From assembly GCF_004193175.1 (NCBI RefSeq), contig NZ_SAUH01000001.1, forward strand, positions 2,583,501 through 2,647,500: a stretch of DNA of 64,000 nucleotides. Reading direction: 5' to 3'. Below the pieces are notes generated by a model. It was not told the DNA's origin and made no database searches. It saw nothing but the letters and a program-made list of their open reading frames with translations. The DNA comes from Streptomyces sp. RFCAC02 (lineage in GTDB: Bacteria > Actinomycetota > Actinomycetes > Streptomycetales > Streptomycetaceae). Position numbers and translations under genes: made by a program. How positions within the stretch are numbered: the stretch's first letter is position 1; every line of letters starts with the position of its first letter. This document shows positions 1-64,000 of this stretch, piece after piece.

Positions 1-382
1 CACCGCTGGTACGCGCCGTGAGGGCCGCGAGGTACATCTGCATCTGGAACATCAGCAGATCACTGTCGCGGGTGATCAGACGCGCGTACGCGTGCCCGAG
101 CGTCTCCTCGACATCGGCCGGGCTCAGCCCCTCCCCCGCTTCCTCCATCGCCCGTTCGAACGTCTGCCCGATGGCGAGGCTGCAGCGTTCGGCGGCGGCG
201 AGGAAGATGGCCCGCTTGTCGGGGAAGAGCCGGAAGAGGTACGGCTGGGAGACCCCGACGCGGCGGGCGATGGCGGCCGTCGACGTGCCGTCGTACCCCC
301 CGCGTCCGAATTCCGTGATGGCCGCGCGGATGACGCTCTCGCGCCGCTCCGCCGCGGACATCCGGGTGCTCTCCTTGGCCAT
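1..382 (-). CDS. TetR/AcrR-family transcriptional regulator (C-terminus cut by window edge)
   Basis: About 127 N-terminal residues are present; the rest lies left of the window. The first 55 residues form a TetR helix-turn-helix: a helix rich in Glu/Arg (AAERRESVIRAAI), the segment STAAIARRVGVSQPYLFRLF as the recognition unit, then DKRAIFLAA leading into the ligand-binding domain. Start is the ATG ending at 382. The gene lies 50 nt downstream of the MaoC pair in the same direction, but an inverted repeat in the gap (393-410) suggests its own autoregulated promoter. Ligand and targets cannot be told from the sequence. Confidence 0.88.
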   Translation of the reverse strand, partial: MAKESTRMSAAERRESVIRAAITEFGRGGYDGTSTAAIARRVGVSQPYLFRLFPDKRAIFLAAAERCSLAIGQTFERAMEEAGEGLSPADVEETLGHAYARLITRDSDLLMFQMQMYLAALTARTSG

Positions 383-392
383 GGGAAGAAAG

Positions 393-410
393 TTAGTGAC
401 CAATCACTTA
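393..410. promoter_or_regulatory. Inverted repeat, likely TetR operator
   Basis: TTAGTGA-CCAA-TCACTTA is an inverted repeat with one mismatch, 11 nt upstream of the TetR start. The TNAGTGA half-site and the autoregulatory position are typical of TetR-family operators. The role is inferred; the symmetry is seen directly. Confidence 0.6.
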
Positions 411-432
411 GCTGTCAAGCGGGGGTGCGCCG

Positions 433-867
433 TCAGGCCAGCCGTACGACCGCGCGGGACAGGCCGAGGACCTTCTCGCCCGCGCTGCGCGCCGTCAGGT
501 CCACGCGGACCGTGCGGGCCTCGTCGTCCAGCTTGGCGCCGACCTTCGCCGTCACCTCGATGACCGCGCCCTTGTCGTCGTCCGGCACGACGACCGGCTT
601 CGTGAACCGCACGCCGTACTCGACGACGGCCGCCGGGTCGCCCGCCCAGTCGGTGACGACGCGGACGGCCTCGGCCATGGTGAACATGCCGTGCGCGATG
701 ACGTCGGGCAGGCCGACGCTCCGCGCGAAGCGCTCGTTCCAGTGGATCGGGTTGAAGTCGCCGGACGCCCCCGCGTACCGCACGAGCGCGGCCCGCGTGA
801 CGGGGAACTCCGCGGCCGGCAGCTCGGTGCCCACCTCGACATCGGCGTACCTGACACGGGCCGTCAC
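433..867 (-). CDS. MaoC-family dehydratase, HadB-like subunit
   Basis: 144 aa single hotdog domain. The hydratase motif is clear: DFNPIHWNERFARSVGLPDVIAHG carries the catalytic Asp/His pair (D-x4-H) of R-specific enoyl hydratases and MaoC dehydratases. It follows a HadA-like partner with a 4-nt ATGA overlap, so the two are translationally coupled and probably form a heterodimeric (3R)-hydroxyacyl-ACP/CoA dehydratase. This HadAB pair downstream of rpmG is conserved in actinobacteria. HadA lacks the catalytic residues in known pairs and HadB supplies them, which fits here. The acyl substrate is not determined. Confidence 0.9.
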   Translation of the reverse strand: MTARVRYADVEVGTELPAAEFPVTRAALVRYAGASGDFNPIHWNERFARSVGLPDVIAHGMFTMAEAVRVVTDWAGDPAAVVEYGVRFTKPVVVPDDDKGAVIEVTAKVGAKLDDEARTVRVDLTARSAGEKVLGLSRAVVRLA

Positions 868-1337
868 GCGGCACCTCCCTCGTTCCCCGCGGGCTCCACG
901 GCGCGGGCCACCAGCTTCGTGACGACGGTCACGACGTGCTCGCCGTCCGCGTCGTGGATCTCGCCCCTGACGTCGACCATGTCGGCGCCCGCACGGGAGG
1001 AGATCGCGTCGATCGTGGACGTGACGGTCAGCCGGTCGCCGGCGCGCACCGGGCGGGAGTACACGAACTTCTGGTCACCGTGCACGACGCGGCTGTAGTC
1101 GAGGCCGAGCGCCGGGTCCTGGATCACCGTCCGGGCGGCGGCGAAGCTGATCGCGAACACGAACGTCGGCGGCGCGATCACGTCCGGGTGCCCGAGCGCC
1201 CCGGCGGCCTCCCGGTCGGTGTAGGCCGGGTTCGGGTCGCCGACGGCGACGGCGAACTCGCGGATCTTCTCCCGGCCGACCTCGTACGGCTCGGTGGGCG
1301 GATACGTCCGCCCCACGAACGACTGGTCCAGTGCCAT
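864..1337 (-). CDS. MaoC N-terminal-domain dehydratase, HadA-like subunit
   Basis: 157 aa, hotdog fold with the actinobacterial UPF0336/HadA pattern: GRTYPPTEPYEVGREKIREFA at the N-terminus and VVHGDQKFVYSRPVRAGD in the middle. The segment DPNPAYTDREAAGALGHPDVIAPPTF aligns with the hydratase loop but lacks the catalytic His, as expected for the structural subunit. The ATG at 1337 is preferred over a GTG four codons upstream because GAGG lies 6 nt before it. Sits between rpmG and the HadB-like gene and overlaps the latter by 4 nt. Confidence 0.88.
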   Translation of the reverse strand: MALDQSFVGRTYPPTEPYEVGREKIREFAVAVGDPNPAYTDREAAGALGHPDVIAPPTFVFAISFAAARTVIQDPALGLDYSRVVHGDQKFVYSRPVRAGDRLTVTSTIDAISSRAGADMVDVRGEIHDADGEHVVTVVTKLVARAVEPAGNEGGAA

Positions 1338-1401
1338 CGCGGGCCTCACATCCCTTTCACCGCATCACGCGGGGACAGACAACGGGAACGGCGGACAGAC
1401 A

Positions 1402-1440
1402 CGAAGAAGGCCGCGCCCCGGGACGGGCACGGCCTCTTCG
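1402..1440 (-). terminator. Hairpin downstream of rpmG
   Basis: Arms 1402-1419 and 1425-1440 pair over about 16 bp with one bulge and one G-U pair around a 5-nt loop. It lies just after the rpmG stop on the transcribed strand and before the MaoC genes, so it could end or attenuate the tRNA-rpmG transcript. There is no U tract, as is usual in streptomycetes. Confidence 0.55.
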
Positions 1441-1486
1441 AGGGCTGTGGAACGGTGATTCTTCTGTGCTGGCCGGTGGCCGGTGC

Positions 1487-1651
1487 TCAGCGCGTCTCGC
1501 GGTGGGCGGTGTGCGCGTTGCAGCGGGGGCAGTGCTTCTTCATCTCCAGGCGGTCCGGGTCGTTGCGCCGGTTCTTCCGGGTGATGTAGTTCCGCTCCTT
1601 GCACTCCACGCAGGCCAGCGTGATCTTCGGGCGGACGTCGGTGGCAGCCAC
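1487..1651 (-). CDS. rpmG: 50S ribosomal protein L33
   Basis: 54 aa, the normal length for L33. Sequence begins [21 protein letters not shown] and contains [24 protein letters not shown]. Two CxxC pairs (CVEC and CPRC) make this the zinc-binding (C+) form. Start codon GTG at 1651. It lies directly downstream of tRNA-Thr and tRNA-Met, an arrangement conserved in Streptomyces. C+ L33 is often paired elsewhere in the genome with a zinc-free paralogue under Zur control; that cannot be judged here. Confidence 0.97.
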
Positions 1652-1752
1652 GTGAGTGCTCCTTGACGGAATGGACGGTCGTACGGTCGTACCTATGTGA
1701 ACACAGAAGAGAGTAGCCGATCGGAGGACCGACCCCGCAATCGGCTACTTCG

Positions 1753-1828
1753 TGGTAGCGGCGACCGGACTTGAACCGGTGACACAACGATTATGAGCCG
1801 TTTGCTCTACCGACTGAGCTACGCCGCC
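1753..1828 (-). tRNA. tRNA-Met (CAT), elongator type
   Basis: Reading the minus strand gives a full cloverleaf: acceptor GGCGGCG pairing with CGCCGCT (first pair G-U), D-loop AGCTCAGTCGGTAGAGC, anticodon loop with CAT, T-arm CCGGTTCAAGTCCGG, discriminator A and an encoded CCA (1753-1755). The first acceptor pair, G-U rather than a C-A mismatch, speaks for elongator rather than initiator tRNA. Confidence 0.95.
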
Positions 1829-1881
1829 TCAGGGGTGGACGGACACCCGGACAACCTCGCCGGACGCCTCAACTACCCCAG

Positions 1882-1954
1882 AGCCCCAAAACGGAATCGA
1901 ACCGTTGACCTTCTCCTTACCATGGAGACGCTCTGCCGACTGAGCTATTGGGGC
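1882..1954 (-). tRNA. tRNA-Thr (GGT)
   Basis: Minus-strand cloverleaf with 7-bp acceptor GCCCCAA/TTGGGGC, D-arm AGCTCAGTCGGCAGAGC, anticodon stem TCTCC/GGAGA enclosing ATGGTAA (anticodon GGT), T-arm ACGGTTCGATTCCGT and discriminator T. CCA is not encoded. First gene of the tRNA-Thr/tRNA-Met/rpmG block. Confidence 0.95.
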
Positions 1955-1965
1955 GAGCGCTGAAG

Positions 1966-1994
1966 AGATTACACGGTTCCGCCCGGAAGGCGAA
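1966..1994 (-). promoter_or_regulatory. Probable promoter of the tRNA-Thr/tRNA-Met/rpmG block
   Basis: On the minus strand TAATCT (1971-1966) sits 11 nt before the tRNA-Thr 5' end. A weak TTCGCC (1994-1989) lies 17 nt upstream as a -35 candidate. Inference from spacing only. Confidence 0.4.
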
Positions 1995-2081
1995 ATCGGT
2001 AACGCTCCCGGCGGCCGGGGGGCCGGCCCGCGATCGGCACGTCCCGCATCCGCGCGCGCACGCCCCGTACGCTCCCAAGCG

Positions 2082-3296
2082 ATGCCCGATGACCGTCTTG
2101 TCCTCACCGGCCCCCGGCTGGCCGACGGGCGTGCCGTGGACGTCCTGCTGGCCGCCGGGCGGATCGCCGCCGTGGGCACGCGGGACAGCCTCGCCGGGCG
2201 GGTCGCGGACGGGGCCGCCCGTGTCGACCTCGCCGGCTGGCTCCTGCTGCCCGCGCCCGCCGAGCCGCACGCCCACCACGACACCGCCCTCACGGCGGGC
2301 GGCGCCCCGCCGGACGCCACGTCCGGCGCGCTGCGCCGCCGCGTGACCGAGGCCGCGCTCGTCCAGCTGGGGCACGGCGCCACCACTCAGCGAACCCATG
2401 TGCGCATCGGGGACGCGGTGGGGCTGGGCGCGCTGGAGGCCGCCCTGGAGGCGCGCGCCGCGCTCCGCGACCTGGCGGACCTGCGGACCGTCGCCGTTCC
2501 CCGCCTGCTGACGGGGCGCGCGGGGGCGGACAACCGGGCCATGCTGCGGGACGCGGCGAAGATGGGCGTCTGCGCCCTCGGCGGCGCTCCCGACCTCGAC
2601 CCCGACCCGGCGGGGTACGCCGACCTGGTGCTCGACCTGGCGGACGAGCACGGGTGCCCGGTGGACCTGCACACGGCGGGTGACGACCCGGCGCGTCTCG
2701 CGCGGCTCGCCTCGGCGGCGGGGGCGGCGCGGTTCGGCGTGGTGATCGGGCCGTGCGACGGTCTGGCGCGGCTGCCCGCCGACGTGGCGGTGCGGGCGGC
2801 GGAGCACCTCGCCGCGTCCGGGGTGACGGTGGTGTGCCTGCCGCAGGGGCCGTGCGGGCTCGCGGACGCGGCGGCGGGCGGCGGCCCCGGCGGCACGCCG
2901 GCGCGGCTGCTCGCGACGGCGGGTGTGCGAGTGGCGGCGGGGGGCGGGGCACTGCGGGACGCGGCGAACCCGGTGGGGCGCGGTGACCCGCTGGACGCGG
3001 CGTACCAGCTCGCGTCGCACGGGGCGCTGCGGCCGGCCGGAGCGTACGCGGCGGTGAGCGCGCGGGCGCGGGCGGCGATCGGCGCGCCGGAGGTGCGGGT
3101 GGAGGCGGGCTTCCCGGCGGAGCTGCTCGCGGTGCGCGGGGAATCGGTGGCGGGCGCGCTGTCGCTGGCGTACAGCCGGCTCGTGATCCACCGCGGCAGG
3201 GTGGTGGCCCGGACGAGCGCGGTGCGCGAGTACTGCGGGGCGCCGGAGGACAAGGGCGGCGGCGGTCCGGAACTCCCCCGCCAGTCGACGGGCTGA
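2082..3296 (+). CDS. Amidohydrolase-superfamily protein (cytosine-deaminase-like), active site apparently degenerate
   Basis: 404 aa with an amidohydrolase outline: N-terminal beta-sandwich (LVLTGPRLADGRAVDVLLAAGRIAAVG), strand-1 HxH motif as HAHHD near residue 64, TIM-barrel body, and a C-terminal return to the sandwich (SRLVIHRGRVVARTSAVREY). In cytosine deaminase the later ligands are a His in strand 5, a SHxxxM His and a strand-8 Asp. Here the equivalent stretches read VDLHTAGDD, VVIGPCDGL and AAGGGALRDA, so only the strand-5 His is obvious. It is probably not a normal deaminase. Starts 127 nt from the divergent tRNA-Thr; no clear Shine-Dalgarno. Such a gene is often found beside this tRNA block in streptomycetes. 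Confidence 0.75.
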   Translation: MPDDRLVLTGPRLADGRAVDVLLAAGRIAAVGTRDSLAGRVADGAARVDLAGWLLLPAPAEPHAHHDTALTAGGAPPDATSGALRRRVTEAALVQLGHGATTQRTHVRIGDAVGLGALEAALEARAALRDLADLRTVAVPRLLTGRAGADNRAMLRDAAKMGVCALGGAPDLDPDPAGYADLVLDLADEHGCPVDLHTAGDDPARLARLASAAGAARFGVVIGPCDGLARLPADVAVRAAEHLAASGVTVVCLPQGPCGLADAAAGGGPGGTPARLLATAGVRVAAGGGALRDAANPVGRGDPLDAAYQLASHGALRPAGAYAAVSARARAAIGAPEVRVEAGFPAELLAVRGESVAGALSLAYSRLVIHRGRVVARTSAVREYCGAPEDKGGGGPELPRQSTG

Positions 3297-3640
3297 CGCC
3301 GCCGTCGCGGGTGCAACGTTCTACGCGCCGGCAGGCGGCCGTGCCCACCGGACGGGGACCGGCGACCGGATCACACCCCTCGTTGTGCATCGTTGTCCAC
3401 GGCCGACCCCGGCGGCGTTCCGCCACCGCGCACGAGTCAGGTAGAACGATGCACCGCCCACTGTTCTCGCTGAGCGACGGAAGCGGGCCGAGTGGTGCAT
3501 CGTTCTCCTTCCTTGCCGATTCCCGCGCCCAGCGCCCATCGTGGGGACAGTCAGGTCCGGTCGGCGGGCCTCGCGGGGAACGCGGGCGTCGGGAGCGGAC
3601 GCCCGGCCCCGCACACGGGCGCGGACGAGGAGCACGGCCG
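3297..3640. repeat. Intergenic stretch with copies of a GTGCATCGTT palindromic element
   Basis: No credible gene. It holds one copy of GTGCATCGTT at 3385-3394 and a long inverted repeat: AGAACGATGCACC at 3443-3455 pairing with GGTGCATCGTTCT at 3494-3506 (13 bp perfect, 38-nt loop). The 19-mer gtagaacgatgcaccgccc at 3441-3459 recurs exactly in inverted orientation at 4355-4373, on the other side of the DinB gene. The elements could be transcription terminators or remnants of a small repeat family. Confidence 0.7.
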
Positions 3641-4150
3641 ATGACCGACGACAGGCGCATGGGACCACCCCGTTTCGGGAGCGAACGCGACATGCTGCGG
3701 GCTTTCCTCGACTACCACCGCGCCACCCTCGCCATGAAGTGCGAAGGGCTCACCGATGAGGAGTTGCGGGAGCGGTCGATGCCGCCGCCCGGGCTTTCGC
3801 TGCTCGGTCTGGTGCGGCACATGGCGGAGGTGGAGCGCGCCTGGTTCCGTCGGGTGTTCGAGGACAACGACGCGCCCATGGTCTGGTCCGCCGACATCGA
3901 TTTCCAGGCGGCCTACGACGCGAGCGCGTCGACCCGGAGGGAGGCGTTCGCGGCCTGGGAGGCCGAGGTGGAGAACTCGCGCCGTATCGAGCGGGAGGCC
4001 GAGTCGCTGGACCGGGCCGGGCATCAGCCGCGTTGGGGTGAGGACGTGTCGCTGCGGATGGTAATGGTGCACGTGCTGCTGGAATACGGCCGCCACAACG
4101 GGCACGCGGACCTTCTGCGTGAGGGTGTCGACGGGACAGTGGGCGCCTGA
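3641..4150 (+). CDS. DinB-fold (DUF664-like) putative metal-dependent thiol transferase
   Basis: 169 aa four-helix-bundle protein. His at the helix-2 position (LVRHMAEVERAWFRR, about residue 60) and a late HVLLEYGRHNGHADLLRE motif supply the three His ligands typical of DinB/YfiT-type proteins. Actinobacterial members are often mycothiol-dependent transferases or detoxification enzymes, so this one may use mycothiol; the substrate is unknown. The ATG at 3641 is chosen because of the GAGGAGC ribosome-binding site 10 nt upstream and because it begins just before the conserved fold. Monocistronic and flanked on both sides by palindromic elements. Confidence 0.85.
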   Translation: MTDDRRMGPPRFGSERDMLRAFLDYHRATLAMKCEGLTDEELRERSMPPPGLSLLGLVRHMAEVERAWFRRVFEDNDAPMVWSADIDFQAAYDASASTRREAFAAWEAEVENSRRIEREAESLDRAGHQPRWGEDVSLRMVMVHVLLEYGRHNGHADLLREGVDGTVGA

Positions 4151-4190
4151 GTCCGACGGGCCACCGGACAGCACGTAGTCGCCCGGAGCT

Positions 4191-4206
4191 GGTGGATCGT
4201 TCCACC
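4191..4206. repeat. Short perfect hairpin GGTGGA-TCGT-TCCACC
   Basis: Six-bp perfect stem with a TCGT loop, 40 nt after the DinB stop. The TCGTT core resembles the GTGCATCGTT elements nearby, so it may be another member of the same family or a weak terminator. Confidence 0.5.
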
Positions 4207-4313
4207 GATACCCGCCATCGACCGCCCCGGCATCGGCTTGTGCGGGAGTGGATCGTTTTCCCTCGCGGGTGGACCGGTCGGCGGCGGGATCCGCGAGCGC
4301 CGGTCAAGCACGG

Positions 4314-4364
4314 TGCACCGCCCGGCCCCACCCCCCGTGCGACAGGGGCGGGCCGGGCGGTGCA
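4314..4364. terminator. Bidirectional terminator between convergent genes
   Basis: TGCACCGCCCGGCCC (4314-4328) pairs perfectly with 4350-4364 over 15 bp, with a 21-nt loop. It lies between the ends of DinB (+) and the NAD(P)-binding protein (-). The right arm overlaps the 19-nt repeat shared with 3441-3459. Confidence 0.75.
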
Positions 4365-4410
4365 TCGTTCTACGTCGGTGCCGGGCGGCGCGGTGCGCGC
4401 CGGGGGCGGG

Positions 4411-5076
4411 TCAGGGGGTGGACACCGCCGCGATCGCGTCCGGGACGGGGGTGTCGCCGCCGATCAGGTCGAGGGTCAGTCCGGCCGTGCCCGGTGCGTC
4501 GAGGAGGCCGGCCAGGACGGCCGCCACGTCGTCCCGGGTGACGGAGCCGCGTTCCAGGGGTTCGGCCGCGAGGCGTACGCGGCCCGTCGCCGGGTCGTCG
4601 GTGAGGCGGCCGGGCCGCAGGATCGTCGTGAACAGCCCCCGCCTGCGCCGGACGTCGTCGTCCGCCGCCGCCTTCGCCACCAGGTACGCCGCGAACACCG
4701 GGTCGGTCCCGGGCGGGGGCGGCCCGTCGGTGCCCATCGCCGACACCACGACGAACCTCCGCACGCCGACGTGCTCGGCCGCGTCCGCGAACAGCACCGC
4801 CGCCGCGCGGTCCACCGTGTCCTTGCGCGCCGCCCCGCTGCCCGGTCCCGCGCCGGCCGCGAACACCGCCGCGTCGGCACCGGCCAGGTGCCGGGCCACC
4901 TCTTCGACGGAGGCGGTCTCCAGGTCGCAGACGATCGGTTCCGCGCCGTCCGTGAGGAGGTCGGCGGCGTGGTCCCCGTTCCTGATGAGGCCGGCCACCC
5001 GGTCGCCGCGCGCGGCGAGCAGCCTCTCCAGCCGCCGCGCGATCTTGCCATGTCCACCCGCGATCACTGTGCGCAT
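4411..5076 (-). CDS. NAD(P)-binding protein, atypical SDR (YwnB/SDR_a5-like)
   Basis: 221 aa Rossmann protein beginning MRTVIAGGHGKIARRLERLL, where GGHGKIAR is the GGxGxxxR dinucleotide motif of atypical short-chain dehydrogenases. The middle part reads VRRFVVVSAMG..., in line with the SDR_a5 family, which lacks the usual YxxxK pair; YLVAKAAAD is the only related stretch. Start is the ATG at 5076, where homology to the fold begins, not an upstream in-frame ATG at 5151. Divergently transcribed from another NAD(P)-binding protein; both may respond to the same redox or electrophile signal. Substrate unknown. Confidence 0.83.
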   Translation of the reverse strand: MRTVIAGGHGKIARRLERLLAARGDRVAGLIRNGDHAADLLTDGAEPIVCDLETASVEEVARHLAGADAAVFAAGAGPGSGAARKDTVDRAAAVLFADAAEHVGVRRFVVVSAMGTDGPPPPGTDPVFAAYLVAKAAADDDVRRRRGLFTTILRPGRLTDDPATGRVRLAAEPLERGSVTRDDVAAVLAGLLDAPGTAGLTLDLIGGDTPVPDAIAAVSTP

Positions 5077-5150
5077 GACTGCGACCGTAACGCCGCCGCG
5101 TCGCCGCGGCACGGCGCGGCACGTCAGCGGCATGCCCGTAATTCTGGTCA

Positions 5151-5179
5151 TTGAACGTCCAGATCATCCGAGATAGGGT
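5151..5179 (+). promoter_or_regulatory. Candidate sigma-70-type promoter
   Basis: TTGAAC (5151-5156), a 17-nt spacer and TAGGGT (5174-5179) lie 30 nt upstream of the ATG at 5209. The match to TTGACN-17-TANNNT is good for a streptomycete. Confidence 0.5.
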
Positions 5180-5208
5180 CACCGCACCGAGAGATGAGGG
5201 AGATCACC

Positions 5209-5961
5209 ATGCGGATCGCCGTGGCCGGCGCGACCGGCAACATCGGAGCACTCACCGTCGCCGCACTCGAACGGGACGGGCACGACGTCGTACGCGTCAG
5301 CCGTTCGCTGGGTGTCGATCTGTCGACCGGTGACGGCCTCGACGCCGCCCTGACCGGAGCGGAGGCCGTCGTCGACACCACGAACAGCGCGGCCACCGAC
5401 CGGGACGAGGCCGTCGCGTACTTCGGCACCGCCACCCGGAACCTGCTCGCCGCCGAGGAGCGGGCGGGCGTCCGCCACCATGTGCTGCTGTCGATCGCCG
5501 GCATCGGCCGTGTCGACGGCAACGCGCACTACGCGGGCAAGCGGGAGCAGGAGCGTCTCGTCGCGGAGGGGCCGGTGCCGTGGACGGTCGTCCCCGCCAC
5601 GCAGTTCCACGACTTCGCCGCGACCGTGACGGGCTGGACCGAGCAGGACGGCACCGCCACGATCGCGCCGCTGCTGGTGCAGCCGGTGGCGCCCGCCGAC
5701 GTCGCCGACGTGCTGGCCCGCGTCGCGGCCGGCGAGCCGCGGGGCCGGCACCCCGATGTGGCGGGTCCCGAGCCGCAGGACCTCGTGGACATGGCGCGGC
5801 GGACGCACGCGGCGCGCGGGCGGTCGGTCCGGCTCGTGCCCACGTGGTCGGGGCTGTTCGGTCCCGAGATGGCGGGTAACGCCCTGCTGCCCGGCGAGGA
5901 CGCGCACATCGCGCCGACGACGTTCGACGCGTGGCTGGGGACGCAGCGCCGGGAGCGGTGA
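5209..5961 (+). CDS. NmrA/SDR-like NAD(P)-binding protein
   Basis: 250 aa. Starts MRIAVAGATGNIGALTVAAL with the GxTGxxG dinucleotide motif. The body (GVRHHVLLSIAGIGRVDGNAHYAGKREQE) retains a Ser and a YxxxK (YAGKR-type) element, and VPWTVVPATQFHDF is typical of NmrA-like quinone oxidoreductase or regulator proteins. The ATG at 5209 is preferred over 5194 because GGGAG lies 6 nt upstream of it. Could reduce a small carbonyl or quinone, or sense NAD(P) redox state; no partner gene decides this. Confidence 0.85.
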   Translation: MRIAVAGATGNIGALTVAALERDGHDVVRVSRSLGVDLSTGDGLDAALTGAEAVVDTTNSAATDRDEAVAYFGTATRNLLAAEERAGVRHHVLLSIAGIGRVDGNAHYAGKREQERLVAEGPVPWTVVPATQFHDFAATVTGWTEQDGTATIAPLLVQPVAPADVADVLARVAAGEPRGRHPDVAGPEPQDLVDMARRTHAARGRSVRLVPTWSGLFGPEMAGNALLPGEDAHIAPTTFDAWLGTQRRER

Positions 5962-6001
5962 TCCGGGCGGAAGCCGTCGGAGGCGTCCGCGGTCGGCGGT
6001 G

Positions 6002-6388
6002 TCAGCCGGTGGTGCTCCAGCCGTTCTCGATGCACGCGACGCCGAACGCGTCGGCGGCCATCTCCCACTCGTCGTCGTCCGCGCCCGACGCGGCCGTGCG
6101 CGCGAGGACGTCGGCGGCGTCACGGATCGGGGCGACGCCCGACCCGGAGGCCGCCGAGTGCACCGATTCGGCGAGGTCGGCGCGCTCCGCCGCCGTCATG
6201 CCGACGCCGGCGACGCCGTCCACGTAGGCGCGGCAGGCGCGGTAGGCCGCCTGCTCCATGCCGTTCGTGTTCCCGTCGTCGCCGCCGTCCGCCTCGCCGC
6301 CGCACGCGGCGAGCGCGAGCAGGGCGGCGGCCGCCGCGGTGACGGCTGCGGCGCGGCGCTGACGGTGACGTGACACGCGGACAAGCAT
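6002..6388 (-). CDS. Small exported lipoprotein of unknown function
   Basis: 128 aa. The N-terminus has a basic start (MLVRVSRHRQRR), a hydrophobic Ala/Val/Leu core and the lipobox LAAC, so Cys at about residue 29 would be lipidated. The mature part is acidic and helical (AERADLAESVHSAAS) and contains two further Cys (YRACRAYV and VACIENGWSTTG) that could form a disulfide. No domain recognised. It ends 40 nt from the convergent NmrA-like gene. Confidence 0.75.
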   Translation of the reverse strand: MLVRVSRHRQRRAAAVTAAAAALLALAACGGEADGGDDGNTNGMEQAAYRACRAYVDGVAGVGMTAAERADLAESVHSAASGSGVAPIRDAADVLARTAASGADDDEWEMAADAFGVACIENGWSTTG

Positions 6389-6445
6389 GGCACCGCCGGT
6401 CCGCCTCCGCGCCACCGCCTCACAGCGGGCCGGTGGCACCCCTGA

Positions 6446-7183
6446 CTACCGCACCGCCCGGTCCGCCTCCGCGCCACCGCCCGCCTCCGGCGCCCCGCCG
6501 CCCGCGCGCATTTCGTCGGCACCGGAGAACGACCGCTCGCCGTGCACCGCCAGCTCATCGAGCACGGCCTGCGGGTCGCCCGCCTCGATCAGCTCCAACA
6601 GGTAGCGGTGCCGCGCGACATGGGACTCCAGGTCCTCGTAGTACCGCTCCCGGACGTACAGGTTCCGCGCCATGCACAGCAGGAGCTGGCGGTGCAGGGA
6701 GGCGTAGATCTCGTCGATCCGCCGATGCCCCGCGAGGGCCACGATCGAGGCGTGGAAGGCGTACCCGGCCTCCACCAGTGCGGCCCGGTCCGCCGCGCGT
6801 GCTGCCTCGGCCATGCGCTCGAGCGCGTCCCGGCAGGCCCGCATCCTCGCGGGCGTCCGCACGGGCACGCCCAGTTCGACCGCCGTGCGCTCAAGTGCCG
6901 AGCGCAGCGTGAGGATTTCGTACACGTCCCGGTCGGTGAGCGTGGCCACGACCGCGCCGCGCCGCGGCTGCACCACGATCAGGCCCTCCTGCTCCAGCAG
7001 GCGCATCGCCTCGCGCAGCGGGGGCCGGCTGATGCCGAGGCGCTCCGTCAGCACCAGCTCGATCAGCCGGTCCCCCGGCCCCAGTTCGCCGGACAGGATC
7101 ATCTTGCGCATGGCGCCGGCGGCGAGTTGGACGAGGCTCGGCGGGTTCAGACGATCGCGGTCGCTGGCGGCCTGGGATGCCAT
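6446..7183 (-). CDS. GntR-family regulator, FadR subfamily (FCD domain)
   Basis: 245 aa. Residues 15-80 are a GntR winged helix: GAMRKMILSGELGPGDRLIE, then LTERLGISRPPLREAMRLLEQEGLI. The rest is an all-helical FCD domain; EAGYAFHASIVALAGHRR and LESHVARHRYLLELIEAGD supply the Asp/His metal ligands typical of FCD. ATG at 7183 is preceded by AAAGGG. Divergent from the catabolic operon starting at 7336, with the operator ACTATTGT-AG-ACAATAGT between them, so it almost certainly represses that operon and is relieved by a pathway acid. Confidence 0.92.
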   Translation of the reverse strand: MASQAASDRDRLNPPSLVQLAAGAMRKMILSGELGPGDRLIELVLTERLGISRPPLREAMRLLEQEGLIVVQPRRGAVVATLTDRDVYEILTLRSALERTAVELGVPVRTPARMRACRDALERMAEAARAADRAALVEAGYAFHASIVALAGHRRIDEIYASLHRQLLLCMARNLYVRERYYEDLESHVARHRYLLELIEAGDPQAVLDELAVHGERSFSGADEMRAGGGAPEAGGGAEADRAVR

Positions 7184-7266
7184 GGGGAGCCCTTTCGATG
7201 AAGGTCTGGGATCGCGGTGGCTGTCGAACAACCTCATCGTTCCAGGGTCTTGCCACCACCGCGAAA

Positions 7267-7284
7267 ACTATTGTAGACAATAGT
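7267..7284. promoter_or_regulatory. FCD-type GntR operator
   Basis: ACTATTGT-AG-ACAATAGT is a perfect 18-bp inverted repeat. It contains ATTGTNNACAAT, the classic recognition pattern of FCD/FadR-subfamily regulators, and lies midway in the divergent GntR/RraA promoter region. Confidence 0.8.
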
Positions 7285-7335
7285 CACCCAGCCGAACCGG
7301 ATGGGTCCGCACCAGATCGGGATCGAGATTCTGCA

Positions 7336-8022
7336 ATGGGAAACGCTGAACTGCTCCGCCTTTTCGACGGACTTCGCGTCGCCGACGTCCGTGACGGCCT
7401 GGACTGGGCCGGACTGCACGCCAAGGGCACCGTCTCCCCGGACGTCACCCCTCTGTGGCAGGGCGCGCGGATGACCGGCATCGCCCGCACCATGCGGCTG
7501 CGGCCGTCGGAGAAGGCGGTGCCGCCGCTGACTCCCGAGGAGTACACGGAGTGGGCCGGCCGCTGGTATCGCGAGATCTACCCGAACCGGATCACGCCGA
7601 CCATCGAGCAGGGCGACATCGTCGTGATCCAGTCCGCCGGGCTGCCGGTCGGCGAGGTCGGCTCCAACAACTCGCTCGAGTGGCACGCGGCCGGCGCCAC
7701 CGGCGTGCTGACCAGCGGCGGGGTCCGCGACACCGACGAGTGCATCATGCAGGAGGTCCCCATCTTCTGCCGCTACCGCGCCCAGAGCATGGTCCAGGGC
7801 CGGGTGGAGTTCGACTCCCTCCAGGTGCCGGTGGACATCGGCGGCGTCCTGATCCGCCCCGGCGACATCGTGGTGGCGGACGGGGACGGCGTGGTGGCGG
7901 TCCCGGTCGAGCACGCCGAGACGGTCGCCAAGTACGCCCGCCAGGAACTGGACAACGACAAGATCGGCCGCCGCCGCATCTACGAGCAGCTCGGCCGGCC
8001 GCTGGACGACTCGGTCCTGTGA
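7336..8022 (+). CDS. RraA-like / class II pyruvate-type aldolase family protein
   Basis: 228 aa. The family signature GEVGSNNS (107-114) and SGGVRDTDE (128-136), with the Arg-Asp pair R131/D132 that binds substrate and metal in HMG/CHA aldolase and RraA-like enzymes, is intact. Catalytically active relatives cleave 4-hydroxy-4-methyl-2-oxoglutarate-type 2-keto acids to pyruvate and decarboxylate oxaloacetate; RraA itself inhibits RNase E. Being the first gene of a GntR-controlled catabolic operon supports the enzyme role. ATG 7336 is used; no strong Shine-Dalgarno precedes it. Overlaps the next gene by 4 nt (GTGA). Confidence 0.85.
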   Translation: MGNAELLRLFDGLRVADVRDGLDWAGLHAKGTVSPDVTPLWQGARMTGIARTMRLRPSEKAVPPLTPEEYTEWAGRWYREIYPNRITPTIEQGDIVVIQSAGLPVGEVGSNNSLEWHAAGATGVLTSGGVRDTDECIMQEVPIFCRYRAQSMVQGRVEFDSLQVPVDIGGVLIRPGDIVVADGDGVVAVPVEHAETVAKYARQELDNDKIGRRRIYEQLGRPLDDSVL

Positions 8023-8873
8023 TCGCCCGCGAATCCACCCGCGTCGGCTTCATCGGCCTGGGCAACCTGGGCCGGCCGATGGCGGAGGCACTGCTGGCGA
8101 GCGGCTGGCGGCTGACCGTCGCCGACCGCGCCCCGGGCCGGGCCGAGGAGTGCGCCGCGCTCGGCGCGCTCCCGGCGTCGGGCGACGCCGACCTCGCCGC
8201 CTGCGACGTCCTCGCCCTCGCCGTACCGGACGACGCGGCGGTCGAGGCGATCCTGACTCCGCTGCTGCCCGCGCTGCCGGACGGCGCGCTGGTCCTGGTG
8301 CACAGCACGGTCCTGCCGCAGACGGCGCGCGCGCTCGCGGCACGCGCCGCCGAACACGGCGTCGGCCTCCTGGACGCACCGGTCAGCGGTGGCGCCGAAC
8401 GTGCCGCCCGCGGCGACCTGTCCGTCATGGTGGGCGGCGCGGCCGAAGACCTGGACCGCGCCCGCCCGGTGCTGGAGACGGTCGGCTCCGACGTGCGGCA
8501 CGTCGGCCCGCCGGGGGCCGGCGCGGCGGTCAAACTCGCCAACCAGCTCATGATGTTCGCCGCACTCGCCGGCGCCCACGAGGCGCTCGACCTGGCGGCC
8601 GCCCACGGCGTCGGCGCCGAGGACGTCCTCGGCGCGGTGTCCGGCGGCACCGGCGACTCATGGGTGGCACGCCACTGGGGCTTCTTCGACGACGTCGCCG
8701 ACGCGTACGACGCGGGCGGGACACCCGTGTCCGAACGCCCCTGGAGCAAGGACCTGTGGGAGGTGACGGCCGCGGCCCGCGCCGCGGGCGTCGCCCTCCC
8801 CCTGACCGGGCTCCTCGCCCAGACCATGGCCGACCGCGTGGAGAGACACGCGCGCTCGGCGCGGCGGCGCTGA
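8019..8873 (+). CDS. Beta-hydroxyacid dehydrogenase (3-hydroxyisobutyrate dehydrogenase family)
   Basis: 284 aa. N-terminal Rossmann motif GLGNLG at 13-18, substrate-binding motif DAPVSGGAERAARGDLSVMVGG around 119-140, and the catalytic-Lys motif GAGAAVKLANQLM with K172 and N175. Family members oxidise 3-hydroxyisobutyrate, tartronate semialdehyde, 6-phosphogluconate or similar beta-hydroxyacids with NAD(P). Start GTG overlaps the RraA stop. In this operon it may work on a C3-C6 hydroxyacid released by the aldolase. Confidence 0.9.
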   Translation: MIARESTRVGFIGLGNLGRPMAEALLASGWRLTVADRAPGRAEECAALGALPASGDADLAACDVLALAVPDDAAVEAILTPLLPALPDGALVLVHSTVLPQTARALAARAAEHGVGLLDAPVSGGAERAARGDLSVMVGGAAEDLDRARPVLETVGSDVRHVGPPGAGAAVKLANQLMMFAALAGAHEALDLAAAHGVGAEDVLGAVSGGTGDSWVARHWGFFDDVADAYDAGGTPVSERPWSKDLWEVTAAARAAGVALPLTGLLAQTMADRVERHARSARRR

Positions 8874-8912
8874 TCCGCCGGAGCCGCATCACGCCCCTGC
8901 GGAGGTTTCGCG

Positions 8913-9884
8913 ATGAAGGAAAACAACGCGGGCGGGAGATCGGGAGGCACCGGGACGCCCACCCGGCCCGAGCCACCCCGCACCCTGTCCAAGGGCCGCC
9001 GTGCCAGAGGGGACAACCGGGCCGCCTACGCGTTCCTCACCCCGTGGCTCATCGGCATGCTGGTGTTCACCATCGGCCCGATGCTGTTCTCGCTGTACCT
9101 GGCGTTCACCCGCTACGACCTGTCCAGTTCGCCGGAGTGGATCGGTCTGGACAACTTCCGGCGGATGTTCACCACCGACCCGCGGTTCTTCTCGTCGGTG
9201 GACGTCACCCTCACCTACGTCCTGTGGTCCGTGCCGCTGCTGCTGGCGGTGTCCCTCGGCCTGGCCATGGTCCTCAACCGCGGCCTGCGGTTCCTCACCG
9301 GCTACCGCGCCCTGTTCTACATGCCGTCGCTGATCGGCGGCAGTGTGGCGGTGGCGGCGCTGTGGCGGCAGATCTTCGGCGAGGAAGGCATCGTCAACAA
9401 GGCGCTGGGCTCCATCGGCATCGACCACGGCAGCTGGATCGGCGACCCCGGCTCGGCGCTCTACACCATCGTGATCCTGCAGGTGTGGACGTTCGGCTCC
9501 GCCATGGTCATCTTCCTGGCCGGCCTGCGGCAGATCCCGCAGGAGCTGTACGACGCGGCAGCGGTGGACGGCGCGGGACCGGTACGCCGCTTCCGCTCCG
9601 TGACCCTGCCGACGCTGTCACCGCTGATCTTCTTCAACCTCCTACTCAGCGTGGTCAACGCGTTCCAGGCGTTCACGGGCGCCTACGTCGTCAGCAACGG
9701 CACCGGCGGCCCCTCCGACTCGACCATGTTCTACACGCTCTACCTCTACGAACAGGGCTTCGCCCAGCTCAACATGGGCTACGCGGCGGCCATGGCCTGG
9801 GTGCTGGTCCTCGGACTCGCGATCTTCGCGGGGCTCCTCATGTTCAGCACCCGGTACTGGGTCCACTACGGAGACGAACGATGA
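8913..9884 (+). CDS. Sugar-type ABC transporter permease (MalF/UgpA-like)
   Basis: 323 aa with about six membrane helices, the first at YAFLTPWLIGMLVFTIGPML. The EAA loop reads QELYDAAAVDGAGPVRRFRSVTLPTL, close to the EAAxDGA pattern that docks an MsmK/MalK-type ATPase. GGAGGT stands 7 nt before the ATG. Forms a CUT1 importer with the next two genes; no ATPase is encoded here, so the shared MsiK-type ATPase of actinobacteria would be needed. Confidence 0.93.
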   Translation: MKENNAGGRSGGTGTPTRPEPPRTLSKGRRARGDNRAAYAFLTPWLIGMLVFTIGPMLFSLYLAFTRYDLSSSPEWIGLDNFRRMFTTDPRFFSSVDVTLTYVLWSVPLLLAVSLGLAMVLNRGLRFLTGYRALFYMPSLIGGSVAVAALWRQIFGEEGIVNKALGSIGIDHGSWIGDPGSALYTIVILQVWTFGSAMVIFLAGLRQIPQELYDAAAVDGAGPVRRFRSVTLPTLSPLIFFNLLLSVVNAFQAFTGAYVVSNGTGGPSDSTMFYTLYLYEQGFAQLNMGYAAAMAWVLVLGLAIFAGLLMFSTRYWVHYGDER

Positions 9885-10777
9885 CCACGACCGTCCGCGC
9901 GGCCCGCCGCCCGCGCCGCCCGCTCTTCGGCAGCCGGCCCACCCGGAGCCCGCTGCTCCGCGCCCTGGCCAAACACAGCGTCATGATCATCCTGCTGGTG
10001 CTCATGCTCTACCCGCTGCTGTGGATGTTCGGCGCGTCCTTCCGCCCCGACAACAAGGTCTTCACGACCCTGGGCCTGTTCACGGGCGACTTCACCACCG
10101 ACAACTACACCCAGGGCTGGAGCGGCGGCGACCAGCTCAACTTCTCCCGCTTCTTCCTCAACTCACTGACCCTGACGGTGCTGTGCATCATCGGCAATCT
10201 CGTGAGCTGCTCCCTGACCGCCTACGCGTTCGCACGGCTGGACTTCCGTTTCAAGAAGGTGCTGTTCGCGCTCGTCATCGCCACGCTGCTCCTGCCGTAC
10301 CACGTGACGCTCGTCCCGCAATACATCATGTTCAACCAGCTCGGCTGGGTGAACACCCTGCTGCCGCTGGTCGTCCCCAAGATCCTGGCCACCGACGCCT
10401 TCTTCATCTTCCTGATGGTGCAGTTCATCCGGGCGCTGCCGCGCAGCCTCGACGACGCCGCCCGCATCGACGGCTGCGGCCACTGGGGCATCTTCCGGCG
10501 GGTCATCGTCCCGCTGTCCGTACCGGCGCTCGGCACGACCGCCCTGTTCACGTTCATCAACACCTGGAACGACTTCCTCGGCCCGATGCTCTACCTCACC
10601 GAACCGGACACCTGGACCGTCTCCCAGGGGCTCGCGTCCTTCCTCGACGCCACCGGGCAGTCCAGTTACGGCTCCCTGTTCGCCATGTCCACCCTCTCGC
10701 TCGTGCCGGTCCTGGGCTTCTTCATCGCCGCCCAGAAACTCCTCGTCGAGGGCATCGCCACCAGCGGTCTGAAATGA
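9881..10777 (+). CDS. Sugar-type ABC transporter permease (MalG/UgpE-like)
   Basis: 298 aa with about six membrane helices; the first is SVMIILLVLMLYPLLWMFGASF. The EAA loop RSLDDAARIDGCGHWGIFRRVIVPL is clear. It overlaps the upstream permease by 4 nt (ATGA) and ends 10 nt before the binding protein. Second membrane subunit of the CUT1 importer. Confidence 0.93.
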   Translation: MTTTVRAARRPRRPLFGSRPTRSPLLRALAKHSVMIILLVLMLYPLLWMFGASFRPDNKVFTTLGLFTGDFTTDNYTQGWSGGDQLNFSRFFLNSLTLTVLCIIGNLVSCSLTAYAFARLDFRFKKVLFALVIATLLLPYHVTLVPQYIMFNQLGWVNTLLPLVVPKILATDAFFIFLMVQFIRALPRSLDDAARIDGCGHWGIFRRVIVPLSVPALGTTALFTFINTWNDFLGPMLYLTEPDTWTVSQGLASFLDATGQSSYGSLFAMSTLSLVPVLGFFIAAQKLLVEGIATSGLK

Positions 10778-10787
10778 GGAGACGCTG

Positions 10788-12122
10788 ATGAGACTCCGCT
10801 TCCGGCGCCGCCCCCTGGCGGCCGGCGCCGCCACCCTGCTCGCGCTGCTCACCGCGGCCTGCGGCCACGGCATGCCCGACCACACCGACGCCGAACTGCG
10901 CGGGCAGGGCGAGATCACCGGGGACATCCGCTTCTCCTGGTGGGGCTCCGCGTCCCGCAACGCGGTCACCAACGAGGTGGCCGACATCTTCGAGGAGCAG
11001 TTCCCCGGCACGCACGTCGAACGCGAGGCGGCCGACTTCGGCAACTACTTCAAACGCCTCAACGTCCAGGGCGCGGGCCGGAACATGCCCTGCGTCACCC
11101 AGCTCCAGGCCCGCACCCTGGGCGACTTCACCGTCCGTGACACCCTGCTGCCCCTCGACCCGATGATCGAGTCCGGCGCCATCGACGTCAGCCACATCCC
11201 CGAGGCCGTCCTCGACACCGGACGCGGCCCGGACGGCAAGCTGTACATGCTGCCCACGGGAGCGGCGTACGACTCGCTGATGGTCAACGAGACCCTGGCC
11301 GACGAGGCCGGCGTCGCGCTGCCCCGGCCCGGCTACGACTGGGACGACTACCTCGCGTTCCTCCGGGACGCCGACGCCGCCCTGCCCGACGACATCGCGC
11401 CCACCGCACTCCGCGGCGGCCTGCCGAACTTCTTCATCGCCTACGTCCAGGGCCTCGGCGGGACGATGTTCGACGGGAACCGGCTCGGCTTCTCCAAGGA
11501 CCTGCTCACCGAGTACTGGCAGATGTGGCAGGACATGGCCGGCGAGGGCCTGACGAACTCCCCGGCCGCCAACTCGGAGGAGCCCACCTCGCCCGAGGCC
11601 AGCTACGTCGCCCAGGGCGACGTGCTCAGCGACAACCGCCCGGGCAACGCGCTGACCCCGGCCCAGGGCACCCTGGACGGCACCGGCACGGGCGAGCGGC
11701 TGACCACCCTCCCGCTGCCCAGCGGCCCGGCCGGCTCCGGCAACGTGCTGATCACCTCGGGCATGTCCATCCCCCGCAACTGCGAGAACGTGCCCACCGC
11801 CGCGGCGTTCATCGACTTCTGGGCCAACGACGAGCGCAGCGGTGACCTGTACGCCTCGGCGAACGGCGCGGTCACCAACACCGAACTGCTGCAGCGCCAG
11901 CTCGACGACCCCGAGCAGCCCGACCTCAAGCGGCAGGAACTGACCCTCTACCAGCAGATCGTCGCCGACGACCCGCCCATCGTCCTGTACCCGCCCGGCT
12001 ACATGGCCGTCTTCGAGTCCGCCTTCACCCGCGCCTACGAGGACATCGCCTTCGGGAGCGCGTCCGTGCCCGAGGCCGTCGACGCGTTCTTCGAGGAAGC
12101 CAACGCCGGCCTCGCCGCCTGA
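10788..12122 (+). CDS. Solute-binding lipoprotein of the CUT1 ABC importer
   Basis: 444 aa. Signal peptide MRLRFRRRPLAAGAATLLAL then lipobox LTAAC with Cys25. Mature sequence opens IRFSWWGSASRN, the typical SBP_bac_1 first strand, and continues VADIFEEQFPGTHVEREAADFGNYFKRLNVQ. Two internal motifs, GAAYDSLMVNETLADEAGV and NVLITSGMSIPRNC, are usual for cluster-B sugar-binding proteins. It would present the operon's substrate to the permease pair; ligand not predictable. Confidence 0.92.
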   Translation: MRLRFRRRPLAAGAATLLALLTAACGHGMPDHTDAELRGQGEITGDIRFSWWGSASRNAVTNEVADIFEEQFPGTHVEREAADFGNYFKRLNVQGAGRNMPCVTQLQARTLGDFTVRDTLLPLDPMIESGAIDVSHIPEAVLDTGRGPDGKLYMLPTGAAYDSLMVNETLADEAGVALPRPGYDWDDYLAFLRDADAALPDDIAPTALRGGLPNFFIAYVQGLGGTMFDGNRLGFSKDLLTEYWQMWQDMAGEGLTNSPAANSEEPTSPEASYVAQGDVLSDNRPGNALTPAQGTLDGTGTGERLTTLPLPSGPAGSGNVLITSGMSIPRNCENVPTAAAFIDFWANDERSGDLYASANGAVTNTELLQRQLDDPEQPDLKRQELTLYQQIVADDPPIVLYPPGYMAVFESAFTRAYEDIAFGSASVPEAVDAFFEEANAGLAA

Positions 12123-12142
12123 CCCCCAGGAGAGAGATCACC

Positions 12143-13348
12143 ATGCACGACCAGACGGACCCCGACGCCACGGCACTCGCCGGACTGCGGGTGGTGGACC
12201 TGACCCAGGTGATGGCCGGCCCGTTCTGCACCATGGTCCTCGGCGACCTCGGGGCCGACGTCATCAAGGTCGAGAACCCCGGCGGCGGCGACCAGACCAG
12301 GCACTCCTGGGGCGAGAGCGGCGAGGGCCGTGACTCCACCGCGTTCTTCGCCCTCAACCGCAACAAGCGCAGCGTGTGCCTCGACCTCAAGTCCGCCCAG
12401 GGGACGGCCGACCTCCACGACCTGGTCCGCACCGCCGACGTCGTCGTGCACAACTGGCGCCCGGGAGTGGCGGAACGGCTCGGCGCCGACTACGCGACGC
12501 TGTCCGCGCTCAACCCCGCGCTGATCTACGCGAGCGTCTCCGGTTTCGGCAGCAGCGGCCCGTACGCCCGGCGCCCCGGCTACGACCTGATCGCCCAGGG
12601 GATGACCGGCGCCATGAGCGTCACCGGCGAACCCGGCGGCCGTCCGGTCAAGAACGGTCTGCCCGTGGGCGACCTGGGGGCCGGCCTGCTGCTGGTGAGC
12701 GGCATCCTCGCCGCCGTCCTGTACCGGCAGCGCACCGGCCGCGGCCAGCAGGTGGAGACCTCGCTGTACGAGGCCGTGATCGCCATGTCCGTGTGGGAGT
12801 CCACCGAGTACTGGGCGACCGGTGCGGCGCCGAAGCCCCTCGGCTCCGCCAACCGCATGTCCGCCCCCTACCAGGCGCTGCGCACCCGCGACGGCCACCT
12901 CACCGTCGGCGCCAACAACCAGCGTCTGTGGCGGAACCTGTGCGAAGCCCTCCGCCTCGGACACCTCACGGACGACCCGCGCTTCGCCACCAACATGGAC
13001 CGCATGCGCAACCGCGACGAGCTGGCCGCGCTGCTGGAGGAGCGGCTCGCCGAGGACGACACCGGCGCCTGGGTGGACGCCCTGCTCGCCGCCGGCGTAC
13101 CGGCGGGGCCGATCCTGGACTACGCCCAGGTGCTCGACCACGACCCGCACGTGCGGGCCCGCGGCCTCGTGCGGGAGCTGGACCATCCGGTCGCCGGCCG
13201 CGTCAAGGTGCTGGGATCGCCGCTGACCCTGGGCGCGAGCCCGGCCGTCATCCGCCGTCACCCGCCGCTGATCGGCGAGCACACCGAGGAGGTCCTGGCC
13301 GAGATACGCCGCGGCCGGGAAGCGGACGCGGCGGAGGCCGGCCGGTGA
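12143..13348 (+). CDS. Family III CoA-transferase (CaiB/BaiF)
   Basis: 401 aa. N-terminal LAGLRVVDLTQVMAGPFCTMVLGDLGADVIKVE is diagnostic, and the catalytic Asp is in GLPVGDLGAG (D177). VETSLYEAVIAMSVWE and the C-terminal lobe (GPILDYAQVLDHDPHVRARGL) are also standard. Family members move CoA between carboxylic acids, forming the thioester as aspartyl anhydride intermediate. A good AGGAGAGAG site precedes the ATG. It would activate an acid for the crotonase-like protein that follows with a 4-nt overlap. Confidence 0.92.
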   Translation: MHDQTDPDATALAGLRVVDLTQVMAGPFCTMVLGDLGADVIKVENPGGGDQTRHSWGESGEGRDSTAFFALNRNKRSVCLDLKSAQGTADLHDLVRTADVVVHNWRPGVAERLGADYATLSALNPALIYASVSGFGSSGPYARRPGYDLIAQGMTGAMSVTGEPGGRPVKNGLPVGDLGAGLLLVSGILAAVLYRQRTGRGQQVETSLYEAVIAMSVWESTEYWATGAAPKPLGSANRMSAPYQALRTRDGHLTVGANNQRLWRNLCEALRLGHLTDDPRFATNMDRMRNRDELAALLEERLAEDDTGAWVDALLAAGVPAGPILDYAQVLDHDPHVRARGLVRELDHPVAGRVKVLGSPLTLGASPAVIRRHPPLIGEHTEEVLAEIRRGREADAAEAGR

Positions 13349-14124
13349 GCGGGGGCCGGGTCCTCGTCCACCGGGACGGTGACGTCGTCCGTATCACGCT
13401 GGCCCACCCCGAGCGCCGCAACGCCCTCACGTTCGCCATGTACGAGCAGTTGGCGGAAGCCTGCGCCGTGGCCGACGGGGCCGGGGTGCGGGTGGTGGTG
13501 CTGCGCGGCGCCGGCGGCCGGGCGTTCGCCGCGGGCACCGACATCCGGCACTTCGCCGGCTTCGACGGCGCGGGAGCGGACGGGCTGGAGTACGAGCGGC
13601 GCGTCGGCCGCGTCCTCGACCGGCTCGCCGGGCTGCGCGCCCCCCTGGTCGGGGTCGTCGAGGGTCCGGCCGTCGGCGGCGGTCTCGCCCTCGCCGCCGT
13701 CTGCGACCTGCTGATCGCCACGCCCGACGCGGTGTTCGGCGCGCCCGTCGCCCGTACGCTCGGCAACTGCCTGCCCGCGCCGGTCGTCGCCCGTCTCAAG
13801 GACCGGCTCGGCTCGGGCCGCACCATGGCCATGCTGCTCACCGCCGAACTGCTCGACGCCGTGACGGCGCACACCGCCGGCCTGGTGCACGAGGTCGTGC
13901 CCCGCGACCTGCTGGAGGAACGCGCCGCTGACCTGGTCGGGAGACTGGCCGACTGCGCCCCGCTCACCCTGGCCGCCCTCAAGGAGACCGACCGCCGGCT
14001 GCTCGCTGCCGGCGCCGCCGCCGACACCGACGACCTGCTGCGCCGCTGCTACGGCAGCGCCGACTTCCGGGAGGGCGTCGCCGCCTTCCTCGACCACCGC
14101 ACGCCCCGCTGGGAGGGCCGCTGA
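13345..14124 (+). CDS. Enoyl-CoA hydratase/isomerase (crotonase) family protein lacking the usual catalytic glutamates
   Basis: 259 aa, GTG start overlapping the CoA-transferase stop. Oxyanion-hole segments GRAFAAGTDIRHFAG and GPAVGGGLALAAVCDLLIA are present. The two Glu of classical hydratases (in the PEI and GKSLAMEMVLTG regions of rat crotonase) align with FGAPVARTLG and GRTMAMLLTAELL, so both appear replaced. It may be an isomerase, hydrolase or decarboxylase of the crotonase fold. Overlaps the next gene by 1 nt (TGATG). Confidence 0.85.
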   Translation: MSGGRVLVHRDGDVVRITLAHPERRNALTFAMYEQLAEACAVADGAGVRVVVLRGAGGRAFAAGTDIRHFAGFDGAGADGLEYERRVGRVLDRLAGLRAPLVGVVEGPAVGGGLALAAVCDLLIATPDAVFGAPVARTLGNCLPAPVVARLKDRLGSGRTMAMLLTAELLDAVTAHTAGLVHEVVPRDLLEERAADLVGRLADCAPLTLAALKETDRRLLAAGAAADTDDLLRRCYGSADFREGVAAFLDHRTPRWEGR

Positions 14125-14984
14125 TGCCACCCGCCATGCCCGTGATCGACGCCCACCACCACTTCTGGCGCGTCGCCCGCCAGCACCAGGCGTGGCGTAC
14201 GCCCGACCACCACGCGATCGACCGCGACTACGACCCGGCCGACCTGCGCGCCGAGCTGGCCGCGGCCGGCGTGGACGCCACCGTCCTGGTGCAGTCCGTC
14301 GACACCCCCGAGGAGAACGACCGGCTGGCCGCCTACGCCGACTCGGCCGACTACGTGGCCGGCGTCGTCGGCTGGCTGCCGCTCGCCGATCCCCCCGCCG
14401 CGCGGGCCGAACTGGCCCGCTCCGCGCACCCGTCGCTGCGGGGCGTACGCACGCTCGTCGGCCGGGACCCTCTCGACTGGCTGAACCGGCCCGATGTCCG
14501 CGCCCTCTTCACCGACCTGGCCGACCGCGGCCTGACCTGGGACGTCGTCCCCGTCACCGCCGAGCAGGTGCGGAACGTCACGGCGCTGGCCACCGCGGTG
14601 CCGGAGCTGCGGATCATCGTCGACCACCTCGCCAGGCCGCCGGTGGAGACCGGGACGCCCGGGCCGTGGGCCGCACACCTGGCCGCGCTCGCCGCGCTGC
14701 CCGGCGTCGCCTGCAAGCTCTCCATCGGGATCGACGTCCTCACCGCCTGGGACCGCTGGGACCCCGAGGCCCTGGTGCCGTACGTCGCGCACGCGCTGGA
14801 CGTCTTCGGTCCCGAACGCCTGCTGCTCGCGTCGAACTGGCCGGTCGTCCTGCTGCGCCGCGACTACGGGCGCGCGCTCGCCGACCTCGCCGAAGCGGCG
14901 GCGCGCGCGGGAGCCGGCCCCGCCGACCTCGCCATGATCCGCGGCGCCACCGCCGCCCGCTGGTACCGGCTGGCCCCGGCATGA
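14124..14984 (+). CDS. Amidohydrolase-2 family hydrolase (L-fuconolactonase / PDC-hydrolase-like)
   Basis: 286 aa. Starts with the family motif VIDAHHHFW, then LVQSVDTPEEND, GVRTLVGRDPLDWL, IIVDHLARPP and the terminal LLLASNWPV motif with its conserved Asn/Ser site. These are hallmarks of COG3618, which includes L-fucono-1,5-lactonase, L-rhamnono-lactonase and LigI 2-pyrone-4,6-dicarboxylate hydrolase. It would open a lactone in the pathway. ATG 14124 or MPVID four codons later are both possible starts. Confidence 0.88.
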   Translation: MPPAMPVIDAHHHFWRVARQHQAWRTPDHHAIDRDYDPADLRAELAAAGVDATVLVQSVDTPEENDRLAAYADSADYVAGVVGWLPLADPPAARAELARSAHPSLRGVRTLVGRDPLDWLNRPDVRALFTDLADRGLTWDVVPVTAEQVRNVTALATAVPELRIIVDHLARPPVETGTPGPWAAHLAALAALPGVACKLSIGIDVLTAWDRWDPEALVPYVAHALDVFGPERLLLASNWPVVLLRRDYGRALADLAEAAARAGAGPADLAMIRGATAARWYRLAPA

Positions 14985-15505
14985 CCGCCATCCCGTTCGA
15001 GGACCACACGCCCGAACTCGCCCCGGGCGCCTGGCTGGCGCCCACCGCCACCGCCGTCGGCGCCGTCCGGCTCGGGGCCGACGCGAGCCTCTGGTACGGA
15101 GCGGTGGCCCGCGCCGACACCGAACGCATCGTCATCGGCCGGGGCAGCAACGTGCAGGACGGCTCCGTGCTGCACGCCGACCCCGGCTTCCCCGTCCTCG
15201 TCGGCACGGGCGTCTCCATCGGGCACCGCGCCGTCGTGCACGGCTGCACCGTGGAGGACGACGTGCTGATCGGCATGGGCGCCGTCCTGCTCAACGGCGC
15301 GCACGTCGGGCGCGGCTCGCTCGTCGCCGCCGGCACCGTGCTGCTCCAGGGCACCCGGGTGCCGCCGGGCTCGCTCGTCGCCGGCGTACCCGGCCGGGTG
15401 CGCCGTGAACTGACCGGGGACGAGGCCGCGGACATCCGCCGCAACGCCGACCACTACCGGGACCTGGCACGCCGCCACGCCCGCAGGGAGCCGACCGCAC
15501 CATGA
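14981..15505 (+). CDS. Gamma-carbonic-anhydrase-like left-handed beta-helix protein
   Basis: 174 aa of hexapeptide repeats. The zinc-ligand pattern of gamma-carbonic anhydrases/YrdA proteins is visible: NVQDGSVLHADPGF followed by VSIGHRAVVHGC. The C-terminal helix is LTGDEAADIRRNADHYRDLARRH. Relatives beside catabolic genes (CaiE, PaaY) are thioesterase-like or carbonic-anhydrase-like helpers in CoA-ester pathways; PaaY removes dead-end CoA thioesters. That role would fit the CoA transferase upstream. Overlaps both neighbours by 4 nt. Confidence 0.85.
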   Translation: MTAIPFEDHTPELAPGAWLAPTATAVGAVRLGADASLWYGAVARADTERIVIGRGSNVQDGSVLHADPGFPVLVGTGVSIGHRAVVHGCTVEDDVLIGMGAVLLNGAHVGRGSLVAAGTVLLQGTRVPPGSLVAGVPGRVRRELTGDEAADIRRNADHYRDLARRHARREPTAP

Positions 15506-16680
15506 ACCTCACCGACCACCTCGCCACGATCCTGCCCGATGACGCCGACCGCGCCACCCTCGTCGGCCGCCTCCACGACCCGGCGGACGGCGGCCCCTCG
15601 GTCGTCGCGCTCCGCGGCGACACGCTCGCCGACCTCACCCCGCACGCCCCGACCGTCGCGGACCTGCTCGACCGGCCGGACGCCGTCGCGCTGGCCGCCA
15701 CCGCCCCCGTCGAACGCACCTGGCCGGTGGCCGAGGTGCTCGCCGCCACCCTCGCCGGCGACGCGCCCGCGGGGGACGCGCCCCGCCTGCTCGCCCCCTG
15801 CGACCTGCAGGTCCTCAAGGCGTGCGGCGTCACCTTCGTCCGCAGCATGATCGAACGCGTCATCGAGGAACGCGCCGCCGGCGACCGCGCCCGCGCCGCC
15901 GGGATACGCGCCCGCGTCCAGGAGGTCATCGGCGGACGGATCGGCGACCTGGTGCCCGGCTCCCCCGACGCCGCCCGGGTCAAGGAGGTGCTGATCGCCG
16001 AGGACCTGTGGTCGCAGTACCTGGAGGTCGGCATAGGCCCCGACGCCGAGGTCTTCACCAAGGCACCCGTGCTCTCGTCGGTCGGCACCGGCGCCGGGAC
16101 AGGCGTCTGGTCCCGCTCCACCTGGAACAACCCCGAGCCCGAACTCGTTCTCGCCGCCGACTCCCGTGGCCGGGCCGTGGGCGCCACCCTCGGCAACGAC
16201 GTCAACCTCCGGGACGTCGAGGGGCGCAGCGCCCTGCTGCTCGGCAAGGCCAAGGACAACAACGCCTCGTGCGCCATCGGCCCGTTCATCCGGCTGTTCG
16301 ACGACGGCTTCGGCATCGACGACGCCCGCGCCACGGACATCACCCTCACCGTCACCGGCACGGACGGGTTCCGGATCGAGAGCGTCAGCTCCCTGCGCGA
16401 GATCAGCCGCGACCCGCTCGACCTGCTCGCCCAGGCCATGGGCCGGCTGCACCAGTACCCGGACGGGATGATGCTGTTCACCGGCACGATGTTCGCCCCG
16501 ACGCAGGACCGGGACGCCCCCGGCGAGGGCTTCACGCACCACCTCGGCGACATCGTGCGGATCTCCGCCCCGCGTCTCGGCACCCTGGTGAACGCCGTCG
16601 GGCACAGCGAGACGGCCCCGCCCTGGACGTTCGGCATCCGCGCGCTGATGACCAACCTCACCCGCCGGGGGCTGCTGTGA
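15502..16680 (+). CDS. Fumarylacetoacetate-hydrolase-family enzyme (2-keto-3-deoxy-sugar-acid dehydratase-like)
   Basis: 392 aa, much longer than ordinary FAH-like hydrolases. NNPEPELVLAADSRG carries the metal-binding ExE, TLGNDVNLRDVEG and LGKAKDNNASCAIGPF follow, and FTHHLGDIVRISAPRLGTLVN ends the fold. This length and pattern match XylX/KdaD-type enzymes that dehydrate 2-keto-3-deoxy-pentonates to 2-ketoglutarate semialdehyde in non-phosphorylative sugar oxidation. With a lactonase-like gene and a sugar-type importer nearby this is the best functional guess, inferred from family resemblance. Confidence 0.83.
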   Translation: MNLTDHLATILPDDADRATLVGRLHDPADGGPSVVALRGDTLADLTPHAPTVADLLDRPDAVALAATAPVERTWPVAEVLAATLAGDAPAGDAPRLLAPCDLQVLKACGVTFVRSMIERVIEERAAGDRARAAGIRARVQEVIGGRIGDLVPGSPDAARVKEVLIAEDLWSQYLEVGIGPDAEVFTKAPVLSSVGTGAGTGVWSRSTWNNPEPELVLAADSRGRAVGATLGNDVNLRDVEGRSALLLGKAKDNNASCAIGPFIRLFDDGFGIDDARATDITLTVTGTDGFRIESVSSLREISRDPLDLLAQAMGRLHQYPDGMMLFTGTMFAPTQDRDAPGEGFTHHLGDIVRISAPRLGTLVNAVGHSETAPPWTFGIRALMTNLTRRGLL

Positions 16681-17630
16681 CCCGCGTCGTCGTCACCGAC
16701 CAGGCGTTCGGCGCGGTGGCCGAGGAACGGGCGGTCGCCGAGCGGCACGCCGCCGAGTTCGCCGAGCACCACTGCGTCACCGAGGAGGAGACCCGCGCGG
16801 CCGTGGCCGGCGCCGACGTCGCGTTCGTCAACTTCGCCCCGGTGACCCGCCCGGTGCTCGCGGCCCTCGCGCCCGGCGCCACCGTGATCCGCTACGGCAT
16901 CGGCTACGACAACGTGGACGTGGCCGCCGCCCGCGACCTGGGCGTCCGCGTCGCCAACGTGCCCGACTACGGCACCGACACCGTCGCCGACCACGCCGTC
17001 GCCAGCCTGCTCGCCCTCCTGCGCCGGCTGCCCGTCTACGACCGGGCCATCCGCCGGGACGGCTGGTGCGCGCCCGCAGACGTCGGACCGCTGCCCAGTT
17101 TCTCCGCGACCACCGTCGGACTCGTCGGCCTCGGGCAGATCGGCCTCGCCGTGCACCGGCGGCTGCGCGCCTTCGGCTTCCGCGTGCTGGCCACCGACCC
17201 GTACGCCGACCCCGCCGCCGGGCCGCCCGGCGGACCCGGACTGGTCGAGCTGCCCGAACTGCTGGCCGAGGCGCACGCCATCTCCCTGCACGCCCCCGCG
17301 ACGCCCGACACCCACCACCTCATCGGGCCGCGGAACCTCGCCCGGATGCGGCCCGGCGCGGTCCTGGTCAACACCTCCCGGGGCGCTCTCGTCGACACGA
17401 ACGCCCTCGCCGGTGCCCTGCGCGCGGGCCGGGTCGCCGCCGCGGCGCTCGACGTGCTCGCGCCCGAGCCGCTGCCGTCGGACTCGCCGCTGCGCGACCT
17501 GCCGAACGTCGTGTTCACGCCGCACGCCGCGTTCTACTCGACCGAGTCGCTCCGGGCGCTGCAGCGCCTCGCGGCCGAGGAGGCGGACCGGGCGCTGGCG
17601 GGGCGGCCCCTGCGCTGCCGGGTGGCCTGA
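16677..17630 (+). CDS. D-2-hydroxyacid dehydrogenase (CtBP/phosphoglycerate-dehydrogenase type)
   Basis: 317 aa. Rossmann motif GLVGLGQIGLAVHRRL, catalytic Arg in VNTSRGALVDTNAL, Glu in DVLAPEPLPSDSPL and His in FTPHAAFYSTESL give the full D-hydroxyacid dehydrogenase triad. The aromatic AAFYS tail is typical of the CtBP-like subgroup. GTG start overlaps the FAH stop by 4 nt, so it is the last gene of the coupled run. It could reduce a 2-keto acid or oxidise a 2-hydroxyacid from the pathway. Confidence 0.91.
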   Translation: MTRVVVTDQAFGAVAEERAVAERHAAEFAEHHCVTEEETRAAVAGADVAFVNFAPVTRPVLAALAPGATVIRYGIGYDNVDVAAARDLGVRVANVPDYGTDTVADHAVASLLALLRRLPVYDRAIRRDGWCAPADVGPLPSFSATTVGLVGLGQIGLAVHRRLRAFGFRVLATDPYADPAAGPPGGPGLVELPELLAEAHAISLHAPATPDTHHLIGPRNLARMRPGAVLVNTSRGALVDTNALAGALRAGRVAAAALDVLAPEPLPSDSPLRDLPNVVFTPHAAFYSTESLRALQRLAAEEADRALAGRPLRCRVA

Positions 17631-17655
17631 ACCGGCCGGGACGGCGGTCGCCGGC

Positions 17656-18576
17656 TCACAGCAGGCCGGCGGCCGCCAGGTGCCGCGCGACCCGCGCGAC
17701 CTCCTCGTCGGACAGCGGGATCTGCGGTTCGGCGAGCGTGGCGTGGTCGATCACGCCGCGCAGCCGCAGCGCCGCCTTGAACGCGCCGAGGGCCGACGAG
17801 CCGCGGCCCATCCGGGTGGACGCGCCGACGTGCACGAGGCCGTACAGCGCGGCGAGCCGGTCCTGCTCGGCGCGGGCCTCCGCCCAGCGGCCCTCCGCGC
17901 AGTGGCGGACGAGCCGGACGTAGCCGTCGGGGTCGACGTTCCCGAGGCCGGGCACGACGCCGGTGGCGCCCATCAGCAGGGCCGCGTCCACGGCGACCTC
18001 CGAGCCGGTCAGGACGGCGAAGCCGGGCGGCGCGGCCATGATGATCTCGCGCAGGGTGCCCAGGTCGCCGCTTGAGTCCTTCAGTCCCGCGACGGCGCCG
18101 TCGGCGGCCAGGGCGAGGACGGTGCCGGCGCTCAGCTTCGTGTGCACGGACACGGGCAGGTCGTAGGCGATGACCGGCGCCCCGGCCTCGCGGGACAGCA
18201 GCCGGAAGTGCCGGTCGATCTCGGCGGGGTGCGTCCTGGCGTAGAACGGCGCGGTCGCCACCACCGCGTCGGCGCCGGCGGCCAGGACGGCGCGGACGTG
18301 GTCGAGGACGCGGGGCGTCGTCATGTCGATGACGCCCGCGAGGACGGGCACGCGGCCCGCGACGTGGCGGGTGACCGTCTCCACGACCGTGCGGCGCTGC
18401 GCGTCGGTGAGGAACGCGGCCTCCGAGGTGGAGCCGAGGACGAACAGGCCGTCCACCCCGGCGTCCGTCAGGTGGTCGACCAGCCGGACCAGTGACGAGG
18501 TGTCCACGGCGCCGTCGGGGGTCAGGGGGGTGCAGACGGGCGGGATCACGCCGGCCGGCGGGACGGTCGGGGACAT
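17656..18576 (-). CDS. Dihydrodipicolinate-synthase-family aldolase
   Basis: 306 aa class I aldolase. GSTSE (49-53), Tyr138 in VIAYDLPV and the Schiff-base Lys166 in AGLKDSSGD are all present. The YDLPV context instead of YNVPG argues against true DapA and for the 2-keto-3-deoxy-sugar-acid aldolase or dehydratase branch. ATG 18576 is preceded by AGGAG; an earlier in-frame start lacks support. It faces the GntR operon tail to tail (25-nt gap), so it may join the same pathway as a retro-aldolase giving pyruvate. Confidence 0.9.
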   Translation of the reverse strand: MSPTVPPAGVIPPVCTPLTPDGAVDTSSLVRLVDHLTDAGVDGLFVLGSTSEAAFLTDAQRRTVVETVTRHVAGRVPVLAGVIDMTTPRVLDHVRAVLAAGADAVVATAPFYARTHPAEIDRHFRLLSREAGAPVIAYDLPVSVHTKLSAGTVLALAADGAVAGLKDSSGDLGTLREIIMAAPPGFAVLTGSEVAVDAALLMGATGVVPGLGNVDPDGYVRLVRHCAEGRWAEARAEQDRLAALYGLVHVGASTRMGRGSSALGAFKAALRLRGVIDHATLAEPQIPLSDEEVARVARHLAAAGLL

Positions 18577-18686
18577 GGACGCTCCTGGTCGGGGTGGCGG
18601 CGGACGGTAGAGATGTTCCCTGCCCCGGCCGCCCGCACCCGGCACCGACGCGGCCGGGGCGGCCGGGGCGGGCGGCCCGGCGTGGC

Positions 18687-18959
18687 ATGGGTACGGCGCT
18701 CACGGAAGCCTCCGGGATCGCGGCGCGCAGCCGCGCGTTCTCCGGGACCGTCGCCGACTGGCTGCGCGGCCGCGGGTGGGACGGCGAACCGGCGCTCGGC
18801 GTCGTCGTCTGGACCGGTCCCGCGCACGAGTACACCCGCGCCTGGCTCCTCGGGAGCGGCGGTGCGCCGGACGGCGCGGCGGCCCCGCTCGCCCGGGCCG
18901 CCCGGCACGCCATCGCCCCGTATCTGTCGGCGGACGCCCGGGAGGACGACACACCGTGA
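18687..18959 (+). CDS. Hypothetical 90-aa protein
   Basis: Starts MGTALTEASGIAARSRAF and contains LGVVVWTGPAHEYTRAWLLG; not recognised. Soluble, slightly acidic C-terminus (SADAREDDTP). Its stop overlaps the GTG of the next gene by 4 nt, which argues that it is translated together with that gene. The upstream 110 nt to the divergent aldolase would hold the promoter. Confidence 0.55.
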   Translation: MGTALTEASGIAARSRAFSGTVADWLRGRGWDGEPALGVVVWTGPAHEYTRAWLLGSGGAPDGAAAPLARAARHAIAPYLSADAREDDTP

Positions 18960-19477
18960 ACGACACCGTCGCGTGCTACGGGCGCGCCCTGGACGGCGTG
19001 GGCGACGTGGTCGCGCGCGTCCCGGCCGACCGCTGGCGCCGGCCCTCGCCGTGCCCCGGCTGGACCGGCCCGCACGTCATCGGGTACCTGATCGACGGAC
19101 AGCGGCAGGTCGCCTCCCTGATCTCCGGGCAGGGACCGCGACAGCCGCTCGCGGACCCGGCCGGGGCCGTCACGGGCGACCCGGCCGCGGCCTGGGCCGG
19201 CACGGCGGTGGCGGTGCGGGAGCTGCTGACGGCCGTCGATCCCGGCGTCACCGTCCCCGCCCACCAGGACGGGATGACGGTCGAGCGGAGCCTCGCCATG
19301 GCGGCGGAACTCGGCGTGCCCCTGGACGAGGAGGCGGTGAACGTGTGCCTGACCGCCATCGAACCGGTCGCCGGGCGGTTCGCGGCCACGGGCATGTACG
19401 CGCCCGCCGTCCCGATCGCCGGGCACGTCACGCCGCAGCGGCGGCTGCTCGCCCTCCTGGGCCGGGACGCCGGCTGA
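18956..19477 (+). CDS. Maleylpyruvate-isomerase-like (TIGR03086/DinB-fold) protein, shortened
   Basis: 173 aa. The N-terminus PSPCPGWTGPHVIGYLIDGQ mirrors the TPCxxWxVxxLxxHx motif of mycothiol-dependent maleylpyruvate isomerases, but the expected His is Tyr/Gly. The C-terminus GRFAATGMYAPAVPIAGHVTPQRRLLALLGRDAG matches the family ending. The middle block that normally holds the DxxxHGWDLA motif is missing or replaced, so a metal-binding site is unlikely. Probably a diverged, non-catalytic or decaying member. Confidence 0.68.
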   Translation: MNDTVACYGRALDGVGDVVARVPADRWRRPSPCPGWTGPHVIGYLIDGQRQVASLISGQGPRQPLADPAGAVTGDPAAAWAGTAVAVRELLTAVDPGVTVPAHQDGMTVERSLAMAAELGVPLDEEAVNVCLTAIEPVAGRFAATGMYAPAVPIAGHVTPQRRLLALLGRDAG

Positions 19478-19494
19478 CCGTCCTGCCGGGCCGA

Positions 19495-19535
19495 CAACGT
19501 TTTCCACAGCGGGGCCGATGCTGTGGAAAACGTTG
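19495..19535. terminator. Bidirectional terminator hairpin
   Basis: A 16-bp perfect stem (CAACGTTTTCCACAGC at 19495-19510 with 19520-19535) and a 9-nt loop separate convergent genes. The stem contains runs of T and A, giving a short U-rich side in both directions. Confidence 0.85.
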
Positions 19536-19555
19536 CACCGGCGCGGTGCGCCCCG

Positions 19556-21079
19556 TCAGACGACGGTGAGGCGTACCGCTCCGATGCGCGGGGCGGCCGC
19601 CTCGTGCACGGCCCCGCGCCCCGGCACGATCCGCACCGCCGGCACGTCCCGGCCGCTCGCGGAGCCGGCGGCCCGCAGCGCCGCCAGGTTCCCCGTCACG
19701 TCGAAGTGGAACGATCTACCGTCGCCCGCCGCCCCGTGCCCCGGCCGCGCCGCCGCCCCGAAGAACACCGGGTGGCCGACGAACGCCGGTCCCGAGGTGT
19801 CGGTGTCCGCCGTGTCGCCGCCCAGGAACACCGCGAACGTCTCGCACGGCGGGTGGTCCGCCGCGACGCCGTCGAGCGTGAGGACGACGCGGCGGTCGCC
19901 GTCCAGCGCGTCCGCGAGGGACGTCCCTGCGAGTGCGTCCACCGGTTCGAGGGGGAGGACGACCTGCCGGTCGCCGAGCCGCACGCCGCCGGCCGAGTCG
20001 GCCACCGGGCTGCCGCCGCGCGGCGGCTGCGCCATGAGCACGGCGGCGGGTGCGGCGCCCGTGCCCGTGCCGTCGGTCAGCGAGTCGTAGCGGTAGGCGT
20101 CGTCGGGGAAGGCGAAGACGGGACCGGTGAGGAGGTGCCGCCGGCCGTACTCGTCCCGCAGCAGATACGGCAGGCGCCCCGTCCCGCCCGTGTGGTCCGG
20201 CCGCTCCCCCGGCCAGTGCTGCCCCTCGGGAAGGGTGTGGCCCGGCCGGGCGAGCCACGCGGCCCAGAGGCGGTCGACGTTGGCGTGGTGGAGCCAGAAG
20301 AGGGGGTCCTGCGCGGCTGTCGGAACCGCGCCCAGCAGCCCGCCCACCGCGTCGTGCACGAGGCCGTGCGGGTACAGCTCCAGCGTGGCGGAGAAGCCGG
20401 CGCGCGGGTCCGTGCCCTCCTCGTCCGGGCCGAAGGCGGGCTCCGCCATCGCCCGGTCCGGTGCGACGATGTCCCACCCCATGGCCTCGTCGTCGCGGAG
20501 GCACCGGCCCGCCGGGTCGCCGGACGGGAGGTGGAGGGGGTTGGGTTCCGGCGCGTCCCCGTGGGCGGCGGGGAGGTACGGCTGCCGGAAGGCGAGCGGC
20601 ACACGGCGGGACCCGGCCGAGCCGCCGGGGTCGCCGTCCGGGCCGAGGTGGGCGTAGTTCCAGTAGGGCAGCGCCCACGCCGCCTGGTCGTCGCGGCCGA
20701 ACTCCTCCACGATGACGCGCCGCACGATCCGCTCGAAGCGGAGGACGTACCAGCGGTGCCACGGCAGGAAGAGCGGGCTGCCGTGCGGGCACTGGCGCCA
20801 CTCCGGCGGGTCGTCCGGCGCGGCCTCGGGCTTGCCGTGCGTGTACGCCTGGAAGAGCCACGAGTCCCACCGGTCCACGGGCTGCCGCTTCATCCAGCCG
20901 ACGGCCTTCGCGTACCAGTGGAGCGCGGGGTCCCAGGCGCCCGTGGCGGGGTCGATCAGGGTCGCCACGTCGCGGCGCAGGGGCGTCTCACCGGATACGG
21001 CGACGGACGCGCGCGGCAGCCCCGCGCCCAGGGCGGCGGCGCCGCCCGCGAGGAGGAGGGAACGCCGGGAGACAGTCAT
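19556..21079 (-). CDS. Tyrosinase-family type-3 copper oxidase with TAT signal
   Basis: 507 aa. TAT-type leader MTVSRRSLLLAGGAAALGAG. CuA ligands: H81 (AYTHGKP), H99 (CPHGSPLF) and H108 (FLPWHRWYVLRFER). CuB ligands: PHGLVHDAVGG and PLFWLHHANVDRLW. All six His are therefore visible. About 200 further residues form a C-terminal beta domain (RRVVLTLDGV..., FHFDVTGNLAAL). Unlike Streptomyces MelC2, it has its own leader and no MelC1 caddie gene beside it. ATG is preceded by GGAGG. Likely oxidises phenols extracellularly. Confidence 0.92.
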   Translation of the reverse strand: MTVSRRSLLLAGGAAALGAGLPRASVAVSGETPLRRDVATLIDPATGAWDPALHWYAKAVGWMKRQPVDRWDSWLFQAYTHGKPEAAPDDPPEWRQCPHGSPLFLPWHRWYVLRFERIVRRVIVEEFGRDDQAAWALPYWNYAHLGPDGDPGGSAGSRRVPLAFRQPYLPAAHGDAPEPNPLHLPSGDPAGRCLRDDEAMGWDIVAPDRAMAEPAFGPDEEGTDPRAGFSATLELYPHGLVHDAVGGLLGAVPTAAQDPLFWLHHANVDRLWAAWLARPGHTLPEGQHWPGERPDHTGGTGRLPYLLRDEYGRRHLLTGPVFAFPDDAYRYDSLTDGTGTGAAPAAVLMAQPPRGGSPVADSAGGVRLGDRQVVLPLEPVDALAGTSLADALDGDRRVVLTLDGVAADHPPCETFAVFLGGDTADTDTSGPAFVGHPVFFGAAARPGHGAAGDGRSFHFDVTGNLAALRAAGSASGRDVPAVRIVPGRGAVHEAAAPRIGAVRLTVV

Positions 21080-21284
21080 ACGGTTCCTCCGGGGATCGCT
21101 GTCACGACATCCTGGAGAACCGGCCAAAAGCCGCGAAAGACTCGTTTTCGCCCCGTTTTCCGCACCAGTGGCCCAATCGGGCCGCCATGGCCTGAATCCG
21201 CGGCGGCTGCGGAACCATCGCGCCGCGCCGTGCGTATCTCCTGTCACAGAGCGTTGCCGGGCGATCGGGGAGAGGGAGGCCGCC

Positions 21285-21461
21285 ATGGCGGCGGGTGTGT
21301 CGGGCAAGGGGCGGGGAGACTTGAACGCGGCGTCCCAGGCGGCGGGAGTGGCCGGCACGGTCGCCTCGCTCGCCGGACTCGTGGTGTCGGTCATCGCCCT
21401 GTACCGGGGCGGGGGAAGCGGCGGCGCCGTCCGCGTGGGGAGCGGCGCGACCCTCCCCGTG
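21285..21461 (+). pseudogene. Truncated duplicate of the small membrane-protein gene at 23232
   Basis: From 21189 the sequence repeats that at 23136 almost base for base: a shared leader, and the block coding NAASQAAGVAGTVASLAG. Two changes break it: the first membrane helix is deleted (it reads MAAGVSGKGRGDLNAASQ here), and after GSGATLPVG homology stops at 21461 where a terminator hairpin begins. The C-terminal VGSSTGSAIG motif is thus absent. A reading frame continues to 21794 through unrelated DNA. Not expected to be functional. Confidence 0.8.
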
Positions 21462-21681
21462 GGCGTCGAACCCGAGCACCTAGTGCCGCGTCAGGCAAGG
21501 TTCGCCCCGTCGCGTCGCCCGGCACGGCACCTCGCTGCGTTGCCGAATCGCGCGAATACGACGGGTATGAGCTGCGATCCGGCGCCTTGCGATGCACCGC
21601 ACCGGACGCCGCTCCTTGACGGGCAAACCTTGCCTGACGCGGCACTAGCCCGGGCCGGGCCGGATGCTCGGGTTCGACGCC
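21462..21681. terminator. Terminator hairpin split by a MITE
   Basis: GGCGTCGAACCCGAGCA (21462-21478) pairs perfectly with 21665-21681 (17 bp). Removing the inserted element leaves a loop of about 21 nt, so this was a normal bidirectional terminator at the end of the membrane-protein gene (stop at 21688). Confidence 0.7.
21484..21644. mobile_element. 161-bp MITE with 19-bp terminal inverted repeats and CTAG duplications
   Basis: TGCCGCGTCAGGCAAGGTT at 21484-21502 is repeated perfectly inverted at 21626-21644. CTAG flanks both ends (21480-21483 and 21645-21648), a 4-bp target duplication of the YTAR type seen with IS5-family elements. No transposase gene fits inside, so it would need one in trans. 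Assignment to IS5 is inferred from the duplication only. Confidence 0.8.
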
Positions 21682-21687
21682 TCTCAG

Positions 21688-22242
21688 TCAGGCCGGGACC
21701 GGCGCGGGCTGGACCCGCTTCGCGTCCCGGGCCAGCCATACGCAGGCAGCCGCGAGCAGTACGCCGTGCGCGATCCGCAGTGCGGGCGGACTGAAGAACT
21801 GCGGCAGGAACAGCCCGAACCCGACCGCGAACAGGACCGCCGGCACCGTGCGCGTCCGGGCCGCGACGAGTATCGCGCCCGCCGCCATGGTCAGCAGCCC
21901 GAGCCCGAACATCGTCATCGCGAACGGGTTGTAGCGCACGTCCTCGGCCAGGTCGAGGACGTGCGGCTGGTTGGCGATCGCATGCAGGCCGAAGCTCTCG
22001 GCGCCGTAGTACGGCAGCGTCAGGCCGGCGCCGATCCAGAACACGATCGCCGCCACGCGGTTGATCGGCAGCAGTGCGATCGCGACCAGGATGAACCCGA
22101 TCATCGCACACAGGTGCGAGACGATCCACGCGGTGGAGCCCATCGCGGCGGCGGCGCCCGAGGTGGTGGACTCGTCCTCCCACGGGCGGAGAGCGGGGTA
22201 GAGCAGGAACAGTACGCCTGCGACAGACAGCGGGATCCTCAT
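21688..22242 (-). CDS. Small polytopic membrane protein
   Basis: 184 aa with five to six hydrophobic helices: MRIPLSVAGVLFLLYPAL, TAWIVSHLCAMIGFILVAIALL, VAAIVFWIGAGLTLPYYGAE, MTMFGLGLLTMAAGAILVA and TVPAVLFAVGFGLFLPQFF. A short basic tail ends it (ARDAKRVQPAPVPA). No catalytic family recognised; the layout resembles DUF998/DUF4386-type integral proteins. Start overlaps the 51-aa gene stop by 4 nt. Third gene of the TetR cassette and so probably the regulated product. Confidence 0.78.
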   Translation of the reverse strand: MRIPLSVAGVLFLLYPALRPWEDESTTSGAAAAMGSTAWIVSHLCAMIGFILVAIALLPINRVAAIVFWIGAGLTLPYYGAESFGLHAIANQPHVLDLAEDVRYNPFAMTMFGLGLLTMAAGAILVAARTRTVPAVLFAVGFGLFLPQFFSPPALRIAHGVLLAAACVWLARDAKRVQPAPVPA

Positions 22243-22394
22243 GATTCGTTCCCCAGGTTGGCGAGATACATCTGGACGAGCTGGTCGTAGGTGTCGTCGA
22301 GGCCTTCCGGCAGGCCCAAGCCGCCGGCGAGGGCGGATTTCCTTGGGATGGGTGCCGAGGCGACATCGGCCTGCGTGTCGGTGGTCGAGCGCAT
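22239..22394 (-). CDS. 51-aa peptide of unknown function
   Basis: Begins MRSTTDTQADVASAPIPRKS and ends GLDDTYDQLVQMYLANLGNES, a likely amphipathic helix. A strong GAGGGAGG site lies 7 nt upstream of the ATG, and the ATGA overlap couples it to the membrane protein. No family recognised. It could be a small partner of the membrane protein, or a coupling leader. Confidence 0.65.
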   Translation of the reverse strand: MRSTTDTQADVASAPIPRKSALAGGLGLPEGLDDTYDQLVQMYLANLGNES

Positions 22395-22425
22395 GGTGCG
22401 ACCTCCCTCGTACGGCGAGTGGGTT

Positions 22426-23037
22426 TCAGGCGGACGCGCCGCGCAGTGCGCAGGCGACCAGACGGTCGACGTACGACGCGTCGAGGGGGCGGCCGGTGAC
22501 GAGCAGCCGGTAGTACAGGGCGCCGGCGAGCTGGTCGAACAGGACCTCGGGCTCGACGTCGGCACGCAGCTCTCCGTTTTCGCGGGCGCGTTCGAGCAGC
22601 GTCAGCACCAGAGCGTTACGGCGGTGGAACATCGCCTGGACCGCTGCCCCGACGTCGGCGTGGCGGGCGGCCGCCGCGGCGACCTCCGCGACCAGGCCCG
22701 CGGAGGCGTCGCCCGACGTGGCGGGGCGGCCCGCCTGCCGCATCTGGTGGAGGCCGGTGACGATCTCGCCCAGATAGCGGGTGAGATCCGCACGGACGTC
22801 CCCGCTGTACTCCACCGGCACGACGTCTTGGCGCCGCGCGACCACGGCGACGATCAGGTGGTCCTTGGTGGGCCATCTCCGGTACAGCGTGGTCTTGGCG
22901 ACCCCGGCCCGCAGGGCGACCTCGTCGACCGAGAGCCGGTCATAACCGCGATCGAGCAGCAACTCCAGCGCCGCGTCGAGGATGCGGGCGTCAGCCGCTT
23001 CGGACCGCGGTCGCCCGCGTCGCCCAGTTGGTTCCAC
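22426..23037 (-). CDS. TetR-family regulator
   Basis: 203 aa. HTH: RILDAALELLLDRGYDRLSVDEVALRAGVAKTTLYRRWPTKDHLI, a standard TetR recognition unit. C-terminal half (GVAKT... to CALRGASA) resembles the TetR_C_11 type: VQAMFHRRNALVLTLLERARENGELRADVEPEVLFDQLAGALYYRLL. Start codon GTG. A long imperfect palindrome just upstream (23052-23119) is its likely operator and could also control the divergent gene at 23232. Confidence 0.9.
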   Translation of the reverse strand: MEPTGRRGRPRSEAADARILDAALELLLDRGYDRLSVDEVALRAGVAKTTLYRRWPTKDHLIVAVVARRQDVVPVEYSGDVRADLTRYLGEIVTGLHQMRQAGRPATSGDASAGLVAEVAAAAARHADVGAAVQAMFHRRNALVLTLLERARENGELRADVEPEVLFDQLAGALYYRLLVTGRPLDASYVDRLVACALRGASA

Positions 23038-23051
23038 AGCGCCACTTCCCT

Positions 23052-23119
23052 TTTCGCTACGAGCGTTGCGTAAATCAGCTTAGGCTGGTTCCCGCATTTA
23101 CGCAACGCCCGTATCGAAA
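23052..23119. promoter_or_regulatory. Large imperfect palindrome, probable TetR operator
   Basis: Two 24-nt arms (23052-23075 and 23096-23119) match at 22 of 24 positions as inverted repeats around a 20-nt spacer; the inner GCGTTGCGTAAAT/ATTTACGCAACGC is perfect. It starts 15 nt upstream of the TetR start. The spacer contains TTAGGCT, a possible -10. Confidence 0.6.
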
Positions 23120-23231
23120 TCCGCGGAGGCCGGACGGCCTGAATCCGCGGCGGCTGCGGAACCATCGCGCCGCGCCGTGCGTATCTCCTGTCACAGAGCG
23201 TTGCCGGGCGATCGGGGAGAGGGAGGCGGGC

Positions 23232-23648
23232 GTGTCGAACAAGGGGCGGGCGGTGGCGTGGACCGTCGCGGTGGTCAGTGCGCTGGCGACGGCGGGGCTC
23301 GTCCTGCTGCTGGTGCGGGCGGACCTGAACGCGGCGTCCCAGGCGGCGGGAGTGGCCGGCACGGTCGCCTCGCTCGCCGGACTCGTGGTGTCGGTCATCG
23401 CCCTGTACCGGGGCGGGGGAAGCGGCGGCGCCGTCCGCGTGGGGAGCGGCGGGACCCTCCTCGTGGGCAGCAGCACGGGCAGCGCGATAGGCAAGGGCGC
23501 CTCGGTCTCCGGCCCGGCCGGCACGGCCCCGGCTCCCGGCACGCCGGTCGCACCGCCGTCCGGTGACGTCGATGTCGCCCCCGGCGGGACGGCGGCTTTC
23601 GGCCATGTCACGGACAGCGCGATCGGGGAGGACAGCAAGCGTTCATGA
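23232..23648 (+). CDS. Small two-helix membrane protein with C-terminal SAIG motifs; putative partner of the STAND NTPase
   Basis: 138 aa, GTG start. Helices at about 8-28 (AWTVAVVSALATAGLVLLLV) and 39-59 (AGVAGTVASLAGLVVSVIAL), then a Gly/Ser/Pro-rich tail. The tail contains VGSSTGSAIGKGASV (78-92) and FGHVTDSAIGEDS (123-135); the coupled STAND protein has VGDTTDSAIGPHASV near its N-terminus. A shared short motif between a membrane protein and an adjacent NLR-like protein resembles bacterial amyloid signalling motifs, with the membrane part as a possible effector. That is inference. Overlaps the STAND gene by 4 nt. A broken copy lies at 21285. Confidence 0.75.
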   Translation: MSNKGRAVAWTVAVVSALATAGLVLLLVRADLNAASQAAGVAGTVASLAGLVVSVIALYRGGGSGGAVRVGSGGTLLVGSSTGSAIGKGASVSGPAGTAPAPGTPVAPPSGDVDVAPGGTAAFGHVTDSAIGEDSKRS

Positions 23649-26143
23649 CACCGCCGCTGTGGCGTCGCGGTCGCCGCGCCGAAGCCCCCGCGCCCTCTCC
23701 CGAGGCCGGTCTCACGGTGGCGAAGAAGGCCGTCGCGGTGGTCGGGGACACGACGGATTCCGCCATCGGCCCCCACGCGAGCGTCACCAAGGTCGTGCAC
23801 CAGTACGTCCTGCCGCCGCGCGCCGAGGTGACGTGGCCGGTCCGGCTCGGTTCCGTGCCGCAGGAGGCCGCCGCGTTCCAGCACCGGGCCGAGGTCCAGC
23901 AGCGGATCGACCGGGCGCGGGAGCGCAGCGGCACCGTCGTCCTGACGCAGGTGCTGCGCGGCGGGGGCGGCGTCGGCAAGTCGCAGCTCGCCGCCCACTA
24001 CGCCCGCCTCGCCGACCGCGAGGGGACCGAGCTGATCGTGTGGGTGGACGCGGCCGAGACCGAACAGGTCGTCGCCGCGTATGCCCGTGCCGCCCATCAC
24101 CTGGCCGTTCCGGGGGCACTGGGCGAGGACGCCGAGGCCGACGCCCACGCCTTCCGTGAGTGGCTGGCCGCGACGGACCGGTCGTGGCTGATCGTGCTGG
24201 ACGACCTCAGCGACCCCGCCGCCGTCGCCCCGTGGTGGCCGCCCACCGCGCCCGGGAGGCTGGGCCGCGTCCTGGCGACGACCCGCCGCCGGGACGCCGC
24301 GCTGTCCGGCGGGGGCCGGGCGGTCGTCGACATCGACGTCTACTCGACCGCCGAGGCCCTCGCCTATCTCCGCAGGCGACTCGCGGAGGAGGACGCGGAG
24401 CACCTGCTGGACGAGGACGCGGGCGTCCTGGTGGAGGACCTGGGACGGCTGCCGCTGGCCCTCGCGCACGCGGCGGCCTACCTGGTCAACGAGGCCGTCA
24501 CCTGCGGTGATTACCGGCACAGGCTGTCGGACAGCGGCACCCGGCTCGACGCCCTGATGCCCACCGCCGGGGACGGCTACCCGCGCGAGGTCGGCGCGGC
24601 GCTGCTGCTGTCACTGGAGGCGGCCGCCGCCGCCGATTCGGCCGGACTCGCCCTCCCGACGCTGGTCCTGACCGCTCTCCTCGACCCGGCGGGACACCCG
24701 GAGGCACTCTGGCGGACCGAAGCCGTACTTCTCTCCCTGACGGACTTCCGTGCGGCGTTGGGCGAGGAGCGCGGGGTGACAGCGGACGAGGCACGGGCGA
24801 CACTACGGCTCCTGCACACCTACAGCCTCATCACGCACGAGCCCCGGGCCGGTGACCGGGCCGTACGCATCCACGCCATGACGGCCCGCGCGGTGCGCGA
24901 CACGCTGTCCGATTCGGTGCTCAACGCGGCGGCCCAGGACGCCGCGAATGCCCTCCTGGAGCTGTGGCCGGAAGAGCATGAGCCCGACTGGGCCCTCGTC
25001 GATGTGCTGCGAGCCAACGCCGGCGCGCTCGCGTTCCATGCCGGCGACGCCCTGTGGGACACCGGCGCGGAGGGCGGCCACGCTGTTCTGTTCCTGGTGG
25101 GCCGGAGCCTGAGGGAAGTCGGACAGTTCACCGCCGCGATCGATCACTGGTCACGCGCCATCGACACGGCGAACCGGATCCTGGGTGCGGAACATCCTGA
25201 CGTCGGCGTCCTGCGCACCAACCTCGCCGTCGCCTACAGCCAGGCCGGCCGCACCGACGAGGCCATCCAGTTGGGGGTACATATCCTGGCCGCCCGCGAA
25301 CGCACCCTCCCACCCGACCACCCCGACACCCTCCTCGCCCGCGCCAACCTCGCCGCCACCTACAGCCAGGCAGGCCGCGCCGACCAAGCCGCGCGGATGG
25401 AGGAACAGGTCCTCGCCGCCCGCGAACGCACCCTCCCACCCGACCACCCCGACACCCTCCTCGCCCGCGCCAACCTCGCCGTCTCCTACAACGCAATGGG
25501 CCGCACCGACGAGGCCATCCGGCTGGAGGAACAGGTCCTGGCCGTCCGCGAACGCACCCTCCCGCCCGACCACCCCGACACCCTCCATGCACGCGCCAAC
25601 CTCGCCGCCTTTTACAACGAAATGGGCGGCACCGACGAGGCCATCCGCATCGGGGAACACGTCCTGGCCGTCCGCGAACGCACCCTCCCGCCCGACCACC
25701 CAGACACCCTCCTCACGTGCATCAACCTGGCGTTCTCCTACAACCGGGCGGGCCGCGCCGATGAGGCCGTCCGCATCGGGGAACACGTTCTGGCCGTCCG
25801 CGAACGCACCCTGCCGCCCGACCACCCCGACATCCTCATCGCACGCGCCAACCTCGCCGCCTCCTACGCCGAGACGGGCCGCACCGACCAAGCCATCCCG
25901 ATGGAGGAACAGGTCCTCGCCGCCCGCGAACGCACCCTCCCACCCGGCCACCCCGACACCCTCATCGCACGCGCCAACCTCGCCGCCTCCTACTGGCAGG
26001 TGAATCGCACCGAGGAGGCCCTTGTCCTTCTCGCAGAGGCAGTGGCCGACTCGGAGCGTGTGCTCGGGTCGGAGCACCCCGATACGGTCGGCAGGCGGGA
26101 GCTGTTGGCTCAGTGGCGGGCGGAGACCGGCGGGGGCGAGTGA
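23645..26143 (+). CDS. STAND (NB-ARC) NTPase with TPR repeats
   Basis: 832 aa. N-terminal 60 residues carry VGDTTDSAIGPHASV (33-47). NTPase: Walker A RGGGGVGKS (105-113), Walker B WLIVLDDLSD (181-190), sensor-like LATTRRRD, LGRLPLALAHAAAYL (the GxP motif) and RIHAMTARAVRD (MHD-like). From about residue 470, six to seven kinesin-light-chain-type TPRs of 42 aa with the consensus AARERTLPPDHPDTLLARANL. This is the FxsT-like or NLR-like layout: a ligand bound by TPRs triggers oligomerisation. Coupled by ATGA overlap to the upstream membrane protein. Could act in defence, stress or development. Confidence 0.9.
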   Translation: MTPPLWRRGRRAEAPAPSPEAGLTVAKKAVAVVGDTTDSAIGPHASVTKVVHQYVLPPRAEVTWPVRLGSVPQEAAAFQHRAEVQQRIDRARERSGTVVLTQVLRGGGGVGKSQLAAHYARLADREGTELIVWVDAAETEQVVAAYARAAHHLAVPGALGEDAEADAHAFREWLAATDRSWLIVLDDLSDPAAVAPWWPPTAPGRLGRVLATTRRRDAALSGGGRAVVDIDVYSTAEALAYLRRRLAEEDAEHLLDEDAGVLVEDLGRLPLALAHAAAYLVNEAVTCGDYRHRLSDSGTRLDALMPTAGDGYPREVGAALLLSLEAAAAADSAGLALPTLVLTALLDPAGHPEALWRTEAVLLSLTDFRAALGEERGVTADEARATLRLLHTYSLITHEPRAGDRAVRIHAMTARAVRDTLSDSVLNAAAQDAANALLELWPEEHEPDWALVDVLRANAGALAFHAGDALWDTGAEGGHAVLFLVGRSLREVGQFTAAIDHWSRAIDTANRILGAEHPDVGVLRTNLAVAYSQAGRTDEAIQLGVHILAARERTLPPDHPDTLLARANLAATYSQAGRADQAARMEEQVLAARERTLPPDHPDTLLARANLAVSYNAMGRTDEAIRLEEQVLAVRERTLPPDHPDTLHARANLAAFYNEMGGTDEAIRIGEHVLAVRERTLPPDHPDTLLTCINLAFSYNRAGRADEAVRIGEHVLAVRERTLPPDHPDILIARANLAASYAETGRTDQAIPMEEQVLAARERTLPPGHPDTLIARANLAASYWQVNRTEEALVLLAEAVADSERVLGSEHPDTVGRRELLAQWRAETGGGE
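25201..25990 (+). repeat. 126-bp tandem repeats coding TPR units
   Basis: The segment cgcgaacgcaccctccc and its surroundings recur every 126 bp, with the CGCCCGCGAACG phase at 25291, 25417, 25543, 25669, 25795 and 25921. Identity is high at the DNA level, including third positions. This suggests recent duplication or gene conversion, and repeat number may vary between strains. Confidence 0.9.
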
Positions 26144-26148
26144 GCGGT

Positions 26149-26166
26149 GCCGCCTCCTCGGGCGGC
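26149..26166. terminator. Weak hairpin between convergent genes
   Basis: GCCGCC-TCCTCG-GGCGGC, 6 bp, just after the STAND stop and before the sigma-factor stop on the other strand. Too short to be certain. Confidence 0.3.
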
Positions 26167-26191
26167 GTCCGCTGCGCAGTGGCGCTACCGG

Positions 26192-27076
26192 TCAGGCGGT
26201 CAGGTCGAGCGTGGACAGGCGGTCGGGGTCGGTCAGGATGTCGATCCCCGTGACGAGGCCGTCCTGGATGGTGAACGACATGACGGACAGGGGCCGGCCC
26301 TCGGCGAACGACACAACACCGGGCGTGCCGTTGACCAGCACCAGACGCGCGTCCGCCGCGAAGCGGGCGTAGGTGATCGCCTGGGACGCCACGTCGCCCG
26401 CGCCGCGCCGCATGAGACTCGGGATGAGCGTGCCGCCGTCGGAACGCACGACCACGTCGGGGTGCAGGACCGACACGAGCGCGTCGAAGTCGCCGCCGCG
26501 GGAGGCGGTCAGGAAGGCGTCCACGACGTCGCGTTTGCGGGCGTTGTCCGTGTCGGCCGCCGGGGTGGCGCCCTGGACCCGGCGGCGGGCGCGGCTGGCG
26601 AGCTGCCGGGTGGAGGCCGTGGTCCGGCCGAGGACGGGAGCGATGTCGTCGAAGGGCACGTCGAACATGTCGTGCAGGACGAAGGCGAGCCGTTCGTCCG
26701 GGGACAGCGTCTCCAGCACGATCATGAGCGCGATGCCCACCGAGTCCGCGACCAGGACCTCCTGTTCGGGGTCGACGCGGGCCAGCGCGGTGACCACCGG
26801 GTCCGGGAGCCGGACCGACCCGTCCTGCTCGGGCAGCGGGTCCTCACGCCGTGACGCACGCGAGCGCAGCATGTCCAGGCATATCCGGCCCACGACCGTG
26901 GTCAGCCAGGCACCCAGGTTCTTCACGTCACCCACATCGGTGCGGCTGAGCCTGAACCACGCTTCCTGAACGGCGTCCTCCGCCTCGGCGAGCGAGCCGA
27001 GCATGCGGTATCCCACCGCCCGGAGCGCGGACCGTTCCGCGTCGAAACGGTCGGCCAGAGAAAAGTTTTCGCTCAC
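26192..27076 (-). CDS. ECF41-group RNA polymerase sigma factor with SnoaL-like C-terminal domain
   Basis: 294 aa. Sigma region 2 (RMLGSLAEAEDAVQEAWFRL, WLTTVVGRICLDMLRSR) and region 4 (LSPDERLAFVLHDMFDVPFDDIAPVLGRTTASTRQLASRARRR) occupy residues 1-170. The rest is a SnoaL-like domain with the ECF41 hallmarks: a DGG motif (RSDGGTL) and a terminal TDPDRL, equivalent to NPDKL. In ECF41 this extension controls activity in place of an anti-sigma factor. GTG start. Divergent from an AhpD/CMD-type gene preceded by an ECF41 promoter. Confidence 0.93.
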   Translation of the reverse strand: MSENFSLADRFDAERSALRAVGYRMLGSLAEAEDAVQEAWFRLSRTDVGDVKNLGAWLTTVVGRICLDMLRSRASRREDPLPEQDGSVRLPDPVVTALARVDPEQEVLVADSVGIALMIVLETLSPDERLAFVLHDMFDVPFDDIAPVLGRTTASTRQLASRARRRVQGATPAADTDNARKRDVVDAFLTASRGGDFDALVSVLHPDVVVRSDGGTLIPSLMRRGAGDVASQAITYARFAADARLVLVNGTPGVVSFAEGRPLSVMSFTIQDGLVTGIDILTDPDRLSTLDLTA

Positions 27077-27077
27077 C

Positions 27078-27104
27078 TGTCACATCCTCGCGTTCGAATC
27101 CGTC
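27078..27104 (+). promoter_or_regulatory. ECF41-type promoter
   Basis: TGTCACA (27078-27084), exactly 16 nt, then CGTC (27101-27104). This is the published ECF41 consensus layout (TGTCACA-16-CGTC) and lies 42 nt upstream of the AhpD-like start. The sigma factor next door should drive it. Confidence 0.85.
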
Positions 27105-27146
27105 GGTCCAGTGACAGACGCTAACCGGCACCGAGGAGAGAACAGA

Positions 27147-27623
27147 ATGAACGCCGTCGCCACCGCCGCCGCCCGGATGAAGAACCCCGCGCTCGTCCTC
27201 CCGGACGCCATGAAGGGCATCCAGAACATCTACAAGGCCATGTACCAGGGCGGCGTCTCCCCGCAGACCCTGGAGCTGGTCCACCTGCGGGCCAGCCAGA
27301 TCAACGGGTGCAGCGCCTGCGTGTTCGCCGGTATCACGGGCGCGAAGGAGCACGGCGAGACCGACGAACGCCTGCACGCCGTGGCCGCCTGGCGCGAGGC
27401 GCCGTTCTTCACCGACGAGGAGCGCGCGGCCCTGGCCCTGACGGAGGCCGCCACCCGGATCGCCGACCGCTCCGGCAAGGCCGTCCCCGACGACGTGTGG
27501 AACGAGGCCGCCGACCACTTCACCGAGGAGCAGCTCTCCGCGATCATCCTGATGATCGGCCTCACCAACTTCTTCAACCGCATCAACACGACGATCGAGG
27601 AGCCCGCCGGCGCCACCTGGTGA
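27147..27623 (+). CDS. AhpD/carboxymuconolactone-decarboxylase-fold protein, ECF41 partner
   Basis: 158 aa. LRASQINGCSACVFAG has the CxxC of AhpD-like peroxidase/reductases. The His normally four residues after the second Cys is Gly here (CSAC-VFAG), so the usual proton relay is missing. The Glu upstream (QTLELVHLRAS) is kept. ATG has a GAGGAGAG site. The pairing with ECF41 and the TGTCACA-16-CGTC promoter indicates this is the sigma factor's main target; biochemical role of ECF41 partners is unsettled. Confidence 0.9.
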   Translation: MNAVATAAARMKNPALVLPDAMKGIQNIYKAMYQGGVSPQTLELVHLRASQINGCSACVFAGITGAKEHGETDERLHAVAAWREAPFFTDEERAALALTEAATRIADRSGKAVPDDVWNEAADHFTEEQLSAIILMIGLTNFFNRINTTIEEPAGATW

Positions 27624-27652
27624 CCGGCACCGCCCGAACCGGCATCCCGGGT

Positions 27653-27689
27653 GGCGGCGCACCCGCTCATGGCCAGCGGGTGCGCCGCC
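27653..27689. terminator. Bidirectional terminator hairpin
   Basis: GGCGGCGCACCCGCT (27653-27667) pairs perfectly over 15 bp with 27675-27689 around a 7-nt loop. It separates the AhpD-like gene from the convergent small operon. Confidence 0.85.
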
Positions 27690-27692
27690 GGT

Positions 27693-27812
27693 TCAGGGGG
27701 CTGGTTCCTGGTCGAGTGCTCGGGCGACGGTGCGGGCGATGTGGACGAACAGTCCGGCCCACGCGGCGAGTCCGGCACCGGCCAGAGCCAGGACGACCCA
27801 GGCGCCGGTCAC
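27693..27812 (-). CDS. 39-aa single-pass membrane peptide
   Basis: MTGAWVVLALAGAGLAAWAGLFVHIARTVARALDQ in outline: one hydrophobic helix then a short polar tail. GTG start overlaps the stop of the zinc-ribbon gene by 4 nt (GTGA). Too short for automatic gene finding, but the coupled position and clean helix support it. Confidence 0.55.
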   Translation of the reverse strand: MTGAWVVLALAGAGLAAWAGLFVHIARTVARALDQEPAP

Positions 27813-28558
27813 GTCCCGGCCTCCGGCGCCATGTCGCGGACGGCGGTGTGCAGGACGTCGACGGCGTCGGCGGCGATGGCGCGGGCGGCGTCTCGTTCCA
27901 GGTCGGCGGTCGCTTGTGCGGCAGCCAGGGTGGCGGCGGGCCAGAGTCGGTCCACGGCGGGTTGTACGTCGGCCAACTGGTCCTCGTCCAGATCGGCGAG
28001 CCGCCGCACGAGGTCGGTGGGAACGATCTCGGGCCAGTAGTGCAGGTCTCCCCGGCTGCTGCTCGGGTGAGCAAGGAACGGAACAAGCCGCTGTTCGACC
28101 ATGCAGCCACGGCACGCCTGGAACCCGCGCCCGGGACCGGCCGACGCTTCCCCCGCTGCCACGGTGATCAGCGGCTCGCCGGTGGTCTCGCAGTACATGC
28201 ACAACGGCCCCGGAGCAGCATCCACAGCAGCCCGCAGCTCATCCACGGCCGCCACGATCCCGTGCTCGGCCTTCCCCCGCACCGCCCGGAACAGGCGGGT
28301 CACCACCGGCTGAAGCGTCACACCCGGCGCCAGGTCGGCCAACCGCACCACCAAGTCGTCCGGCACCTCGTCCGGCCACTGATGCGGCTCACCCCAACTC
28401 GACACCGGATGATGCACGACCGGGATCAGCCGGCAGGCCAACAGACACGGACGACACGCATGCTGCGACCATCCCGCCGACTCAGCCTGCACCAACGAGA
28501 TCACCACCAACGCCGGACCAGCCGCACCACAACTCCCACATCGAAGACCGGCGCTCAC
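27809..28558 (-). CDS. Duplicated zinc-ribbon-like protein of unknown function
   Basis: 249 aa made of two related halves. Half 1: C7GSC10 and C35RPC38, then LIPVVHHPVSSWGEPHQWPDEVPDDLVVRLADL. Half 2: C120MYC123 and C149RGC152, then LVPFLAHPSSSRGDLHYWPEIVPTDLVRRLADL. Each half has two CxxC pairs spaced for one zinc, followed by the same helical module. No named family recognised. Start overlaps the DUF6415-like gene by 4 nt. Could bind nucleic acid or protein through the zinc ribbons. Confidence 0.75.
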   Translation of the reverse strand: MSAGLRCGSCGAAGPALVVISLVQAESAGWSQHACRPCLLACRLIPVVHHPVSSWGEPHQWPDEVPDDLVVRLADLAPGVTLQPVVTRLFRAVRGKAEHGIVAAVDELRAAVDAAPGPLCMYCETTGEPLITVAAGEASAGPGRGFQACRGCMVEQRLVPFLAHPSSSRGDLHYWPEIVPTDLVRRLADLDEDQLADVQPAVDRLWPAATLAAAQATADLERDAARAIAADAVDVLHTAVRDMAPEAGT

Positions 28559-29010
28559 GACTCACCCTCCGCCCCGCCCGAGTCCTCACCGACCGACCCC
28601 TCAAGACCGGTGATGCCCCTGCTCCCCGGCCCCCTTTCCTGTACCGGATCGGGGCAAGCTGTGAGTTCTCGGCTCCGGCGCATCGCAATAGCGCCTCCCT
28701 CGGTTCGCAGACGTGCGCTCAAAGCAGACACGGCATCCGACAAGAGCTGCATGTGCACCAACCGCGCCAACACCCCGGGCGCGGGCTCCACCGCCAACAG
28801 GTACTGCGCAGACTCAACAGCGGCCTCAACGCGTTCGGCCTCGCCCTGGTCGCTCGGCAAAAGCGCGGAGAACAGCGGAATCAGCGTCCTGAGATGTGTC
28901 CGGAGTCGGTCCGTGACTGCTGTGAGCGCCACGTCGTCTCTCTGGGCGGTATACAACTCGCGCGCACGGCGGATATCCCGCCGCATCGCCTCGTGGTCGA
29001 GGTTCGTCAA
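28555..29010 (-). CDS. DUF6415-like helical protein
   Basis: 151 aa. MRRDIRRARELYTAQRDDVALTAVTDRLRTHLRTLIPLFSALLP and LLAVEPAPGVLARLVHMQLLSDAVSALSARL form a long alpha-helical domain with a disordered acidic tail (GVGEDSGGAEGES-like). I recall this pattern as DUF6415, common in streptomycetes next to XRE regulators and ribosomal natural-product genes. First gene of the three-gene operon, divergent from an XRE regulator at 29158. Family name from memory; function unknown. Confidence 0.7.
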   Translation of the reverse strand: MTNLDHEAMRRDIRRARELYTAQRDDVALTAVTDRLRTHLRTLIPLFSALLPSDQGEAERVEAAVESAQYLLAVEPAPGVLARLVHMQLLSDAVSALSARLRTEGGAIAMRRSRELTACPDPVQERGPGSRGITGLEGSVGEDSGGAEGES

Positions 29011-29157
29011 TGGACGCCTCCGTATCAGCCGTCATCGCCTGTAGTGATCAGACAACTACGGGCAGGGCGCTCGAACGCACACAGAAGTTGCACAAACCGG
29101 GGGTGAGTACCCGCTGTTCGACGGCGGAAGCAGCATGCGGTGGGGAAGACTCAACAT

Positions 29158-30345
29158 ATGCACAGTGCTGACGCGCCCACGGCTGTCGGTGAAGTCATCG
29201 CCGTCCAGCGGAAGGCGCGCGGTTGGGGGCAGCAGAGGCTTGCCGACCGCGCGAAGATCTCCAAGTCCCTGCTGAGCAAGATCGAGGTCGGCGACCGGGC
29301 CTGCCGGCCGGCCGTGGCGGCGGCCATCGCCTCGGCGCTCGGCATCCCGCTGCCCGTTCTCCACGGACAGCCCTATGCCGAATCCCCCGGCCCCGAACTC
29401 ATCGACGCCCTCCGGTCGGCCGTGCGCAGGCACCGCCATCCACGGATCACCGACGTCCGGCCCGACACCCTCACGGCCGACGTCGCCGCCGCCTCGGCCA
29501 TGCGGGCGTCCACCGACTACGCCCACCTGCTCCCCGTGCTCCCCGACCTGATCGGCCGGGCCGTGGCCCACGCGCACGACACCGGTGACCCGGAGGCGTG
29601 GCAGTTGCTCGTGGACGCCTACGGGTGCGCGTTCACCATCGCCCACCGCCTCGGCTACCCGGACCTCGCGGACGTCGTGGCGGCGCGGCAGGAGTGGGCG
29701 GCCTCCCAGACCTGGGCGCCGGTCGCGCAGATGGCCGCCGCCTGGAGCGAGGCGGGCACCTTCCAGTCCGCCGGCGACTACCTGGAAGGTCTCGCGGTCA
29801 CCGACCGTGCCCTCACCACGTGGGCGGCCTCGGGCCGTGACAGCGTGGCCGCACTCGTCGCCGCCGGCAGTCTCCACCTGCGCGCCGTCACCCTGGCGTC
29901 CCGCGCACGGGACGACGGCACGACACAGCACCACCTGCGCCACGCCCAGCGACTCGCCGAACGCCTCCCCGGCAAGGACCGTCACCGGCACAACCTCACG
30001 TTCGGGCCGGGCAACACGGTCCTGCACGAGCTGGCCACGCACATCGAACTGGAGCGCCCCCGCCGGGCGGTGGCGATGGCCGGCCGCCTCGTCACGTCGC
30101 CGCCCGCCGGACTGGCACCCACGCGGGTGGGCCACCTCCACATCGACGCCGCACGGGCGCACCTGGCCGCCGGCGACCGGGACGCGGCCCTGACCTCCCT
30201 CATGCGCGCCAGGGAAGCAGCACCGCAGATGACCCGCATCCACCCCATGGCACGTGAGGTCCTGCGAGTGCTCGTGTCGCTGCACCGCCGGTCCAAGCCG
30301 GAGTTGACCGTCCTGGCGAAGTGGGCCGGGCTCATCGAGACGTGA
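29158..30345 (+). CDS. XRE-family regulator with helical sensor domain
   Basis: 395 aa. HTH at about 10-65: VGEVIAVQRKARGWGQQRLADRAKISKSLLSKIEVGDRACRP. The rest is alpha-helical, TPR-like (DPEAWQLLVDAYGCAFTIAHRLGYPDLADVVAARQEWAA; GHLHIDAARAHLAAGDRDAALTSLMRARE). This layout is frequent in streptomycete regulators of small accessory operons. ATG at 29158 chosen over GTG 29140. The 147-nt gap to the divergent operon contains GTAGT-n9-ACTAC at 29041-29059, a possible operator. Probable regulator of the DUF6415/zinc-ribbon operon. Confidence 0.87.
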   Translation: MHSADAPTAVGEVIAVQRKARGWGQQRLADRAKISKSLLSKIEVGDRACRPAVAAAIASALGIPLPVLHGQPYAESPGPELIDALRSAVRRHRHPRITDVRPDTLTADVAAASAMRASTDYAHLLPVLPDLIGRAVAHAHDTGDPEAWQLLVDAYGCAFTIAHRLGYPDLADVVAARQEWAASQTWAPVAQMAAAWSEAGTFQSAGDYLEGLAVTDRALTTWAASGRDSVAALVAAGSLHLRAVTLASRARDDGTTQHHLRHAQRLAERLPGKDRHRHNLTFGPGNTVLHELATHIELERPRRAVAMAGRLVTSPPAGLAPTRVGHLHIDAARAHLAAGDRDAALTSLMRAREAAPQMTRIHPMAREVLRVLVSLHRRSKPELTVLAKWAGLIET

Positions 30346-30363
30346 GACCGTCCCGGCCGGGTG

Positions 30364-31578
30364 CTACGGGAGGCCCAGGAATTCCCCGAGTTCCCGGTGT
30401 GTGGAGGTCAGAGGTCTGCGGCGGCTCTCCCGTGCGCAGCGGAACGTGTCGCGGGCGAGGCCCTGGTGGCGCAGCCAATCCGGTGTCGTCTCGCGCAGGC
30501 CCGCCATGAGCCGCAATGCATCGTCGGGCTGCCGCAGCCGGGCATGGGCGTTCGCCACGTCCAGCACGTGGCGGTTCCGCGTGTTGGGTGTCAGGCCCGC
30601 GAGGAGGCGGGGCGGGATACGGCGGGCAAGCCCCACCACGCGAGCCGGGTGCCCGCCCACCGCGTGGTTCTCGATGCCCTGCATAACGACCCCGGGCAGA
30701 TCGAACCTGCCCCAGCTGTACGGGTCGTTCGCACTCCGGCCTCCGAGCGCCATGGCGGCCGTCCGCGCCGCGCGGAGCAGAGAACGCGCTTCCTGCGGAC
30801 GGTTGTTCCGGGCAGCAGCAGCCGAGCCGCGCATCAGCAGACGTCCCCACACCCCGAGTTCGGCGCGGGATGCCCGGGACAGGCGCGGCTCCACCTGGTC
30901 CGCCGTGTCAACGGCCAGCCGTTCCGTCTCGTCCAACCGCCCCTGGCGCAGCAGCATCCAGCCCTGGAGACAGACACCGCCCGCCGCCCGCGTACGGTCC
31001 CCGGCCCGCGCCGCCTCCTCCATGGCCTCACGCAGCGCGGTGTGTGCGAGGTCGTAGGCGCGCACCTGTGTCAGGTACCGGCCGGCCATCAGCAGGACGT
31101 CGGCCCGCAGCGCCGCCGCCTCGGCCCCCAGGTCCTCGACCGCCTGCCGTGCGGCCATGACCACCGGGGGCAGCAGCCGCCCCAACTCTCGGTAGTCGTC
31201 CCGGTAGTAAGCACCGACGAGGGTGTCCGCCGTACGCCGCAGGCTCACCAGGTCCACCGGCCCGGCCTCGTCCACCGGAACGCGGCCGTCCAGCCCGATC
31301 GGCGGAGCGATGGCCCGGCGCAGCTCCAGCAGAGCCATGGCCCGGTCGTCGGCGTGCGTGTCGGCGCCCATCCCCGGCGTCTCGAACAACTGGCTCGTCC
31401 GGAGCCCCAGCGCCCGCGCCAGAGCGTGATACGTGTCGATACGCGCGGCCCCGCCCGCCTCGATCTTCTTGACCACATTGACGTGCACGCCCGCCCGCTC
31501 GGCCAACCGCTCCTGCGTCCAGTCCCGGTCGAGCCGCGCCCGCCTGACCCGACGCCCGCTGACGTCGTTCCCGTCCAT
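30364..31578 (-). CDS. XRE-family regulator with TPR-like C-terminal region
   Basis: 404 aa. HTH: GRRVRRARLDRDWTQERLAERAGVHVNVVKKIEAGGAARIDTYHALARALGL. C-terminal helices (ALRADVLLMAGRYLTQVRAYDLAHTALREAMEEAARAGDRTRAAGGVCLQGWMLLRQGRLDETERLAVDTADQ) are TPR-like. Divergent from the phosphotransferase at 31636 over a 57-nt gap, so it probably controls that gene and itself. Second XRE of similar build within 3 kb, suggesting an ancient duplication, but sequences differ widely. Confidence 0.87.
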   Translation of the reverse strand: MDGNDVSGRRVRRARLDRDWTQERLAERAGVHVNVVKKIEAGGAARIDTYHALARALGLRTSQLFETPGMGADTHADDRAMALLELRRAIAPPIGLDGRVPVDEAGPVDLVSLRRTADTLVGAYYRDDYRELGRLLPPVVMAARQAVEDLGAEAAALRADVLLMAGRYLTQVRAYDLAHTALREAMEEAARAGDRTRAAGGVCLQGWMLLRQGRLDETERLAVDTADQVEPRLSRASRAELGVWGRLLMRGSAAAARNNRPQEARSLLRAARTAAMALGGRSANDPYSWGRFDLPGVVMQGIENHAVGGHPARVVGLARRIPPRLLAGLTPNTRNRHVLDVANAHARLRQPDDALRLMAGLRETTPDWLRHQGLARDTFRCARESRRRPLTSTHRELGEFLGLP

Positions 31579-31635
31579 GGGCACCCCGCAGTCCGCCGGT
31601 CACCTCACCTATCAGGATAGAACCGGGCGCCGCCC

Positions 31636-32295
31636 ATGGCCGATCATCGGCGGATGCGTCCGTTGAAGCATGGGTACACCAATCGGACCGTCGGTGACGG
31701 GGTCGTTGTCCTGAAGACGTACGAGGGGCCTGATGCCCGTGCGCGGTTGCGGCGTGAGCGTGCGGTGCTTGTCCGGCTGCGTGGGCGTGTTCCCGTTCCG
31801 CCCGTGGTCGGTGTGAGCGCGTCCTCGCTCACGCTCGGGTTCGTCGCCGGTGTGCAGGGGCAGGAGTTGCTCGACTCCGGCCGGGCCGGGGATGTCCTCG
31901 CGGGCTGCGGTGAGGTGCTGCGGCGTATCCATGACATCGCGCCGGGACCGGTGCTGGTGCACGGTGACTTCGGGCCGAACAACGTCCTGCTCGATCCCGC
32001 CACCTGCGAGGTCACCGCCGTGATCGACTGGGAGTTCGCGCGCATCGGCGAGCCGGTCGAGGACCTGGCCTGGTGCGAGTGGATCGTCCGCATGCACCAC
32101 CCCGCACACCGTCACGCGCTCGGTGACTTCTTCCGCGCCTACGGCCGCGAGGTGCCGCCCTGGCCGGTGCGCAGGGCGGCCATGCTCGCCAGGTGCGAGG
32201 CGCTGCGCCAGTTCTGCGAGCGGTGGGAGCCGGACGGTCCCGGTGTGCGGCAGTGGCGCGAACGCGCGGCCGTCACCGCCAGGTGGGGCGCGTAG
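31636..32295 (+). CDS. Short APH-family phosphotransferase
   Basis: 219 aa, smaller than typical aminoglycoside phosphotransferases (about 270-300). Catalytic loop VLVHGDFGPNNVLL (D111, N116) and metal-binding IDWEFARIG (D131) are intact. The N-lobe is compact (MADHRRMRPLKHGYTNRTVG, VVLKTYEGPDARARLRRERAVL) with a Lys27 that can serve ATP. Could phosphorylate an aminoglycoside, choline or other small alcohol; no resistance phenotype can be read from the sequence. Controlled probably by the divergent XRE gene. Confidence 0.88.
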   Translation: MADHRRMRPLKHGYTNRTVGDGVVVLKTYEGPDARARLRRERAVLVRLRGRVPVPPVVGVSASSLTLGFVAGVQGQELLDSGRAGDVLAGCGEVLRRIHDIAPGPVLVHGDFGPNNVLLDPATCEVTAVIDWEFARIGEPVEDLAWCEWIVRMHHPAHRHALGDFFRAYGREVPPWPVRRAAMLARCEALRQFCERWEPDGPGVRQWRERAAVTARWGA

Positions 32296-32301
32296 CCGTC
32301 G

Positions 32302-33144
32302 TCAGGGTGCCGTGTCCTCCTCCTCGATGCTCCGGTTCCAGTCCCGTTTGGACGCCTGCCAGCCGTCCTCGTCCTGGCCGAGCCGCCAGTAGCCGGACGC
32401 CGACAGGCGTTCCCCCGGCACGCCCCACTCGGTGCGCAGCAGGCGTCGGAGGTCCCGTACGAACCCCGCCTCGCCGTGCACGAACGCCTGCACGTCGTCC
32501 GCCGGCGGCGCCGGGGCGTCCCGCACCGCGCGGAGCAGTGCGTCGCCGACCCGGCCGCCGTTCCGGTGCAGCCAGTGGACGGTGGCGTCGGCCGCCGTCG
32601 TCACCGGCTGCTCCTCCTCAGGACCGGCGACCTCGACGTACGCCACCGCCCGTACGCCCGGCGGCAGCCGCTCCAGCGTCGCCGCGACGGCCGGCCACGC
32701 CGTCTCGTCGCCGGCCAGCAGGTGGTGGCCGACCGCCGGGTCGGGCGCGTAGCCGCCGCCCGGACCGGCGAAACGGATCGCGTCGCCCGGCCGGACCCGC
32801 ACGGCCCACGGCCCCGCGAGCCCCTTGTCGCCGTGGTGCAGCAGATCGACGGACAGCTCGCGCCGCTCCGCGTCCCAGCGGCGCACGGTGTACGTCCGGG
32901 TGCGCGGCCACCGGTCGCGCGGCAGTTCGTCCCGGATGCGCCGCAGGTCGAACGGCTCCGGGTACGCCACGCCCGGCACCGGGAACAGCAGCTTCACGTA
33001 GTGGTCGGTGAACCGGCCCGCCGTGAACCCCGCGAGCCCCGGACCGCCCAGGACGACACGCGTCATGCGCGGGGTGAGCCGATCGACCCGCAGCACCCGC
33101 GCCGTCGTGACACGCGGGTTGCGGCGTCCTGGACGCTCCGCCAT
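32302..33144 (-). CDS. Siderophore-interacting FAD/NAD(P)H ferric reductase
   Basis: 280 aa. FAD-binding domain with RTYTVRRWDAERRELSVDLLHHGDKGLAGPWAVRVRPGD, then the SIP domain (HLLAGDETAWPAVAATLERLPPGVRAVAYVEV) and the C-terminal motif DVQAFVHGEAGFVRDLRRLLR...SGYWRLGQDEDGW. These features define ViuB/YqjH-type reductases, which release iron from ferric siderophores in the cytoplasm. No siderophore biosynthesis or uptake genes are adjacent. Converges on the APH gene with a 6-nt gap. Confidence 0.93.
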   Translation of the reverse strand: MAERPGRRNPRVTTARVLRVDRLTPRMTRVVLGGPGLAGFTAGRFTDHYVKLLFPVPGVAYPEPFDLRRIRDELPRDRWPRTRTYTVRRWDAERRELSVDLLHHGDKGLAGPWAVRVRPGDAIRFAGPGGGYAPDPAVGHHLLAGDETAWPAVAATLERLPPGVRAVAYVEVAGPEEEQPVTTAADATVHWLHRNGGRVGDALLRAVRDAPAPPADDVQAFVHGEAGFVRDLRRLLRTEWGVPGERLSASGYWRLGQDEDGWQASKRDWNRSIEEEDTAP

Positions 33145-33162
33145 GGTTCCTCCTCCCCCCGG

Positions 33163-34221
33163 TCAGCCGGCCACCGGCGCGGGCAGCGGTACGCCGAGCC
33201 GGCCGGCCGCCCCGGTGAGCGCCTGCCACACCTTCGCGCCCACCGGCACGCCGTCGCGCGCCCGTTCGGCGGCGGTCGCGGCACTGCGCTCGCCCGGGTA
33301 CGTGATCCCGGCGCCCTCGTCCGCGCGCGGCAGGCCCTTCAGGACGTCGAGGGTGCGGCCCACGTCGTCGGGGAGGGCGTCCGCGTCGCCGAACGCCGCC
33401 GGGTCGAGGGCGATGAGCAGCGCGTTCTGCCGGTGCGCCTTGCCCTCGGGCTCCCCGCCGTGGAACGCGGCGAGGATCGGCGCCTGCACGAGGACGCCCG
33501 TCAGCAGCTCGAACACCAGCGACATGCCCGCGCCCTTGGCGCCGCCCAGCGGCAGCGGCATCTTCGCCAGCGCCGGATCGGTCGTGGGCTCGCCGTCGGC
33601 CGTCGCGGCGGCGCCCTCCGGGAGCGGCCGCCCGCTCGCCCGGTACTGGGCGATCCGGCCGAGCGCGATCGTGGCCGTCGCCATGTCGAGCAGGACCGGC
33701 GGCCGGTCGCGCGCCGGGACGGCGACCGACAGCGGGCTGGTCGCGACGGCCGCGCCCCGGACGCCGGGGTAGGCCATGTTCGGCATGCCGGCGACGACGG
33801 CGACTCCGACGAGGCCCGCCCCGGCGATGCGGGACGTGTAGTAGCCGATGGCGCCGGTGTGGACGGTGCCGCGCACGGAGACCGCGCCGACACCGTTCGC
33901 GCGGGCGCGCGTCACCGCCTCGTCGGCGGCGGCCGTGAGCGCCACGGGACCCGGCGCGCGGTCGGCGTCGATGACGGCGACGCCCGGCGCGCCCGACGTG
34001 GTGCGCATCTCCGGCGCGGTGTTCGCCTCGCCCGAGGCGAGGAGTTCGAGGTAGCGGGGGACGCGGGACACGCCGTGGGAGTCGACGCCCCGCAGGCTCG
34101 CCCACATCAGGACGCCGGCGAGCGTGGCGGCCTCGTCGGCGCCGAGCCCCGAGCGGCGGAACAGGTCGTTCGTGAACGCGGTCAGCGCGTCCGCCGGGAC
34201 GACGACTTTCGCTGGTGGCAT
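33163..34221 (-). CDS. Malate/L-lactate/L-sulfolactate dehydrogenase family oxidoreductase (Ldh_2)
   Basis: 352 aa. Family signature: RGVDSHGVSRVPRYLELL near the N-terminus, GTVHTGAIGYYTSRIAGAGLVGVAV and LDMATATIALGRI, then PLGGAKGAGMSLVFELLTGVL. The active-site His (DSHG, and the VHTGAIGYY position) fits NAD(P)-dependent 2-hydroxyacid oxidation. Relatives oxidise malate, sulfolactate, ureidoglycolate or 2,3-diketogulonate. Heads toward the same direction as the ThDP enzyme and amidohydrolase upstream, suggesting one operon 39581 to 33163. Confidence 0.9.
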   Translation of the reverse strand: MPPAKVVVPADALTAFTNDLFRRSGLGADEAATLAGVLMWASLRGVDSHGVSRVPRYLELLASGEANTAPEMRTTSGAPGVAVIDADRAPGPVALTAAADEAVTRARANGVGAVSVRGTVHTGAIGYYTSRIAGAGLVGVAVVAGMPNMAYPGVRGAAVATSPLSVAVPARDRPPVLLDMATATIALGRIAQYRASGRPLPEGAAATADGEPTTDPALAKMPLPLGGAKGAGMSLVFELLTGVLVQAPILAAFHGGEPEGKAHRQNALLIALDPAAFGDADALPDDVGRTLDVLKGLPRADEGAGITYPGERSAATAAERARDGVPVGAKVWQALTGAAGRLGVPLPAPVAG

Positions 34222-34247
34222 GGGTGGTGCTCCCGTCTGTGGTCGGG

Positions 34248-35972
34248 TCAGCGGGTCACGGAGACGTCGACGATCGCGGTCGTGCCGGCCCGTACGGCCT
34301 TCCACGCGCGGGACAGCGCGGGCGCCAGCTCGTCCGGCGCCGTGACCGTCTCGCCGTGCATGCCGAACGGTTCGGCGAAGCTCGCCAGTTCGGGCTGGCC
34401 GCTCAGGTCGGTGCCGAGGAACTCGCCCGTCGCGACGGCCGCGCCGTCCGGGTAGAACCGCAGGTGGTTCATCCTCATCGAGCGGTACTCGTGGTTGTTG
34501 AAGACGACGATCAGCAGCGGGAGTCCCCGCGCCCGTGCCGCGTCGAGCGAGGCGATGACCGGGTTGTAGAGGAACGCGCCGTCCCCGATCGTGAGGACGA
34601 CCGGCCGCGAGGGCGCCGCGAGCTTCACGCCCAGCGCGACCGCCATGCCCTGCCCGAGGCCGCCCTGCACGTAGAAGTACGAGTCGGGCGTCGAACGCAG
34701 CAGGTGACGCTGCACGATCCGGCTGTGCGTGATGCTCTCGTCCACGACGACCGGGTCGTCGCCGTCCTCGTCGACGACCCGCCGCAGGGTGGCCGCGAGG
34801 AGGACCGGGTCGATGCCGGACGGCGCCTCGCCGGCCCGCCGTTCCACCGCCTCGATCGACGCGGCGCCGGCCCGGTGCCGTGCGCGCTGCGTCTCCAGGC
34901 GGCGCGCGAGGACGGCGGGCTCCGGCGGCGTCTCGCGGGCCAGCCGGGCGAGTTCGCGGAGGGTCGGGGCGACCTCGCCCTCCAGGTAGTGGTCGGCGTG
35001 CAGCACCTGGTAGGCGATGTGCGGGCGCTGCGGCACCTCGTCGATGACGACGATCGTGGCGCGTGCCGGGCGCCTGCTCGGCGGGTAGAACGGCGCCCGG
35101 CAGTTGACGAGGACGATGAGGTCGGCCTCGTCCATGAAGGGTTCGATGTCGCCGCCGGCGTGCAGCTCGTGCGTCCTCGGGAAGTTGGCGCACACCGCCG
35201 AGTTCGGCTCCACGACCGGGACGGCCAGAGCCTCGGCGAGCACGACGAGCGCCGCCATGCCGTCCGCCTCGCGCCCGGCCGTCTCGGTGACGACGACCGG
35301 GTTGTCCGCCGACCTGAGCAGGTCCAGGACGGCGGCGACCTCCGCCGGGGCGCCGACCGTCGTGCCCCGGGGGGCGACCGGCGCCGGCTCCCGACCGTCC
35401 CACGGGTCGAGCAGCACCTCAAGCGGCACGTTGAGGTAGACGGGACCGGCGGGGGCGCGCGCGGCCAGCTCGGCCGAGCGCGTCAGCATCGCGGGGAGCG
35501 TGGCGACGCTCGCGGCCTGGTTGGCCCACTTCACGAACGGTGCGGCGAGCGCGTGCGGCCCGCCGACGACCGACAGGTTGCGGTACCACTGGCCGCCCGG
35601 GTCGGGGCCCGGGCCGTCGCCGTAGGTCGTGGACTCGGAGGACGCGATCACCATCGGCACGCCGGCGAGCAGCGCGCCGTGGATGGCGCACGAGCCCTGG
35701 AGCAGCCCGGGACCGGCGTGCAGCAGGACGCCCTGGGGGCGGCGCGTGACGAGCCCGTAGCCGGTCGCCATGCCCACGGCGACCGTCTCGTGCGTGAGGT
35801 CGAGGTAGCCGGGGCACGGCAGGCCGTCGCGGTGGTGCCGGGCCAGCGACTCCCACACCGGCGCCCACTCGGAGCCCGGTGAGGAGAAGATGTGGTCGGC
35901 GCCGACGGCGCGGAAGGCGGCGACGACGGCGTCACCGCCGTCGGCGCGGTGCTGGTTCTCGTGCTGGGTCAC
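34248..35972 (-). CDS. ThDP-dependent enzyme (benzoylformate-decarboxylase/acetolactate-synthase fold)
   Basis: 574 aa. Pyr domain: YLDLTHETVAVGMATGYGLVTRRPQGVLLHAGPGLLQG, in which the Glu activates ThDP. PP domain: GDGAFLYNPVIASLDAARARGLPLLIVVFNN is the GDGx(24-27)N motif binding Mg-diphosphate. The middle domain has no clear FAD or CoA site. Could decarboxylate a 2-keto acid or perform carboligation. Followed 26 nt later by the Ldh-type gene and preceded by an amidohydrolase; the trio may convert a hydroxy or keto acid. Confidence 0.88.
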   Translation of the reverse strand: MTQHENQHRADGGDAVVAAFRAVGADHIFSSPGSEWAPVWESLARHHRDGLPCPGYLDLTHETVAVGMATGYGLVTRRPQGVLLHAGPGLLQGSCAIHGALLAGVPMVIASSESTTYGDGPGPDPGGQWYRNLSVVGGPHALAAPFVKWANQAASVATLPAMLTRSAELAARAPAGPVYLNVPLEVLLDPWDGREPAPVAPRGTTVGAPAEVAAVLDLLRSADNPVVVTETAGREADGMAALVVLAEALAVPVVEPNSAVCANFPRTHELHAGGDIEPFMDEADLIVLVNCRAPFYPPSRRPARATIVVIDEVPQRPHIAYQVLHADHYLEGEVAPTLRELARLARETPPEPAVLARRLETQRARHRAGAASIEAVERRAGEAPSGIDPVLLAATLRRVVDEDGDDPVVVDESITHSRIVQRHLLRSTPDSYFYVQGGLGQGMAVALGVKLAAPSRPVVLTIGDGAFLYNPVIASLDAARARGLPLLIVVFNNHEYRSMRMNHLRFYPDGAAVATGEFLGTDLSGQPELASFAEPFGMHGETVTAPDELAPALSRAWKAVRAGTTAIVDVSVTR

Positions 35973-35981
35973 GGCCGCGCC

Positions 35982-36842
35982 TCAGCCCTCGATCGGCCAG
36001 CCGAGGCACTCGCAGATGCCCCGCCCCATGATCCACTCCAGCTCGTCGGCGGTGAAGTGGAAGTGCTTCGTGAACTGCTCGATGGTGTCGGTGTAGCCGA
36101 TGCCGTGCCCGAGGAGGCGGGTGATGTCGGTGCCCCAGAAGCAGCGTTCGGGACCCATCTTGTCGACCATCTCCCGGACGTACTTCTCTATGTTGAGGTT
36201 CGGGAACGGGTGCGTCGAGTAGCCGGGGAGCGCGGACACCTTCACGTAGATGTTGGGGTGCTTGAACAGGTCGGCGGTCTCGGAGACCCAGTAGCCGATG
36301 GCGTCGTCCACGCAGCGGGCCATGATGCCCATGTGGTCGATGATGATCTTGAGCCCGGGGTGCTGCTCGGCGATCGCGCCCAGTTCGGCCTTCCACACCG
36401 GCGCGTGGACCATGGTGGGGATGCCCAGTTCCTCGGCGACCGGCCAGTACCAGTCGTTGGTGCCGTCGATCATCCAGTTGCGGTCCTGCGGCCGGTGGAA
36501 CGTGAGGCGGGTGCCCTTCACGTACGGGTTCTGCGCGAAGTCGCGGAGCATCGCGGTGCCCTCGACCGGGTCGTTCTGCGGGATGCGCGCCATGATGCCG
36601 AACCGCTCGGGGTACGCCTCGCACGCCTCGAGCGAGTAGTCGATGCGGTTGCCCTCCCACGACGGCGGCAGGAGCAGCGCCCGGTTGACGCCCGCCTCGT
36701 CCATCATGGCGAGGCACTCCTCGTAGCTGAACGGGTCCTCGCGGTGCCCGTTGAGGCGGATGCGCTCCCGCGCGCCCGGGACCCAGGGGCGGTCGGGGGC
36801 CTCTTCCTTCCAGATGTGGACCTGGGAGTCGACGACGAACAT
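35982..36842 (-). CDS. Amidohydrolase-2 family protein (COG2159-like)
   Basis: 286 aa TIM barrel. Opens MFVVDSQVHIWKEEAPDRPW, where the usual HxH/DxHxH motif is SQVHIW, as in several decarboxylase/hydratase members. Metal or substrate His lie in IIIDHMGIMAR, and the strand-8 Asp in RCFWGTDITR. Related proteins act on aromatic ring-cleavage acids (ACMS decarboxylase, OMA hydratase, gamma-resorcylate decarboxylase). Substrate unknown; the neighbours suggest a carboxylated intermediate. Confidence 0.87.
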   Translation of the reverse strand: MFVVDSQVHIWKEEAPDRPWVPGARERIRLNGHREDPFSYEECLAMMDEAGVNRALLLPPSWEGNRIDYSLEACEAYPERFGIMARIPQNDPVEGTAMLRDFAQNPYVKGTRLTFHRPQDRNWMIDGTNDWYWPVAEELGIPTMVHAPVWKAELGAIAEQHPGLKIIIDHMGIMARCVDDAIGYWVSETADLFKHPNIYVKVSALPGYSTHPFPNLNIEKYVREMVDKMGPERCFWGTDITRLLGHGIGYTDTIEQFTKHFHFTADELEWIMGRGICECLGWPIEG

Positions 36843-36890
36843 GGGTGGTGCCTCCTGTGGTGAGTGCGGTGCCGTGGGGTCCGGCGGGTC

Positions 36891-38096
36891 TCAGTCCGCC
36901 GTGCCGTCGTGGAGCGCGTCCACGACGTGCTCGGCGATGGCCATGCACGAGGTCGCCGCCGGGGACGGCGCGTTGCGGATCGCGGTGACGGGTCCCGCGC
37001 GGTGGATGCGGAAGTCGTCCACGAGCGCGCCGTCCCGGTCGAGCGCCTGCGCCCGTACGCCCGCGCCGGCGCGCACGACGTCCGCCGCGCCGATCTCCGG
37101 TACGTAGCGGCGCGCGGCCTTCATGTAGGCGCGCTTGGAGAGGGAGCCGCGCATCTCGCCGGCGCCGGTGCGCCAGTGGCGGCGGGCCATGCGCCAGAAG
37201 CCGGGCCAGGCGAGGGTGCGGCGCAGGTCGCCGGGGCGTACGTCGCGCCTGCGGTAGCCCTCGCGGGCGAGCGCGAGGACCGCGTTCGGGCCGACCTCCA
37301 CGTCGCCCGACACGCGGCGCGTGAAGTGGACGCCGAGGAACGGGTACCGCGGGTCGGGCACCGGGTAGATCAGCCCCCTGACCAGCGGCGCCTTCTCCGC
37401 CGACACCCGCATGTACTCCCCGCGGAACGGCACGATCCGCGGCGCCGCCCCGTCGCCCGCGAGCCCCGCAACGGTGTCGGCGTGCAGGCCCGCGCACACG
37501 ACGAGCCGGTCCACCGCCTCCGACCGCTCGCCCGACGCCACGCGCAGGCCGCCGCCGTCCCGGTGGATGCCCGTGACGGGGAAGCCGCACCGCACCTCGC
37601 CGCCGGCCGCCGCGATGTCGTCGGCGAACGCCCGCGCGATCAGCGTGTAGTCGGTGATGGCGGTGTGCGGCGAGTGGAGGGCCGCGAGCCCGGCGGCGTG
37701 CGGCTCGATCTCGCGGATGCCGGCCGCGTCCACGCGCCGCAGCCCCGGGACCGCGTTGTCGCCCGCCCGCGCGTGGAGCGCGTCGAGCCGCGCCACGTCC
37801 GCCTCGTCGACGGCGACGACGAGCTTGCCGCACTCGTCGTACGGCAGCCCGCGTTCGCCGCAGTACTCCCGCAGCATGCCGCGGCCCCGCGTGCACAGGC
37901 GCGCCTTCAGGCTGCCGGGCGCGTAGTAGATGCCGGCGTGGACGACGCCCGAGTTGTGGCCCGTCTGGTGGACGGCGACCCGGTCCTCCTTCTCCAGCAC
38001 CAGGACGCGCGTCCCCGGCCGGCGCGCGGCGAGCTCCCGGCCGATCGCGAGCCCGACGACGCCGGCCCCCACGACGCCGATGACCTCGTCAGCCAT
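36891..38096 (-). CDS. lhgO: L-2-hydroxyglutarate oxidase (FAD)
   Basis: 401 aa. Dinucleotide motif VIGVVGAGVVGLAIGRELAAR, then VLEKEDRVAVHQTGHNSGVVHAGIYYAPGSLKARLCTRG, a strong signature of LhgO/YgaF. Further conserved blocks: FRGEYMRVS, GLIYPVPDPRYPFLGVHFTRR and the C-terminal RNAPSPAATSCMAIAEHVVD that contacts FAD. The enzyme oxidises L-2-hydroxyglutarate to 2-oxoglutarate, feeding electrons to the respiratory chain. It commonly serves glutarate or lysine breakdown; here it may handle a related C5 hydroxyacid. Confidence 0.92.
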   Translation of the reverse strand: MADEVIGVVGAGVVGLAIGRELAARRPGTRVLVLEKEDRVAVHQTGHNSGVVHAGIYYAPGSLKARLCTRGRGMLREYCGERGLPYDECGKLVVAVDEADVARLDALHARAGDNAVPGLRRVDAAGIREIEPHAAGLAALHSPHTAITDYTLIARAFADDIAAAGGEVRCGFPVTGIHRDGGGLRVASGERSEAVDRLVVCAGLHADTVAGLAGDGAAPRIVPFRGEYMRVSAEKAPLVRGLIYPVPDPRYPFLGVHFTRRVSGDVEVGPNAVLALAREGYRRRDVRPGDLRRTLAWPGFWRMARRHWRTGAGEMRGSLSKRAYMKAARRYVPEIGAADVVRAGAGVRAQALDRDGALVDDFRIHRAGPVTAIRNAPSPAATSCMAIAEHVVDALHDGTAD

Positions 38097-38126
38097 GCGC
38101 CACCTCCTTCCTCACGGCGGCGCGCG

Positions 38127-39581
38127 TCACGCGCCGAAGTGGATCGCGACGGTCTTGACCCGGGTGTAGAAGCGCAGCGCCTCGGTGCCCTGCTCCTTGA
38201 ACGCCGAGCCCGAGTCCCGGAAACCGCCGAACGGGTGGTGCACGTCCCAGCCGGACGTGGTGGTGTTGACGGCGATCTGGCCGCAGTCCGCCTCGTCCGC
38301 GAACCGGTGCGCGGCGGCCAGGTCCCGGGTGAAGACCGCTGCGGCGAGCCCGAAGTCCGAGTCGTTCACCTCGTCGATCGCCTGGTCGAGGCCGGCCACC
38401 CGCCGCAGCACCACGACGGGTCCGAAGACCTCGTGCCGCCAGATGTCCATCTCGGGCGTGACGTCGGTGAGGACGGTCGGCGTGACGTAGCAGCCGTGCG
38501 CGAGGGCCGCGTCGTCCGGGACGCCGCCGCCCACCGCGATCCTGGCGCCCTGCTCCACGGCGAGCGCCGTGTCGGCGAGGACGCTGTCGCGCTGCGCCGG
38601 GCCGACGAGCGGACCGACCGCCGTGCCGGCGTCCTTGCCGGGGCCGACCCGCAGGGCGGCGACCCGTTCGCGCAGCAGCTCGGCGAACCGGTCGTGCACC
38701 GGCTCCTCGACGAGCACCCGGCTGGTCGCGGTGCAGCGCTGTCCGGCCTGGCCGAAGCCGGCGGCGATCACGGCGTCCGCCGCGGCGTCCAGGTCCGCGT
38801 CGGCCAGCACGACGGTGGCGTTCTTGCCGCCCATCTCGGCCTGGAAGCGGACGTTGCGGGTGGCGAGGGCGAGCCGCAGCCGCTCCCCCACCTCGTTGCC
38901 GCCGGTGAAGGTGACGGCGGCGATGCGCGGGTCCCCGGTGAGCGCCTCCGAGATGCGGGACGTCCGGCCGGTCACGACGCCCAGCACACCGGCGGGCAGG
39001 CCGGCGTCGTGCAGCGCGCGGGCGAGCGCGAGGCCCGACATGGGGGTCTCGCTCGCGGGCTTCAGGACGACGGCGTTGCCCGCGGCGAGGGCGGGCGCCA
39101 GCTTGCGGGCCGGCGTCAGCAGCGGGTCGTTCCACGGCGTGATGGCGAGGACGACGCCCAGCGGCTCGCGCCGGAACTCCGCGCGGGTGTGGGGGCGCGC
39201 GTCGTGGAGCAGCGTGCCGTAGCCGTCGCGGGCGACGCCGGCGTAGTAGGCGAGGAAGTCGGCGGACTTCTCGACCTCGCCGCGCGCCTCGGCCCGTGTC
39301 TTCCCCATCTCCGTGACGACGGTGCCGGCGACCTCGTCCGCCCGCTCCCGCAGGAGCGCGGCGGCGTCGGTCAGCACCCTGGCGCGGACGAACGGCGAGG
39401 TGGCGCGCCACGTCGCGAAGCCCTCCTCCGCCGCGTCGTACAGCCGCTCGACGTCCTCGGGCGACAGGGCGGGGACCCGGGCGACGGGCTCGCGGGTGTC
39501 GGTCGGGTCGAAGACGTCAACCCACGCGCCGGAGGTCACCCACCGCCCTCCCGCGAGGACCTCAAGGGACGTTACGGACAT
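38127..39581 (-). CDS. NAD(P)-dependent aldehyde dehydrogenase
   Basis: 484 aa. Catalytic Glu in FQAEMGGKNATVVL, catalytic Cys in GQAGQRCTATSR, Asn in ITPWNDPLLTPARKLAPALAAGNAVVLKPAS. The conserved C-terminal EVFGPVVVL and FGGFRDSG are also present. The GGKN form of the Glu motif is common in 2,5-dioxovalerate (2-ketoglutarate semialdehyde) and aromatic-aldehyde dehydrogenases. Coupled in direction with LhgO, consistent with a pathway ending in 2-oxoglutarate. First gene of the presumed operon. Confidence 0.93.
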   Translation of the reverse strand: MSVTSLEVLAGGRWVTSGAWVDVFDPTDTREPVARVPALSPEDVERLYDAAEEGFATWRATSPFVRARVLTDAAALLRERADEVAGTVVTEMGKTRAEARGEVEKSADFLAYYAGVARDGYGTLLHDARPHTRAEFRREPLGVVLAITPWNDPLLTPARKLAPALAAGNAVVLKPASETPMSGLALARALHDAGLPAGVLGVVTGRTSRISEALTGDPRIAAVTFTGGNEVGERLRLALATRNVRFQAEMGGKNATVVLADADLDAAADAVIAAGFGQAGQRCTATSRVLVEEPVHDRFAELLRERVAALRVGPGKDAGTAVGPLVGPAQRDSVLADTALAVEQGARIAVGGGVPDDAALAHGCYVTPTVLTDVTPEMDIWRHEVFGPVVVLRRVAGLDQAIDEVNDSDFGLAAAVFTRDLAAAHRFADEADCGQIAVNTTTSGWDVHHPFGGFRDSGSAFKEQGTEALRFYTRVKTVAIHFGA

Positions 39582-39765
39582 GACTGCTCCTCAGGACGGA
39601 AGAAGGGATCGCGGGAGCCCGCCTCGATGCCCCCACGATAGGAACGGCGCGTGGTCCCGACCACGCGCTGCGCGGCATGCATTGGTTGCGTTCCCCGCAC
39701 TCCGCACCGGGCGCCGATCGTGGTGGGATCGGCCCGGCAGAAGCACACCTGATCAGGAGGAACGC

Positions 39766-40062
39766 ATGCCGTACGCCGTTGTGGCCCACTACCGGTGCGC
39801 GCCCGGCGACGCGCCCGCCGTCCGTGACGCGCTGCTGCGCATGCGGGAGTCGACGCTGCGCGAGCCGGGCAACCGCGCCTATGTCGTGCACGCCGACGCC
39901 GAGGACGCGAGCGGCGACGCCGCGTTCACGCTGTACGAGCAGTACGCCGACCGGGACGCGTTCGAGGCGCACACGCGGACGCCGCACTTCGCGGAGCACA
40001 TCGCCCGCACGGTGCGGCCCCGGCTCACGGCGCGGACCGTGTGGTTCGGCGACGTGATCTGA
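39766..40062 (+). CDS. ABM-domain putative quinol monooxygenase
   Basis: 98 aa dimeric alpha-beta barrel of the YgiN/ABM family: MPYAVVAHYRCAPGDAPAVRDALLRMRESTLREPGNRAYVVHADAED, FTLYEQYADRDAFEAHTRTPHFAEHI, then the end strand RTVWFGDVI. The GxxxYEQY and H-x4-HF patterns are typical. AGGAGGAA precedes the ATG. Divergent from the ALDH operon across a 184-nt gap that should hold both promoters. Confidence 0.87.
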   Translation: MPYAVVAHYRCAPGDAPAVRDALLRMRESTLREPGNRAYVVHADAEDASGDAAFTLYEQYADRDAFEAHTRTPHFAEHIARTVRPRLTARTVWFGDVI

Positions 40063-40066
40063 CACG

Positions 40067-40102
40067 GGGGTGTCCCCGGGCCGCGCGGCCCGGGGACACC
40101 CC
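40067..40102. terminator. Strong bidirectional terminator
   Basis: GGGGTGTCCCCGGGCC (40067-40082) pairs perfectly over 16 bp with 40087-40102 around GCGC. It sits between the ABM gene and the convergent MetE-like gene. Confidence 0.92.
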
Positions 40103-40117
40103 TTCACGTACCGGCCC

Positions 40118-41158
40118 CTACAGCTCGTTGCCCCAGCACATGCGGGCGATCGTCTCGACATGGACGAGCTTCCGCCACTGGTCCTCGGCCCGCAGCGGGG
40201 CGCGCCCCGCCACGTCGGAGAACCCGGCGCTCGGGCTCACGGCCAGGTCGTCGATGTCCTTGCAGGCCGCCGCCACGTCCATGCGGTCCATGATCGTGTC
40301 GACGTCCTCAAGGCCGGGGGCCGCGGGGTCCACGATGCCGAGGCACACGTCCCGGTCGGCGGGGACGGCCCGCAGCAGCCGTGTCTCGGCCTCGGTGCCC
40401 GCGCAGTACGGCAGGATCCACCGGTCCACCGGCACCTCCGTGAACAGCCGCTCCGCGACCGCCCCGGCCACCTCGGCGGGCGCGCGGTGCGCCGGGCACA
40501 GGCCGATGCGGACGTCGGACGGCTTGTCCCCGACGGCGACGGCGGCCGCGTCGACGGCCAGGGCGTCCGCCAGGCCGAGGCCGGGCGCCCCGCCGCCGGA
40601 CAGGTGGTGGGCGTAGTCCGGGTTGGTGAGCTGGACGCAGCGGACGCCCCGGGCGATCAGCGCGCCGATCTCGTCGCGGACGATCCGCGCGAGGGCGTCG
40701 CCCAGCTCGCGGGCGCTGCCGAACGGCGTCGCGTCCGGGTCGAAGCAGCGGCCGGCGAGGTACGCGGGGGACGGCAGGGTCGCCTTCGCCGGGACGACGG
40801 TGAGCGCGGCGACGGCCGCCACCTGGTCGGCGATCAGCGGTCCCCCGGCCTTGGGCTCGCCGTCGGCGACCCACCGGGCGAGGCCGTCGTCCTCGGTGGC
40901 CCCGGTGCGGCGGAAGCCCGTCACCGCGTCGAGGACGGCGCCCCTGAAGTCCTCGCGCCGGAACTCGCCGTCGGTGACGACCGACAGGCTGAGCCGCCGC
41001 TGGGCGCGCACGGCGTCGGCGACGGCCTGGTCCTCCACGGCGCGCAGCCCGGCCCCGTCCAGGCCGCCCTGCGCGCGGCGGCGCCGGGCGTCGAGGAGTT
41101 CCTGCGGCCGGACGAGGCTGCCGTGGTGGTCGATGCGGAACTTGAACGTGTCAGCCAT
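40118..41158 (-). CDS. MetE C-terminal-like (cobalamin-independent methionine synthase II family) protein with altered zinc site
   Basis: 346 aa TIM barrel. FKFRIDHHGSLVRPQELLDARRRRAQGG and LSVVTDGEFRREDF are the family's folate/substrate-end motifs. The zinc ligands of MetE are H-x-C, Glu and Cys. Here HxC is GLC (VRIGLCPAH), the Glu may be in RLFTEVPVD, and the last Cys (usually SPxCGF) is Ala (VSPSAGFSD). Zinc-thiolate activation is therefore doubtful. Its operon is catabolic, so it may cleave or transfer a carbon-sulfur or methoxy group by another route. Overlaps the upstream gene by 8 nt. Confidence 0.82.
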   Translation of the reverse strand: MADTFKFRIDHHGSLVRPQELLDARRRRAQGGLDGAGLRAVEDQAVADAVRAQRRLSLSVVTDGEFRREDFRGAVLDAVTGFRRTGATEDDGLARWVADGEPKAGGPLIADQVAAVAALTVVPAKATLPSPAYLAGRCFDPDATPFGSARELGDALARIVRDEIGALIARGVRCVQLTNPDYAHHLSGGGAPGLGLADALAVDAAAVAVGDKPSDVRIGLCPAHRAPAEVAGAVAERLFTEVPVDRWILPYCAGTEAETRLLRAVPADRDVCLGIVDPAAPGLEDVDTIMDRMDVAAACKDIDDLAVSPSAGFSDVAGRAPLRAEDQWRKLVHVETIARMCWGNEL

Positions 41159-41621
41159 GGTGCCCCTCCGCCGTGCCCTCCCGCGGGGCGCCGCCCCACG
41201 CCCGGAACTCCAACTGGTAGCCGAGGCCGGCGAGTACGTCCTCGCAGATCCGCCGGTCCTCGTCCCCGGTGCCGCCCGCGACGCCGAGGCCGCCGAGGAT
41301 CTCGCCGTCCCGCTGCACGGTGACACCGCCCTCGGCCGCCAGGATCGGGTGGGTGCCCATCCGCGAGAGCTGGGCGAAGAAGCCGGGGTTGCTGTCGGCC
41401 CAGGCGTGCAGCATGTGCGTGGGCCGCTCCATCACGGCGGCCGTGTACGCCTTCGCCGTCGCGATGCTCGGGGTGAGCGGCCGGGCGCCGTCCGAGCGTT
41501 TCACGAGCAGCGTGAAGCCGCCCGCGTCGACGACGGCGATGCTGAGCGCCTTGCCCAGCGCGCGGCCGGCCTTCTGCGCCGCGGCGACGATGTCCTCCGC
41601 CTCGTCCAGGGTCAGTCTCAT
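41151..41621 (-). CDS. GlcG/HbpS-family heme-binding-like protein
   Basis: 156 aa. LTLDEAEDIVAAAQKAGRALGKALSIAVVDAGGFTLLVKRSDGARPLTPSIATAKAYTAAVMERPTHML and GGVTVQRDGEILGGLGVAGGTGDEDRRICE are diagnostic for GlcG/PduO-C/HbpS. HbpS binds heme as an octamer; intracellular members without a signal peptide, like this one, accompany catabolic genes and have been suggested to help degrade small acids. It overlaps both neighbours. Confidence 0.9.
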   Translation of the reverse strand: MRLTLDEAEDIVAAAQKAGRALGKALSIAVVDAGGFTLLVKRSDGARPLTPSIATAKAYTAAVMERPTHMLHAWADSNPGFFAQLSRMGTHPILAAEGGVTVQRDGEILGGLGVAGGTGDEDRRICEDVLAGLGYQLEFRAWGGAPREGTAEGHHG

Positions 41622-42403
41622 ACGGCGGCGCTCCGGTGGGTCAGGTCGTCGCGGACGCGGACGACGGCGGCGTTGAACAGTTCGGGCGCCTCCCAGTACA
41701 TGGAGTGGGGCGCGCCGGGGACGAGTTCGAGGCGGGAGCCGGGCAGCAGTTCGTGGGCGCGGGTGACGGTGGCGGCGCTCAGGACCGCGTCGTTCGCACC
41801 GGCCAGGAAGCAGACGGGCAGCCCGGAGGCGGTGACCTCGTTGACGGTCGGCCCGCCGGTGGACAGGTTCCGCAGGTCGGCCATCTTCGCCGTGTTGAAC
41901 GTGCCCATCTGCTGGAAGAGCAGCGTGCGGGCCGGTTCGCGCTTCTGGAAGTCCCTGCTCAGCAGCCGGTCGAGGACGGGCAGCTTGACGGCCTCGGCGC
42001 GGTCGGCCGCGACCAGCGCCGACAGTTCGGGGTGGTCGATGCCGCCCAGCGAGTGGGCCAGGACGACGCCGCCGACGCGGTCGGGACGGCGCAGGCCGGC
42101 CCGCAGCGCGGCGACCGCGCCGATGGACTGGCCGACGAGCAGTACGTCCCGCAGGTCCTCCTGATCGAGGACGGCGACGATGTCCTCGGGGAAGTCCTGG
42201 CTGTCGAACTCCGGCATGGTGGAGTCCGAGTTGCCGAAGCCCCGCAGGTCGACGGTGACGACGGTGTACCGCTCGCGCAGCGGCGCGACCTGCTGCCACC
42301 AGGCCGCGTGGTGTCCGCCCGAGCCGTGGACGAACAGCACGGCGGGTCCCGATCCGTGCCGCTCGTAGTAGATGGAAGTGCCGTCGGAGTGGGCGAAGCC
42401 CAT
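41618..42403 (-). CDS. Alpha/beta hydrolase (meta-cleavage-product-hydrolase-like)
   Basis: 261 aa. VLFVHGSGGHHAAWW is the HG oxyanion motif, nucleophile Ser in LLVGQSIGAVAAL, acid Asp in FLAGANDAVL and His in GAPHSMYWEAP. Start set at MGFAHSDGTSIYYE (42403). Beside VOC, FAH and ALDH genes the natural guess is a C-C hydrolase acting on a ring-cleavage product, but esterase or haloperoxidase activity cannot be excluded. Confidence 0.9.
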   Translation of the reverse strand: MGFAHSDGTSIYYERHGSGPAVLFVHGSGGHHAAWWQQVAPLRERYTVVTVDLRGFGNSDSTMPEFDSQDFPEDIVAVLDQEDLRDVLLVGQSIGAVAALRAGLRRPDRVGGVVLAHSLGGIDHPELSALVAADRAEAVKLPVLDRLLSRDFQKREPARTLLFQQMGTFNTAKMADLRNLSTGGPTVNEVTASGLPVCFLAGANDAVLSAATVTRAHELLPGSRLELVPGAPHSMYWEAPELFNAAVVRVRDDLTHRSAAV

Positions 42404-42428
42404 GGCGTTCTCCTCGTCTCGCACGCGC

Positions 42429-42800
42429 TCAGGAGGGACGGTTGCCGTGGTACACCAGTTCGATCATGGTGTGGTCGGGGTCGTGGATGTAGCAGAACTT
42501 CGACCGGTTCTCCGGGCGTTCGACCGGCCGGGTGTGCCGTACCCCCAGCTCCTTCAGGTGGGCGAGGAAGCCGTCCCAGTCCTCCACCTCGATGGCGAAG
42601 TGGTACGGCGCCATGCGGTCCATCTCCTCGACCGGCGTGAAGTGCAGGTCGAAGTCGCCGCGCGTCATCAGCAGGACGCGGGTGTTGCTCTTCGCCTGGA
42701 TCGGCTTGAGACCGAAGACCTTCGCGTACCACTCCTTGGTGCGTTCGGGGTCGGTCGTCGGGAAGTTCACGTGGTGGATGTACTTGGGGCTGCTGCTCAT
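42429..42800 (-). CDS. VOC-superfamily protein (glyoxalase fold)
   Basis: 123 aa with one glyoxalase/extradiol module pair: YIHHVNFPTTDPERTKEWYAKVFGLKPIQ, then YHFAIEVEDWDGFLAHLKELGVRHTRPVERP and FCYIHDPDHTMIELVYHG. Metal ligands would be His in HHVNF, His in YHFAIEV and Glu in MIELV, all present. Possible dioxygenase, isomerase or resistance-type protein. ATGA overlap with the FAH gene upstream. Confidence 0.87.
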   Translation of the reverse strand: MSSSPKYIHHVNFPTTDPERTKEWYAKVFGLKPIQAKSNTRVLLMTRGDFDLHFTPVEEMDRMAPYHFAIEVEDWDGFLAHLKELGVRHTRPVERPENRSKFCYIHDPDHTMIELVYHGNRPS

Positions 42801-43603
42801 CGGCTCTTCCTCTCGGGCGGCGGGCCGGACTCGGCCCGCACGGGGTTGGACAACACGCCGATCCCGCCGATCGCGATCTCCACGACATCGCCCGGCCCGA
42901 TCGCGCAGGCGGTGTCGGCCCCCATCCACAGCACGTCACCGGGGTGCATCGTGATCCAGCGCGTCGTCTCGGCGATGTACTCCCAGGGGTCGAAGATCAT
43001 CGCCCCGGTGGGAAAGGCGGCGCGCGTCTCGCCGTTGACGCGCACGGTGGTGGTCGCCGCGAGCGGATCGGCGTCCGTCTCGATCCAGGGACCCATCGGT
43101 TTGAACGTGTCGCTGTTCTTGCTGCGCCACAGCGTCCGGTCCTCGTGCTGCCAGGCGCGTGCGCTGACGTCGTTGCCGATCGTCCAGCCGAGGACGGACT
43201 CCCGCGCCTCGGCCGGGCTCGCGCGGCGCAGGGTGCGGCCGATGACGGCGACGAGTTCGCCCTCGGCCTCGAAGCGGCCGGTCACCTCGCGCGGCTTGAC
43301 GATGGGCGCGCCGTGGCCGATCAGGGCGTTGTTGGCGCGGTAGCCGACCTCGGGGCGCTCCGGCACGGCGGTGGCGTACCCGGTGGCCAGGGCGTGTTCG
43401 GCGTGCCGCGTGTAGTTGAGCCCGACGGCGTAGAACACGCCGGGTATGACGGGCGGCAGCAGCGTGGCCGACGCGAGCGGCACGGTCTCGCCCGTGGCGC
43501 GCGCCCCGCCGTCCAGGGGCGGCCCGTCCAGCAGGTGGATGACGTCCCCGTCGACGCGGCCGGAGCGGGGCCGCCCGTCGACGGCGATGCGGCAGAGTCT
43601 CAT
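42797..43603 (-). CDS. Fumarylacetoacetate-hydrolase-family protein
   Basis: 268 aa. VFYAVGLNYTRHAEH, FEAEGELVAVIGRTLRRA (metal-binding ExE), GWTIGNDVSARAWQ and RSKNSDTFKPMGPWI are the core FAH motifs; the Lys of RSKNSD is the catalytic or substrate Lys. Family members include 2-hydroxyhepta-2,4-diene-1,7-dioate isomerase, 4-oxalocrotonate decarboxylase and acylpyruvate hydrolase. In this operon it would process the dienoate after ring opening. Distinct from the longer FAH protein at 15502. Confidence 0.9.
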   Translation of the reverse strand: MRLCRIAVDGRPRSGRVDGDVIHLLDGPPLDGGARATGETVPLASATLLPPVIPGVFYAVGLNYTRHAEHALATGYATAVPERPEVGYRANNALIGHGAPIVKPREVTGRFEAEGELVAVIGRTLRRASPAEARESVLGWTIGNDVSARAWQHEDRTLWRSKNSDTFKPMGPWIETDADPLAATTTVRVNGETRAAFPTGAMIFDPWEYIAETTRWITMHPGDVLWMGADTACAIGPGDVVEIAIGGIGVLSNPVRAESGPPPERKSR

Positions 43604-43609
43604 CGCCGG

Positions 43610-45082
43610 TCAGTCCCCCAGCAGGTGGGAGACGCGCTTCGTGACGAGGTACGCGTCCAGCCCCTCGGGGCCGCCCTCGCGGCCGTGGCCGCTGGCCTTG
43701 ACGCCGCCGGACGGTGCCTCGTGCACGGAGCCGCCGCAGTGGTTGATGGAGAGGATGCCGGCCTCCAGGTCCGCCACGAGGCGTTCCGCGGTGGCCGCCG
43801 ACCGCGTGAAGCCGTACGCCGCGAGGCCGTAGGGCAGGGAATTGGCGGTGGCGACGGCGTCGTCCAGGTCGGTGAAGGGGACGACGGGCGCGACGGGGCC
43901 GAACGGCTCCTCGTGCAGGATCTCGGCGTCCGGCGGCACGTCCGTGAGCAGTGTGGGCGGGAAGAACCAGCCGCGCCGGCCCTGGCGTTCCCCGCCGCGC
44001 ACGATCTTCGCGCCGCGCCCGGCGGCGTCGGCGACGAACGCGGCCGTCGCGGCGAGGCGCCGCTCGTTCGCCAGCGGCCCCATCGTGACGCCCGGCTCAA
44101 GGCCGTCCCCGACGACCACCGCGTCGGCGGCCTCGGCGAACGCGGCGACGAACGCGTCGTGGACGCTCTCGTGCACCAGGAAACGGCTCGGCGACGTGCA
44201 GACCTGGCCGGCGTTCGCGAACTTGGCCGCCGCCGCGCGGCGGGCCGCGAGCACCGGATCGGCGTCGGCGCAGACGATGACCGGCGCGTGCCCGCCCAGC
44301 TCCATCAGCACCGGCTTCATCTCCGCGCCCGCCGCCGCGGCGAGCAGCCTGCCGACCGGGACCGAGCCGGTGAACGCGACGAGACGCGTCACCGGGGAGG
44401 CGATCAGCCGCGCCGACACCTCGGCGGGGTCGCCGAACACCAGGTTGAGCACGCCCGGCGGCAGACCCGCCTCGTCGAAGCAGCGGACGATCTCGCACGC
44501 CGTGGCCGGGGTCTCCTCGGACGCCTTGACGACGATCGAGCAGCCGGCCGCGAGCGCGCCCGCGATCTTCCGCATGGGCGAGCCGGCCGGGAAGTTCCAC
44601 GGCGTGAACGCCGCGACGGGGCCTACGGGTTCACGCCGGACGCTGAGCAGCGTGCCCGGCGCTGACGGGATGATCCGCCCGTACGCGCGGCGTGCCTCCT
44701 CCGCGTACCAGCGCAGCGTGTCCGCGACGCGCAGGACCTCGCCGCGCGCCTCGGCGTACGGCTTGCCCTCCTCCAGCGTCATGACGCGCCCCACGTGGTC
44801 GGCGCGCGCGGTCAGGCGGTCGGCGGCGTCGTGCAGGAGCGCGGTGCGGCGGGCGACGGGCACGGCGCGCCAGACCGCGAAGCCGTCGGCGGCGGCGTCG
44901 GCGGCCCGGTCGAGGTCGGACGGCTCGGCCAGCGGGACGTCCCCGACCGGCTCCCCGGTGGCGGGGTTCAGCACCGGGGCGGTACGGCCGGCGGCGCCGG
45001 CGCACCACTGGCCGGCGATGTACATGCGGACGGTGGGGAAGACGGCGGGGGACGGATCGGTCGGGGACTGCTCGGGGGTCAT
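43610..45082 (-). CDS. Aldehyde dehydrogenase (succinate-semialdehyde / hydroxymuconic-semialdehyde type)
   Basis: 490 aa. Glu in LMELGGHAPVIV, Cys in FANAGQVCTSPSR, TPWNFPAGSPMRKIAGALAAGCSIVVKASEETP, and C-terminal GGVKASGHGREGG. Length and motifs fit GabD-like NAD(P) semialdehyde dehydrogenases. Placed just after the extradiol-like VOC gene, so oxidation of a ring-cleavage semialdehyde is plausible. ATG 45082 lies 20 nt downstream of that gene's stop. Confidence 0.92.
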   Translation of the reverse strand: MTPEQSPTDPSPAVFPTVRMYIAGQWCAGAAGRTAPVLNPATGEPVGDVPLAEPSDLDRAADAAADGFAVWRAVPVARRTALLHDAADRLTARADHVGRVMTLEEGKPYAEARGEVLRVADTLRWYAEEARRAYGRIIPSAPGTLLSVRREPVGPVAAFTPWNFPAGSPMRKIAGALAAGCSIVVKASEETPATACEIVRCFDEAGLPPGVLNLVFGDPAEVSARLIASPVTRLVAFTGSVPVGRLLAAAAGAEMKPVLMELGGHAPVIVCADADPVLAARRAAAAKFANAGQVCTSPSRFLVHESVHDAFVAAFAEAADAVVVGDGLEPGVTMGPLANERRLAATAAFVADAAGRGAKIVRGGERQGRRGWFFPPTLLTDVPPDAEILHEEPFGPVAPVVPFTDLDDAVATANSLPYGLAAYGFTRSAATAERLVADLEAGILSINHCGGSVHEAPSGGVKASGHGREGGPEGLDAYLVTKRVSHLLGD

Positions 45083-45102
45083 GGTCACCTTCTGCGGTCG
45101 GG

Positions 45103-46032
45103 TCACTGCGCGCGCTCCTGGCCGCCCTCGGTGTCCCGGGAGCCGCGCAGCGTCCAGATGTGGTGGGGCGGCGCCGTCTCGTGGACCCGCGTGCCGTACG
45201 AGGCGTCCACGCGGTCCATGTCGGCCGCGTACTCCACACGGCCGCCGCACGGGGCGTGGACGAACCGGAACACGTTCGACCCGACGGTGTGCCGGCCGAG
45301 GCGCCGTGCCTCCCGCCACCCCCGGCCGACCATGTGGTTGCCGCCCTCGATGACGTCGTCGAAGCCGGGCACCTCGAACGAGACGTGGTTGACGCCCGCC
45401 CGGTCGGGCCGGTGGCAGAGCAGGAAGTTGTGCTGGTCGTCGTCGCCCTCGCACTGCATGAACGTGCCCATGGGCTCGACGATGTCGGTCGGGGTGAAGC
45501 CGAGGCGGTCGGTGTAGAACGCGACCGCGGCCCGGCGGCCCGCCTTGCGGATGTTGAGCGCGACATGGCACATCCGCAGCGGCCTGACCCGCCCGACGGA
45601 GGTCACGGAGGCGTTCCAGCGGGTGACGCGGCCGAGCGTGTTGCCGGTGCGGGCGGCGACCGGCCCCGGGTCGCGCGGGCGCGCCGGTGCCAGGCCGACG
45701 CCGAACCCGGACTCGTCGGCGGCGTGGTACGTGCCGTCGTCGCCGCGCCGCACGGGCCGGTCGGCGCCGACGGCGGCGGCGAGCCGGTCCAGTTCGGCGG
45801 GGGTGTCGACGCCCCACACCACCTCCCGCACGGTCGGGGCGGGCTCGACGGGCGGCGGCAGGCCGGGCAGGTCCCCGGTCTCCAGCCGGAGGGTCTGGCC
45901 CACCAGGGTCTCGAACACGGCGCGGTGGCCGTCGTCCGAGACGAGTTCGAGTCCCAGATCCCCGAAGAAACGGACGCACTCCGCGAGATCCGTGACGCTG
46001 TACGTGACCGATTCGATGCGCTGGATTCCCAC
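45103..46032 (-). CDS. Two-domain VOC protein, extradiol-dioxygenase-like
   Basis: 309 aa with two glyoxalase modules. Domain 1: IESVTYSVTDLAECVRFFGDLGLELVSDD. Domain 2: MCHVALNIRKAGRRAAVAFYTDRLGFTPTDIVEPMGTFMQCE, then VNHVSFEVPGFDDVIEGGNHM and GGRVEYAADMDRVDAS. The His in MCHVALN, His in VNHVSFEV and Glu in VEYAADM form the expected 2-His-1-Glu metal site in domain 2. GTG 46032 is selected because AAAGG lies 8 nt upstream. Probably the ring-cleaving step of the pathway that starts here. Confidence 0.87.
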   Translation of the reverse strand: MGIQRIESVTYSVTDLAECVRFFGDLGLELVSDDGHRAVFETLVGQTLRLETGDLPGLPPPVEPAPTVREVVWGVDTPAELDRLAAAVGADRPVRRGDDGTYHAADESGFGVGLAPARPRDPGPVAARTGNTLGRVTRWNASVTSVGRVRPLRMCHVALNIRKAGRRAAVAFYTDRLGFTPTDIVEPMGTFMQCEGDDDQHNFLLCHRPDRAGVNHVSFEVPGFDDVIEGGNHMVGRGWREARRLGRHTVGSNVFRFVHAPCGGRVEYAADMDRVDASYGTRVHETAPPHHIWTLRGSRDTEGGQERAQ

Positions 46033-46145
46033 TGCCGTCACCTTTCTCGCCGGCGCAAAGGCCGAGGGGCCACCGGCAGGCATTGATCCTAGAAACGCGG
46101 TGGCGCGGCGTTCAATACGCGGGACGCCGCACGGTGTTCAACCGT

Positions 46146-47090
46146 TCATTGCGCGCCGCGCGGGCTCGCGGCGCCGGCCGTCTCGTGGAAGGCGGGGATG
46201 GGGTTGCCCGCGAACCAGGACGTCAGGAAGTCCAGGAAGACCCGGACCTTGCGGGGGGTGTTCTGGGCGGGGCCGTAGATCGCGTAGAGGGACCGGTCGG
46301 GCACACCGAGTTCCGGGAGCAGGACGCGCAGGGCGCCGCTCATGAGGTCGTCGTAAGCGGGCCGGTGGGGAATCAGCGCGATTCCCCTGCCGTGCACCGC
46401 GGCTTTCTGCAGAGCGATGTAGGAATTCGAGAGGAAGGCGATGTTGCGTATCTTGTGGAGGGTGCTCGCGTGGCCGTGTCCGATGCGCCACACCGGGTCG
46501 TTCACATGGACCAGGCACTCGTGGGACGCGAGGTCGTTCGGCGAGGTCAGCGCCCCGTGCCGGGCCAGGTAGGACTCGGCGGCGCACAGGACGAACGGCA
46601 GCGAGGCGATCTTCTTCAGCCGCACGTTGGAGTCGCGCGGATCCCGCGTGTGGAACGCGACGTCGAAACCGTCGTCCAGGAATTCGTACGTCCGGTCCGA
46701 CATGCCGCCGAGTTCGAACCGCACCGCGATTTTGGGGTGCGCGACGGAGAACGCGGCGATGGCGTCACCGAGATCGAGACTCCCGATCCATTTCGGGCAG
46801 ATGACGGACAGCGGACCCTCGGGGCGGTCGTGGAGTTCGGCGATGTTGTCGTCCTCGGCGTCGATCTCGTCCAGAATGCGCTGGGCGAAACCGCTGTACC
46901 GCACCCCGGGTTCGGTGAGACTCACCGAACGCGCGGTGCGGTTCACGAGCTGGACGCCGAGTTGTTTCTCCAGGTCCGCCACATGGCGCGAGATGAGCGA
47001 TCCCGACGCGCCCAGCACTTTCGCGGCACCGCTGAAGCTGCCGACCTTCGCGACCGTGACAAAACTGCGCATGACAAGAAGGCGATCCAT
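46146..47090 (-). CDS. LysR-family transcriptional regulator
   Basis: 314 aa. HTH: MDRLLVMRSFVTVAKVGSFSGAAKVLGASGSLISRHVADLEKQLGVQLVNRTARSVSLTEPG. Effector domain (LSVICPKWIGSLDLGDAIAAFSVAHPKIAVRFE) is a usual periplasmic-binding fold. Unusually it is transcribed in the same direction as the catabolic operon, 113 nt upstream of it. The gap shows GTTCAAT (46110), GTTCAAC (46136) and GTTCATT (46144) as possible binding repeats. Likely activator of the 46032-40118 operon with an aromatic or ring-cleavage inducer. Confidence 0.9.
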   Translation of the reverse strand: MDRLLVMRSFVTVAKVGSFSGAAKVLGASGSLISRHVADLEKQLGVQLVNRTARSVSLTEPGVRYSGFAQRILDEIDAEDDNIAELHDRPEGPLSVICPKWIGSLDLGDAIAAFSVAHPKIAVRFELGGMSDRTYEFLDDGFDVAFHTRDPRDSNVRLKKIASLPFVLCAAESYLARHGALTSPNDLASHECLVHVNDPVWRIGHGHASTLHKIRNIAFLSNSYIALQKAAVHGRGIALIPHRPAYDDLMSGALRVLLPELGVPDRSLYAIYGPAQNTPRKVRVFLDFLTSWFAGNPIPAFHETAGAASPRGAQ

Positions 47091-47217
47091 GGGGCTCCTC
47101 CTCCGGCTCGGGCAGCGGAAGAGGCGGCGCTGCCCCCGGCCGAATATAGATCCGTCCCGCCGCCCGGCGACAGATGGTGATCACGGATTCGTCGGACTCT
47201 TTCCCGGTGTCGTGGGC

Positions 47218-48168
47218 TCAGTCCTCCAGGCAGTACTGCGGCGCCTCGGCGACGTTCTCCCGCGTGATGAGCGTGATCGGGGTCTGCGCGATCTTCTCGA
47301 CGTCCTCGCCGTCGAGCAGCGCGAGGGTGTTCCGCACGGCGAGCTGCCCCGTCTGGGTCGCCGAGTTGGCGACGGTGGCGGCGAACCGGCCGTCCTCGAC
47401 GGCGGCCAGGCCGTCCGCCGTGCCGTTCACCGTCACGATCTTCACGTCGGCGCCGGCCGCCTCGAAGGCGTTGAGCGCGCCGAACGCCATCTCCTCGTTG
47501 GCGACGAACGCGTACTGCAGGTCCGGGTGCGCCTGGATGATGTTCTCGGCCACGTCCTGCGCGTCCGCCCGGTTGAACATGCCCGGCTGGTTCGCGACCA
47601 CCTCGACGTTGTCCGGCAGGGCGCCCGTGAACCCCTCGACCAGCAGGTCGGACGCGGCGCCCGGCGCGCCCGCGATCACGGCCGCCTCCACCTGCGCGCC
47701 GCCGGCGTCCTGGGCGACCCAGTCGGCGTCCAGCGCACCGACCGCCGGCAGGTCCACGACGACGGCGCCGAGGATCTCGGAGGTGTCCTCGGTGATCACC
47801 GACGTCAGGAAGATCGGGATGTCGGCGGCGCGCGCCTTGGCGATGTCGCCCTCCAGCGCGTCCACGTTGACCGTCTGCACGATGAGGGCGTCGACCTGCC
47901 GGGAGATCATGTCCTCGATGTTGGACAGCTCGGTGCCGGGATTCTGGTTCGAGTTCGCGGTGAGCAGTTCCGCGTCACCCGCCTCCACCTCCGCGGTGAC
48001 GGCTCTTTGCAGACAGGTGTGGAATTCCGTGTTGGCGCCGTTGACGAAACCGAGGGTCACGCCGTCGTCGGAGCCGGACCCCGAGCCCGACCCGCAGCCG
48101 CCCAGCAGGGCGGCGGAGCTGAGCGCGGCGGTCAGCGCGACGGACGTACGGCGGGCGGAAGAAGGCAT
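47218..48168 (-). CDS. Sugar-binding lipoprotein (RbsB-like) of an ABC importer
   Basis: 316 aa. Leader MPSSARRTSVALTAALSSAA with lipobox LLGGC. Periplasmic-binding 4 fold: VTLGFVNGANTEFHTCLQRAVTAEVEAGDAELLTANSNQNPGTELSNIEDMISRQVDALIVQTVN and VKIVTVNGTADGLAAVEDGRFAATVANSATQTGQLAV. A free Cys in TEFHTC and one near the end (PQYCLED) may form a disulfide. Works with the permease and ATPase upstream; ligand unknown. Confidence 0.92.
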   Translation of the reverse strand: MPSSARRTSVALTAALSSAALLGGCGSGSGSGSDDGVTLGFVNGANTEFHTCLQRAVTAEVEAGDAELLTANSNQNPGTELSNIEDMISRQVDALIVQTVNVDALEGDIAKARAADIPIFLTSVITEDTSEILGAVVVDLPAVGALDADWVAQDAGGAQVEAAVIAGAPGAASDLLVEGFTGALPDNVEVVANQPGMFNRADAQDVAENIIQAHPDLQYAFVANEEMAFGALNAFEAAGADVKIVTVNGTADGLAAVEDGRFAATVANSATQTGQLAVRNTLALLDGEDVEKIAQTPITLITRENVAEAPQYCLED

Positions 48169-48252
48169 GGCGGAGCCGCCTTTCGGTGTGCGGGTGAAGT
48201 GTGCGGACAGGGGTGCGGACGTGCGCCGTACTGCGAGGAGCCGCGCCGGCGG

Positions 48253-49266
48253 TCAGAGCCGGCGATGCTGGAACAGGTTCGCGATGGCCGCGATCAGCAG
48301 CACGGAACCGACAGCGATCTGCTGGTAGTAGGAGGAGATCTCCAGCAGGTTAAGGACGTTGGCGACGACCTGGAGCAGCAGCACGCCAAGCGCCGTCCCG
48401 ACGACGGTGCCGCGCCCGCCCTGGAGCGACGTGCCGCCGATGACGACGGCCGCGACGGCGGTGAGCTGGAGCGGCAGCCCGCCCGTGCCGGGGCTGCTCG
48501 CGCCCAGCCGGGACAGCAGCATGATGCCGGCGAGGCCCGACAGCGCGCCGGCCGACGCGTACAGGATCAGCTTGTCGCGCGCGACGTTGATCCCGCTGAG
48601 GCGCGCGACGTCCTCGTTGCCGCCGATGGCGAACGCGTCCCGGCCGAACACCGTGTACCGCATCAGCAGGGCGATGCCCGCCAGCACGAGGACCGCGACG
48701 ATGAGCAGGTAGGGCAGGCCGAGGAACGACTCGTTGCCCAGCGCGGTGAGGCGGGTCCCGATGGTGATGCTGAGGCCCCCGATGACGAGCAGCGCCACCC
48801 CGTCGAGGAGAGTCGCCGTCGCCAGGGTCGCGACGAACGGCGCGAGGCTCGTGAACGTGACGACCAGGCCGTTCACCAGGCCGATGGCGGTGGCCAGCGC
48901 GATGGACAGGACGACCGTCAGCCACGTCGGGTTGCCGTGGTCGATGAGCTGCGCCGCGACAGCCGTGGTGACGGCGACGTTGCTGCCCATCGAGAAGTCC
49001 ATGCCCCCCGCGGTCATCAGGAGCGTGAGGCCGCCGGCGATGACGGCCGTGACGCTGACCTGCCGCAGCACGTTCAGGAGGTTGGTCGAGGTCAGGAACG
49101 CGTCCGTGCGGAGGCTCGCGAACACCACGAGCAGCACCAGGACGGCGAGCAGCCCCGCGTGCGGGACGGTGAGGACGGCCGACGCGGCGCGGCGCCGGCC
49201 CGGCGGGGTCGCGGGGGGCCGCTCGGCCGTCCGGCCCGCGGCCCCGGTGGGTGAACCGATGCTCAT
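48253..49266 (-). CDS. Ribose/xylose-type ABC permease (BPD_transp_2)
   Basis: 337 aa with eight to ten helices. MTAGGMDFSMGSNVAVTTAVAAQLID is the conserved TGGIDLSVGS motif of RbsC-like permeases, and FAIGGNEDVARLSGINV and GGTSLQGGRGTVVGTALGVLLL are the other two signatures. The start overlaps the ATPase stop by 4 nt. Single gene, so the pore would be a homodimer. Confidence 0.93.
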   Translation of the reverse strand: MSIGSPTGAAGRTAERPPATPPGRRRAASAVLTVPHAGLLAVLVLLVVFASLRTDAFLTSTNLLNVLRQVSVTAVIAGGLTLLMTAGGMDFSMGSNVAVTTAVAAQLIDHGNPTWLTVVLSIALATAIGLVNGLVVTFTSLAPFVATLATATLLDGVALLVIGGLSITIGTRLTALGNESFLGLPYLLIVAVLVLAGIALLMRYTVFGRDAFAIGGNEDVARLSGINVARDKLILYASAGALSGLAGIMLLSRLGASSPGTGGLPLQLTAVAAVVIGGTSLQGGRGTVVGTALGVLLLQVVANVLNLLEISSYYQQIAVGSVLLIAAIANLFQHRRL

Positions 49267-50810
49267 GACAGTTCTCCTCCCAGGACGGTGGCGACCAGCT
49301 CGTCGCGCCCGATGCGGCCGATGTCGTGCTCGGCGACCGTCCGGCCACCGCGTACGACGACGACGCGGTCGGCCAGGCGCATCACCTCCTCGGCGGACGA
49401 CGAGGCCAGCAGGACGGCCGCCCCCGACTCCGCCAGCCGGTCGATGAGCGTGTGGATCTCCGCCATGGCGGCGACGTCCACGCCGTTGGTCGGGTCCTCC
49501 AGGAAGCAGGCCGCGGGTCCCGTGCCGAGCCACTTGGCGAGGAGGACCTTCTGCTGGTTGCCGCCGGACAGCCGGCCCACCGGCGGGTTCGCCGACAGCG
49601 CCCGCACGCGGTACGTGTCGCGCAGCGGCGCGGCGCGGCGGGCCAGCGCCCCGGTGCGGTGCAGGCGGCGGCGCTCCAGGCGGTCGCGCGCCAGCATGAT
49701 GTTCTCGTCCACGGACAGTTCGGGGACCAGGCCGAGCGTGCGCCGGTCCCCCGTCACACAGCGCAGCCCGCTGCCGAGCGACCGGGACACGCGCCCGAAC
49801 GGGACGGCCGTACCGCCGACCGTCAGCGTCCCGCGCCGGGGCCTGCGGCGCCCCGACAGCAGGTCGAACAGGCGGGCCTGCGCGTCCCCGGCCGGCCCGA
49901 GCACGGCCACGATCTCGCCCTTGCGCACCTCGACACCGAAGCCGTCGATGCCGCGGCCGTCGCACAGGTCCCGCACGGCGAGCCCGACCTCGTCGGACGC
50001 GGGCGCGCGGTCGGGGCGGCAGGAGACGACGTCGCGGCCCACCATGTCGCGCACGAGCGTGCCCTCGTCCGTGCCGGCGGCCTCCGTACTGCGCACCACG
50101 GCCCCGTCGCGCAGGACCGTCACGCGGTCGGCGAGGCCGAGGACCTCGTCGATGTGGTGCGAGATGTAGATGACGGCGACACCGCCGTCGCGCAGCCGGC
50201 GCACCAGCGTCCGGATCTGCTCGGCCGCCTCGGCGCCGAGGCAGGCGGTCGGCTCGTCCAGCACGAGGACGCGGCCGCCGCGCCGCACCTCCCGCGCGAC
50301 CTCGACCATGGTCTGCTCCGCGACGGTCAGGTCGCCGGCCACGGCCTCGGCGTCCACGGCGATGCCGAGTTCGGCGAGCGCCGAGCGGGCGGCCCGCCGC
50401 ACCGCGCGCCAGCCCACGACGGAGCGGCGGTTCGGGAGGTCGCCGAGCATGACGTTCTCGGCGACCGTGAGGCTCATGACGAGTTCCCTGCGCTGCGGGA
50501 CGGTCGAGATGCCGAGCCGCCGCGCCAGGCGGGGCGTGAGCTGGGCGTGCGGCCGGCCGGCGATCTCGATGTGCCCCTCGTCCGGGTCGTGCACGCCCGA
50601 CAGGATCTGCACGAGGGTCGACTTGCCGGCGCCGTTCATGCCCATCAGCGCGTGGATCTCGCCGGGGCGGACGTCGAGGCTGACGTCCGTCAGGGCCAGC
50701 GCGCCGCCGAATCGTTTCGTCACGCCGCGCACCCGGATGACCGGCTCGGCCGGCTGCGGCCCGGCCGGGGCGGCGCGCCGTTCGGCCACGGGCCGGGGTG
50801 CCCGGCTCAC
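49263..50810 (-). CDS. Sugar ABC ATPase, RbsA-like, second domain degenerate
   Basis: 515 aa with two ATPase modules. First: Walker A MGMNGAGKSTL, signature LTVAEQ, Walker B VLVLDEPTACLG. Second: Walker A is LGPAGDAQARL without GKS, signature LSGGNQQKVLLAKWL, and Walker B FLEDPTNGVD with the usual DE order inverted, so catalytic Glu is Asp. RbsA/XylG proteins often have one weak site; here it is further reduced. GTG start overlaps the CMD gene by 4 nt. Confidence 0.93.
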   Translation of the reverse strand: MSRAPRPVAERRAAPAGPQPAEPVIRVRGVTKRFGGALALTDVSLDVRPGEIHALMGMNGAGKSTLVQILSGVHDPDEGHIEIAGRPHAQLTPRLARRLGISTVPQRRELVMSLTVAENVMLGDLPNRRSVVGWRAVRRAARSALAELGIAVDAEAVAGDLTVAEQTMVEVAREVRRGGRVLVLDEPTACLGAEAAEQIRTLVRRLRDGGVAVIYISHHIDEVLGLADRVTVLRDGAVVRSTEAAGTDEGTLVRDMVGRDVVSCRPDRAPASDEVGLAVRDLCDGRGIDGFGVEVRKGEIVAVLGPAGDAQARLFDLLSGRRRPRRGTLTVGGTAVPFGRVSRSLGSGLRCVTGDRRTLGLVPELSVDENIMLARDRLERRRLHRTGALARRAAPLRDTYRVRALSANPPVGRLSGGNQQKVLLAKWLGTGPAACFLEDPTNGVDVAAMAEIHTLIDRLAESGAAVLLASSSAEEVMRLADRVVVVRGGRTVAEHDIGRIGRDELVATVLGGELS

Positions 50811-51400
50811 CGGGGATCGCCTTCCGCCTCCGCCGCCGCCCGGCCGTACCCCCGGATGTCGGGGAACGGCGGCGTGCGGTCCGGCTGGAGGTCGACCTCG
50901 AACGCGTTGAGGCACATCGCGAGCATGCTGAAGTTGCCGAGCGAGCCGACCGCGTCCACCAGCCCCCGCGCGCCGAAGTGCTTCTCCGCCGCGCGGAACG
51001 TGTCCTCGCCGACGAAGTGGTCCTCCAGCAGCTCGCGGCAGAACCGGTGGAAGGCCGCGTCCTCCTCGCGGTCGAAGGCGGGCTCGCGGCGCTCGGCGAT
51101 GGCGCGGACCGCGTCGGCGGGCAGGCCGGCCTCGACCGCCTTGTCCACGTGGGCATTCCACGAGTACTGCGCGTCGAAGTGGCGCGCAGCCATCAGCAGG
51201 GACAACTCCCGCAGCCGCACCGGGAGGCTCGACTCGAAGCGCGCGAACGCCCCCAGCGCCTCGACGCGTTCGCACAGCTCCGGGCTGTGCAGCCAGACGC
51301 GGAACGGTCCGCGCACCGCACCCCGGCGCCCGGCGATGCGCGCGCCGATCTCGGCCTGCCGTTCGGTCATGTCGTCCTGGCTGATGGGCGGAAGTCTCAT
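50807..51400 (-). CDS. Carboxymuconolactone-decarboxylase-family protein
   Basis: 197 aa, all-helical CMD fold: RLRELSLLMAARHFDAQYSWNAHVDKAVEAGLPADAVRAIAERR. It has the WNAHV motif of 4-carboxymuconolactone decarboxylases rather than the CxxC of AhpD. First gene of the ABC operon (GTGA overlap with the ATPase), an odd partner for a sugar importer, which suggests the imported compound is a cyclic acid or lactone. Confidence 0.85.
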   Translation of the reverse strand: MRLPPISQDDMTERQAEIGARIAGRRGAVRGPFRVWLHSPELCERVEALGAFARFESSLPVRLRELSLLMAARHFDAQYSWNAHVDKAVEAGLPADAVRAIAERREPAFDREEDAAFHRFCRELLEDHFVGEDTFRAAEKHFGARGLVDAVGSLGNFSMLAMCLNAFEVDLQPDRTPPFPDIRGYGRAAAEAEGDPR

Positions 51401-51456
51401 GAGCTGTCGCAGCCTTTGCCTCGGGGGCCTGACGGCCGGGAGGGGTCGATTGCGGA

Positions 51457-51511
51457 GCAACGTACAGCTCTGTGGGAGGGGTCACAGGCCCCCGGGACGC
51501 AACGTAAAGCT
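51457..51511. promoter_or_regulatory. Pair of direct repeats in a divergent promoter region
   Basis: GCAACGTACAGCT (51457-51469) and GCAACGTAAAGCT (51499-51511) differ at one base and are 42 bp apart, about four helical turns. They lie between the CMD-ABC operon and the cupin gene; a regulator binding both could control both directions. Confidence 0.5.
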
Positions 51512-51588
51512 GCACGCCGCGTGACGCTCGGGAACGGCCCGTCGTGCCTAACCTCGTTCCGCGCGCAGGCCGGACGGAGGGAGACGAC

Positions 51589-52002
51589 ATGACCGTGATC
51601 ATCAAGGTGTCCGAGGTCCAGGTGCTCGACCGGGGCGGCTCGGTCGCCACGACGCCGCTGGTCACGACGCCCGTGGCGGGCGGCGAGAACCGCATCACCA
51701 GCGGCATGAGCGTCTACCCGGTGGGCAGCGGCGCGCCGATGCACTCGCACAACTGCGACGAGCACGTCACCGTCCTCGACGGCGAGGCCGAGGTCGTCGT
51801 GGACGGGGAGGTGACGCGCCTCGGCCGGTTCGACACGACGTACGTCCCGTCGCCGGTCCCCCACCTGTTCCGCAATGTCGGCGACGTGCCGCTGCGCATC
51901 CTGTGGGTCTACACGTCGGGCACCGTCACGCGCACCTTCACGGACACGGGCGTGACGGTGGAACACCTGTCGCCGGAGGACCGGATGGGCGGCCGGGACT
52001 GA
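51589..52002 (+). CDS. Cupin-domain protein
   Basis: 137 aa single cupin: MHSHNCDEHVTVLDGEAEVVVDG is motif 1 with HxH and Glu ligands, and YVPSPVPHLFRNVGDVPLRILWVYTSG is motif 2 with its His. A metal-dependent isomerase, dioxygenase or storage/sensor role is possible. GGAGGGAG precedes the ATG. Divergent from the CMD-ABC operon and convergent with LacI (15-nt gap), so probably part of the same regulon. Confidence 0.87.
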   Translation: MTVIIKVSEVQVLDRGGSVATTPLVTTPVAGGENRITSGMSVYPVGSGAPMHSHNCDEHVTVLDGEAEVVVDGEVTRLGRFDTTYVPSPVPHLFRNVGDVPLRILWVYTSGTVTRTFTDTGVTVEHLSPEDRMGGRD

Positions 52003-52017
52003 CCCCGGCCGCCCCGC

Positions 52018-53061
52018 TCAGGCGGACTTCCGCAGCACGAGGCGCGTCGGCGTCACCACGGACGCCGGCGCGCGGCCGGCCGGCGCGCCCCGGTCGTCCC
52101 GCGTGTCGTCGAACAGCAGCCGCGCCATCAGCCGTCCCATCTCCTCCGTGTCCTGCCGGACCGTGGTCAGCGGCGGATCGGTCGCCTCGGCGATGGACGC
52201 GAGGTCGTCGAACCCGACGACGGCCACGTCCTCCGGCACGGCGCGCCCGCGTTCGCGCAGCACCTGGAGCGCGCCGGACGCCATCTTGTCGGAGGCGACG
52301 AAGACGGCGTCGAGGTCGGGGCACCGGCCGAGCAGCACGGCCATCGCGTCGGCGCCGCCCTCCCGGGAGTAGTCGCCCTCGACGACCATGCGGGGCGGGG
52401 CGTCCGGGAGCACGTCGCGGTAGCCGTCGAGGCGGTCGAGCGACGACACCTGGTCGAGCGGCCCGGTGATCGTGCCGATGCGCCGGCGCCCGAGCGACCG
52501 CAGGTGGCGGACGGCCTCGGCGGCGCCGCCGCGGTCGTCCGCGCCGACGTAGGTGTGGCCGCGCCCCCAGCGGCCGGGGCCGAGGACCGGGCGGCCGCCG
52601 AAGACGGCGGGCAGGTCGAGCCGGTCGATCATGCCGGGCAGCGGGTCGTCGGCCCGCAGCGAGAACAGCAGCGCGCCGTCCACGTGGCCGCCGCTCAGGA
52701 AGTGGGCGACGCGCGCGTAGTCGTCGTCCTCCTCGACGAAGAGGAGGACGAGCTGCGCCCCGTGCCGCAGGAGTTCGCCGCGGATGCCGTGCAGCAGACC
52801 GTCGAAGACGGGATCGACGAAGAGGCGCCGTCTCGGCTCGGTCACGACGACGGCGACGGCGCCGCTGCGGTGGGTGACCAGGCGGCGCGCGGCCTGGTTC
52901 GGCACGTAGCCGAGCTCGGCGACGGCCTTCCGCGCCCGTTCGGCGACCTCGGCGCTCACCCCCGGCTCGCCGTTGATCACCCGCGAGACGGTGGAGCGTG
53001 ACACACCCGCGCGCCGCGCCACGTCCTCCAGAGTGGGGCGGCGCACGCTTGATCGTTTCAC
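52018..53061 (-). CDS. LacI-family repressor
   Basis: 347 aa. HTH with hinge: PTLEDVARRAGVSRSTVSRVINGEPGVSAEVAERARKAVAELGYVPNQAARRLVTHRSGAVAVVV. Effector domain ends DVAVVGFDDLASIAEATDPPLTTVRQDTEEMGRLMARLL, the classic LacI/GalR tail. GTG 53061 is used; a TTG directly before it is the alternative. Most likely regulates the nearby sugar ABC/cupin genes; its own upstream region has CCGTTC-n5-GAACGG. Confidence 0.92.
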   Translation of the reverse strand: MKRSSVRRPTLEDVARRAGVSRSTVSRVINGEPGVSAEVAERARKAVAELGYVPNQAARRLVTHRSGAVAVVVTEPRRRLFVDPVFDGLLHGIRGELLRHGAQLVLLFVEEDDDYARVAHFLSGGHVDGALLFSLRADDPLPGMIDRLDLPAVFGGRPVLGPGRWGRGHTYVGADDRGGAAEAVRHLRSLGRRRIGTITGPLDQVSSLDRLDGYRDVLPDAPPRMVVEGDYSREGGADAMAVLLGRCPDLDAVFVASDKMASGALQVLRERGRAVPEDVAVVGFDDLASIAEATDPPLTTVRQDTEEMGRLMARLLFDDTRDDRGAPAGRAPASVVTPTRLVLRKSA

Positions 53062-53094
53062 CAACGCGTTTCTCCGATGCGGAGCAGTTCTGTT

Positions 53095-53111
53095 CCGTTC
53101 TGTGGGAACGG
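53095..53111. promoter_or_regulatory. Inverted repeat upstream of the LacI gene
   Basis: CCGTTC-TGTGG-GAACGG, a 6-bp perfect inverted repeat 34 nt before the LacI start. Possible autoregulatory site; too short for certainty. Confidence 0.35.
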
Positions 53112-53147
53112 TAACCGGTCCGTGTTACGGCATGCGTAAAACGGGGA

Positions 53148-53600
53148 TCAGCCGCCGGGTGTGCGGCGTACGACGAGGTGGCGCGCGAGGACGTCGAGGG
53201 CGTCGACGACCTCGCGCAGCTCCCGCGGGTCGCGCAGTCCGGTGGCGGCGGCGAGCGCGTCGTCCACGTCCGCCGCCCGGATCTCGGCGACCCGGGCGGA
53301 CGGCTCGGCCGCGGCCCGTACCAGGACGCGGCGGCGGTCGCCGGGGTCCGGCGCGGTGGTGACGGCACCGGCCGCCCGCAGCCGGGCGACGGCGGTGGAG
53401 ATCTGGCTCTGCGGCAGCCCGGTGCGCGCGGTGATCTCGCCGACGGTGGTGTCGGGGTGGGCGGCGATGTCGCTGGCGGCAATCAGCGTGGTCCGGGCGC
53501 TGCCGGGGTGGGCGCCCGCGCCGCCCGGCGGTTCGGGCATGGCGTCCTCACCGATCTTCATGAGCGCGCGGCCCAGCAGGAAGAGGTCGACTCCGTTCAT
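53148..53600 (-). CDS. MarR-family transcriptional regulator
   Basis: 150 aa. Winged helix: SDIAAHPDTTVGEITARTGLPQSQISTAVARLRAAGAVTTAPDPGDRRRVLVRA, followed by C-terminal dimerisation helices. Starts MNGVDLFLLGRALMKIGEDAM; two in-frame ATGs further upstream (53615, 53621) fall inside the likely operator and are less probable. Divergent from the alpha/beta hydrolase at 53703, which it probably represses. Confidence 0.87.
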   Translation of the reverse strand: MNGVDLFLLGRALMKIGEDAMPEPPGGAGAHPGSARTTLIAASDIAAHPDTTVGEITARTGLPQSQISTAVARLRAAGAVTTAPDPGDRRRVLVRAAAEPSARVAEIRAADVDDALAAATGLRDPRELREVVDALDVLARHLVVRRTPGG

Positions 53601-53610
53601 CCGCCGAATG

Positions 53611-53642
53611 TACATCGACATCGATCCATCGGTATTGATGTA
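53611..53642. promoter_or_regulatory. Inverted repeat between MarR and hydrolase genes
   Basis: TACATCGA (53611-53618) and TTGATGTA (53635-53642) form an inverted repeat with one mismatch and 16-nt spacer. The AT-rich stretch 53630-53650 is unusual here and should hold the divergent promoters. Confidence 0.5.
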
Positions 53643-53702
53643 TCTAATTCGATGGACTAGGGTTGCCACCGCCCCACCACCACGAGACCGAGGAGCGACC
53701 CC

Positions 53703-54554
53703 ATGCGACAGCGCATCTCCCCCGCCGCCGGCACCCTCGACGCCCCCGGCGCCCACCTGTACTACGAGGTGCGCGGCACGGGTCCCGTCCTGCTGATCGG
53801 CCAGAGCGGCGAGGGCGGCGCCGACCGGACCGCCGACCTCGCGGCGCGGCTCGTCGACACCTTCACGATCGTCACGTACGACCGGCGCGGCCTGTCCCGC
53901 AGCCACCCGCACGACCCCGCGCGCACGACGGCGCTCACCGAGCACGCCGACGACGCGGCCCGCGTCCTCGCCGCCGTCACCGACGAGCCGGCCGCGATGC
54001 TCGGCTGCAGCATGGGCGCCGTCATCGGCCTGCACATGACGGTGCGCCACCCCGGCCGGCTCCACACGCTGATCGCCCACGAACCCGTCGCACCCCGCCT
54101 GCTGCCCGACACGGCGGCGCGCACCGCCCACGAGCGCGAACTCGTCGCGATCCAGAAGACGTACGAGCGTTCCGGCCTCGCCGCCGCACTCGCGGAGATC
54201 GCCCACGCCCTCGGCATCGACCCCGCGGGGCCGGACAACGAGCCCGATCTGACACCCCAGCCGATCGACGCGCGGCGCCGCGCCGACTTCGACCGCTTCA
54301 TCCGCCACGACTTCACGGCGGTCCTGCGCGACACCCTGGACACGGCCGCCCTCCGGCACGTGCCCACGCGCATCGTCCCGGCCGTCGGCCGCACGACCCC
54401 CGGGGAGGTCTTCGACCGCCGCTGCGCGTACGCCCTCGCGGACCTGCTCGGCACGGCGGTCGTGGACCTGCCGGGCGGCCACAACGGCAGCACGAGCCAC
54501 CCGTCGGGCTACGCGCTGCGGCTGCGCGAACTCCTCGGCGCCGCCACGGCGTGA
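53703..54554 (+). CDS. Alpha/beta hydrolase
   Basis: 283 aa. Nucleophile Ser in AMLGCSMGAVIGLHM; oxyanion region GPVLLIGQSGEGGAD replaces the usual HG by GQ. YDRRGLSRS is the standard strand-4 turn. Catalytic His probably GGHNGSTSHP. Regulated by the divergent MarR. Such MarR/hydrolase pairs usually respond to and detoxify small esters or phenolics; the substrate is unknown. Confidence 0.88.
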   Translation: MRQRISPAAGTLDAPGAHLYYEVRGTGPVLLIGQSGEGGADRTADLAARLVDTFTIVTYDRRGLSRSHPHDPARTTALTEHADDAARVLAAVTDEPAAMLGCSMGAVIGLHMTVRHPGRLHTLIAHEPVAPRLLPDTAARTAHERELVAIQKTYERSGLAAALAEIAHALGIDPAGPDNEPDLTPQPIDARRRADFDRFIRHDFTAVLRDTLDTAALRHVPTRIVPAVGRTTPGEVFDRRCAYALADLLGTAVVDLPGGHNGSTSHPSGYALRLRELLGAATA

Positions 54555-54568
54555 GACGCCGTGGCGGC
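54540..54568. terminator. Bidirectional terminator overlapping a stop codon
   Basis: GCCGCCACGGCGT (54540-54552) pairs perfectly over 13 bp with 54556-54568 around GAG. The loop and left arm include the hydrolase TGA stop. Convergent secreted-protein gene ends at 54577. Confidence 0.85.
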
Positions 54569-54576
54569 GGCCCGGG

Positions 54577-54942
54577 TCACAGGAGTTCGCAATCCTCGCT
54601 GTCGTCGACCCGCACGGCCTCCAACGCGCCCCACGGCACGTCGACCATCGTCCTCGGTGAGATGCACTGCGCCGATCCGCTGGCGTGGAGGATCCACACG
54701 GTCTCCGTCCGCATGTTGGCGACCTCGATCGGCGCCGCCAGCGGCTCGTCGAAGTACGTCCACGGACCGACCTCGTCGAACTCCAGCACGGTCACGTTGT
54801 TCTTGATCAGACACAGGGATGTGGACGGGCAGGACGCCTGCGCCCCGGCCTCACCGGCCGAGGCGGTCACCGAGGCGCCGGCGACCAGGGCGCCGGCCAG
54901 CGACAGAACGGTTCCCGCGCGCAACAGTCCGGACTTCTTCAC
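54577..54942 (-). CDS. Small secreted protein with four cysteines
   Basis: 121 aa. Sec signal MKKSGLLRAGTVLSLAGALVAGASVTASAG with likely cleavage after ASA. Mature part about 92 residues: ASCPSTSLCLIKNNVTVLEF, FDEPLAAPIEVANMRTETVWILHASGSAQCI and SEDCELL. The four Cys could form two disulfides. The CPSTSLC opening recalls I36-type peptidase inhibitors (CPxGxxC) but the match is short. Function unknown. Confidence 0.75.
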   Translation of the reverse strand: MKKSGLLRAGTVLSLAGALVAGASVTASAGEAGAQASCPSTSLCLIKNNVTVLEFDEVGPWTYFDEPLAAPIEVANMRTETVWILHASGSAQCISPRTMVDVPWGALEAVRVDDSEDCELL

Positions 54943-55013
54943 ATTGCCTCCCGAAGCTCGCCCGGAATCCTCCCCCGGCCCTCAACGCGCGTCAATATCC
55001 CCGACGTTGCCGG

Positions 55014-55358
55014 TCAGGCCGCGGACGCGTCGAGGATGCCGCCGAGCGCCGTACGCGCCCGCACCAGGTCGTCGATGCGGGAGTCGAGGTCGGCGAGCCG
55101 CGTCCTGACGTGGTCGATGACACACGCCTGCACCCCCGAGCCGTCGCCGGTGAGACAGGGCATCAGCTCGCGGATGACCCGGGTGGGGAGCCCGGCCGCG
55201 AGCAGGGTGCGGATGCGGGCGACGGTCTCCGGGGCGTCCGGCGCGTAGTGACGGTGACCGCCCTCGCTACGGCGGGACGCCAGCAGCCCCTGCTCCTCGT
55301 AGTACCGCAGCAGGCGGACGGCGACGCCCGTCGTCCGGGACAGCTCCCCGATCTTCAT
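55014..55358 (-). CDS. MerR-family regulator
   Basis: 114 aa. MKIGELSRTTGVAVRLLRYYEEQGLLASRRSEGGHRHYAP is the MerR winged helix with its RYYE motif; a coiled coil (ACVIDHVRTRLADLDSRIDDLVRARTALGG) follows. Two Cys (MPCL, QACV) might bind metal or sense redox, but no typical mercury or copper ligand set is visible. Divergent from the ABM monooxygenase at 55423. Confidence 0.9.
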   Translation of the reverse strand: MKIGELSRTTGVAVRLLRYYEEQGLLASRRSEGGHRHYAPDAPETVARIRTLLAAGLPTRVIRELMPCLTGDGSGVQACVIDHVRTRLADLDSRIDDLVRARTALGGILDASAA

Positions 55359-55383
55359 GTGACCCACCCCACAGGCATCCGGC

Positions 55384-55415
55384 TTGAAACTCACACCGAT
55401 GTCACATCCTACGGT
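55384..55415 (+). promoter_or_regulatory. MerR-type promoter with elongated spacer
   Basis: TTGAAA (55384-55389) and TACGGT (55410-55415) are separated by 20 nt, the long spacer typical of MerR-activated promoters. The -10 is 8 nt before the ATG at 55423, so the transcript would be almost leaderless. Confidence 0.6.
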
Positions 55416-55422
55416 CGGGGAC

Positions 55423-55743
55423 ATGACGACGACAGCGACGGTCACGCCCGTCTCCCTCTACGGTTTCCTCACCCCGAAGCCCGGCCACGCCGCCGCCCTG
55501 CGGACGCTCCTGACCGACCTGGTCGAACCGTCCCGGCAGCACGCGGGCAGCCTCGAGTACCACCTCCACGAGCAGGAGGACGGCCGGTTCTTCCTGTACG
55601 AGGTGTGGCGTTCGCGCGAGGACCTCGACCGGCACAACGCGACGCCGCTGCTGCGGGAGTTCATGGCGGCGGTGGGCGAGCACCTGGACGGCGCGCCCGA
55701 GGCGTACACCGGCACGATGCGCAGCCCCCACCCGGCGGCCTGA
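55423..55743 (+). CDS. ABM-domain monooxygenase
   Basis: 106 aa. VSLYGFLTPKPGHAAALRTLLTDLVEPSRQHAGSLEYHLHEQEDGRFFLYEVWRSREDLDRHNATPLLREF is a typical ABM barrel, with the F-x-L-Y-E-V-W and H-x3-P-L-L patterns. Probably a quinol monooxygenase-type stress protein, under MerR control. Related in fold but not closely in sequence to the ABM protein at 39766. Confidence 0.87.
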   Translation: MTTTATVTPVSLYGFLTPKPGHAAALRTLLTDLVEPSRQHAGSLEYHLHEQEDGRFFLYEVWRSREDLDRHNATPLLREFMAAVGEHLDGAPEAYTGTMRSPHPAA

Positions 55744-55779
55744 CGGCGATTGCGCCGCGCATCGACCCGATCGAAAAGA

Positions 55780-55801
55780 AGCGTTTCCGAAGCGTTTCCG
55801 A
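55780..55801 (+). repeat. Tandem direct repeat of AGCGTTTCCGA
   Basis: Two exact 11-bp copies (55780-55790 and 55791-55801) end to end, 60 nt upstream of the small gene at 55861. One repeat per helical turn suggests a regulator binding site. Confidence 0.5.
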
Positions 55802-55860
55802 AGAACCGTGGTCCAGCATGGTCGCGCGATCCGCGCACCCCCAGCACTGGAGGTACTGAC

Positions 55861-56019
55861 ATGGCCACCACGACCACCTCGACCACGTCCACCGCCGCCG
55901 GCCGCGAGGCCGCCCTCCTGCGCGACGCGCTGGTCGTGCCCGTGCGCATGAGCCTCGGCTGGCCGGCCGCCCGCAGCTCCGACGAGCTGGTGGCCGCCGT
56001 GCGCGGCACCCGCCGCTGA
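55861..56019 (+). CDS. 52-aa protein of unknown function
   Basis: Begins MATTTTSTTSTAAGREAALL and continues DALVVPVRMSLGWPAARSSDELVAAVRGTRR. Thr-rich start then a basic helical end. Good site (GGAGG, 7 nt upstream). No family recognised. The tandem repeat upstream suggests its own regulated promoter. Confidence 0.55.
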   Translation: MATTTTSTTSTAAGREAALLRDALVVPVRMSLGWPAARSSDELVAAVRGTRR

Positions 56020-56090
56020 CCGGCCGCACCGATCACTCCGCACCACCCGTACCGGCCGGCTCCGGGCGCCCACCGCGCCCGGGGCCGGCC

Positions 56091-56894
56091 GTGTCAGGAA
56101 GAGGTACCGGTCCTTTGACGACCACGCCCTTCTCCTTCCGCGCCTGCTTCGACGGCGCCGTGCCGCCCACGGCCGCCGACCCCGCCGCCCTCGGCACCGC
56201 GCCCTTCCGGGCCGTCTCCCACTGCGAACCGCTGCGCGCCGCCTCGGGATTCGGCTGGTACCTGTACCCGCCCGTGGACTGCTTCCTCAAGTGGGACGGA
56301 TCGTCGTTCCGCTGGCTCGCCGAGGGCTGGTCCGACTGGCTGCCGCTGACCGACGTCGCCGCCGGGACCATGCTGCGGCTGCTCGGCGGTGACCCGCCGG
56401 ACGACCCCGTCCTCGGCCTGCCGGTCCTCTCCGCCGCTCCCGAACCGGGACTCCTGCAGGTCTGGACCGGCCTGATCGCCAGGACCCCGCCGGACTGGAG
56501 CCTGCTGGTGCGCTCCGTCCCCAACCTCCCGGGCAGCCTCACGTACGAGGTGCAGGACGGGCTGATCGAGACGGGCTGGTGGCACGGCCCGCTGGTGGGC
56601 AACCTGCGCTTCCGCCGCAGCGACGAGGTGGTCAGGCTCTCCCGCCGCTACCCGCTGTTCGCCGTCCAGCCGGTCCCGGCCGAGGCGTACCGGCCGGAGA
56701 CGCTCGGACGGTTCGAGTTCGTCGCCGCCGACGACGACAGCCTCCCCGAGTCCCGCGGCATGGTCGCCGACGCGCTCGCCGTACGGCGGGAGGACAGGCC
56801 CGGCGGCTACCGCCGCGAGGTGTCGCGCCGCCGCCGCGCGGCCGCCTGCCCGGTGGCGCCGCCCGCCGACGAGGAGCCGGCGCCCCGTTCCTGA
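56091..56894 (+). CDS. DUF6065-like protein
   Basis: 267 aa. FGWYLYPPVDCFLKWDGSSFRWLAEGW and VPNLPGSLTYEVQDGLIETGWWHGPLVGNLRFRRSDEVVRLSRRYPLFAVQPVP match my memory of DUF6065, a family of unknown role. No signal or membrane segment. The C-terminus is basic then Pro-rich. GTG 56091 is given; TTG 56115 with GGAAGAGG upstream is as likely. Precedes a SARP gene by 93 nt. Confidence 0.75.
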   Translation: MSGRGTGPLTTTPFSFRACFDGAVPPTAADPAALGTAPFRAVSHCEPLRAASGFGWYLYPPVDCFLKWDGSSFRWLAEGWSDWLPLTDVAAGTMLRLLGGDPPDDPVLGLPVLSAAPEPGLLQVWTGLIARTPPDWSLLVRSVPNLPGSLTYEVQDGLIETGWWHGPLVGNLRFRRSDEVVRLSRRYPLFAVQPVPAEAYRPETLGRFEFVAADDDSLPESRGMVADALAVRREDRPGGYRREVSRRRRAAACPVAPPADEEPAPRS

Positions 56895-56987
56895 CGGGCC
56901 GCCGCCCCGGGAGCGCCTGTACGGTGGGGCGCGCCGCGCCGGGCAGGGCCGCCCGGACCGCCGCCGAGTCGAGTCGAGGCCCGCACG

Positions 56988-58754
56988 ATGCACTACCGGA
57001 TCCTTGGCCCCGTCTCCCTCACCGGCCCCGACGGCGACCTGCCGCTCGCCGGGCCGAAGCGGCGGACCGTCCTCGCGGCGCTGCTCATCGACGCGGGCCG
57101 CGTCGTGTCCGACCAGCGTCTCTCCGACCTCCTGTGGGGCGACGACCCGCCGCCCAGCGCCCGCGGCCAGATCCAGGTCCACATCTCGGAGCTGCGCAGA
57201 CTCGTCGGCCGCGACACCATCGTCCGCCGCCCGCCCGGCTACCTGATCAGCGTCCGGCCGGGCGAACTCGACCTGCACGTCTTCGACGACGCCGTGCAGC
57301 GGGCCAGGGCCGAACTCGCCGACGGCCGCGCCGGGCCGGCGACCGATCTCCTGCGGGACGCCCTCGCGCTGTGGCACGACCCGCCGCTCGGCGGGGTGAC
57401 GGAGCCGCTGCGCGCACTGGAGGGTCCCGGGCTCCACGAACGGCGGCTCGGCGCGCTGGAGACCTGGTTCGGCGCCAGGCTGGACGCGGGACTGCACGCG
57501 GAATCCGTCGGCGAGCTGCGCCGGGCCGCCGAGCGCCACCCGTTCCGCGAACGGCTCACGGCCCAGCTCATGCTCGCGCTGCACAGGTGCGGGCGTACGC
57601 CCGAGGCGCTCGCCGCATACGCCGCCACCCGTGCCCGGCTGCGGGCCGAAGTGGGCGTGGAGCCCGGCCCCTTGCTGCGCGACACGCACGCGGAGCTGCT
57701 GCGCGGCGCCCAGCACGGGACGCCCGGCGGCAGCGCGGACCACGGCGTCCTGCCCCGGCAGCTCCCGCCGCAGCCGCCGTCGTTCACCGGCCGGGACAGC
57801 GAACTGGCCCGTCTCGACGGCCTGCTCGCCGCCACCCCGCACCCCCTGCCGCCCGTGGCCGTCGTCGGCGGCGCCGGGGTCGGCAAGACGGCGCTCGCCC
57901 TGCACTGGGCGCACCGGATACGCGACCGGTTCCCCGACGGCCAGCTCCACGCCGACCTGCGCGGCTCCCGGCCGGGCGAGGCACCGCTCGACCCGGCCGA
58001 CGCGGCGGCCGGGTTCCTGGAGGCGCTCGGCATACCCCCGTCGCACCAGCCCGCCGACGGGCGCGCCCGGCTCGCGCTGTTCCGCAGCGCGCTGGCCGGC
58101 CGGCGCGTCCTGCTGCTGCTGGACGACGCGCGCGACGCGGAGGCCGTCCGGCCCCTGCTGCCCGGCCGGCCCGGCTGCCTCACGGTGGTGACGAGCCGCG
58201 ACCGGCTCGCGGCGCTGGTCGCCGCCGAGGGCGCCCGGCCCGTCCCCCTCGGGCCGCTGCCGCCGGCCGACGCGCGGGACCTGCTGGCCCGCCGGATCGG
58301 CGCGGACCGGGTCGCGGCCGAGCCCGCGGCGGCCGAACGGCTCGCCGCGCTGTCCGCCGGGCTGCCGCTGGCCCTGGTGGCCGTGGCCGCCCGTGCCGCG
58401 CTCGACCCGGACTTCCCGCTGGACGCGCCGGCCGGTGGGGCCGGCGGCCTCCTGGACGTGTTCGAGCACGGCGATCCGGCGGCCGGCGTCCGGGCGGCGT
58501 TCGCCCGCTCGTACGACGCCGCCGGCGCGGACGCGGCCCGGCTCTTCCGGCTGCTCGGCCGGCACGGCGACCGGCCGGTGACCGTCGCGTCGGCCGCCGC
58601 CCTGCTGGGCGAGCCGGAACACCGCGCGCGTGCCCTGCTCGCCGAACTGACCCGCGTCCACCTGCTGACCGAACACCGCCCCGGCCGGTACGGCCACCAC
58701 GCCCTGCTCCGCGCCTACGCCGCCGAACTGGCGCGCGGGGATTGTCAGTGGTGA
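56988..58754 (+). CDS. SARP/AfsR-type regulator with NB-ARC domain, no TPRs
   Basis: 588 aa. OmpR-like winged helix (1-90): MHYRILGPVSLTGPDGDLPLAG...VVSDQRLSDLLWGDDPP...VHISELRRLVG. BTAD (95-245): FDDAVQRARAELADGRAGPATDLLRDALALWHDPPLGG. NB-ARC: Walker A VGGAGVGKTALAL, Walker B LLLLDDARDA, VTSRDRLAAL, LSAGLPLALVAVAARAA. It stops after the winged-helix part of NB-ARC (YAAELARGDCQW), lacking the TPR sensor of AfsR. SARPs usually activate secondary metabolism, but no biosynthetic genes are in view. Confidence 0.9.
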   Translation: MHYRILGPVSLTGPDGDLPLAGPKRRTVLAALLIDAGRVVSDQRLSDLLWGDDPPPSARGQIQVHISELRRLVGRDTIVRRPPGYLISVRPGELDLHVFDDAVQRARAELADGRAGPATDLLRDALALWHDPPLGGVTEPLRALEGPGLHERRLGALETWFGARLDAGLHAESVGELRRAAERHPFRERLTAQLMLALHRCGRTPEALAAYAATRARLRAEVGVEPGPLLRDTHAELLRGAQHGTPGGSADHGVLPRQLPPQPPSFTGRDSELARLDGLLAATPHPLPPVAVVGGAGVGKTALALHWAHRIRDRFPDGQLHADLRGSRPGEAPLDPADAAAGFLEALGIPPSHQPADGRARLALFRSALAGRRVLLLLDDARDAEAVRPLLPGRPGCLTVVTSRDRLAALVAAEGARPVPLGPLPPADARDLLARRIGADRVAAEPAAAERLAALSAGLPLALVAVAARAALDPDFPLDAPAGGAGGLLDVFEHGDPAAGVRAAFARSYDAAGADAARLFRLLGRHGDRPVTVASAAALLGEPEHRARALLAELTRVHLLTEHRPGRYGHHALLRAYAAELARGDCQW

Positions 58755-58796
58755 TCGTTAGGGTCGGCCGTACCGATCGACCGAGGAGTACGGACC

Positions 58797-60665
58797 ATGC
58801 GACCGCCGGCCGAACTGCACGACGTCCCCTGGCACACCCTGACCCACGCCTACGGCCCCGCCGACGACGTCCCCGAGCTGCTCGGCGCGCTGTACGACGA
58901 GGACGGCGCGGCGGCCGACGAGGCGATCCACGAGCTGTTCGGCACCATCCACCACCAGGGCACGGTGTACTCCGCGTCGGCGCCCGCCGTCCCCTTCCTC
59001 GCCCACGCCGCGCGGCACGTCCCGGACCGGGCCGACCGGGTGCTGATGCTCATCGCCGCCCTCGCCGGTCACGACCCGGAGGACATCGACGCCCCGTACT
59101 GGCCGGACAGCCCGACCGCCGCCGTCTGCGCCGAACTGTGCCGCCTCCTCCCGGACCTGCTGCCCTGCCTCGACTCCCCCGAGCGGCCGGTGCGCCGGGC
59201 GGCGCTCCGGGTGGTCGCGGCCGTGGCCGGGCTGCTCCCGCCCGGCCCGCGCGCGGCGGCCACGGCCCGGATCGACGCCCTGTACGCCGGCGACCCCGTG
59301 CCCGCCGTGCGGGCGGACGCGGCGGTCGTCCTCGCCCGGTTCGGCCGGGAGGTGGCCGCGCTCGACAGCCCGCTGCCGGAGGTCAGGCTGGCCGCGGCCG
59401 TCCTCGCCGCCGGGCGCCGGGAGCCGCCCTGGCCGGCCGGGCTGGTCGGGGTCATCGCCGCCGACGGCGCCGAACCCGACCCGGGCGACGACGACTTCCC
59501 CTGGTCCGGCGGCGAGACGCGGGACGAGGCCCTCACCCGCCTCCTCCTGCGTGACCCGGACGCGGGGCTGACCGTGGCCGGGCAGTGGATCGCGGCCGGG
59601 GACCTCGGCTTCCGCGGTTCGTGGCTGGCCGAGGAGATCGCGCGGACGTGGCGGGACCGGGAGCCGGCGGTCGTCGGCCTGCTGCTCGCCGCCCTGCCGC
59701 ACCGGAGGGACGCCCGCTCCCTCGCGCACGGCCTGCGCACCGTCGGGCACTGGGCCGCCCTCCTGCCGGAGCCGGGCGCCGGCCTCCGTGACGCGCTCCA
59801 CCACCACGCGCGCGCGGAGGACGGCGAGGTGGCCGTGCCCGCGCTCCTGGCCCTCGCGCGGGCCCGTGATCCGCGCGCCCTCGGCCTGCTGCCGGCCCGG
59901 CCCGACGCGCAGGCGCTCCGGTCGGCGGCGGCGTCCTTCCCCGGGGCCGCCGACCGCCTGATACCGGTGATACGCCGCGAGCTGGCGGCGGGCGCCACGG
60001 GGAACGAGGGATCCGCCCTGGTCGACGCCCTCGGCGCGTTCGGCGCCGCCGCCCGCGCCGCGCAGCCCGAACTGCTCGACTGCCTGCGGACCCGCCGCGC
60101 GCCCGTCGCCGCCGCGCGCCTGCTGGGGCTCCACGGCACGCCGGAGCAGGAGGTCATCACCCTGCTGGCCGAGGCCACGGGGAGCGCCGAGCCCGCGCTG
60201 CGCGCGGCGGCCGCCGCGGCACACCACCGGCTGACCGGCGACGCGGGACCGGCGCTGCGCACCTTCGACGACCTGCTCACCTCGCCGGGTCCGACGCACT
60301 GGCACCTCGACGCCCTCCACCCGCTGGGCGCCGCGGCCGTACCGCTGCTGCCCCTCGTCGAGCCCATGCTGACCTCCGGGTACGAGTGGACCCGGGCGGC
60401 GGCGGCCGAGGCGCACCACCGGATCACCGGTTCCCCCGACCGCGCCGTCCCCGTCCTCACCGGACTGGTCGGGGCGACACCCGTCGGCCTCCGCGCCCTG
60501 AGAGCCCTGGCCGCCGCGGGTGACATACCCGGGGAGCTGCGGCCCGCCCTCCGATCCTTCGCGGACTCCCCGCGCCGCGTGCTCGGCGACTCCCTCCCCT
60601 TCGACGAAGGCCATCCGGACGAGGACCTCCGCGCCCTCGCCCGCACCCTCCTCGCCACCGGCTGA
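58797..60665 (+). CDS. HEAT-repeat protein
   Basis: 622 aa of stacked helical pairs, e.g. SPERPVRRAALRVVAAVAGLLP, DPVPAVRADAAVVLARFGREV, EPALRAAAAAAHHRLTGDAGPALRTFDDLLTSPGPTHWHLDALHPLGAAAVPLLPLVEPMLTSGYEWTRAAAAEAHHRITG. About ten HEAT-like repeats; no enzymatic motif or membrane anchor. The N-terminus (LHDVPWHTLTHAYGPADDVPELLGALYDED) is a recognisable lead-in in streptomycete HEAT proteins. Acts presumably as a protein-binding scaffold. 42 nt after the SARP gene, perhaps cotranscribed. Confidence 0.85.
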   Translation: MRPPAELHDVPWHTLTHAYGPADDVPELLGALYDEDGAAADEAIHELFGTIHHQGTVYSASAPAVPFLAHAARHVPDRADRVLMLIAALAGHDPEDIDAPYWPDSPTAAVCAELCRLLPDLLPCLDSPERPVRRAALRVVAAVAGLLPPGPRAAATARIDALYAGDPVPAVRADAAVVLARFGREVAALDSPLPEVRLAAAVLAAGRREPPWPAGLVGVIAADGAEPDPGDDDFPWSGGETRDEALTRLLLRDPDAGLTVAGQWIAAGDLGFRGSWLAEEIARTWRDREPAVVGLLLAALPHRRDARSLAHGLRTVGHWAALLPEPGAGLRDALHHHARAEDGEVAVPALLALARARDPRALGLLPARPDAQALRSAAASFPGAADRLIPVIRRELAAGATGNEGSALVDALGAFGAAARAAQPELLDCLRTRRAPVAAARLLGLHGTPEQEVITLLAEATGSAEPALRAAAAAAHHRLTGDAGPALRTFDDLLTSPGPTHWHLDALHPLGAAAVPLLPLVEPMLTSGYEWTRAAAAEAHHRITGSPDRAVPVLTGLVGATPVGLRALRALAAAGDIPGELRPALRSFADSPRRVLGDSLPFDEGHPDEDLRALARTLLATG

Positions 60666-60728
60666 CGCATCCGGCTCATGCAAGGAAAAGAAAGTGGCCC
60701 GGACAACGCCGCGCCCCACGGAAGGCGT

Positions 60729-60754
60729 AACGGCTATTCATTCAAAAAGCCGTT
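60729..60754. terminator. Hairpin in the 256-nt gap after the HEAT gene
   Basis: AACGGCT (60729-60735) pairs with AGCCGTT (60748-60754) around the AT-rich loop attcattcaaaa. The gap 60666-60921 otherwise holds no gene; its right part is AT-richer (cattcatggtttcctcatatt) and should contain the promoter of the next gene. Confidence 0.4.
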
Positions 60755-60921
60755 CCACGGGCCGGAATTCGGCGCGACGAGATAGGGAATCAGCCCGCTT
60801 CACCGCTCTGACCTGCACGCTCTCCGCAATCCTGCGGCGAATCCCACCCCGGCACCGACACTGATCGCCGTCACAGCGCACATTCATGGTTTCCTCATAT
60901 TGCCCGTGCAGACTGAGCCCC

Positions 60922-62241
60922 ATGCACGGACACAAGCCCCGCTCGCCCCAGGCCGAGCACACGCGTCGTTGGTTCATGAACAAGGCACTGCTCGCCGGCG
61001 GCGTCGCCGCGGTGGCGACCATGACCGGCTGCTCCACGGACTCCTCCGACACGTCGAGCACGTCCGCGGCCACGGACTCCCCGAGCGGCATGCCGTCCGG
61101 CGGTCCCGGCGGCATGGGACCCGGCGCCGAGGAGGTGAAGTACGCCGACTTCGTCGGCCTCACCACGGACGGCACGGTCGTCGACGACCTCTACTCGATC
61201 CACTCCACCGGCGTCTCCACGGACGGCACCGTCACCGCGGCCCAGCGCTTCCTGGACGCGCTGTCGTCGAGCGAGCGCCGCTCGTGCACCTTCGAGATCG
61301 ACGCGGACGAGTGGCTGGCCTGGAGCAACGTCGACGGCTACGAGCGCGCCGGCGTCCGGATGGGCGACCTCACCGACGAGCAGCGCGAACTCGGCTACGC
61401 CCTGCTCGGCGAGGCCCTGTCGGCCGACGGCCTCGAACAGTCCCGCAACATCATGAAGCTCAACGCGTTCCTCGGCGACTACAACGGCGGCGGCAAGGAG
61501 ACCCTCACCGAGGGGCACTACTTCTTCACCTTCATGGGCACCCCCTCGACCACGGACCCATGGGGCTTCCAGTACGAGGGTCACCACCTCGCCATCAACT
61601 ACTTCGTCCTCGGCGACCAGGTCGTCATGACCCCGACGTTCATGGGCTCCGAGCCCACCTCGGCCACCTACGAGGGCGAGGAGATCACCCTCTTCACGAA
61701 CGAGACCGAGGCCGGCCTCGCGCTGCTGCGTTCCCTGAGCAGCGCGCAGCAGGCCGAGGTGATCGACTCGGAGACCGGGAAGAGCGGCACGGACATGAAG
61801 GCGGGCGCCGGCCAGGACAACCTCGAACTGCCCTACGCCGGCCTGGCCGGCTCGGAACTCGACTCCGCCCAGCGGGAGAAGCTCCTCGACCTGGTGCGCG
61901 TGTACGTCGGCTACATGGACAGCGGGCACGCCGAGGTGCGGATGCGGGAGATCGAGGACCACCTGGACGAGACGTACTTCTACTGGCTCGGCGAGACGGA
62001 CGACGACTCGGCGTTCTACTACCGCGTCCACAGCCCGGTCGTCCTCATCGAGTACGACGCCCAGTCGCCACTCGCCTACAACACCGGGGACGACGCCTCA
62101 AGCAGCGGCGCCCCCGGTGGCGGCATGGGCGGCATGGGCGGGGAGCCGACGCAGCAGCACATCCACACCATCATCCGCACACCCAACGGCAACGACTACG
62201 GGGTGGACCTGCTCAAACTCCACCTCGCCACCGACCACTGA
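60922..62241 (+). CDS. DUF3500-like exported protein
   Basis: 439 aa. Leader HTRRWFMNKALLAGGVAAVATMTGC combines a twin-Arg motif (TRRWF) with a lipobox (MTGC), so a TAT-exported lipoprotein is likely. A Ser/Thr/Gly linker follows. The body has WGFQYEGHHLAINYFVLGDQVVMTPTFMGSEP, the signature of DUF3500, a family seen in bacteria and planctomycetes with unknown activity; the His of GHHLAIN and others could bind metal. A Gly/Met-rich loop precedes QHIHTIIRTPNGNDYG. Start MHGHKPRSP at 60922. Confidence 0.82.
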   Translation: MHGHKPRSPQAEHTRRWFMNKALLAGGVAAVATMTGCSTDSSDTSSTSAATDSPSGMPSGGPGGMGPGAEEVKYADFVGLTTDGTVVDDLYSIHSTGVSTDGTVTAAQRFLDALSSSERRSCTFEIDADEWLAWSNVDGYERAGVRMGDLTDEQRELGYALLGEALSADGLEQSRNIMKLNAFLGDYNGGGKETLTEGHYFFTFMGTPSTTDPWGFQYEGHHLAINYFVLGDQVVMTPTFMGSEPTSATYEGEEITLFTNETEAGLALLRSLSSAQQAEVIDSETGKSGTDMKAGAGQDNLELPYAGLAGSELDSAQREKLLDLVRVYVGYMDSGHAEVRMREIEDHLDETYFYWLGETDDDSAFYYRVHSPVVLIEYDAQSPLAYNTGDDASSSGAPGGGMGGMGGEPTQQHIHTIIRTPNGNDYGVDLLKLHLATDH

Positions 62242-62245
62242 GGCG

Positions 62246-62914
62246 TCACTGCTGCTGGACCGGGGGGCAGTAGCCGGTCTCCTCACCGATGGAGTTGATC
62301 TCGGCATTCGGCCGCGTGTCCCCGGCGTAGTTGATCTGGTCCGTGCACTCCATGCCGGGCTCGCGGGGCGTGCCCGCCTGGTCGTCGGCCACCTGCGGGT
62401 CGGGGCAGGTACCGGTCTCCTCACCGATCGAGTTGATCTCCGCGTTCGACCGCGGGTCCCCCGTGTAGTCGAACTCGTCCGTGCAGCTCACCTCGGCGTC
62501 CCCCGAAGAACCCGCCTCCGAACCACCCACCTGCGGCTCCGGGCACGTACCGGTCTCCTCACCAATGGAGTTGATCTCCGCGTTCGACCGCGGGTCCCCC
62601 GAGTAGTCGAACTCGTCCGTGCAGCTCACCTCGGCGTCCCCCGAAGAACCCGCCTCCGAACCACCCACCTGCGGCTCCGGGCACGTACCGGTCTCCTCAC
62701 CAATGGAGTTGATCTCCGCGTTCGACCGCGGGTCCCCCGTGTAGTCGAGCTGGTCGGTGCAACTGGCGTCGGAGCCGGTCTCCTTGGAGTCGGTGGCCGT
62801 CGAGGACTCGGCGGAGGCCGAGGTGTCGTCGGAACCGCCGCCGTCACAGGCCGTCAGCGCGAGGCAGGCGGCCACAGCGGCTGTGGTGAACACCGAGATC
62901 TTCCGGACGCGCAT
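62246..62914 (-). CDS. Lipoprotein with four tandem Cys-pair repeats
   Basis: 222 aa. Leader MRVRKISVFTTAAVAACLAL with lipobox LTAC (Cys23), Ser/Thr-rich stalk to residue 51, then units of 46 aa starting at residues 52, 98 and 144, and a shortened fourth at 190. Core: CTDEFDYSGDPRSNAEINSI followed by GEETGTCPEPQV. Each unit holds two Cys about 26 residues apart. No known domain recognised. The mature protein is strongly acidic. Ends 4 nt from the convergent DUF3500-like gene. Confidence 0.82.
   Translation of the reverse strand: MRVRKISVFTTAAVAACLALTACDGGGSDDTSASAESSTATDSKETGSDASCTDQLDYTGDPRSNAEINSIGEETGTCPEPQVGGSEAGSSGDAEVSCTDEFDYSGDPRSNAEINSIGEETGTCPEPQVGGSEAGSSGDAEVSCTDEFDYTGDPRSNAEINSIGEETGTCPDPQVADDQAGTPREPGMECTDQINYAGDTRPNAEINSIGEETGYCPPVQQQ
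62348..62761 (-). repeat. 138-bp tandem repeats in the lipoprotein gene
   Basis: Three full 46-codon units occupy 62761-62624, 62623-62486 and 62485-62348. The first two are almost identical in DNA, so the array has expanded recently. Confidence 0.9.
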
Positions 62915-63069
62915 GCTGTCTTCCTCCGTGTGGGGGTGCCCCGCTCTGTTCGAACGGGCAGTACGACCCACCAGACGTTGCCCCGCCTGCCCCAGTTGCA
63001 CGCCGGCTCCTCTCAGGACACGCCCGTGACATGCGGGTCGAAGGACTGTGAACTGGGCTCGTGACTCCA

Positions 63070-63089
63070 CCCACGCGTAAACGCGCGGG
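63070..63089. repeat. Hairpin resembling an IS200/IS605 end
   Basis: CCCACGCG-TAAA-CGCGCGGG followed by CTTCC. The stem has one mismatch. The CCCACGC...GCGxGGGCTTCC layout is like the hairpins at IS200/IS605-family ends. No TnpA or TnpB gene is near, so at most a remnant. The 263-nt gap 62915-63177 shows no gene. Confidence 0.35.
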
Positions 63090-63177
63090 CTTCCTGTGTC
63101 GGCCGTCTCGCGGGGCCGTCTGGAGCGCGCCTGCGAACACGGCCGGTGCCGGCTGACCGTCCCGAACCGGCGCCCCG

Positions 63178-64000
63178 TCAGCCCTCCTTCAGCCGGTCGA
63201 GGAAGAACGCCCTGACGTCCTCGGCGAACAGCTCCGGGACCTCCATCGCCGCGAAGTGGCCGCCGCGGTCGAACTCCGACCAGTGCCTGATGTCGTACAG
63301 CCGCTCCGCCAGGGGCCGCACCGACAGCGTGATGTCGTGCGCGAAGACGGCCACGCCCAGCGGCACCCGGCACCGCGGCGCGTTCCCCCGCGGGTTGTCG
63401 CGGTGGAACCGGCCCGACGAGGCCGCCGTCGCGGTCAGCCAGTACAGCGAGATGTCGGTGAGCATCCGGTCGTCGTCGACCGGCGTCGCCGGGTCGGTCC
63501 ACTGCGCGAACCGCTCGGCGATCCAGACGAGCTGGCCGACCGGCGAGTCGGTCAGCGCGTAGCCGATGGTCTGCGGGGTGAGCGCCTGGAGGGCCTGGTA
63601 CGGCGGGCGGTTCGCCATCAGCCGCCGGACCGTGTCCAGCCGGGCCTCGTCGGCCGCGGAGACCTCGACGTCGGGGTCGGGCCTGGTCGGCAGGTAGTTG
63701 ACGTGCACGCCGACGACGTGTTCCGGCGCGGCGGCGCCGAGCGCGACGGAGATGCCGGCGCCGAAGTCGCCGCCCTGCGCGCCGTAGCGCTCGTACCCCA
63801 GGCGGCGCATCAGCTCGGCCCAGGCGCGGGCGGTCCGGGCCGCGTCCCAGCCGCGTTCGCTGGTCGGCCCGGAGAAGCCGAAGCCGGGGATGGACGGGAT
63901 CACCAGGTGGAAGTCGCGCGAGAGCGGCTCGATGACGTCGAGGAACTCCAGGAACGAGCCGGGCCAGCCGTGCGTGAGGACCAGGGCGAGCGCGTCCGGC
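63178..64000 (-). CDS. Epoxide-hydrolase-like alpha/beta hydrolase (N-terminus outside window)
   Basis: 274 residues of the C-terminal part are present. [36 protein letters not shown] is the HGWPGS motif of microsomal-type (EHN) epoxide hydrolases; nucleophile Asp is in [12 protein letters not shown] and the final His in [25 protein letters not shown]. Chain: Asp nucleophile, consistent with epoxide hydrolysis via an alkyl-enzyme ester. The EHN domain would lie to the right of the window. Confidence 0.92.

What the first reader, a model, noticed from the sequence alone, without database searches (positions are those of the whole stretch)
23232..26143. Candidate NLR-like system: membrane protein and STAND NTPase share a short signalling motif
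The two genes overlap by 4 nt. The 138-aa membrane protein carries VGSSTGSAIGKGASV and FGHVTDSAIGEDS in its tail; the STAND protein has VGDTTDSAIGPHASV at residues 33-47, before its NTPase. A motif repeated in both proteins is the known layout of bacterial amyloid signalling motifs (BASS), where an NLR nucleates polymerisation of a neighbouring effector. Here the effector would be a two-helix membrane protein, which could permeabilise the membrane. I do not recognise this motif as a described class.
Basis: partly seen in the sequence, partly recalled or inferred. Interest (0 to 1): 0.85.

Follow-up and report, generated by a model that had tools for sequence, protein, structure and literature searches.

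The report
Motif-linked bacterial sensor and membrane effector
Two overlapping genes in a Streptomyces-family bacterium encode an immune-type sensor and a small membrane protein that share a short sequence tag; related gene pairs carry different but matching tags, which suggests that the sensor switches on the membrane protein by tag-to-tag assembly, as in known amyloid-signalling immune pairs but with a different membrane effector.

Summary
The shared motif beats 2000 of 2000 shuffles. A motif profile built without this window ranks r2 and r0 as its two best places in the host genome. The effector is a recurrent actinobacterial family. In 65 effector/downstream-ORF pairs the tags co-vary: mean match 55.2 against 35.1 for permuted partners, 0 of 20,000 permutations, and also within tag types A and B. 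Partners range over NB-ARC, NACHT, AAA_16 and DUF4062 proteins. In three ORFs the membrane domain runs directly into an NTPase without a visible tag; a fourth keeps two tags. The tail is predicted cytosolic. AlphaFold2 gives two equally spaced beta segments for this tag type, but disorder for another type. Layout matches bacterial amyloid-signalling (BASS) pairs and HET-S/NWD2, but the effector is not the Bell domain and the motif is not BASS3. Amyloid formation, membrane damage and defence are inferred. New variant of a known kind.

The parts
23232..23648 (+). effector gene: 138-aa two-helix membrane protein with two tail motif copies
   Evidence: family members
23259..23315 (+). transmembrane helix 1 (residues 10-28)
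   Evidence: hydropathy 2.30; AlphaFold2 helix 3-29
23349..23405 (+). transmembrane helix 2 (residues 40-58), rich in small residues
   Evidence: hydropathy 2.14; AlphaFold2 helix 36-60; alignments A1, A4
23439..23510 (+). motif copy r1 (residues 70-93)
   Evidence: predicted strands between residues 68 and 92
23574..23645 (+). motif copy r2 (residues 115-138, C-terminus)
   Evidence: found by the leave-out profile at E 3.1e-6 in the own genome
23645..23648 (+). 4-nt overlap ATGA of the two genes (likely translational coupling)
   Evidence: a start codon at the same -4 offset in 47 of 65 related pairs
23645..26143 (+). sensor gene: 832-aa STAND NTPase with TPR array
23717..23788 (+). motif copy r0 (residues 25-48) at the sensor N-terminus
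   Evidence: leave-out profile E 0.0017
23894..24493 (+). NTPase (NB-ARC-like, residues 84-283); P-loop GGGGVGKS at 23960-23983
   Evidence: Pfam NB-ARC 20.9 bits, below its cut-off 23.5; NCBIfam NF040586 360.9 bits over residues 71-829
25088..26143 (+). TPR array, 42-residue units (126-nt period), copies 65-85% identical in DNA to the reference stretch
21189..21464 (+). partial upstream copy of the effector region (two blocks, 96% identical), most TM1 codons missing and tail cut off; a decayed duplicate, not an active part
   Evidence: families D2, D3

Best explanation
A two-gene NLR-type signalling pair. The cytosolic STAND/TPR sensor, once triggered through its TPR array, oligomerises and brings several r0 motifs together. 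The ordered r0 cluster templates the matching r1 and r2 motifs in the cytosolic tail of the two-helix membrane protein, which then assembles; clustering of the helical hairpins is expected to breach the inner membrane and kill or arrest the cell, probably in response to phage or other invaders. Shown: gene layout, motif triplication, family-wide motif co-variation, direct fusions of the two halves; tail on the cytosolic side by the charge rule. Inferred: cross-beta (amyloid) nature, templating direction, membrane damage, trigger.
For: Tag co-variation over 65 pairs (0 of 20,000 permutations; 51 less redundant pairs likewise); it holds inside rough tag types too: A, 17 pairs, 60.7 against 49.1, 0 of 20,000; B, 22 pairs, 56.2 against 48.2, 0 of 20,000; C/D, 7 pairs, 309 of 20,000. 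Leave-out profile: the matches at E up to 0.1 in the own genome (150 of 352 first-look candidates scored) are r2, r0 and the r0 of a second, broken system. The profile that includes the window copies gave 8 matches in 61 genomes, all in pair genes, 5 of them in two genomes not used for the profile. A tagged partner is seen for 63 of 78 effectors (54 by an automatic rule; 9 more by reading). Membrane domain fused to an NTPase in three ORFs without a visible tag and in one with two tags. The sensor N-terminus reads as a swappable module among 119 relatives. 4-nt offset in 47 of 65 pairs. Charge rule over 78 effectors: mean net charge +1.73 (N-terminus), -1.28 (loop), +1.00 (after helix 2). AlphaFold2: strands at 68-70, 75-78, 81-82, 85-86, 91-92 recur 45 residues later.
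Against: No fibril, seeding, toxicity or phage data. AlphaFold2 of another tag type (22 sequences) left the tail disordered, pLDDT below 50. Foldseek found no similar structure. 15 of 78 effectors show no partner in the fetched stretch. The cognate sensor is the single best match for only 8 of 65 effectors and within the best five for 35, because tag types are shared; exclusive pairing is not shown. The leave-out profile did not recover r1. No PADLOC match in 10 proteins between 12143 and 41326 or in 49 effector family members.
Confidence: 0.62

Rival explanations
1. The motif is a homotypic docking element of ordinary, non-amyloid kind (a small beta-solenoid or strand-exchange contact); the membrane protein is a constitutive membrane anchor for the sensor and kills nothing.
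For: AlphaFold2 gives r1 and r2 beta structure within one chain at fair confidence, which could be a stable folded dock; direct fusions of the membrane domain to NTPases fit a tether as well as a pore.
Against: The motif has two copies in the effector and one in the sensor, lies in Gly/Ala/Pro-rich tails, and diversifies in step between partners, as known amyloid pairs do; a simple anchor gives no obvious reason for many tag types.
Confidence: 0.22
2. The sensor is an FxSxx-COOH (RiPP maturation) system TPR protein and the small membrane protein is part of that pathway, not immunity.
For: NCBIfam NF040586 passes its cut-off, and some relatives carry this name in NCBI records.
Against: None of the 10 neighbouring proteins scanned matches an Fxs partner model (short ORFs not scanned). 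The effector family also pairs with NACHT-, nSTAND5- and DUF4062-type proteins, so the pairing does not follow one TPR family.
Confidence: 0.05
3. The shared motif is a compositional coincidence of Gly/Ala/Ser/Val-rich tails in a high-GC genome.
For: Tails and N-termini are low in complexity; reversed tails score up to 46 against P-loop ORFs, as high as this window's own masked match of 45.
Against: 0 of 2000 shuffles; 0 of 20,000 partner permutations with linkers masked; the leave-out profile search of the own genome; no match outside such pairs in 61 genomes.
Confidence: 0.02

Closest known systems
Bacterial amyloid signalling (BASS) NLR/Bell pairs (Dyrka et al. 2020, not held; seen through passages of PMC7889193, PMC8086366 with its section 13 in full, PMC9815663, PMC12261475, PMC7885112)
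   Same: Adjacent or overlapping effector and NLR genes in filamentous actinobacteria; shared short motif at effector C-terminus and NLR N-terminus; several motif families.
   Different: Effector is a two-helix membrane hairpin of about 60 residues without profile similarity to the Bell-like proteins collected here; motif is not BASS3; membership of the other nine BASS classes could not be tested.
HET-S / NWD2 (Podospora) signalling
   Same: Two pseudo-repeats in the effector tail; predicted beta segments of equal spacing joined by a linker. The single repeat in NWD2 is recalled; the two-repeat layout is in passages of PMC7889193.
   Different: No sequence relation was tested or seen; effector domain is not HeLo by layout; no fibril structure known.
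RHIM / BASS3 / fungal PP motifs
   Same: Short glycine-centred core with hydrophobic flanks; type-B tags of this family show a weak profile match to BASS3 (25% probability, 11 columns).
   Different: The window's type-A tag has no BASS3 profile match (0.6%) and lacks the VQVG core; no Pfam RHIM match in either protein at E up to 1.
CBASS-type 2TM and SLATT two-helix effectors
   Same: Small two-helix membrane proteins proposed as effectors of defence; SLATT as a predicted 2TM pore-former is from passages of PMC7159879.
   Different: No family match: PADLOC 2TM effector 9.3 bits, E 0.2; 0 of 49 family members at E 0.01. Coupled by a peptide tag, not by a nucleotide signal.

Membership tests
BASS NLR/Bell amyloid signalosome | effector and NLR genes adjacent or overlapping | tested here: met
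   4-nt overlap; same offset in 47 of 65 related pairs
BASS NLR/Bell amyloid signalosome | same short motif at effector C-terminus and NLR N-terminus | tested here: met
BASS NLR/Bell amyloid signalosome | effector carries the Bell domain | tested here: not met
   Profile of 13 BASS3-bearing effector proteins picked from the 66 loci (Bell by inference: S. canus L176 has 124 aa and Q112/Q119; the published S. atratus protein has its motif at 70-124 with Q113/Q120, PMC9815663) against the effector family: hhalign probability 0.1%; the effector HMM hits no ORF of the 66 loci at E 0.01
BASS NLR/Bell amyloid signalosome | motif matches one of the BASS1-10 profiles | tested here: inconclusive
   BASS3 stand-in profile: no match. 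BASS1, 2 and 4-10 models and the 2020 paper are not held
BASS NLR/Bell amyloid signalosome | motif peptides form fibrils and the NLR-side motif seeds the effector side | not testable with these tools
   needs peptides
HET-S/NWD2-like two-repeat prion domain | two pseudo-repeats in effector, one in NLR | tested here: met
   r1, r2, r0
HET-S/NWD2-like two-repeat prion domain | two-rung beta-solenoid fold | tested here: inconclusive
   predicted strands repeat with a 45-residue offset; not predicted for another tag type; no Foldseek match; no coordinates were available to measure stacking
RHIM (PF12721) | Pfam RHIM match | tested here: not met
   no RHIM match at E up to 1 in either protein
FxSxx-COOH system TPR protein (NF040586) | model score above cut-off | tested here: met
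   360.9 against 300
FxSxx-COOH system TPR protein (NF040586) | Fxs precursor and maturation genes nearby | tested here: inconclusive
   none among 10 neighbouring proteins; short ORFs not scanned
PADLOC-described 2TM defence effectors | family model match | tested here: not met
   9.3 bits, E 0.2; 0 of 49 relatives at E 0.01

The most novel reading that the evidence does not exclude
A large undescribed branch of bacterial amyloid signalling: a two-helix membrane killer with a HET-S-like two-repeat tail, driven by several new motif classes (outside BASS1-10) that act as barcodes. Each receptor fires effectors of its own tag, so one genome can run several insulated death circuits, and receptors swap barcodes independently of their sensor repeats.
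Probability: 0.4. Interest if true: 0.8.

Novelty: new variant of a known kind. Interest (0 to 1): 0.66.

Why it matters
Published BASS work, in the passages that I could read, centres on Bell effectors, with CHAT and TIR as less frequent partners. Here the executioner would be a minimal two-helix membrane hairpin, about the simplest effector that could be attached to such a tag, and it recurs with at least five tag types (my reading) and several sensor types. That makes the specificity code testable: tag swaps between natural pairs should redirect signalling. A Bell-like BASS3 pair and the two-helix pair lie in the same bacterium, so insulation between circuits can be tested in one host. Named relatives in the protein search are called hypothetical or uncharacterised, one a secreted protein, and the members tested have no above-cut-off family in Pfam and none in PADLOC; NCBIfam was tried only for the window's protein.

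Tried and rejected
Tried without result: direct protein search with the single effector (one relative) and a genome-contig scan with it (none); plasmid and phage tblastn with it (none); Foldseek against PDB and viral models (none); PDB sequence search with the NTPase region (nothing relevant); literature search for the motif string VAAGGD (0 papers) and for two-helix effectors of bacterial NLRs (nothing relevant in the listings). PMC8195603 and PMC7159879 were seen only in found passages; none of these describes this pair.

Rejected: coincidence of composition; BASS3/RHIM membership of the window's tag; Bell membership; FxSxx RiPP system as the explanation of the pair. My first automatic partner count was discarded because its P-loop pattern excluded proline and its threshold was passed by 14 of 48 reversed controls; one search replaces it. 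A first match matrix without masking was replaced by the masked one.

Selection to know about: the 80 fetched stretches were chosen from the strongest hits plus four suspected fusions (L125-L128), so partner frequency describes strong relatives. Of 79 effector ORFs above 40 bits one fusion (L167) was set aside, leaving 78. Of 65 downstream ORFs, 58 went to Pfam; 7 judged unrelated (L093, L113, L120, L138, L144, L153, L160) were dropped there but kept in the permutation test; for L104 and L144 the choice of ORF or region was poor, and L104's tagged sensor appears only. Tag types come from rough text patterns and misplace a few pairs. Searches with the effector or Bell profiles scored only 10-28 first-look candidates per genome when many genomes were searched, so prevalence is a lower bound.
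Full report
Observation. The effector starts at a GTG at 23232, has 138 residues and overlaps the STAND gene by four bases (ATGA). The alignable stretch is about 24 residues rather than 15: r1 (residues 70-93) and r2 (115-138) in the effector, r0 (25-48) in the sensor, with 10 to 11 identities of 24 between any two. Identical residues often use different codons (5 of 11, 7 of 11 and 7 of 10), so the likeness is kept at protein level. Against 2000 shuffles of the sensor N-terminus none reaches the observed score.

What the proteins are. The effector has no match at E up to 1 in Pfam or NCBIfam and only a non-significant PADLOC line, a 2TM effector at 9.3 bits. It has two hydrophobic helices at 10-28 and 40-58. 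Over 78 family members the N-terminus is net positive in 76, the inter-helix loop net negative in 59, and the 15 residues after helix 2 net positive in 51 and net negative in 11, which by the positive-inside rule puts both ends, and so the tail motifs, in the cytosol. The sensor has a P-loop NTPase that matches NB-ARC weakly (20.9 bits, cut-off 23.5), a TPR array, and passes NCBIfam's FxSxx-COOH TPR model (360.9, cut-off 300). The TPR array is built of 126-nt units, 65-85% identical in DNA to the reference stretch, which suggests recent turnover of the sensing part.

A family. With the single effector as query, 30 of 297 genomes of the same family had a match at E 0.001. With an alignment of 22 relatives, 85 of 246 same-genus genomes, 32 of 394 same-class genomes and 6 of 149 same-phylum genomes had one; each count includes the own genome. 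Only 10-27 candidates per genome were scored in most of these genomes, so the counts are lower bounds, and many weak matches cover only part of the query, some with stops inside. A protein search gave 48 relatives; those with names are called hypothetical or uncharacterised (one a secreted protein) from Streptomyces, Kitasatospora, Embleya and one Verrucosispora.

Co-variation, the main test. I fetched 80 stretches around the strongest hits. Of 78 effectors, 65 have a coding downstream ORF by a crude codon measure. I masked Pro/Ala-rich linkers, took the best ungapped match of each effector tail to the N-terminal 200 residues of each downstream ORF, and compared cognate pairs with permuted partners: mean 55.2 against 35.1 (sd 1.3), 0 of 20,000 permutations as high; for 51 effectors below 60% mutual identity 55.0 against 34.9, again 0 of 20,000. 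Seven downstream ORFs that look unrelated were kept in. The tags fall into visibly different types (my reading), for example VAVGGDVTGSAIG-x-x-S-x-V (type A, this window), SVAAGGDIG-x-x-x-TGD-x-N (type B), GQSVTGS-x-x-x-GPVDQ-x-x-x-x-x-GDVDI (type C), GGQSADGAAAGGSVR (type D) and ISGG-x-x-x-GPVIQG (one locus). Sorted roughly by text patterns, cognate pairs beat permutation inside types A (17 pairs, 60.7 against 49.1, 0 of 20,000) and B (22 pairs, 56.2 against 48.2, 0 of 20,000), and less clearly in C/D (7 pairs, 309 of 20,000); A tails against B sensors score 34.8 and the reverse 33.9, the level of chance pairing. Limits: the cognate sensor is the single best match for 8 of 65 effectors and within the best five for 35, since tag types are shared, and pairs inherited together are not independent. 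In two genomes with two systems of different type the cognate scores (64 and 47; 66 and 52) exceed the cross scores (35 and 24; 36 and 37); in a tandem pair with the same tag they do not, and two further groups gave mixed values.

Specificity. A type-A profile built without the three window copies, run over the own genome (6.1 Mb, six frames; 150 of 352 first-look candidates scored), returns three places at E up to 0.1: r2 (3.1e-6), r0 (0.0017) and the r0 of a second, decayed system (0.0089); r1 is not returned. The profile that includes the window copies, run over 61 genomes with all candidates scored, returns eight matches at E 0.001 in three genomes, all in effector or sensor of such pairs; five of these are in two genomes (loci L131, L134) that did not contribute to the profile.

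Partners. By an automatic rule (score above the 95% quantile of reversed tails, 40.8) 54 of 78 effectors have a tag-bearing P-loop ORF in the fetched stretch, about three being expected by chance; 13 have no P-loop ORF by pattern. The partner need not be the next gene: in L120 and L143 it lies further downstream, in L163 on the other strand. By reading, nine more have a partner that the rule missed (L098, L103, L105, L108, L119, L121, L124, L132, L171; L119 and L132 are the least certain), and 15 show none (L093, L094, L113, L114, L116, L136, L138, L140, L141, L144, L153, the minus-strand copy in L157, L158, L160, L161; in L160 an NTPase lies upstream with its N-terminus outside the stretch). 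I saw no adjacent downstream NTPase without a tag. Among 58 downstream proteins Pfam finds NB-ARC in 9+15, AAA_16 in 12+14, NACHT in 4+4, nSTAND5 in 6+3, TPR_12 in 18+19, HEAT_2 in 3+3 and DUF4062 in 2 (only the 25 commonest families are listed). In 47 of 65 pairs a start codon lies at the 4-nt overlap position (the start nearest the stop was chosen, which favours this).

Fusions. Of four suspected fusions, three ORFs of 1036 to 1216 codons (L126, L127, L128) have the membrane domain (21-26 bits, E 9e-5 to 4e-6) running directly into an NTPase with no tag that I can see; the fourth (L125, 36.6 bits) showed no NTPase in the part read. In L167 one ORF holds membrane domain, a tag, a linker, a second tag and the NTPase. 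This is what one expects if the tag does the job of a covalent link. The sensor side shows the same logic: among the 119 listed relatives of this sensor the region before the NTPase is a type-A tag, a RHIM-like tag (for example P0059, P0111, P0128), other tags, or what reads as a fused protease-like domain (P0154, P0159, P0169), on proteins 46-58% identical to this one in the aligned part (by reading; several records are truncated or were not parsed).

Structure. AlphaFold2 on the effector with 48 relatives (mean pLDDT 79.3, pTM 0.45) gives two helices and, in the tail, short strands at 68-70, 75-78, 81-82, 85-86, 91-92 and again at 113-115, 120-123, 126-127, 130-131, 136-137: the same pattern 45 residues on, at block pLDDT of 77-87 from residue 71. 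This is the arrangement expected of two rungs joined by a linker. I had no coordinates to check that they stack. A second effector of type C with 21 relatives gave helices only and a disordered tail, so the prediction does not generalise so far. Foldseek found no relative.

Comparison with the known. Passages of PMC7889193, PMC8086366 (section 13 in full), PMC9815663, PMC12261475 and PMC7885112 describe the BASS systems: ten motif families, adjacent Bell and NLR genes in filamentous bacteria, BASS3 related to RHIM, and other effectors such as CHAT and TIR. To compare, I used the BASS3 peptide printed in PMC8086366 to find 66 loci; from these I picked 13 BASS3-bearing proteins of about 120 residues that I take for Bell (S. 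canus L176, 124 aa, glutamines 7 apart as in the published S. atratus protein). Their profile has no similarity to our effector family (0.1%), and our effector profile matches no ORF in the 66 loci at E 0.01. The type-A tag has no profile match to BASS3; type B matches weakly (25%); types A and B match each other (94%). In 150 same-genus genomes 29 had a Bell-profile match; of the 17 strongest that I read, 16 look Bell-like and none carries a type-A or type-B tag (the profile came from BASS3 bearers, so other Bell proteins may be missed). The original 2020 paper is not held, so I cannot say that these motif types, or a two-helix effector, are absent from it; my searches of the held library showed no description.

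Mechanism and certainty. That the motif couples this sensor to this membrane protein I hold very likely (about 0.85). That the coupling is cross-beta templating, about 0.7. That the effector acts by breaching the membrane, about 0.6. That the purpose is defence against phage or other invaders rests on the general biology of NLRs and is untested; no known defence gene was found among ten proteins of the window scanned.

Noticed in passing
window 21189-21464 (+), with inverted repeat 21480-21507 / 21621-21648: Partial copy of the effector region (two blocks, 96% identical) about 2 kb upstream, lacking most TM1 codons and cut off before the tail, ending beside a 28-nt inverted repeat; an unassigned ORF (21688-22242, minus) and a TetR-type gene lie between the two copies.
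   Followed up: partly
own genome C1:1841743-1842276 (-), loci L065 and L241: A second system of the same kind with a different tag (GGIAAGGDVTGSSTHY), decayed: effector remnant and sensor N-part in broken frames.
   Followed up: partly
own genome C1:5496614-5496988 (-), locus L251: A Bell-like protein with a BASS3-type tail followed by an NTPase with a matching RHIM-like N-terminus, in the same genome as the window.
   Followed up: partly
L215:7617-7883 (Micromonospora sp. PLK6-60): A small protein with two apparent hydrophobic helices ending in a BASS3/RHIM-like motif (Pfam RHIM 17.2 bits, cut-off 20): possibly a second case of a minimal membrane effector on an amyloid-type tag.
   Followed up: no
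proteins P0056, P0057, P0063, P0068-P0070: Relatives of the sensor carry two different tags in tandem (type A followed by a TVGxDVFQAGRDLT-like tag), which could let one receptor address two effectors.
   Followed up: no
loci L138, L140, L158, L161: Effectors with type-B tags and no partner gene seen in the fetched stretch; possible trans partners.
   Followed up: no
window 25088-26143: TPR units with up to 85% DNA identity (126-nt period), a sign of recent repeat turnover in the sensing region; similar turnover in fungal NLR repeats is recalled.
   Followed up: no
window 23645-26143: The NCBIfam model NF040586 would name this sensor an FxSxx-COOH system protein although no Fxs partner was found among 10 neighbours; the model may be too broad.
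   Followed up: partly
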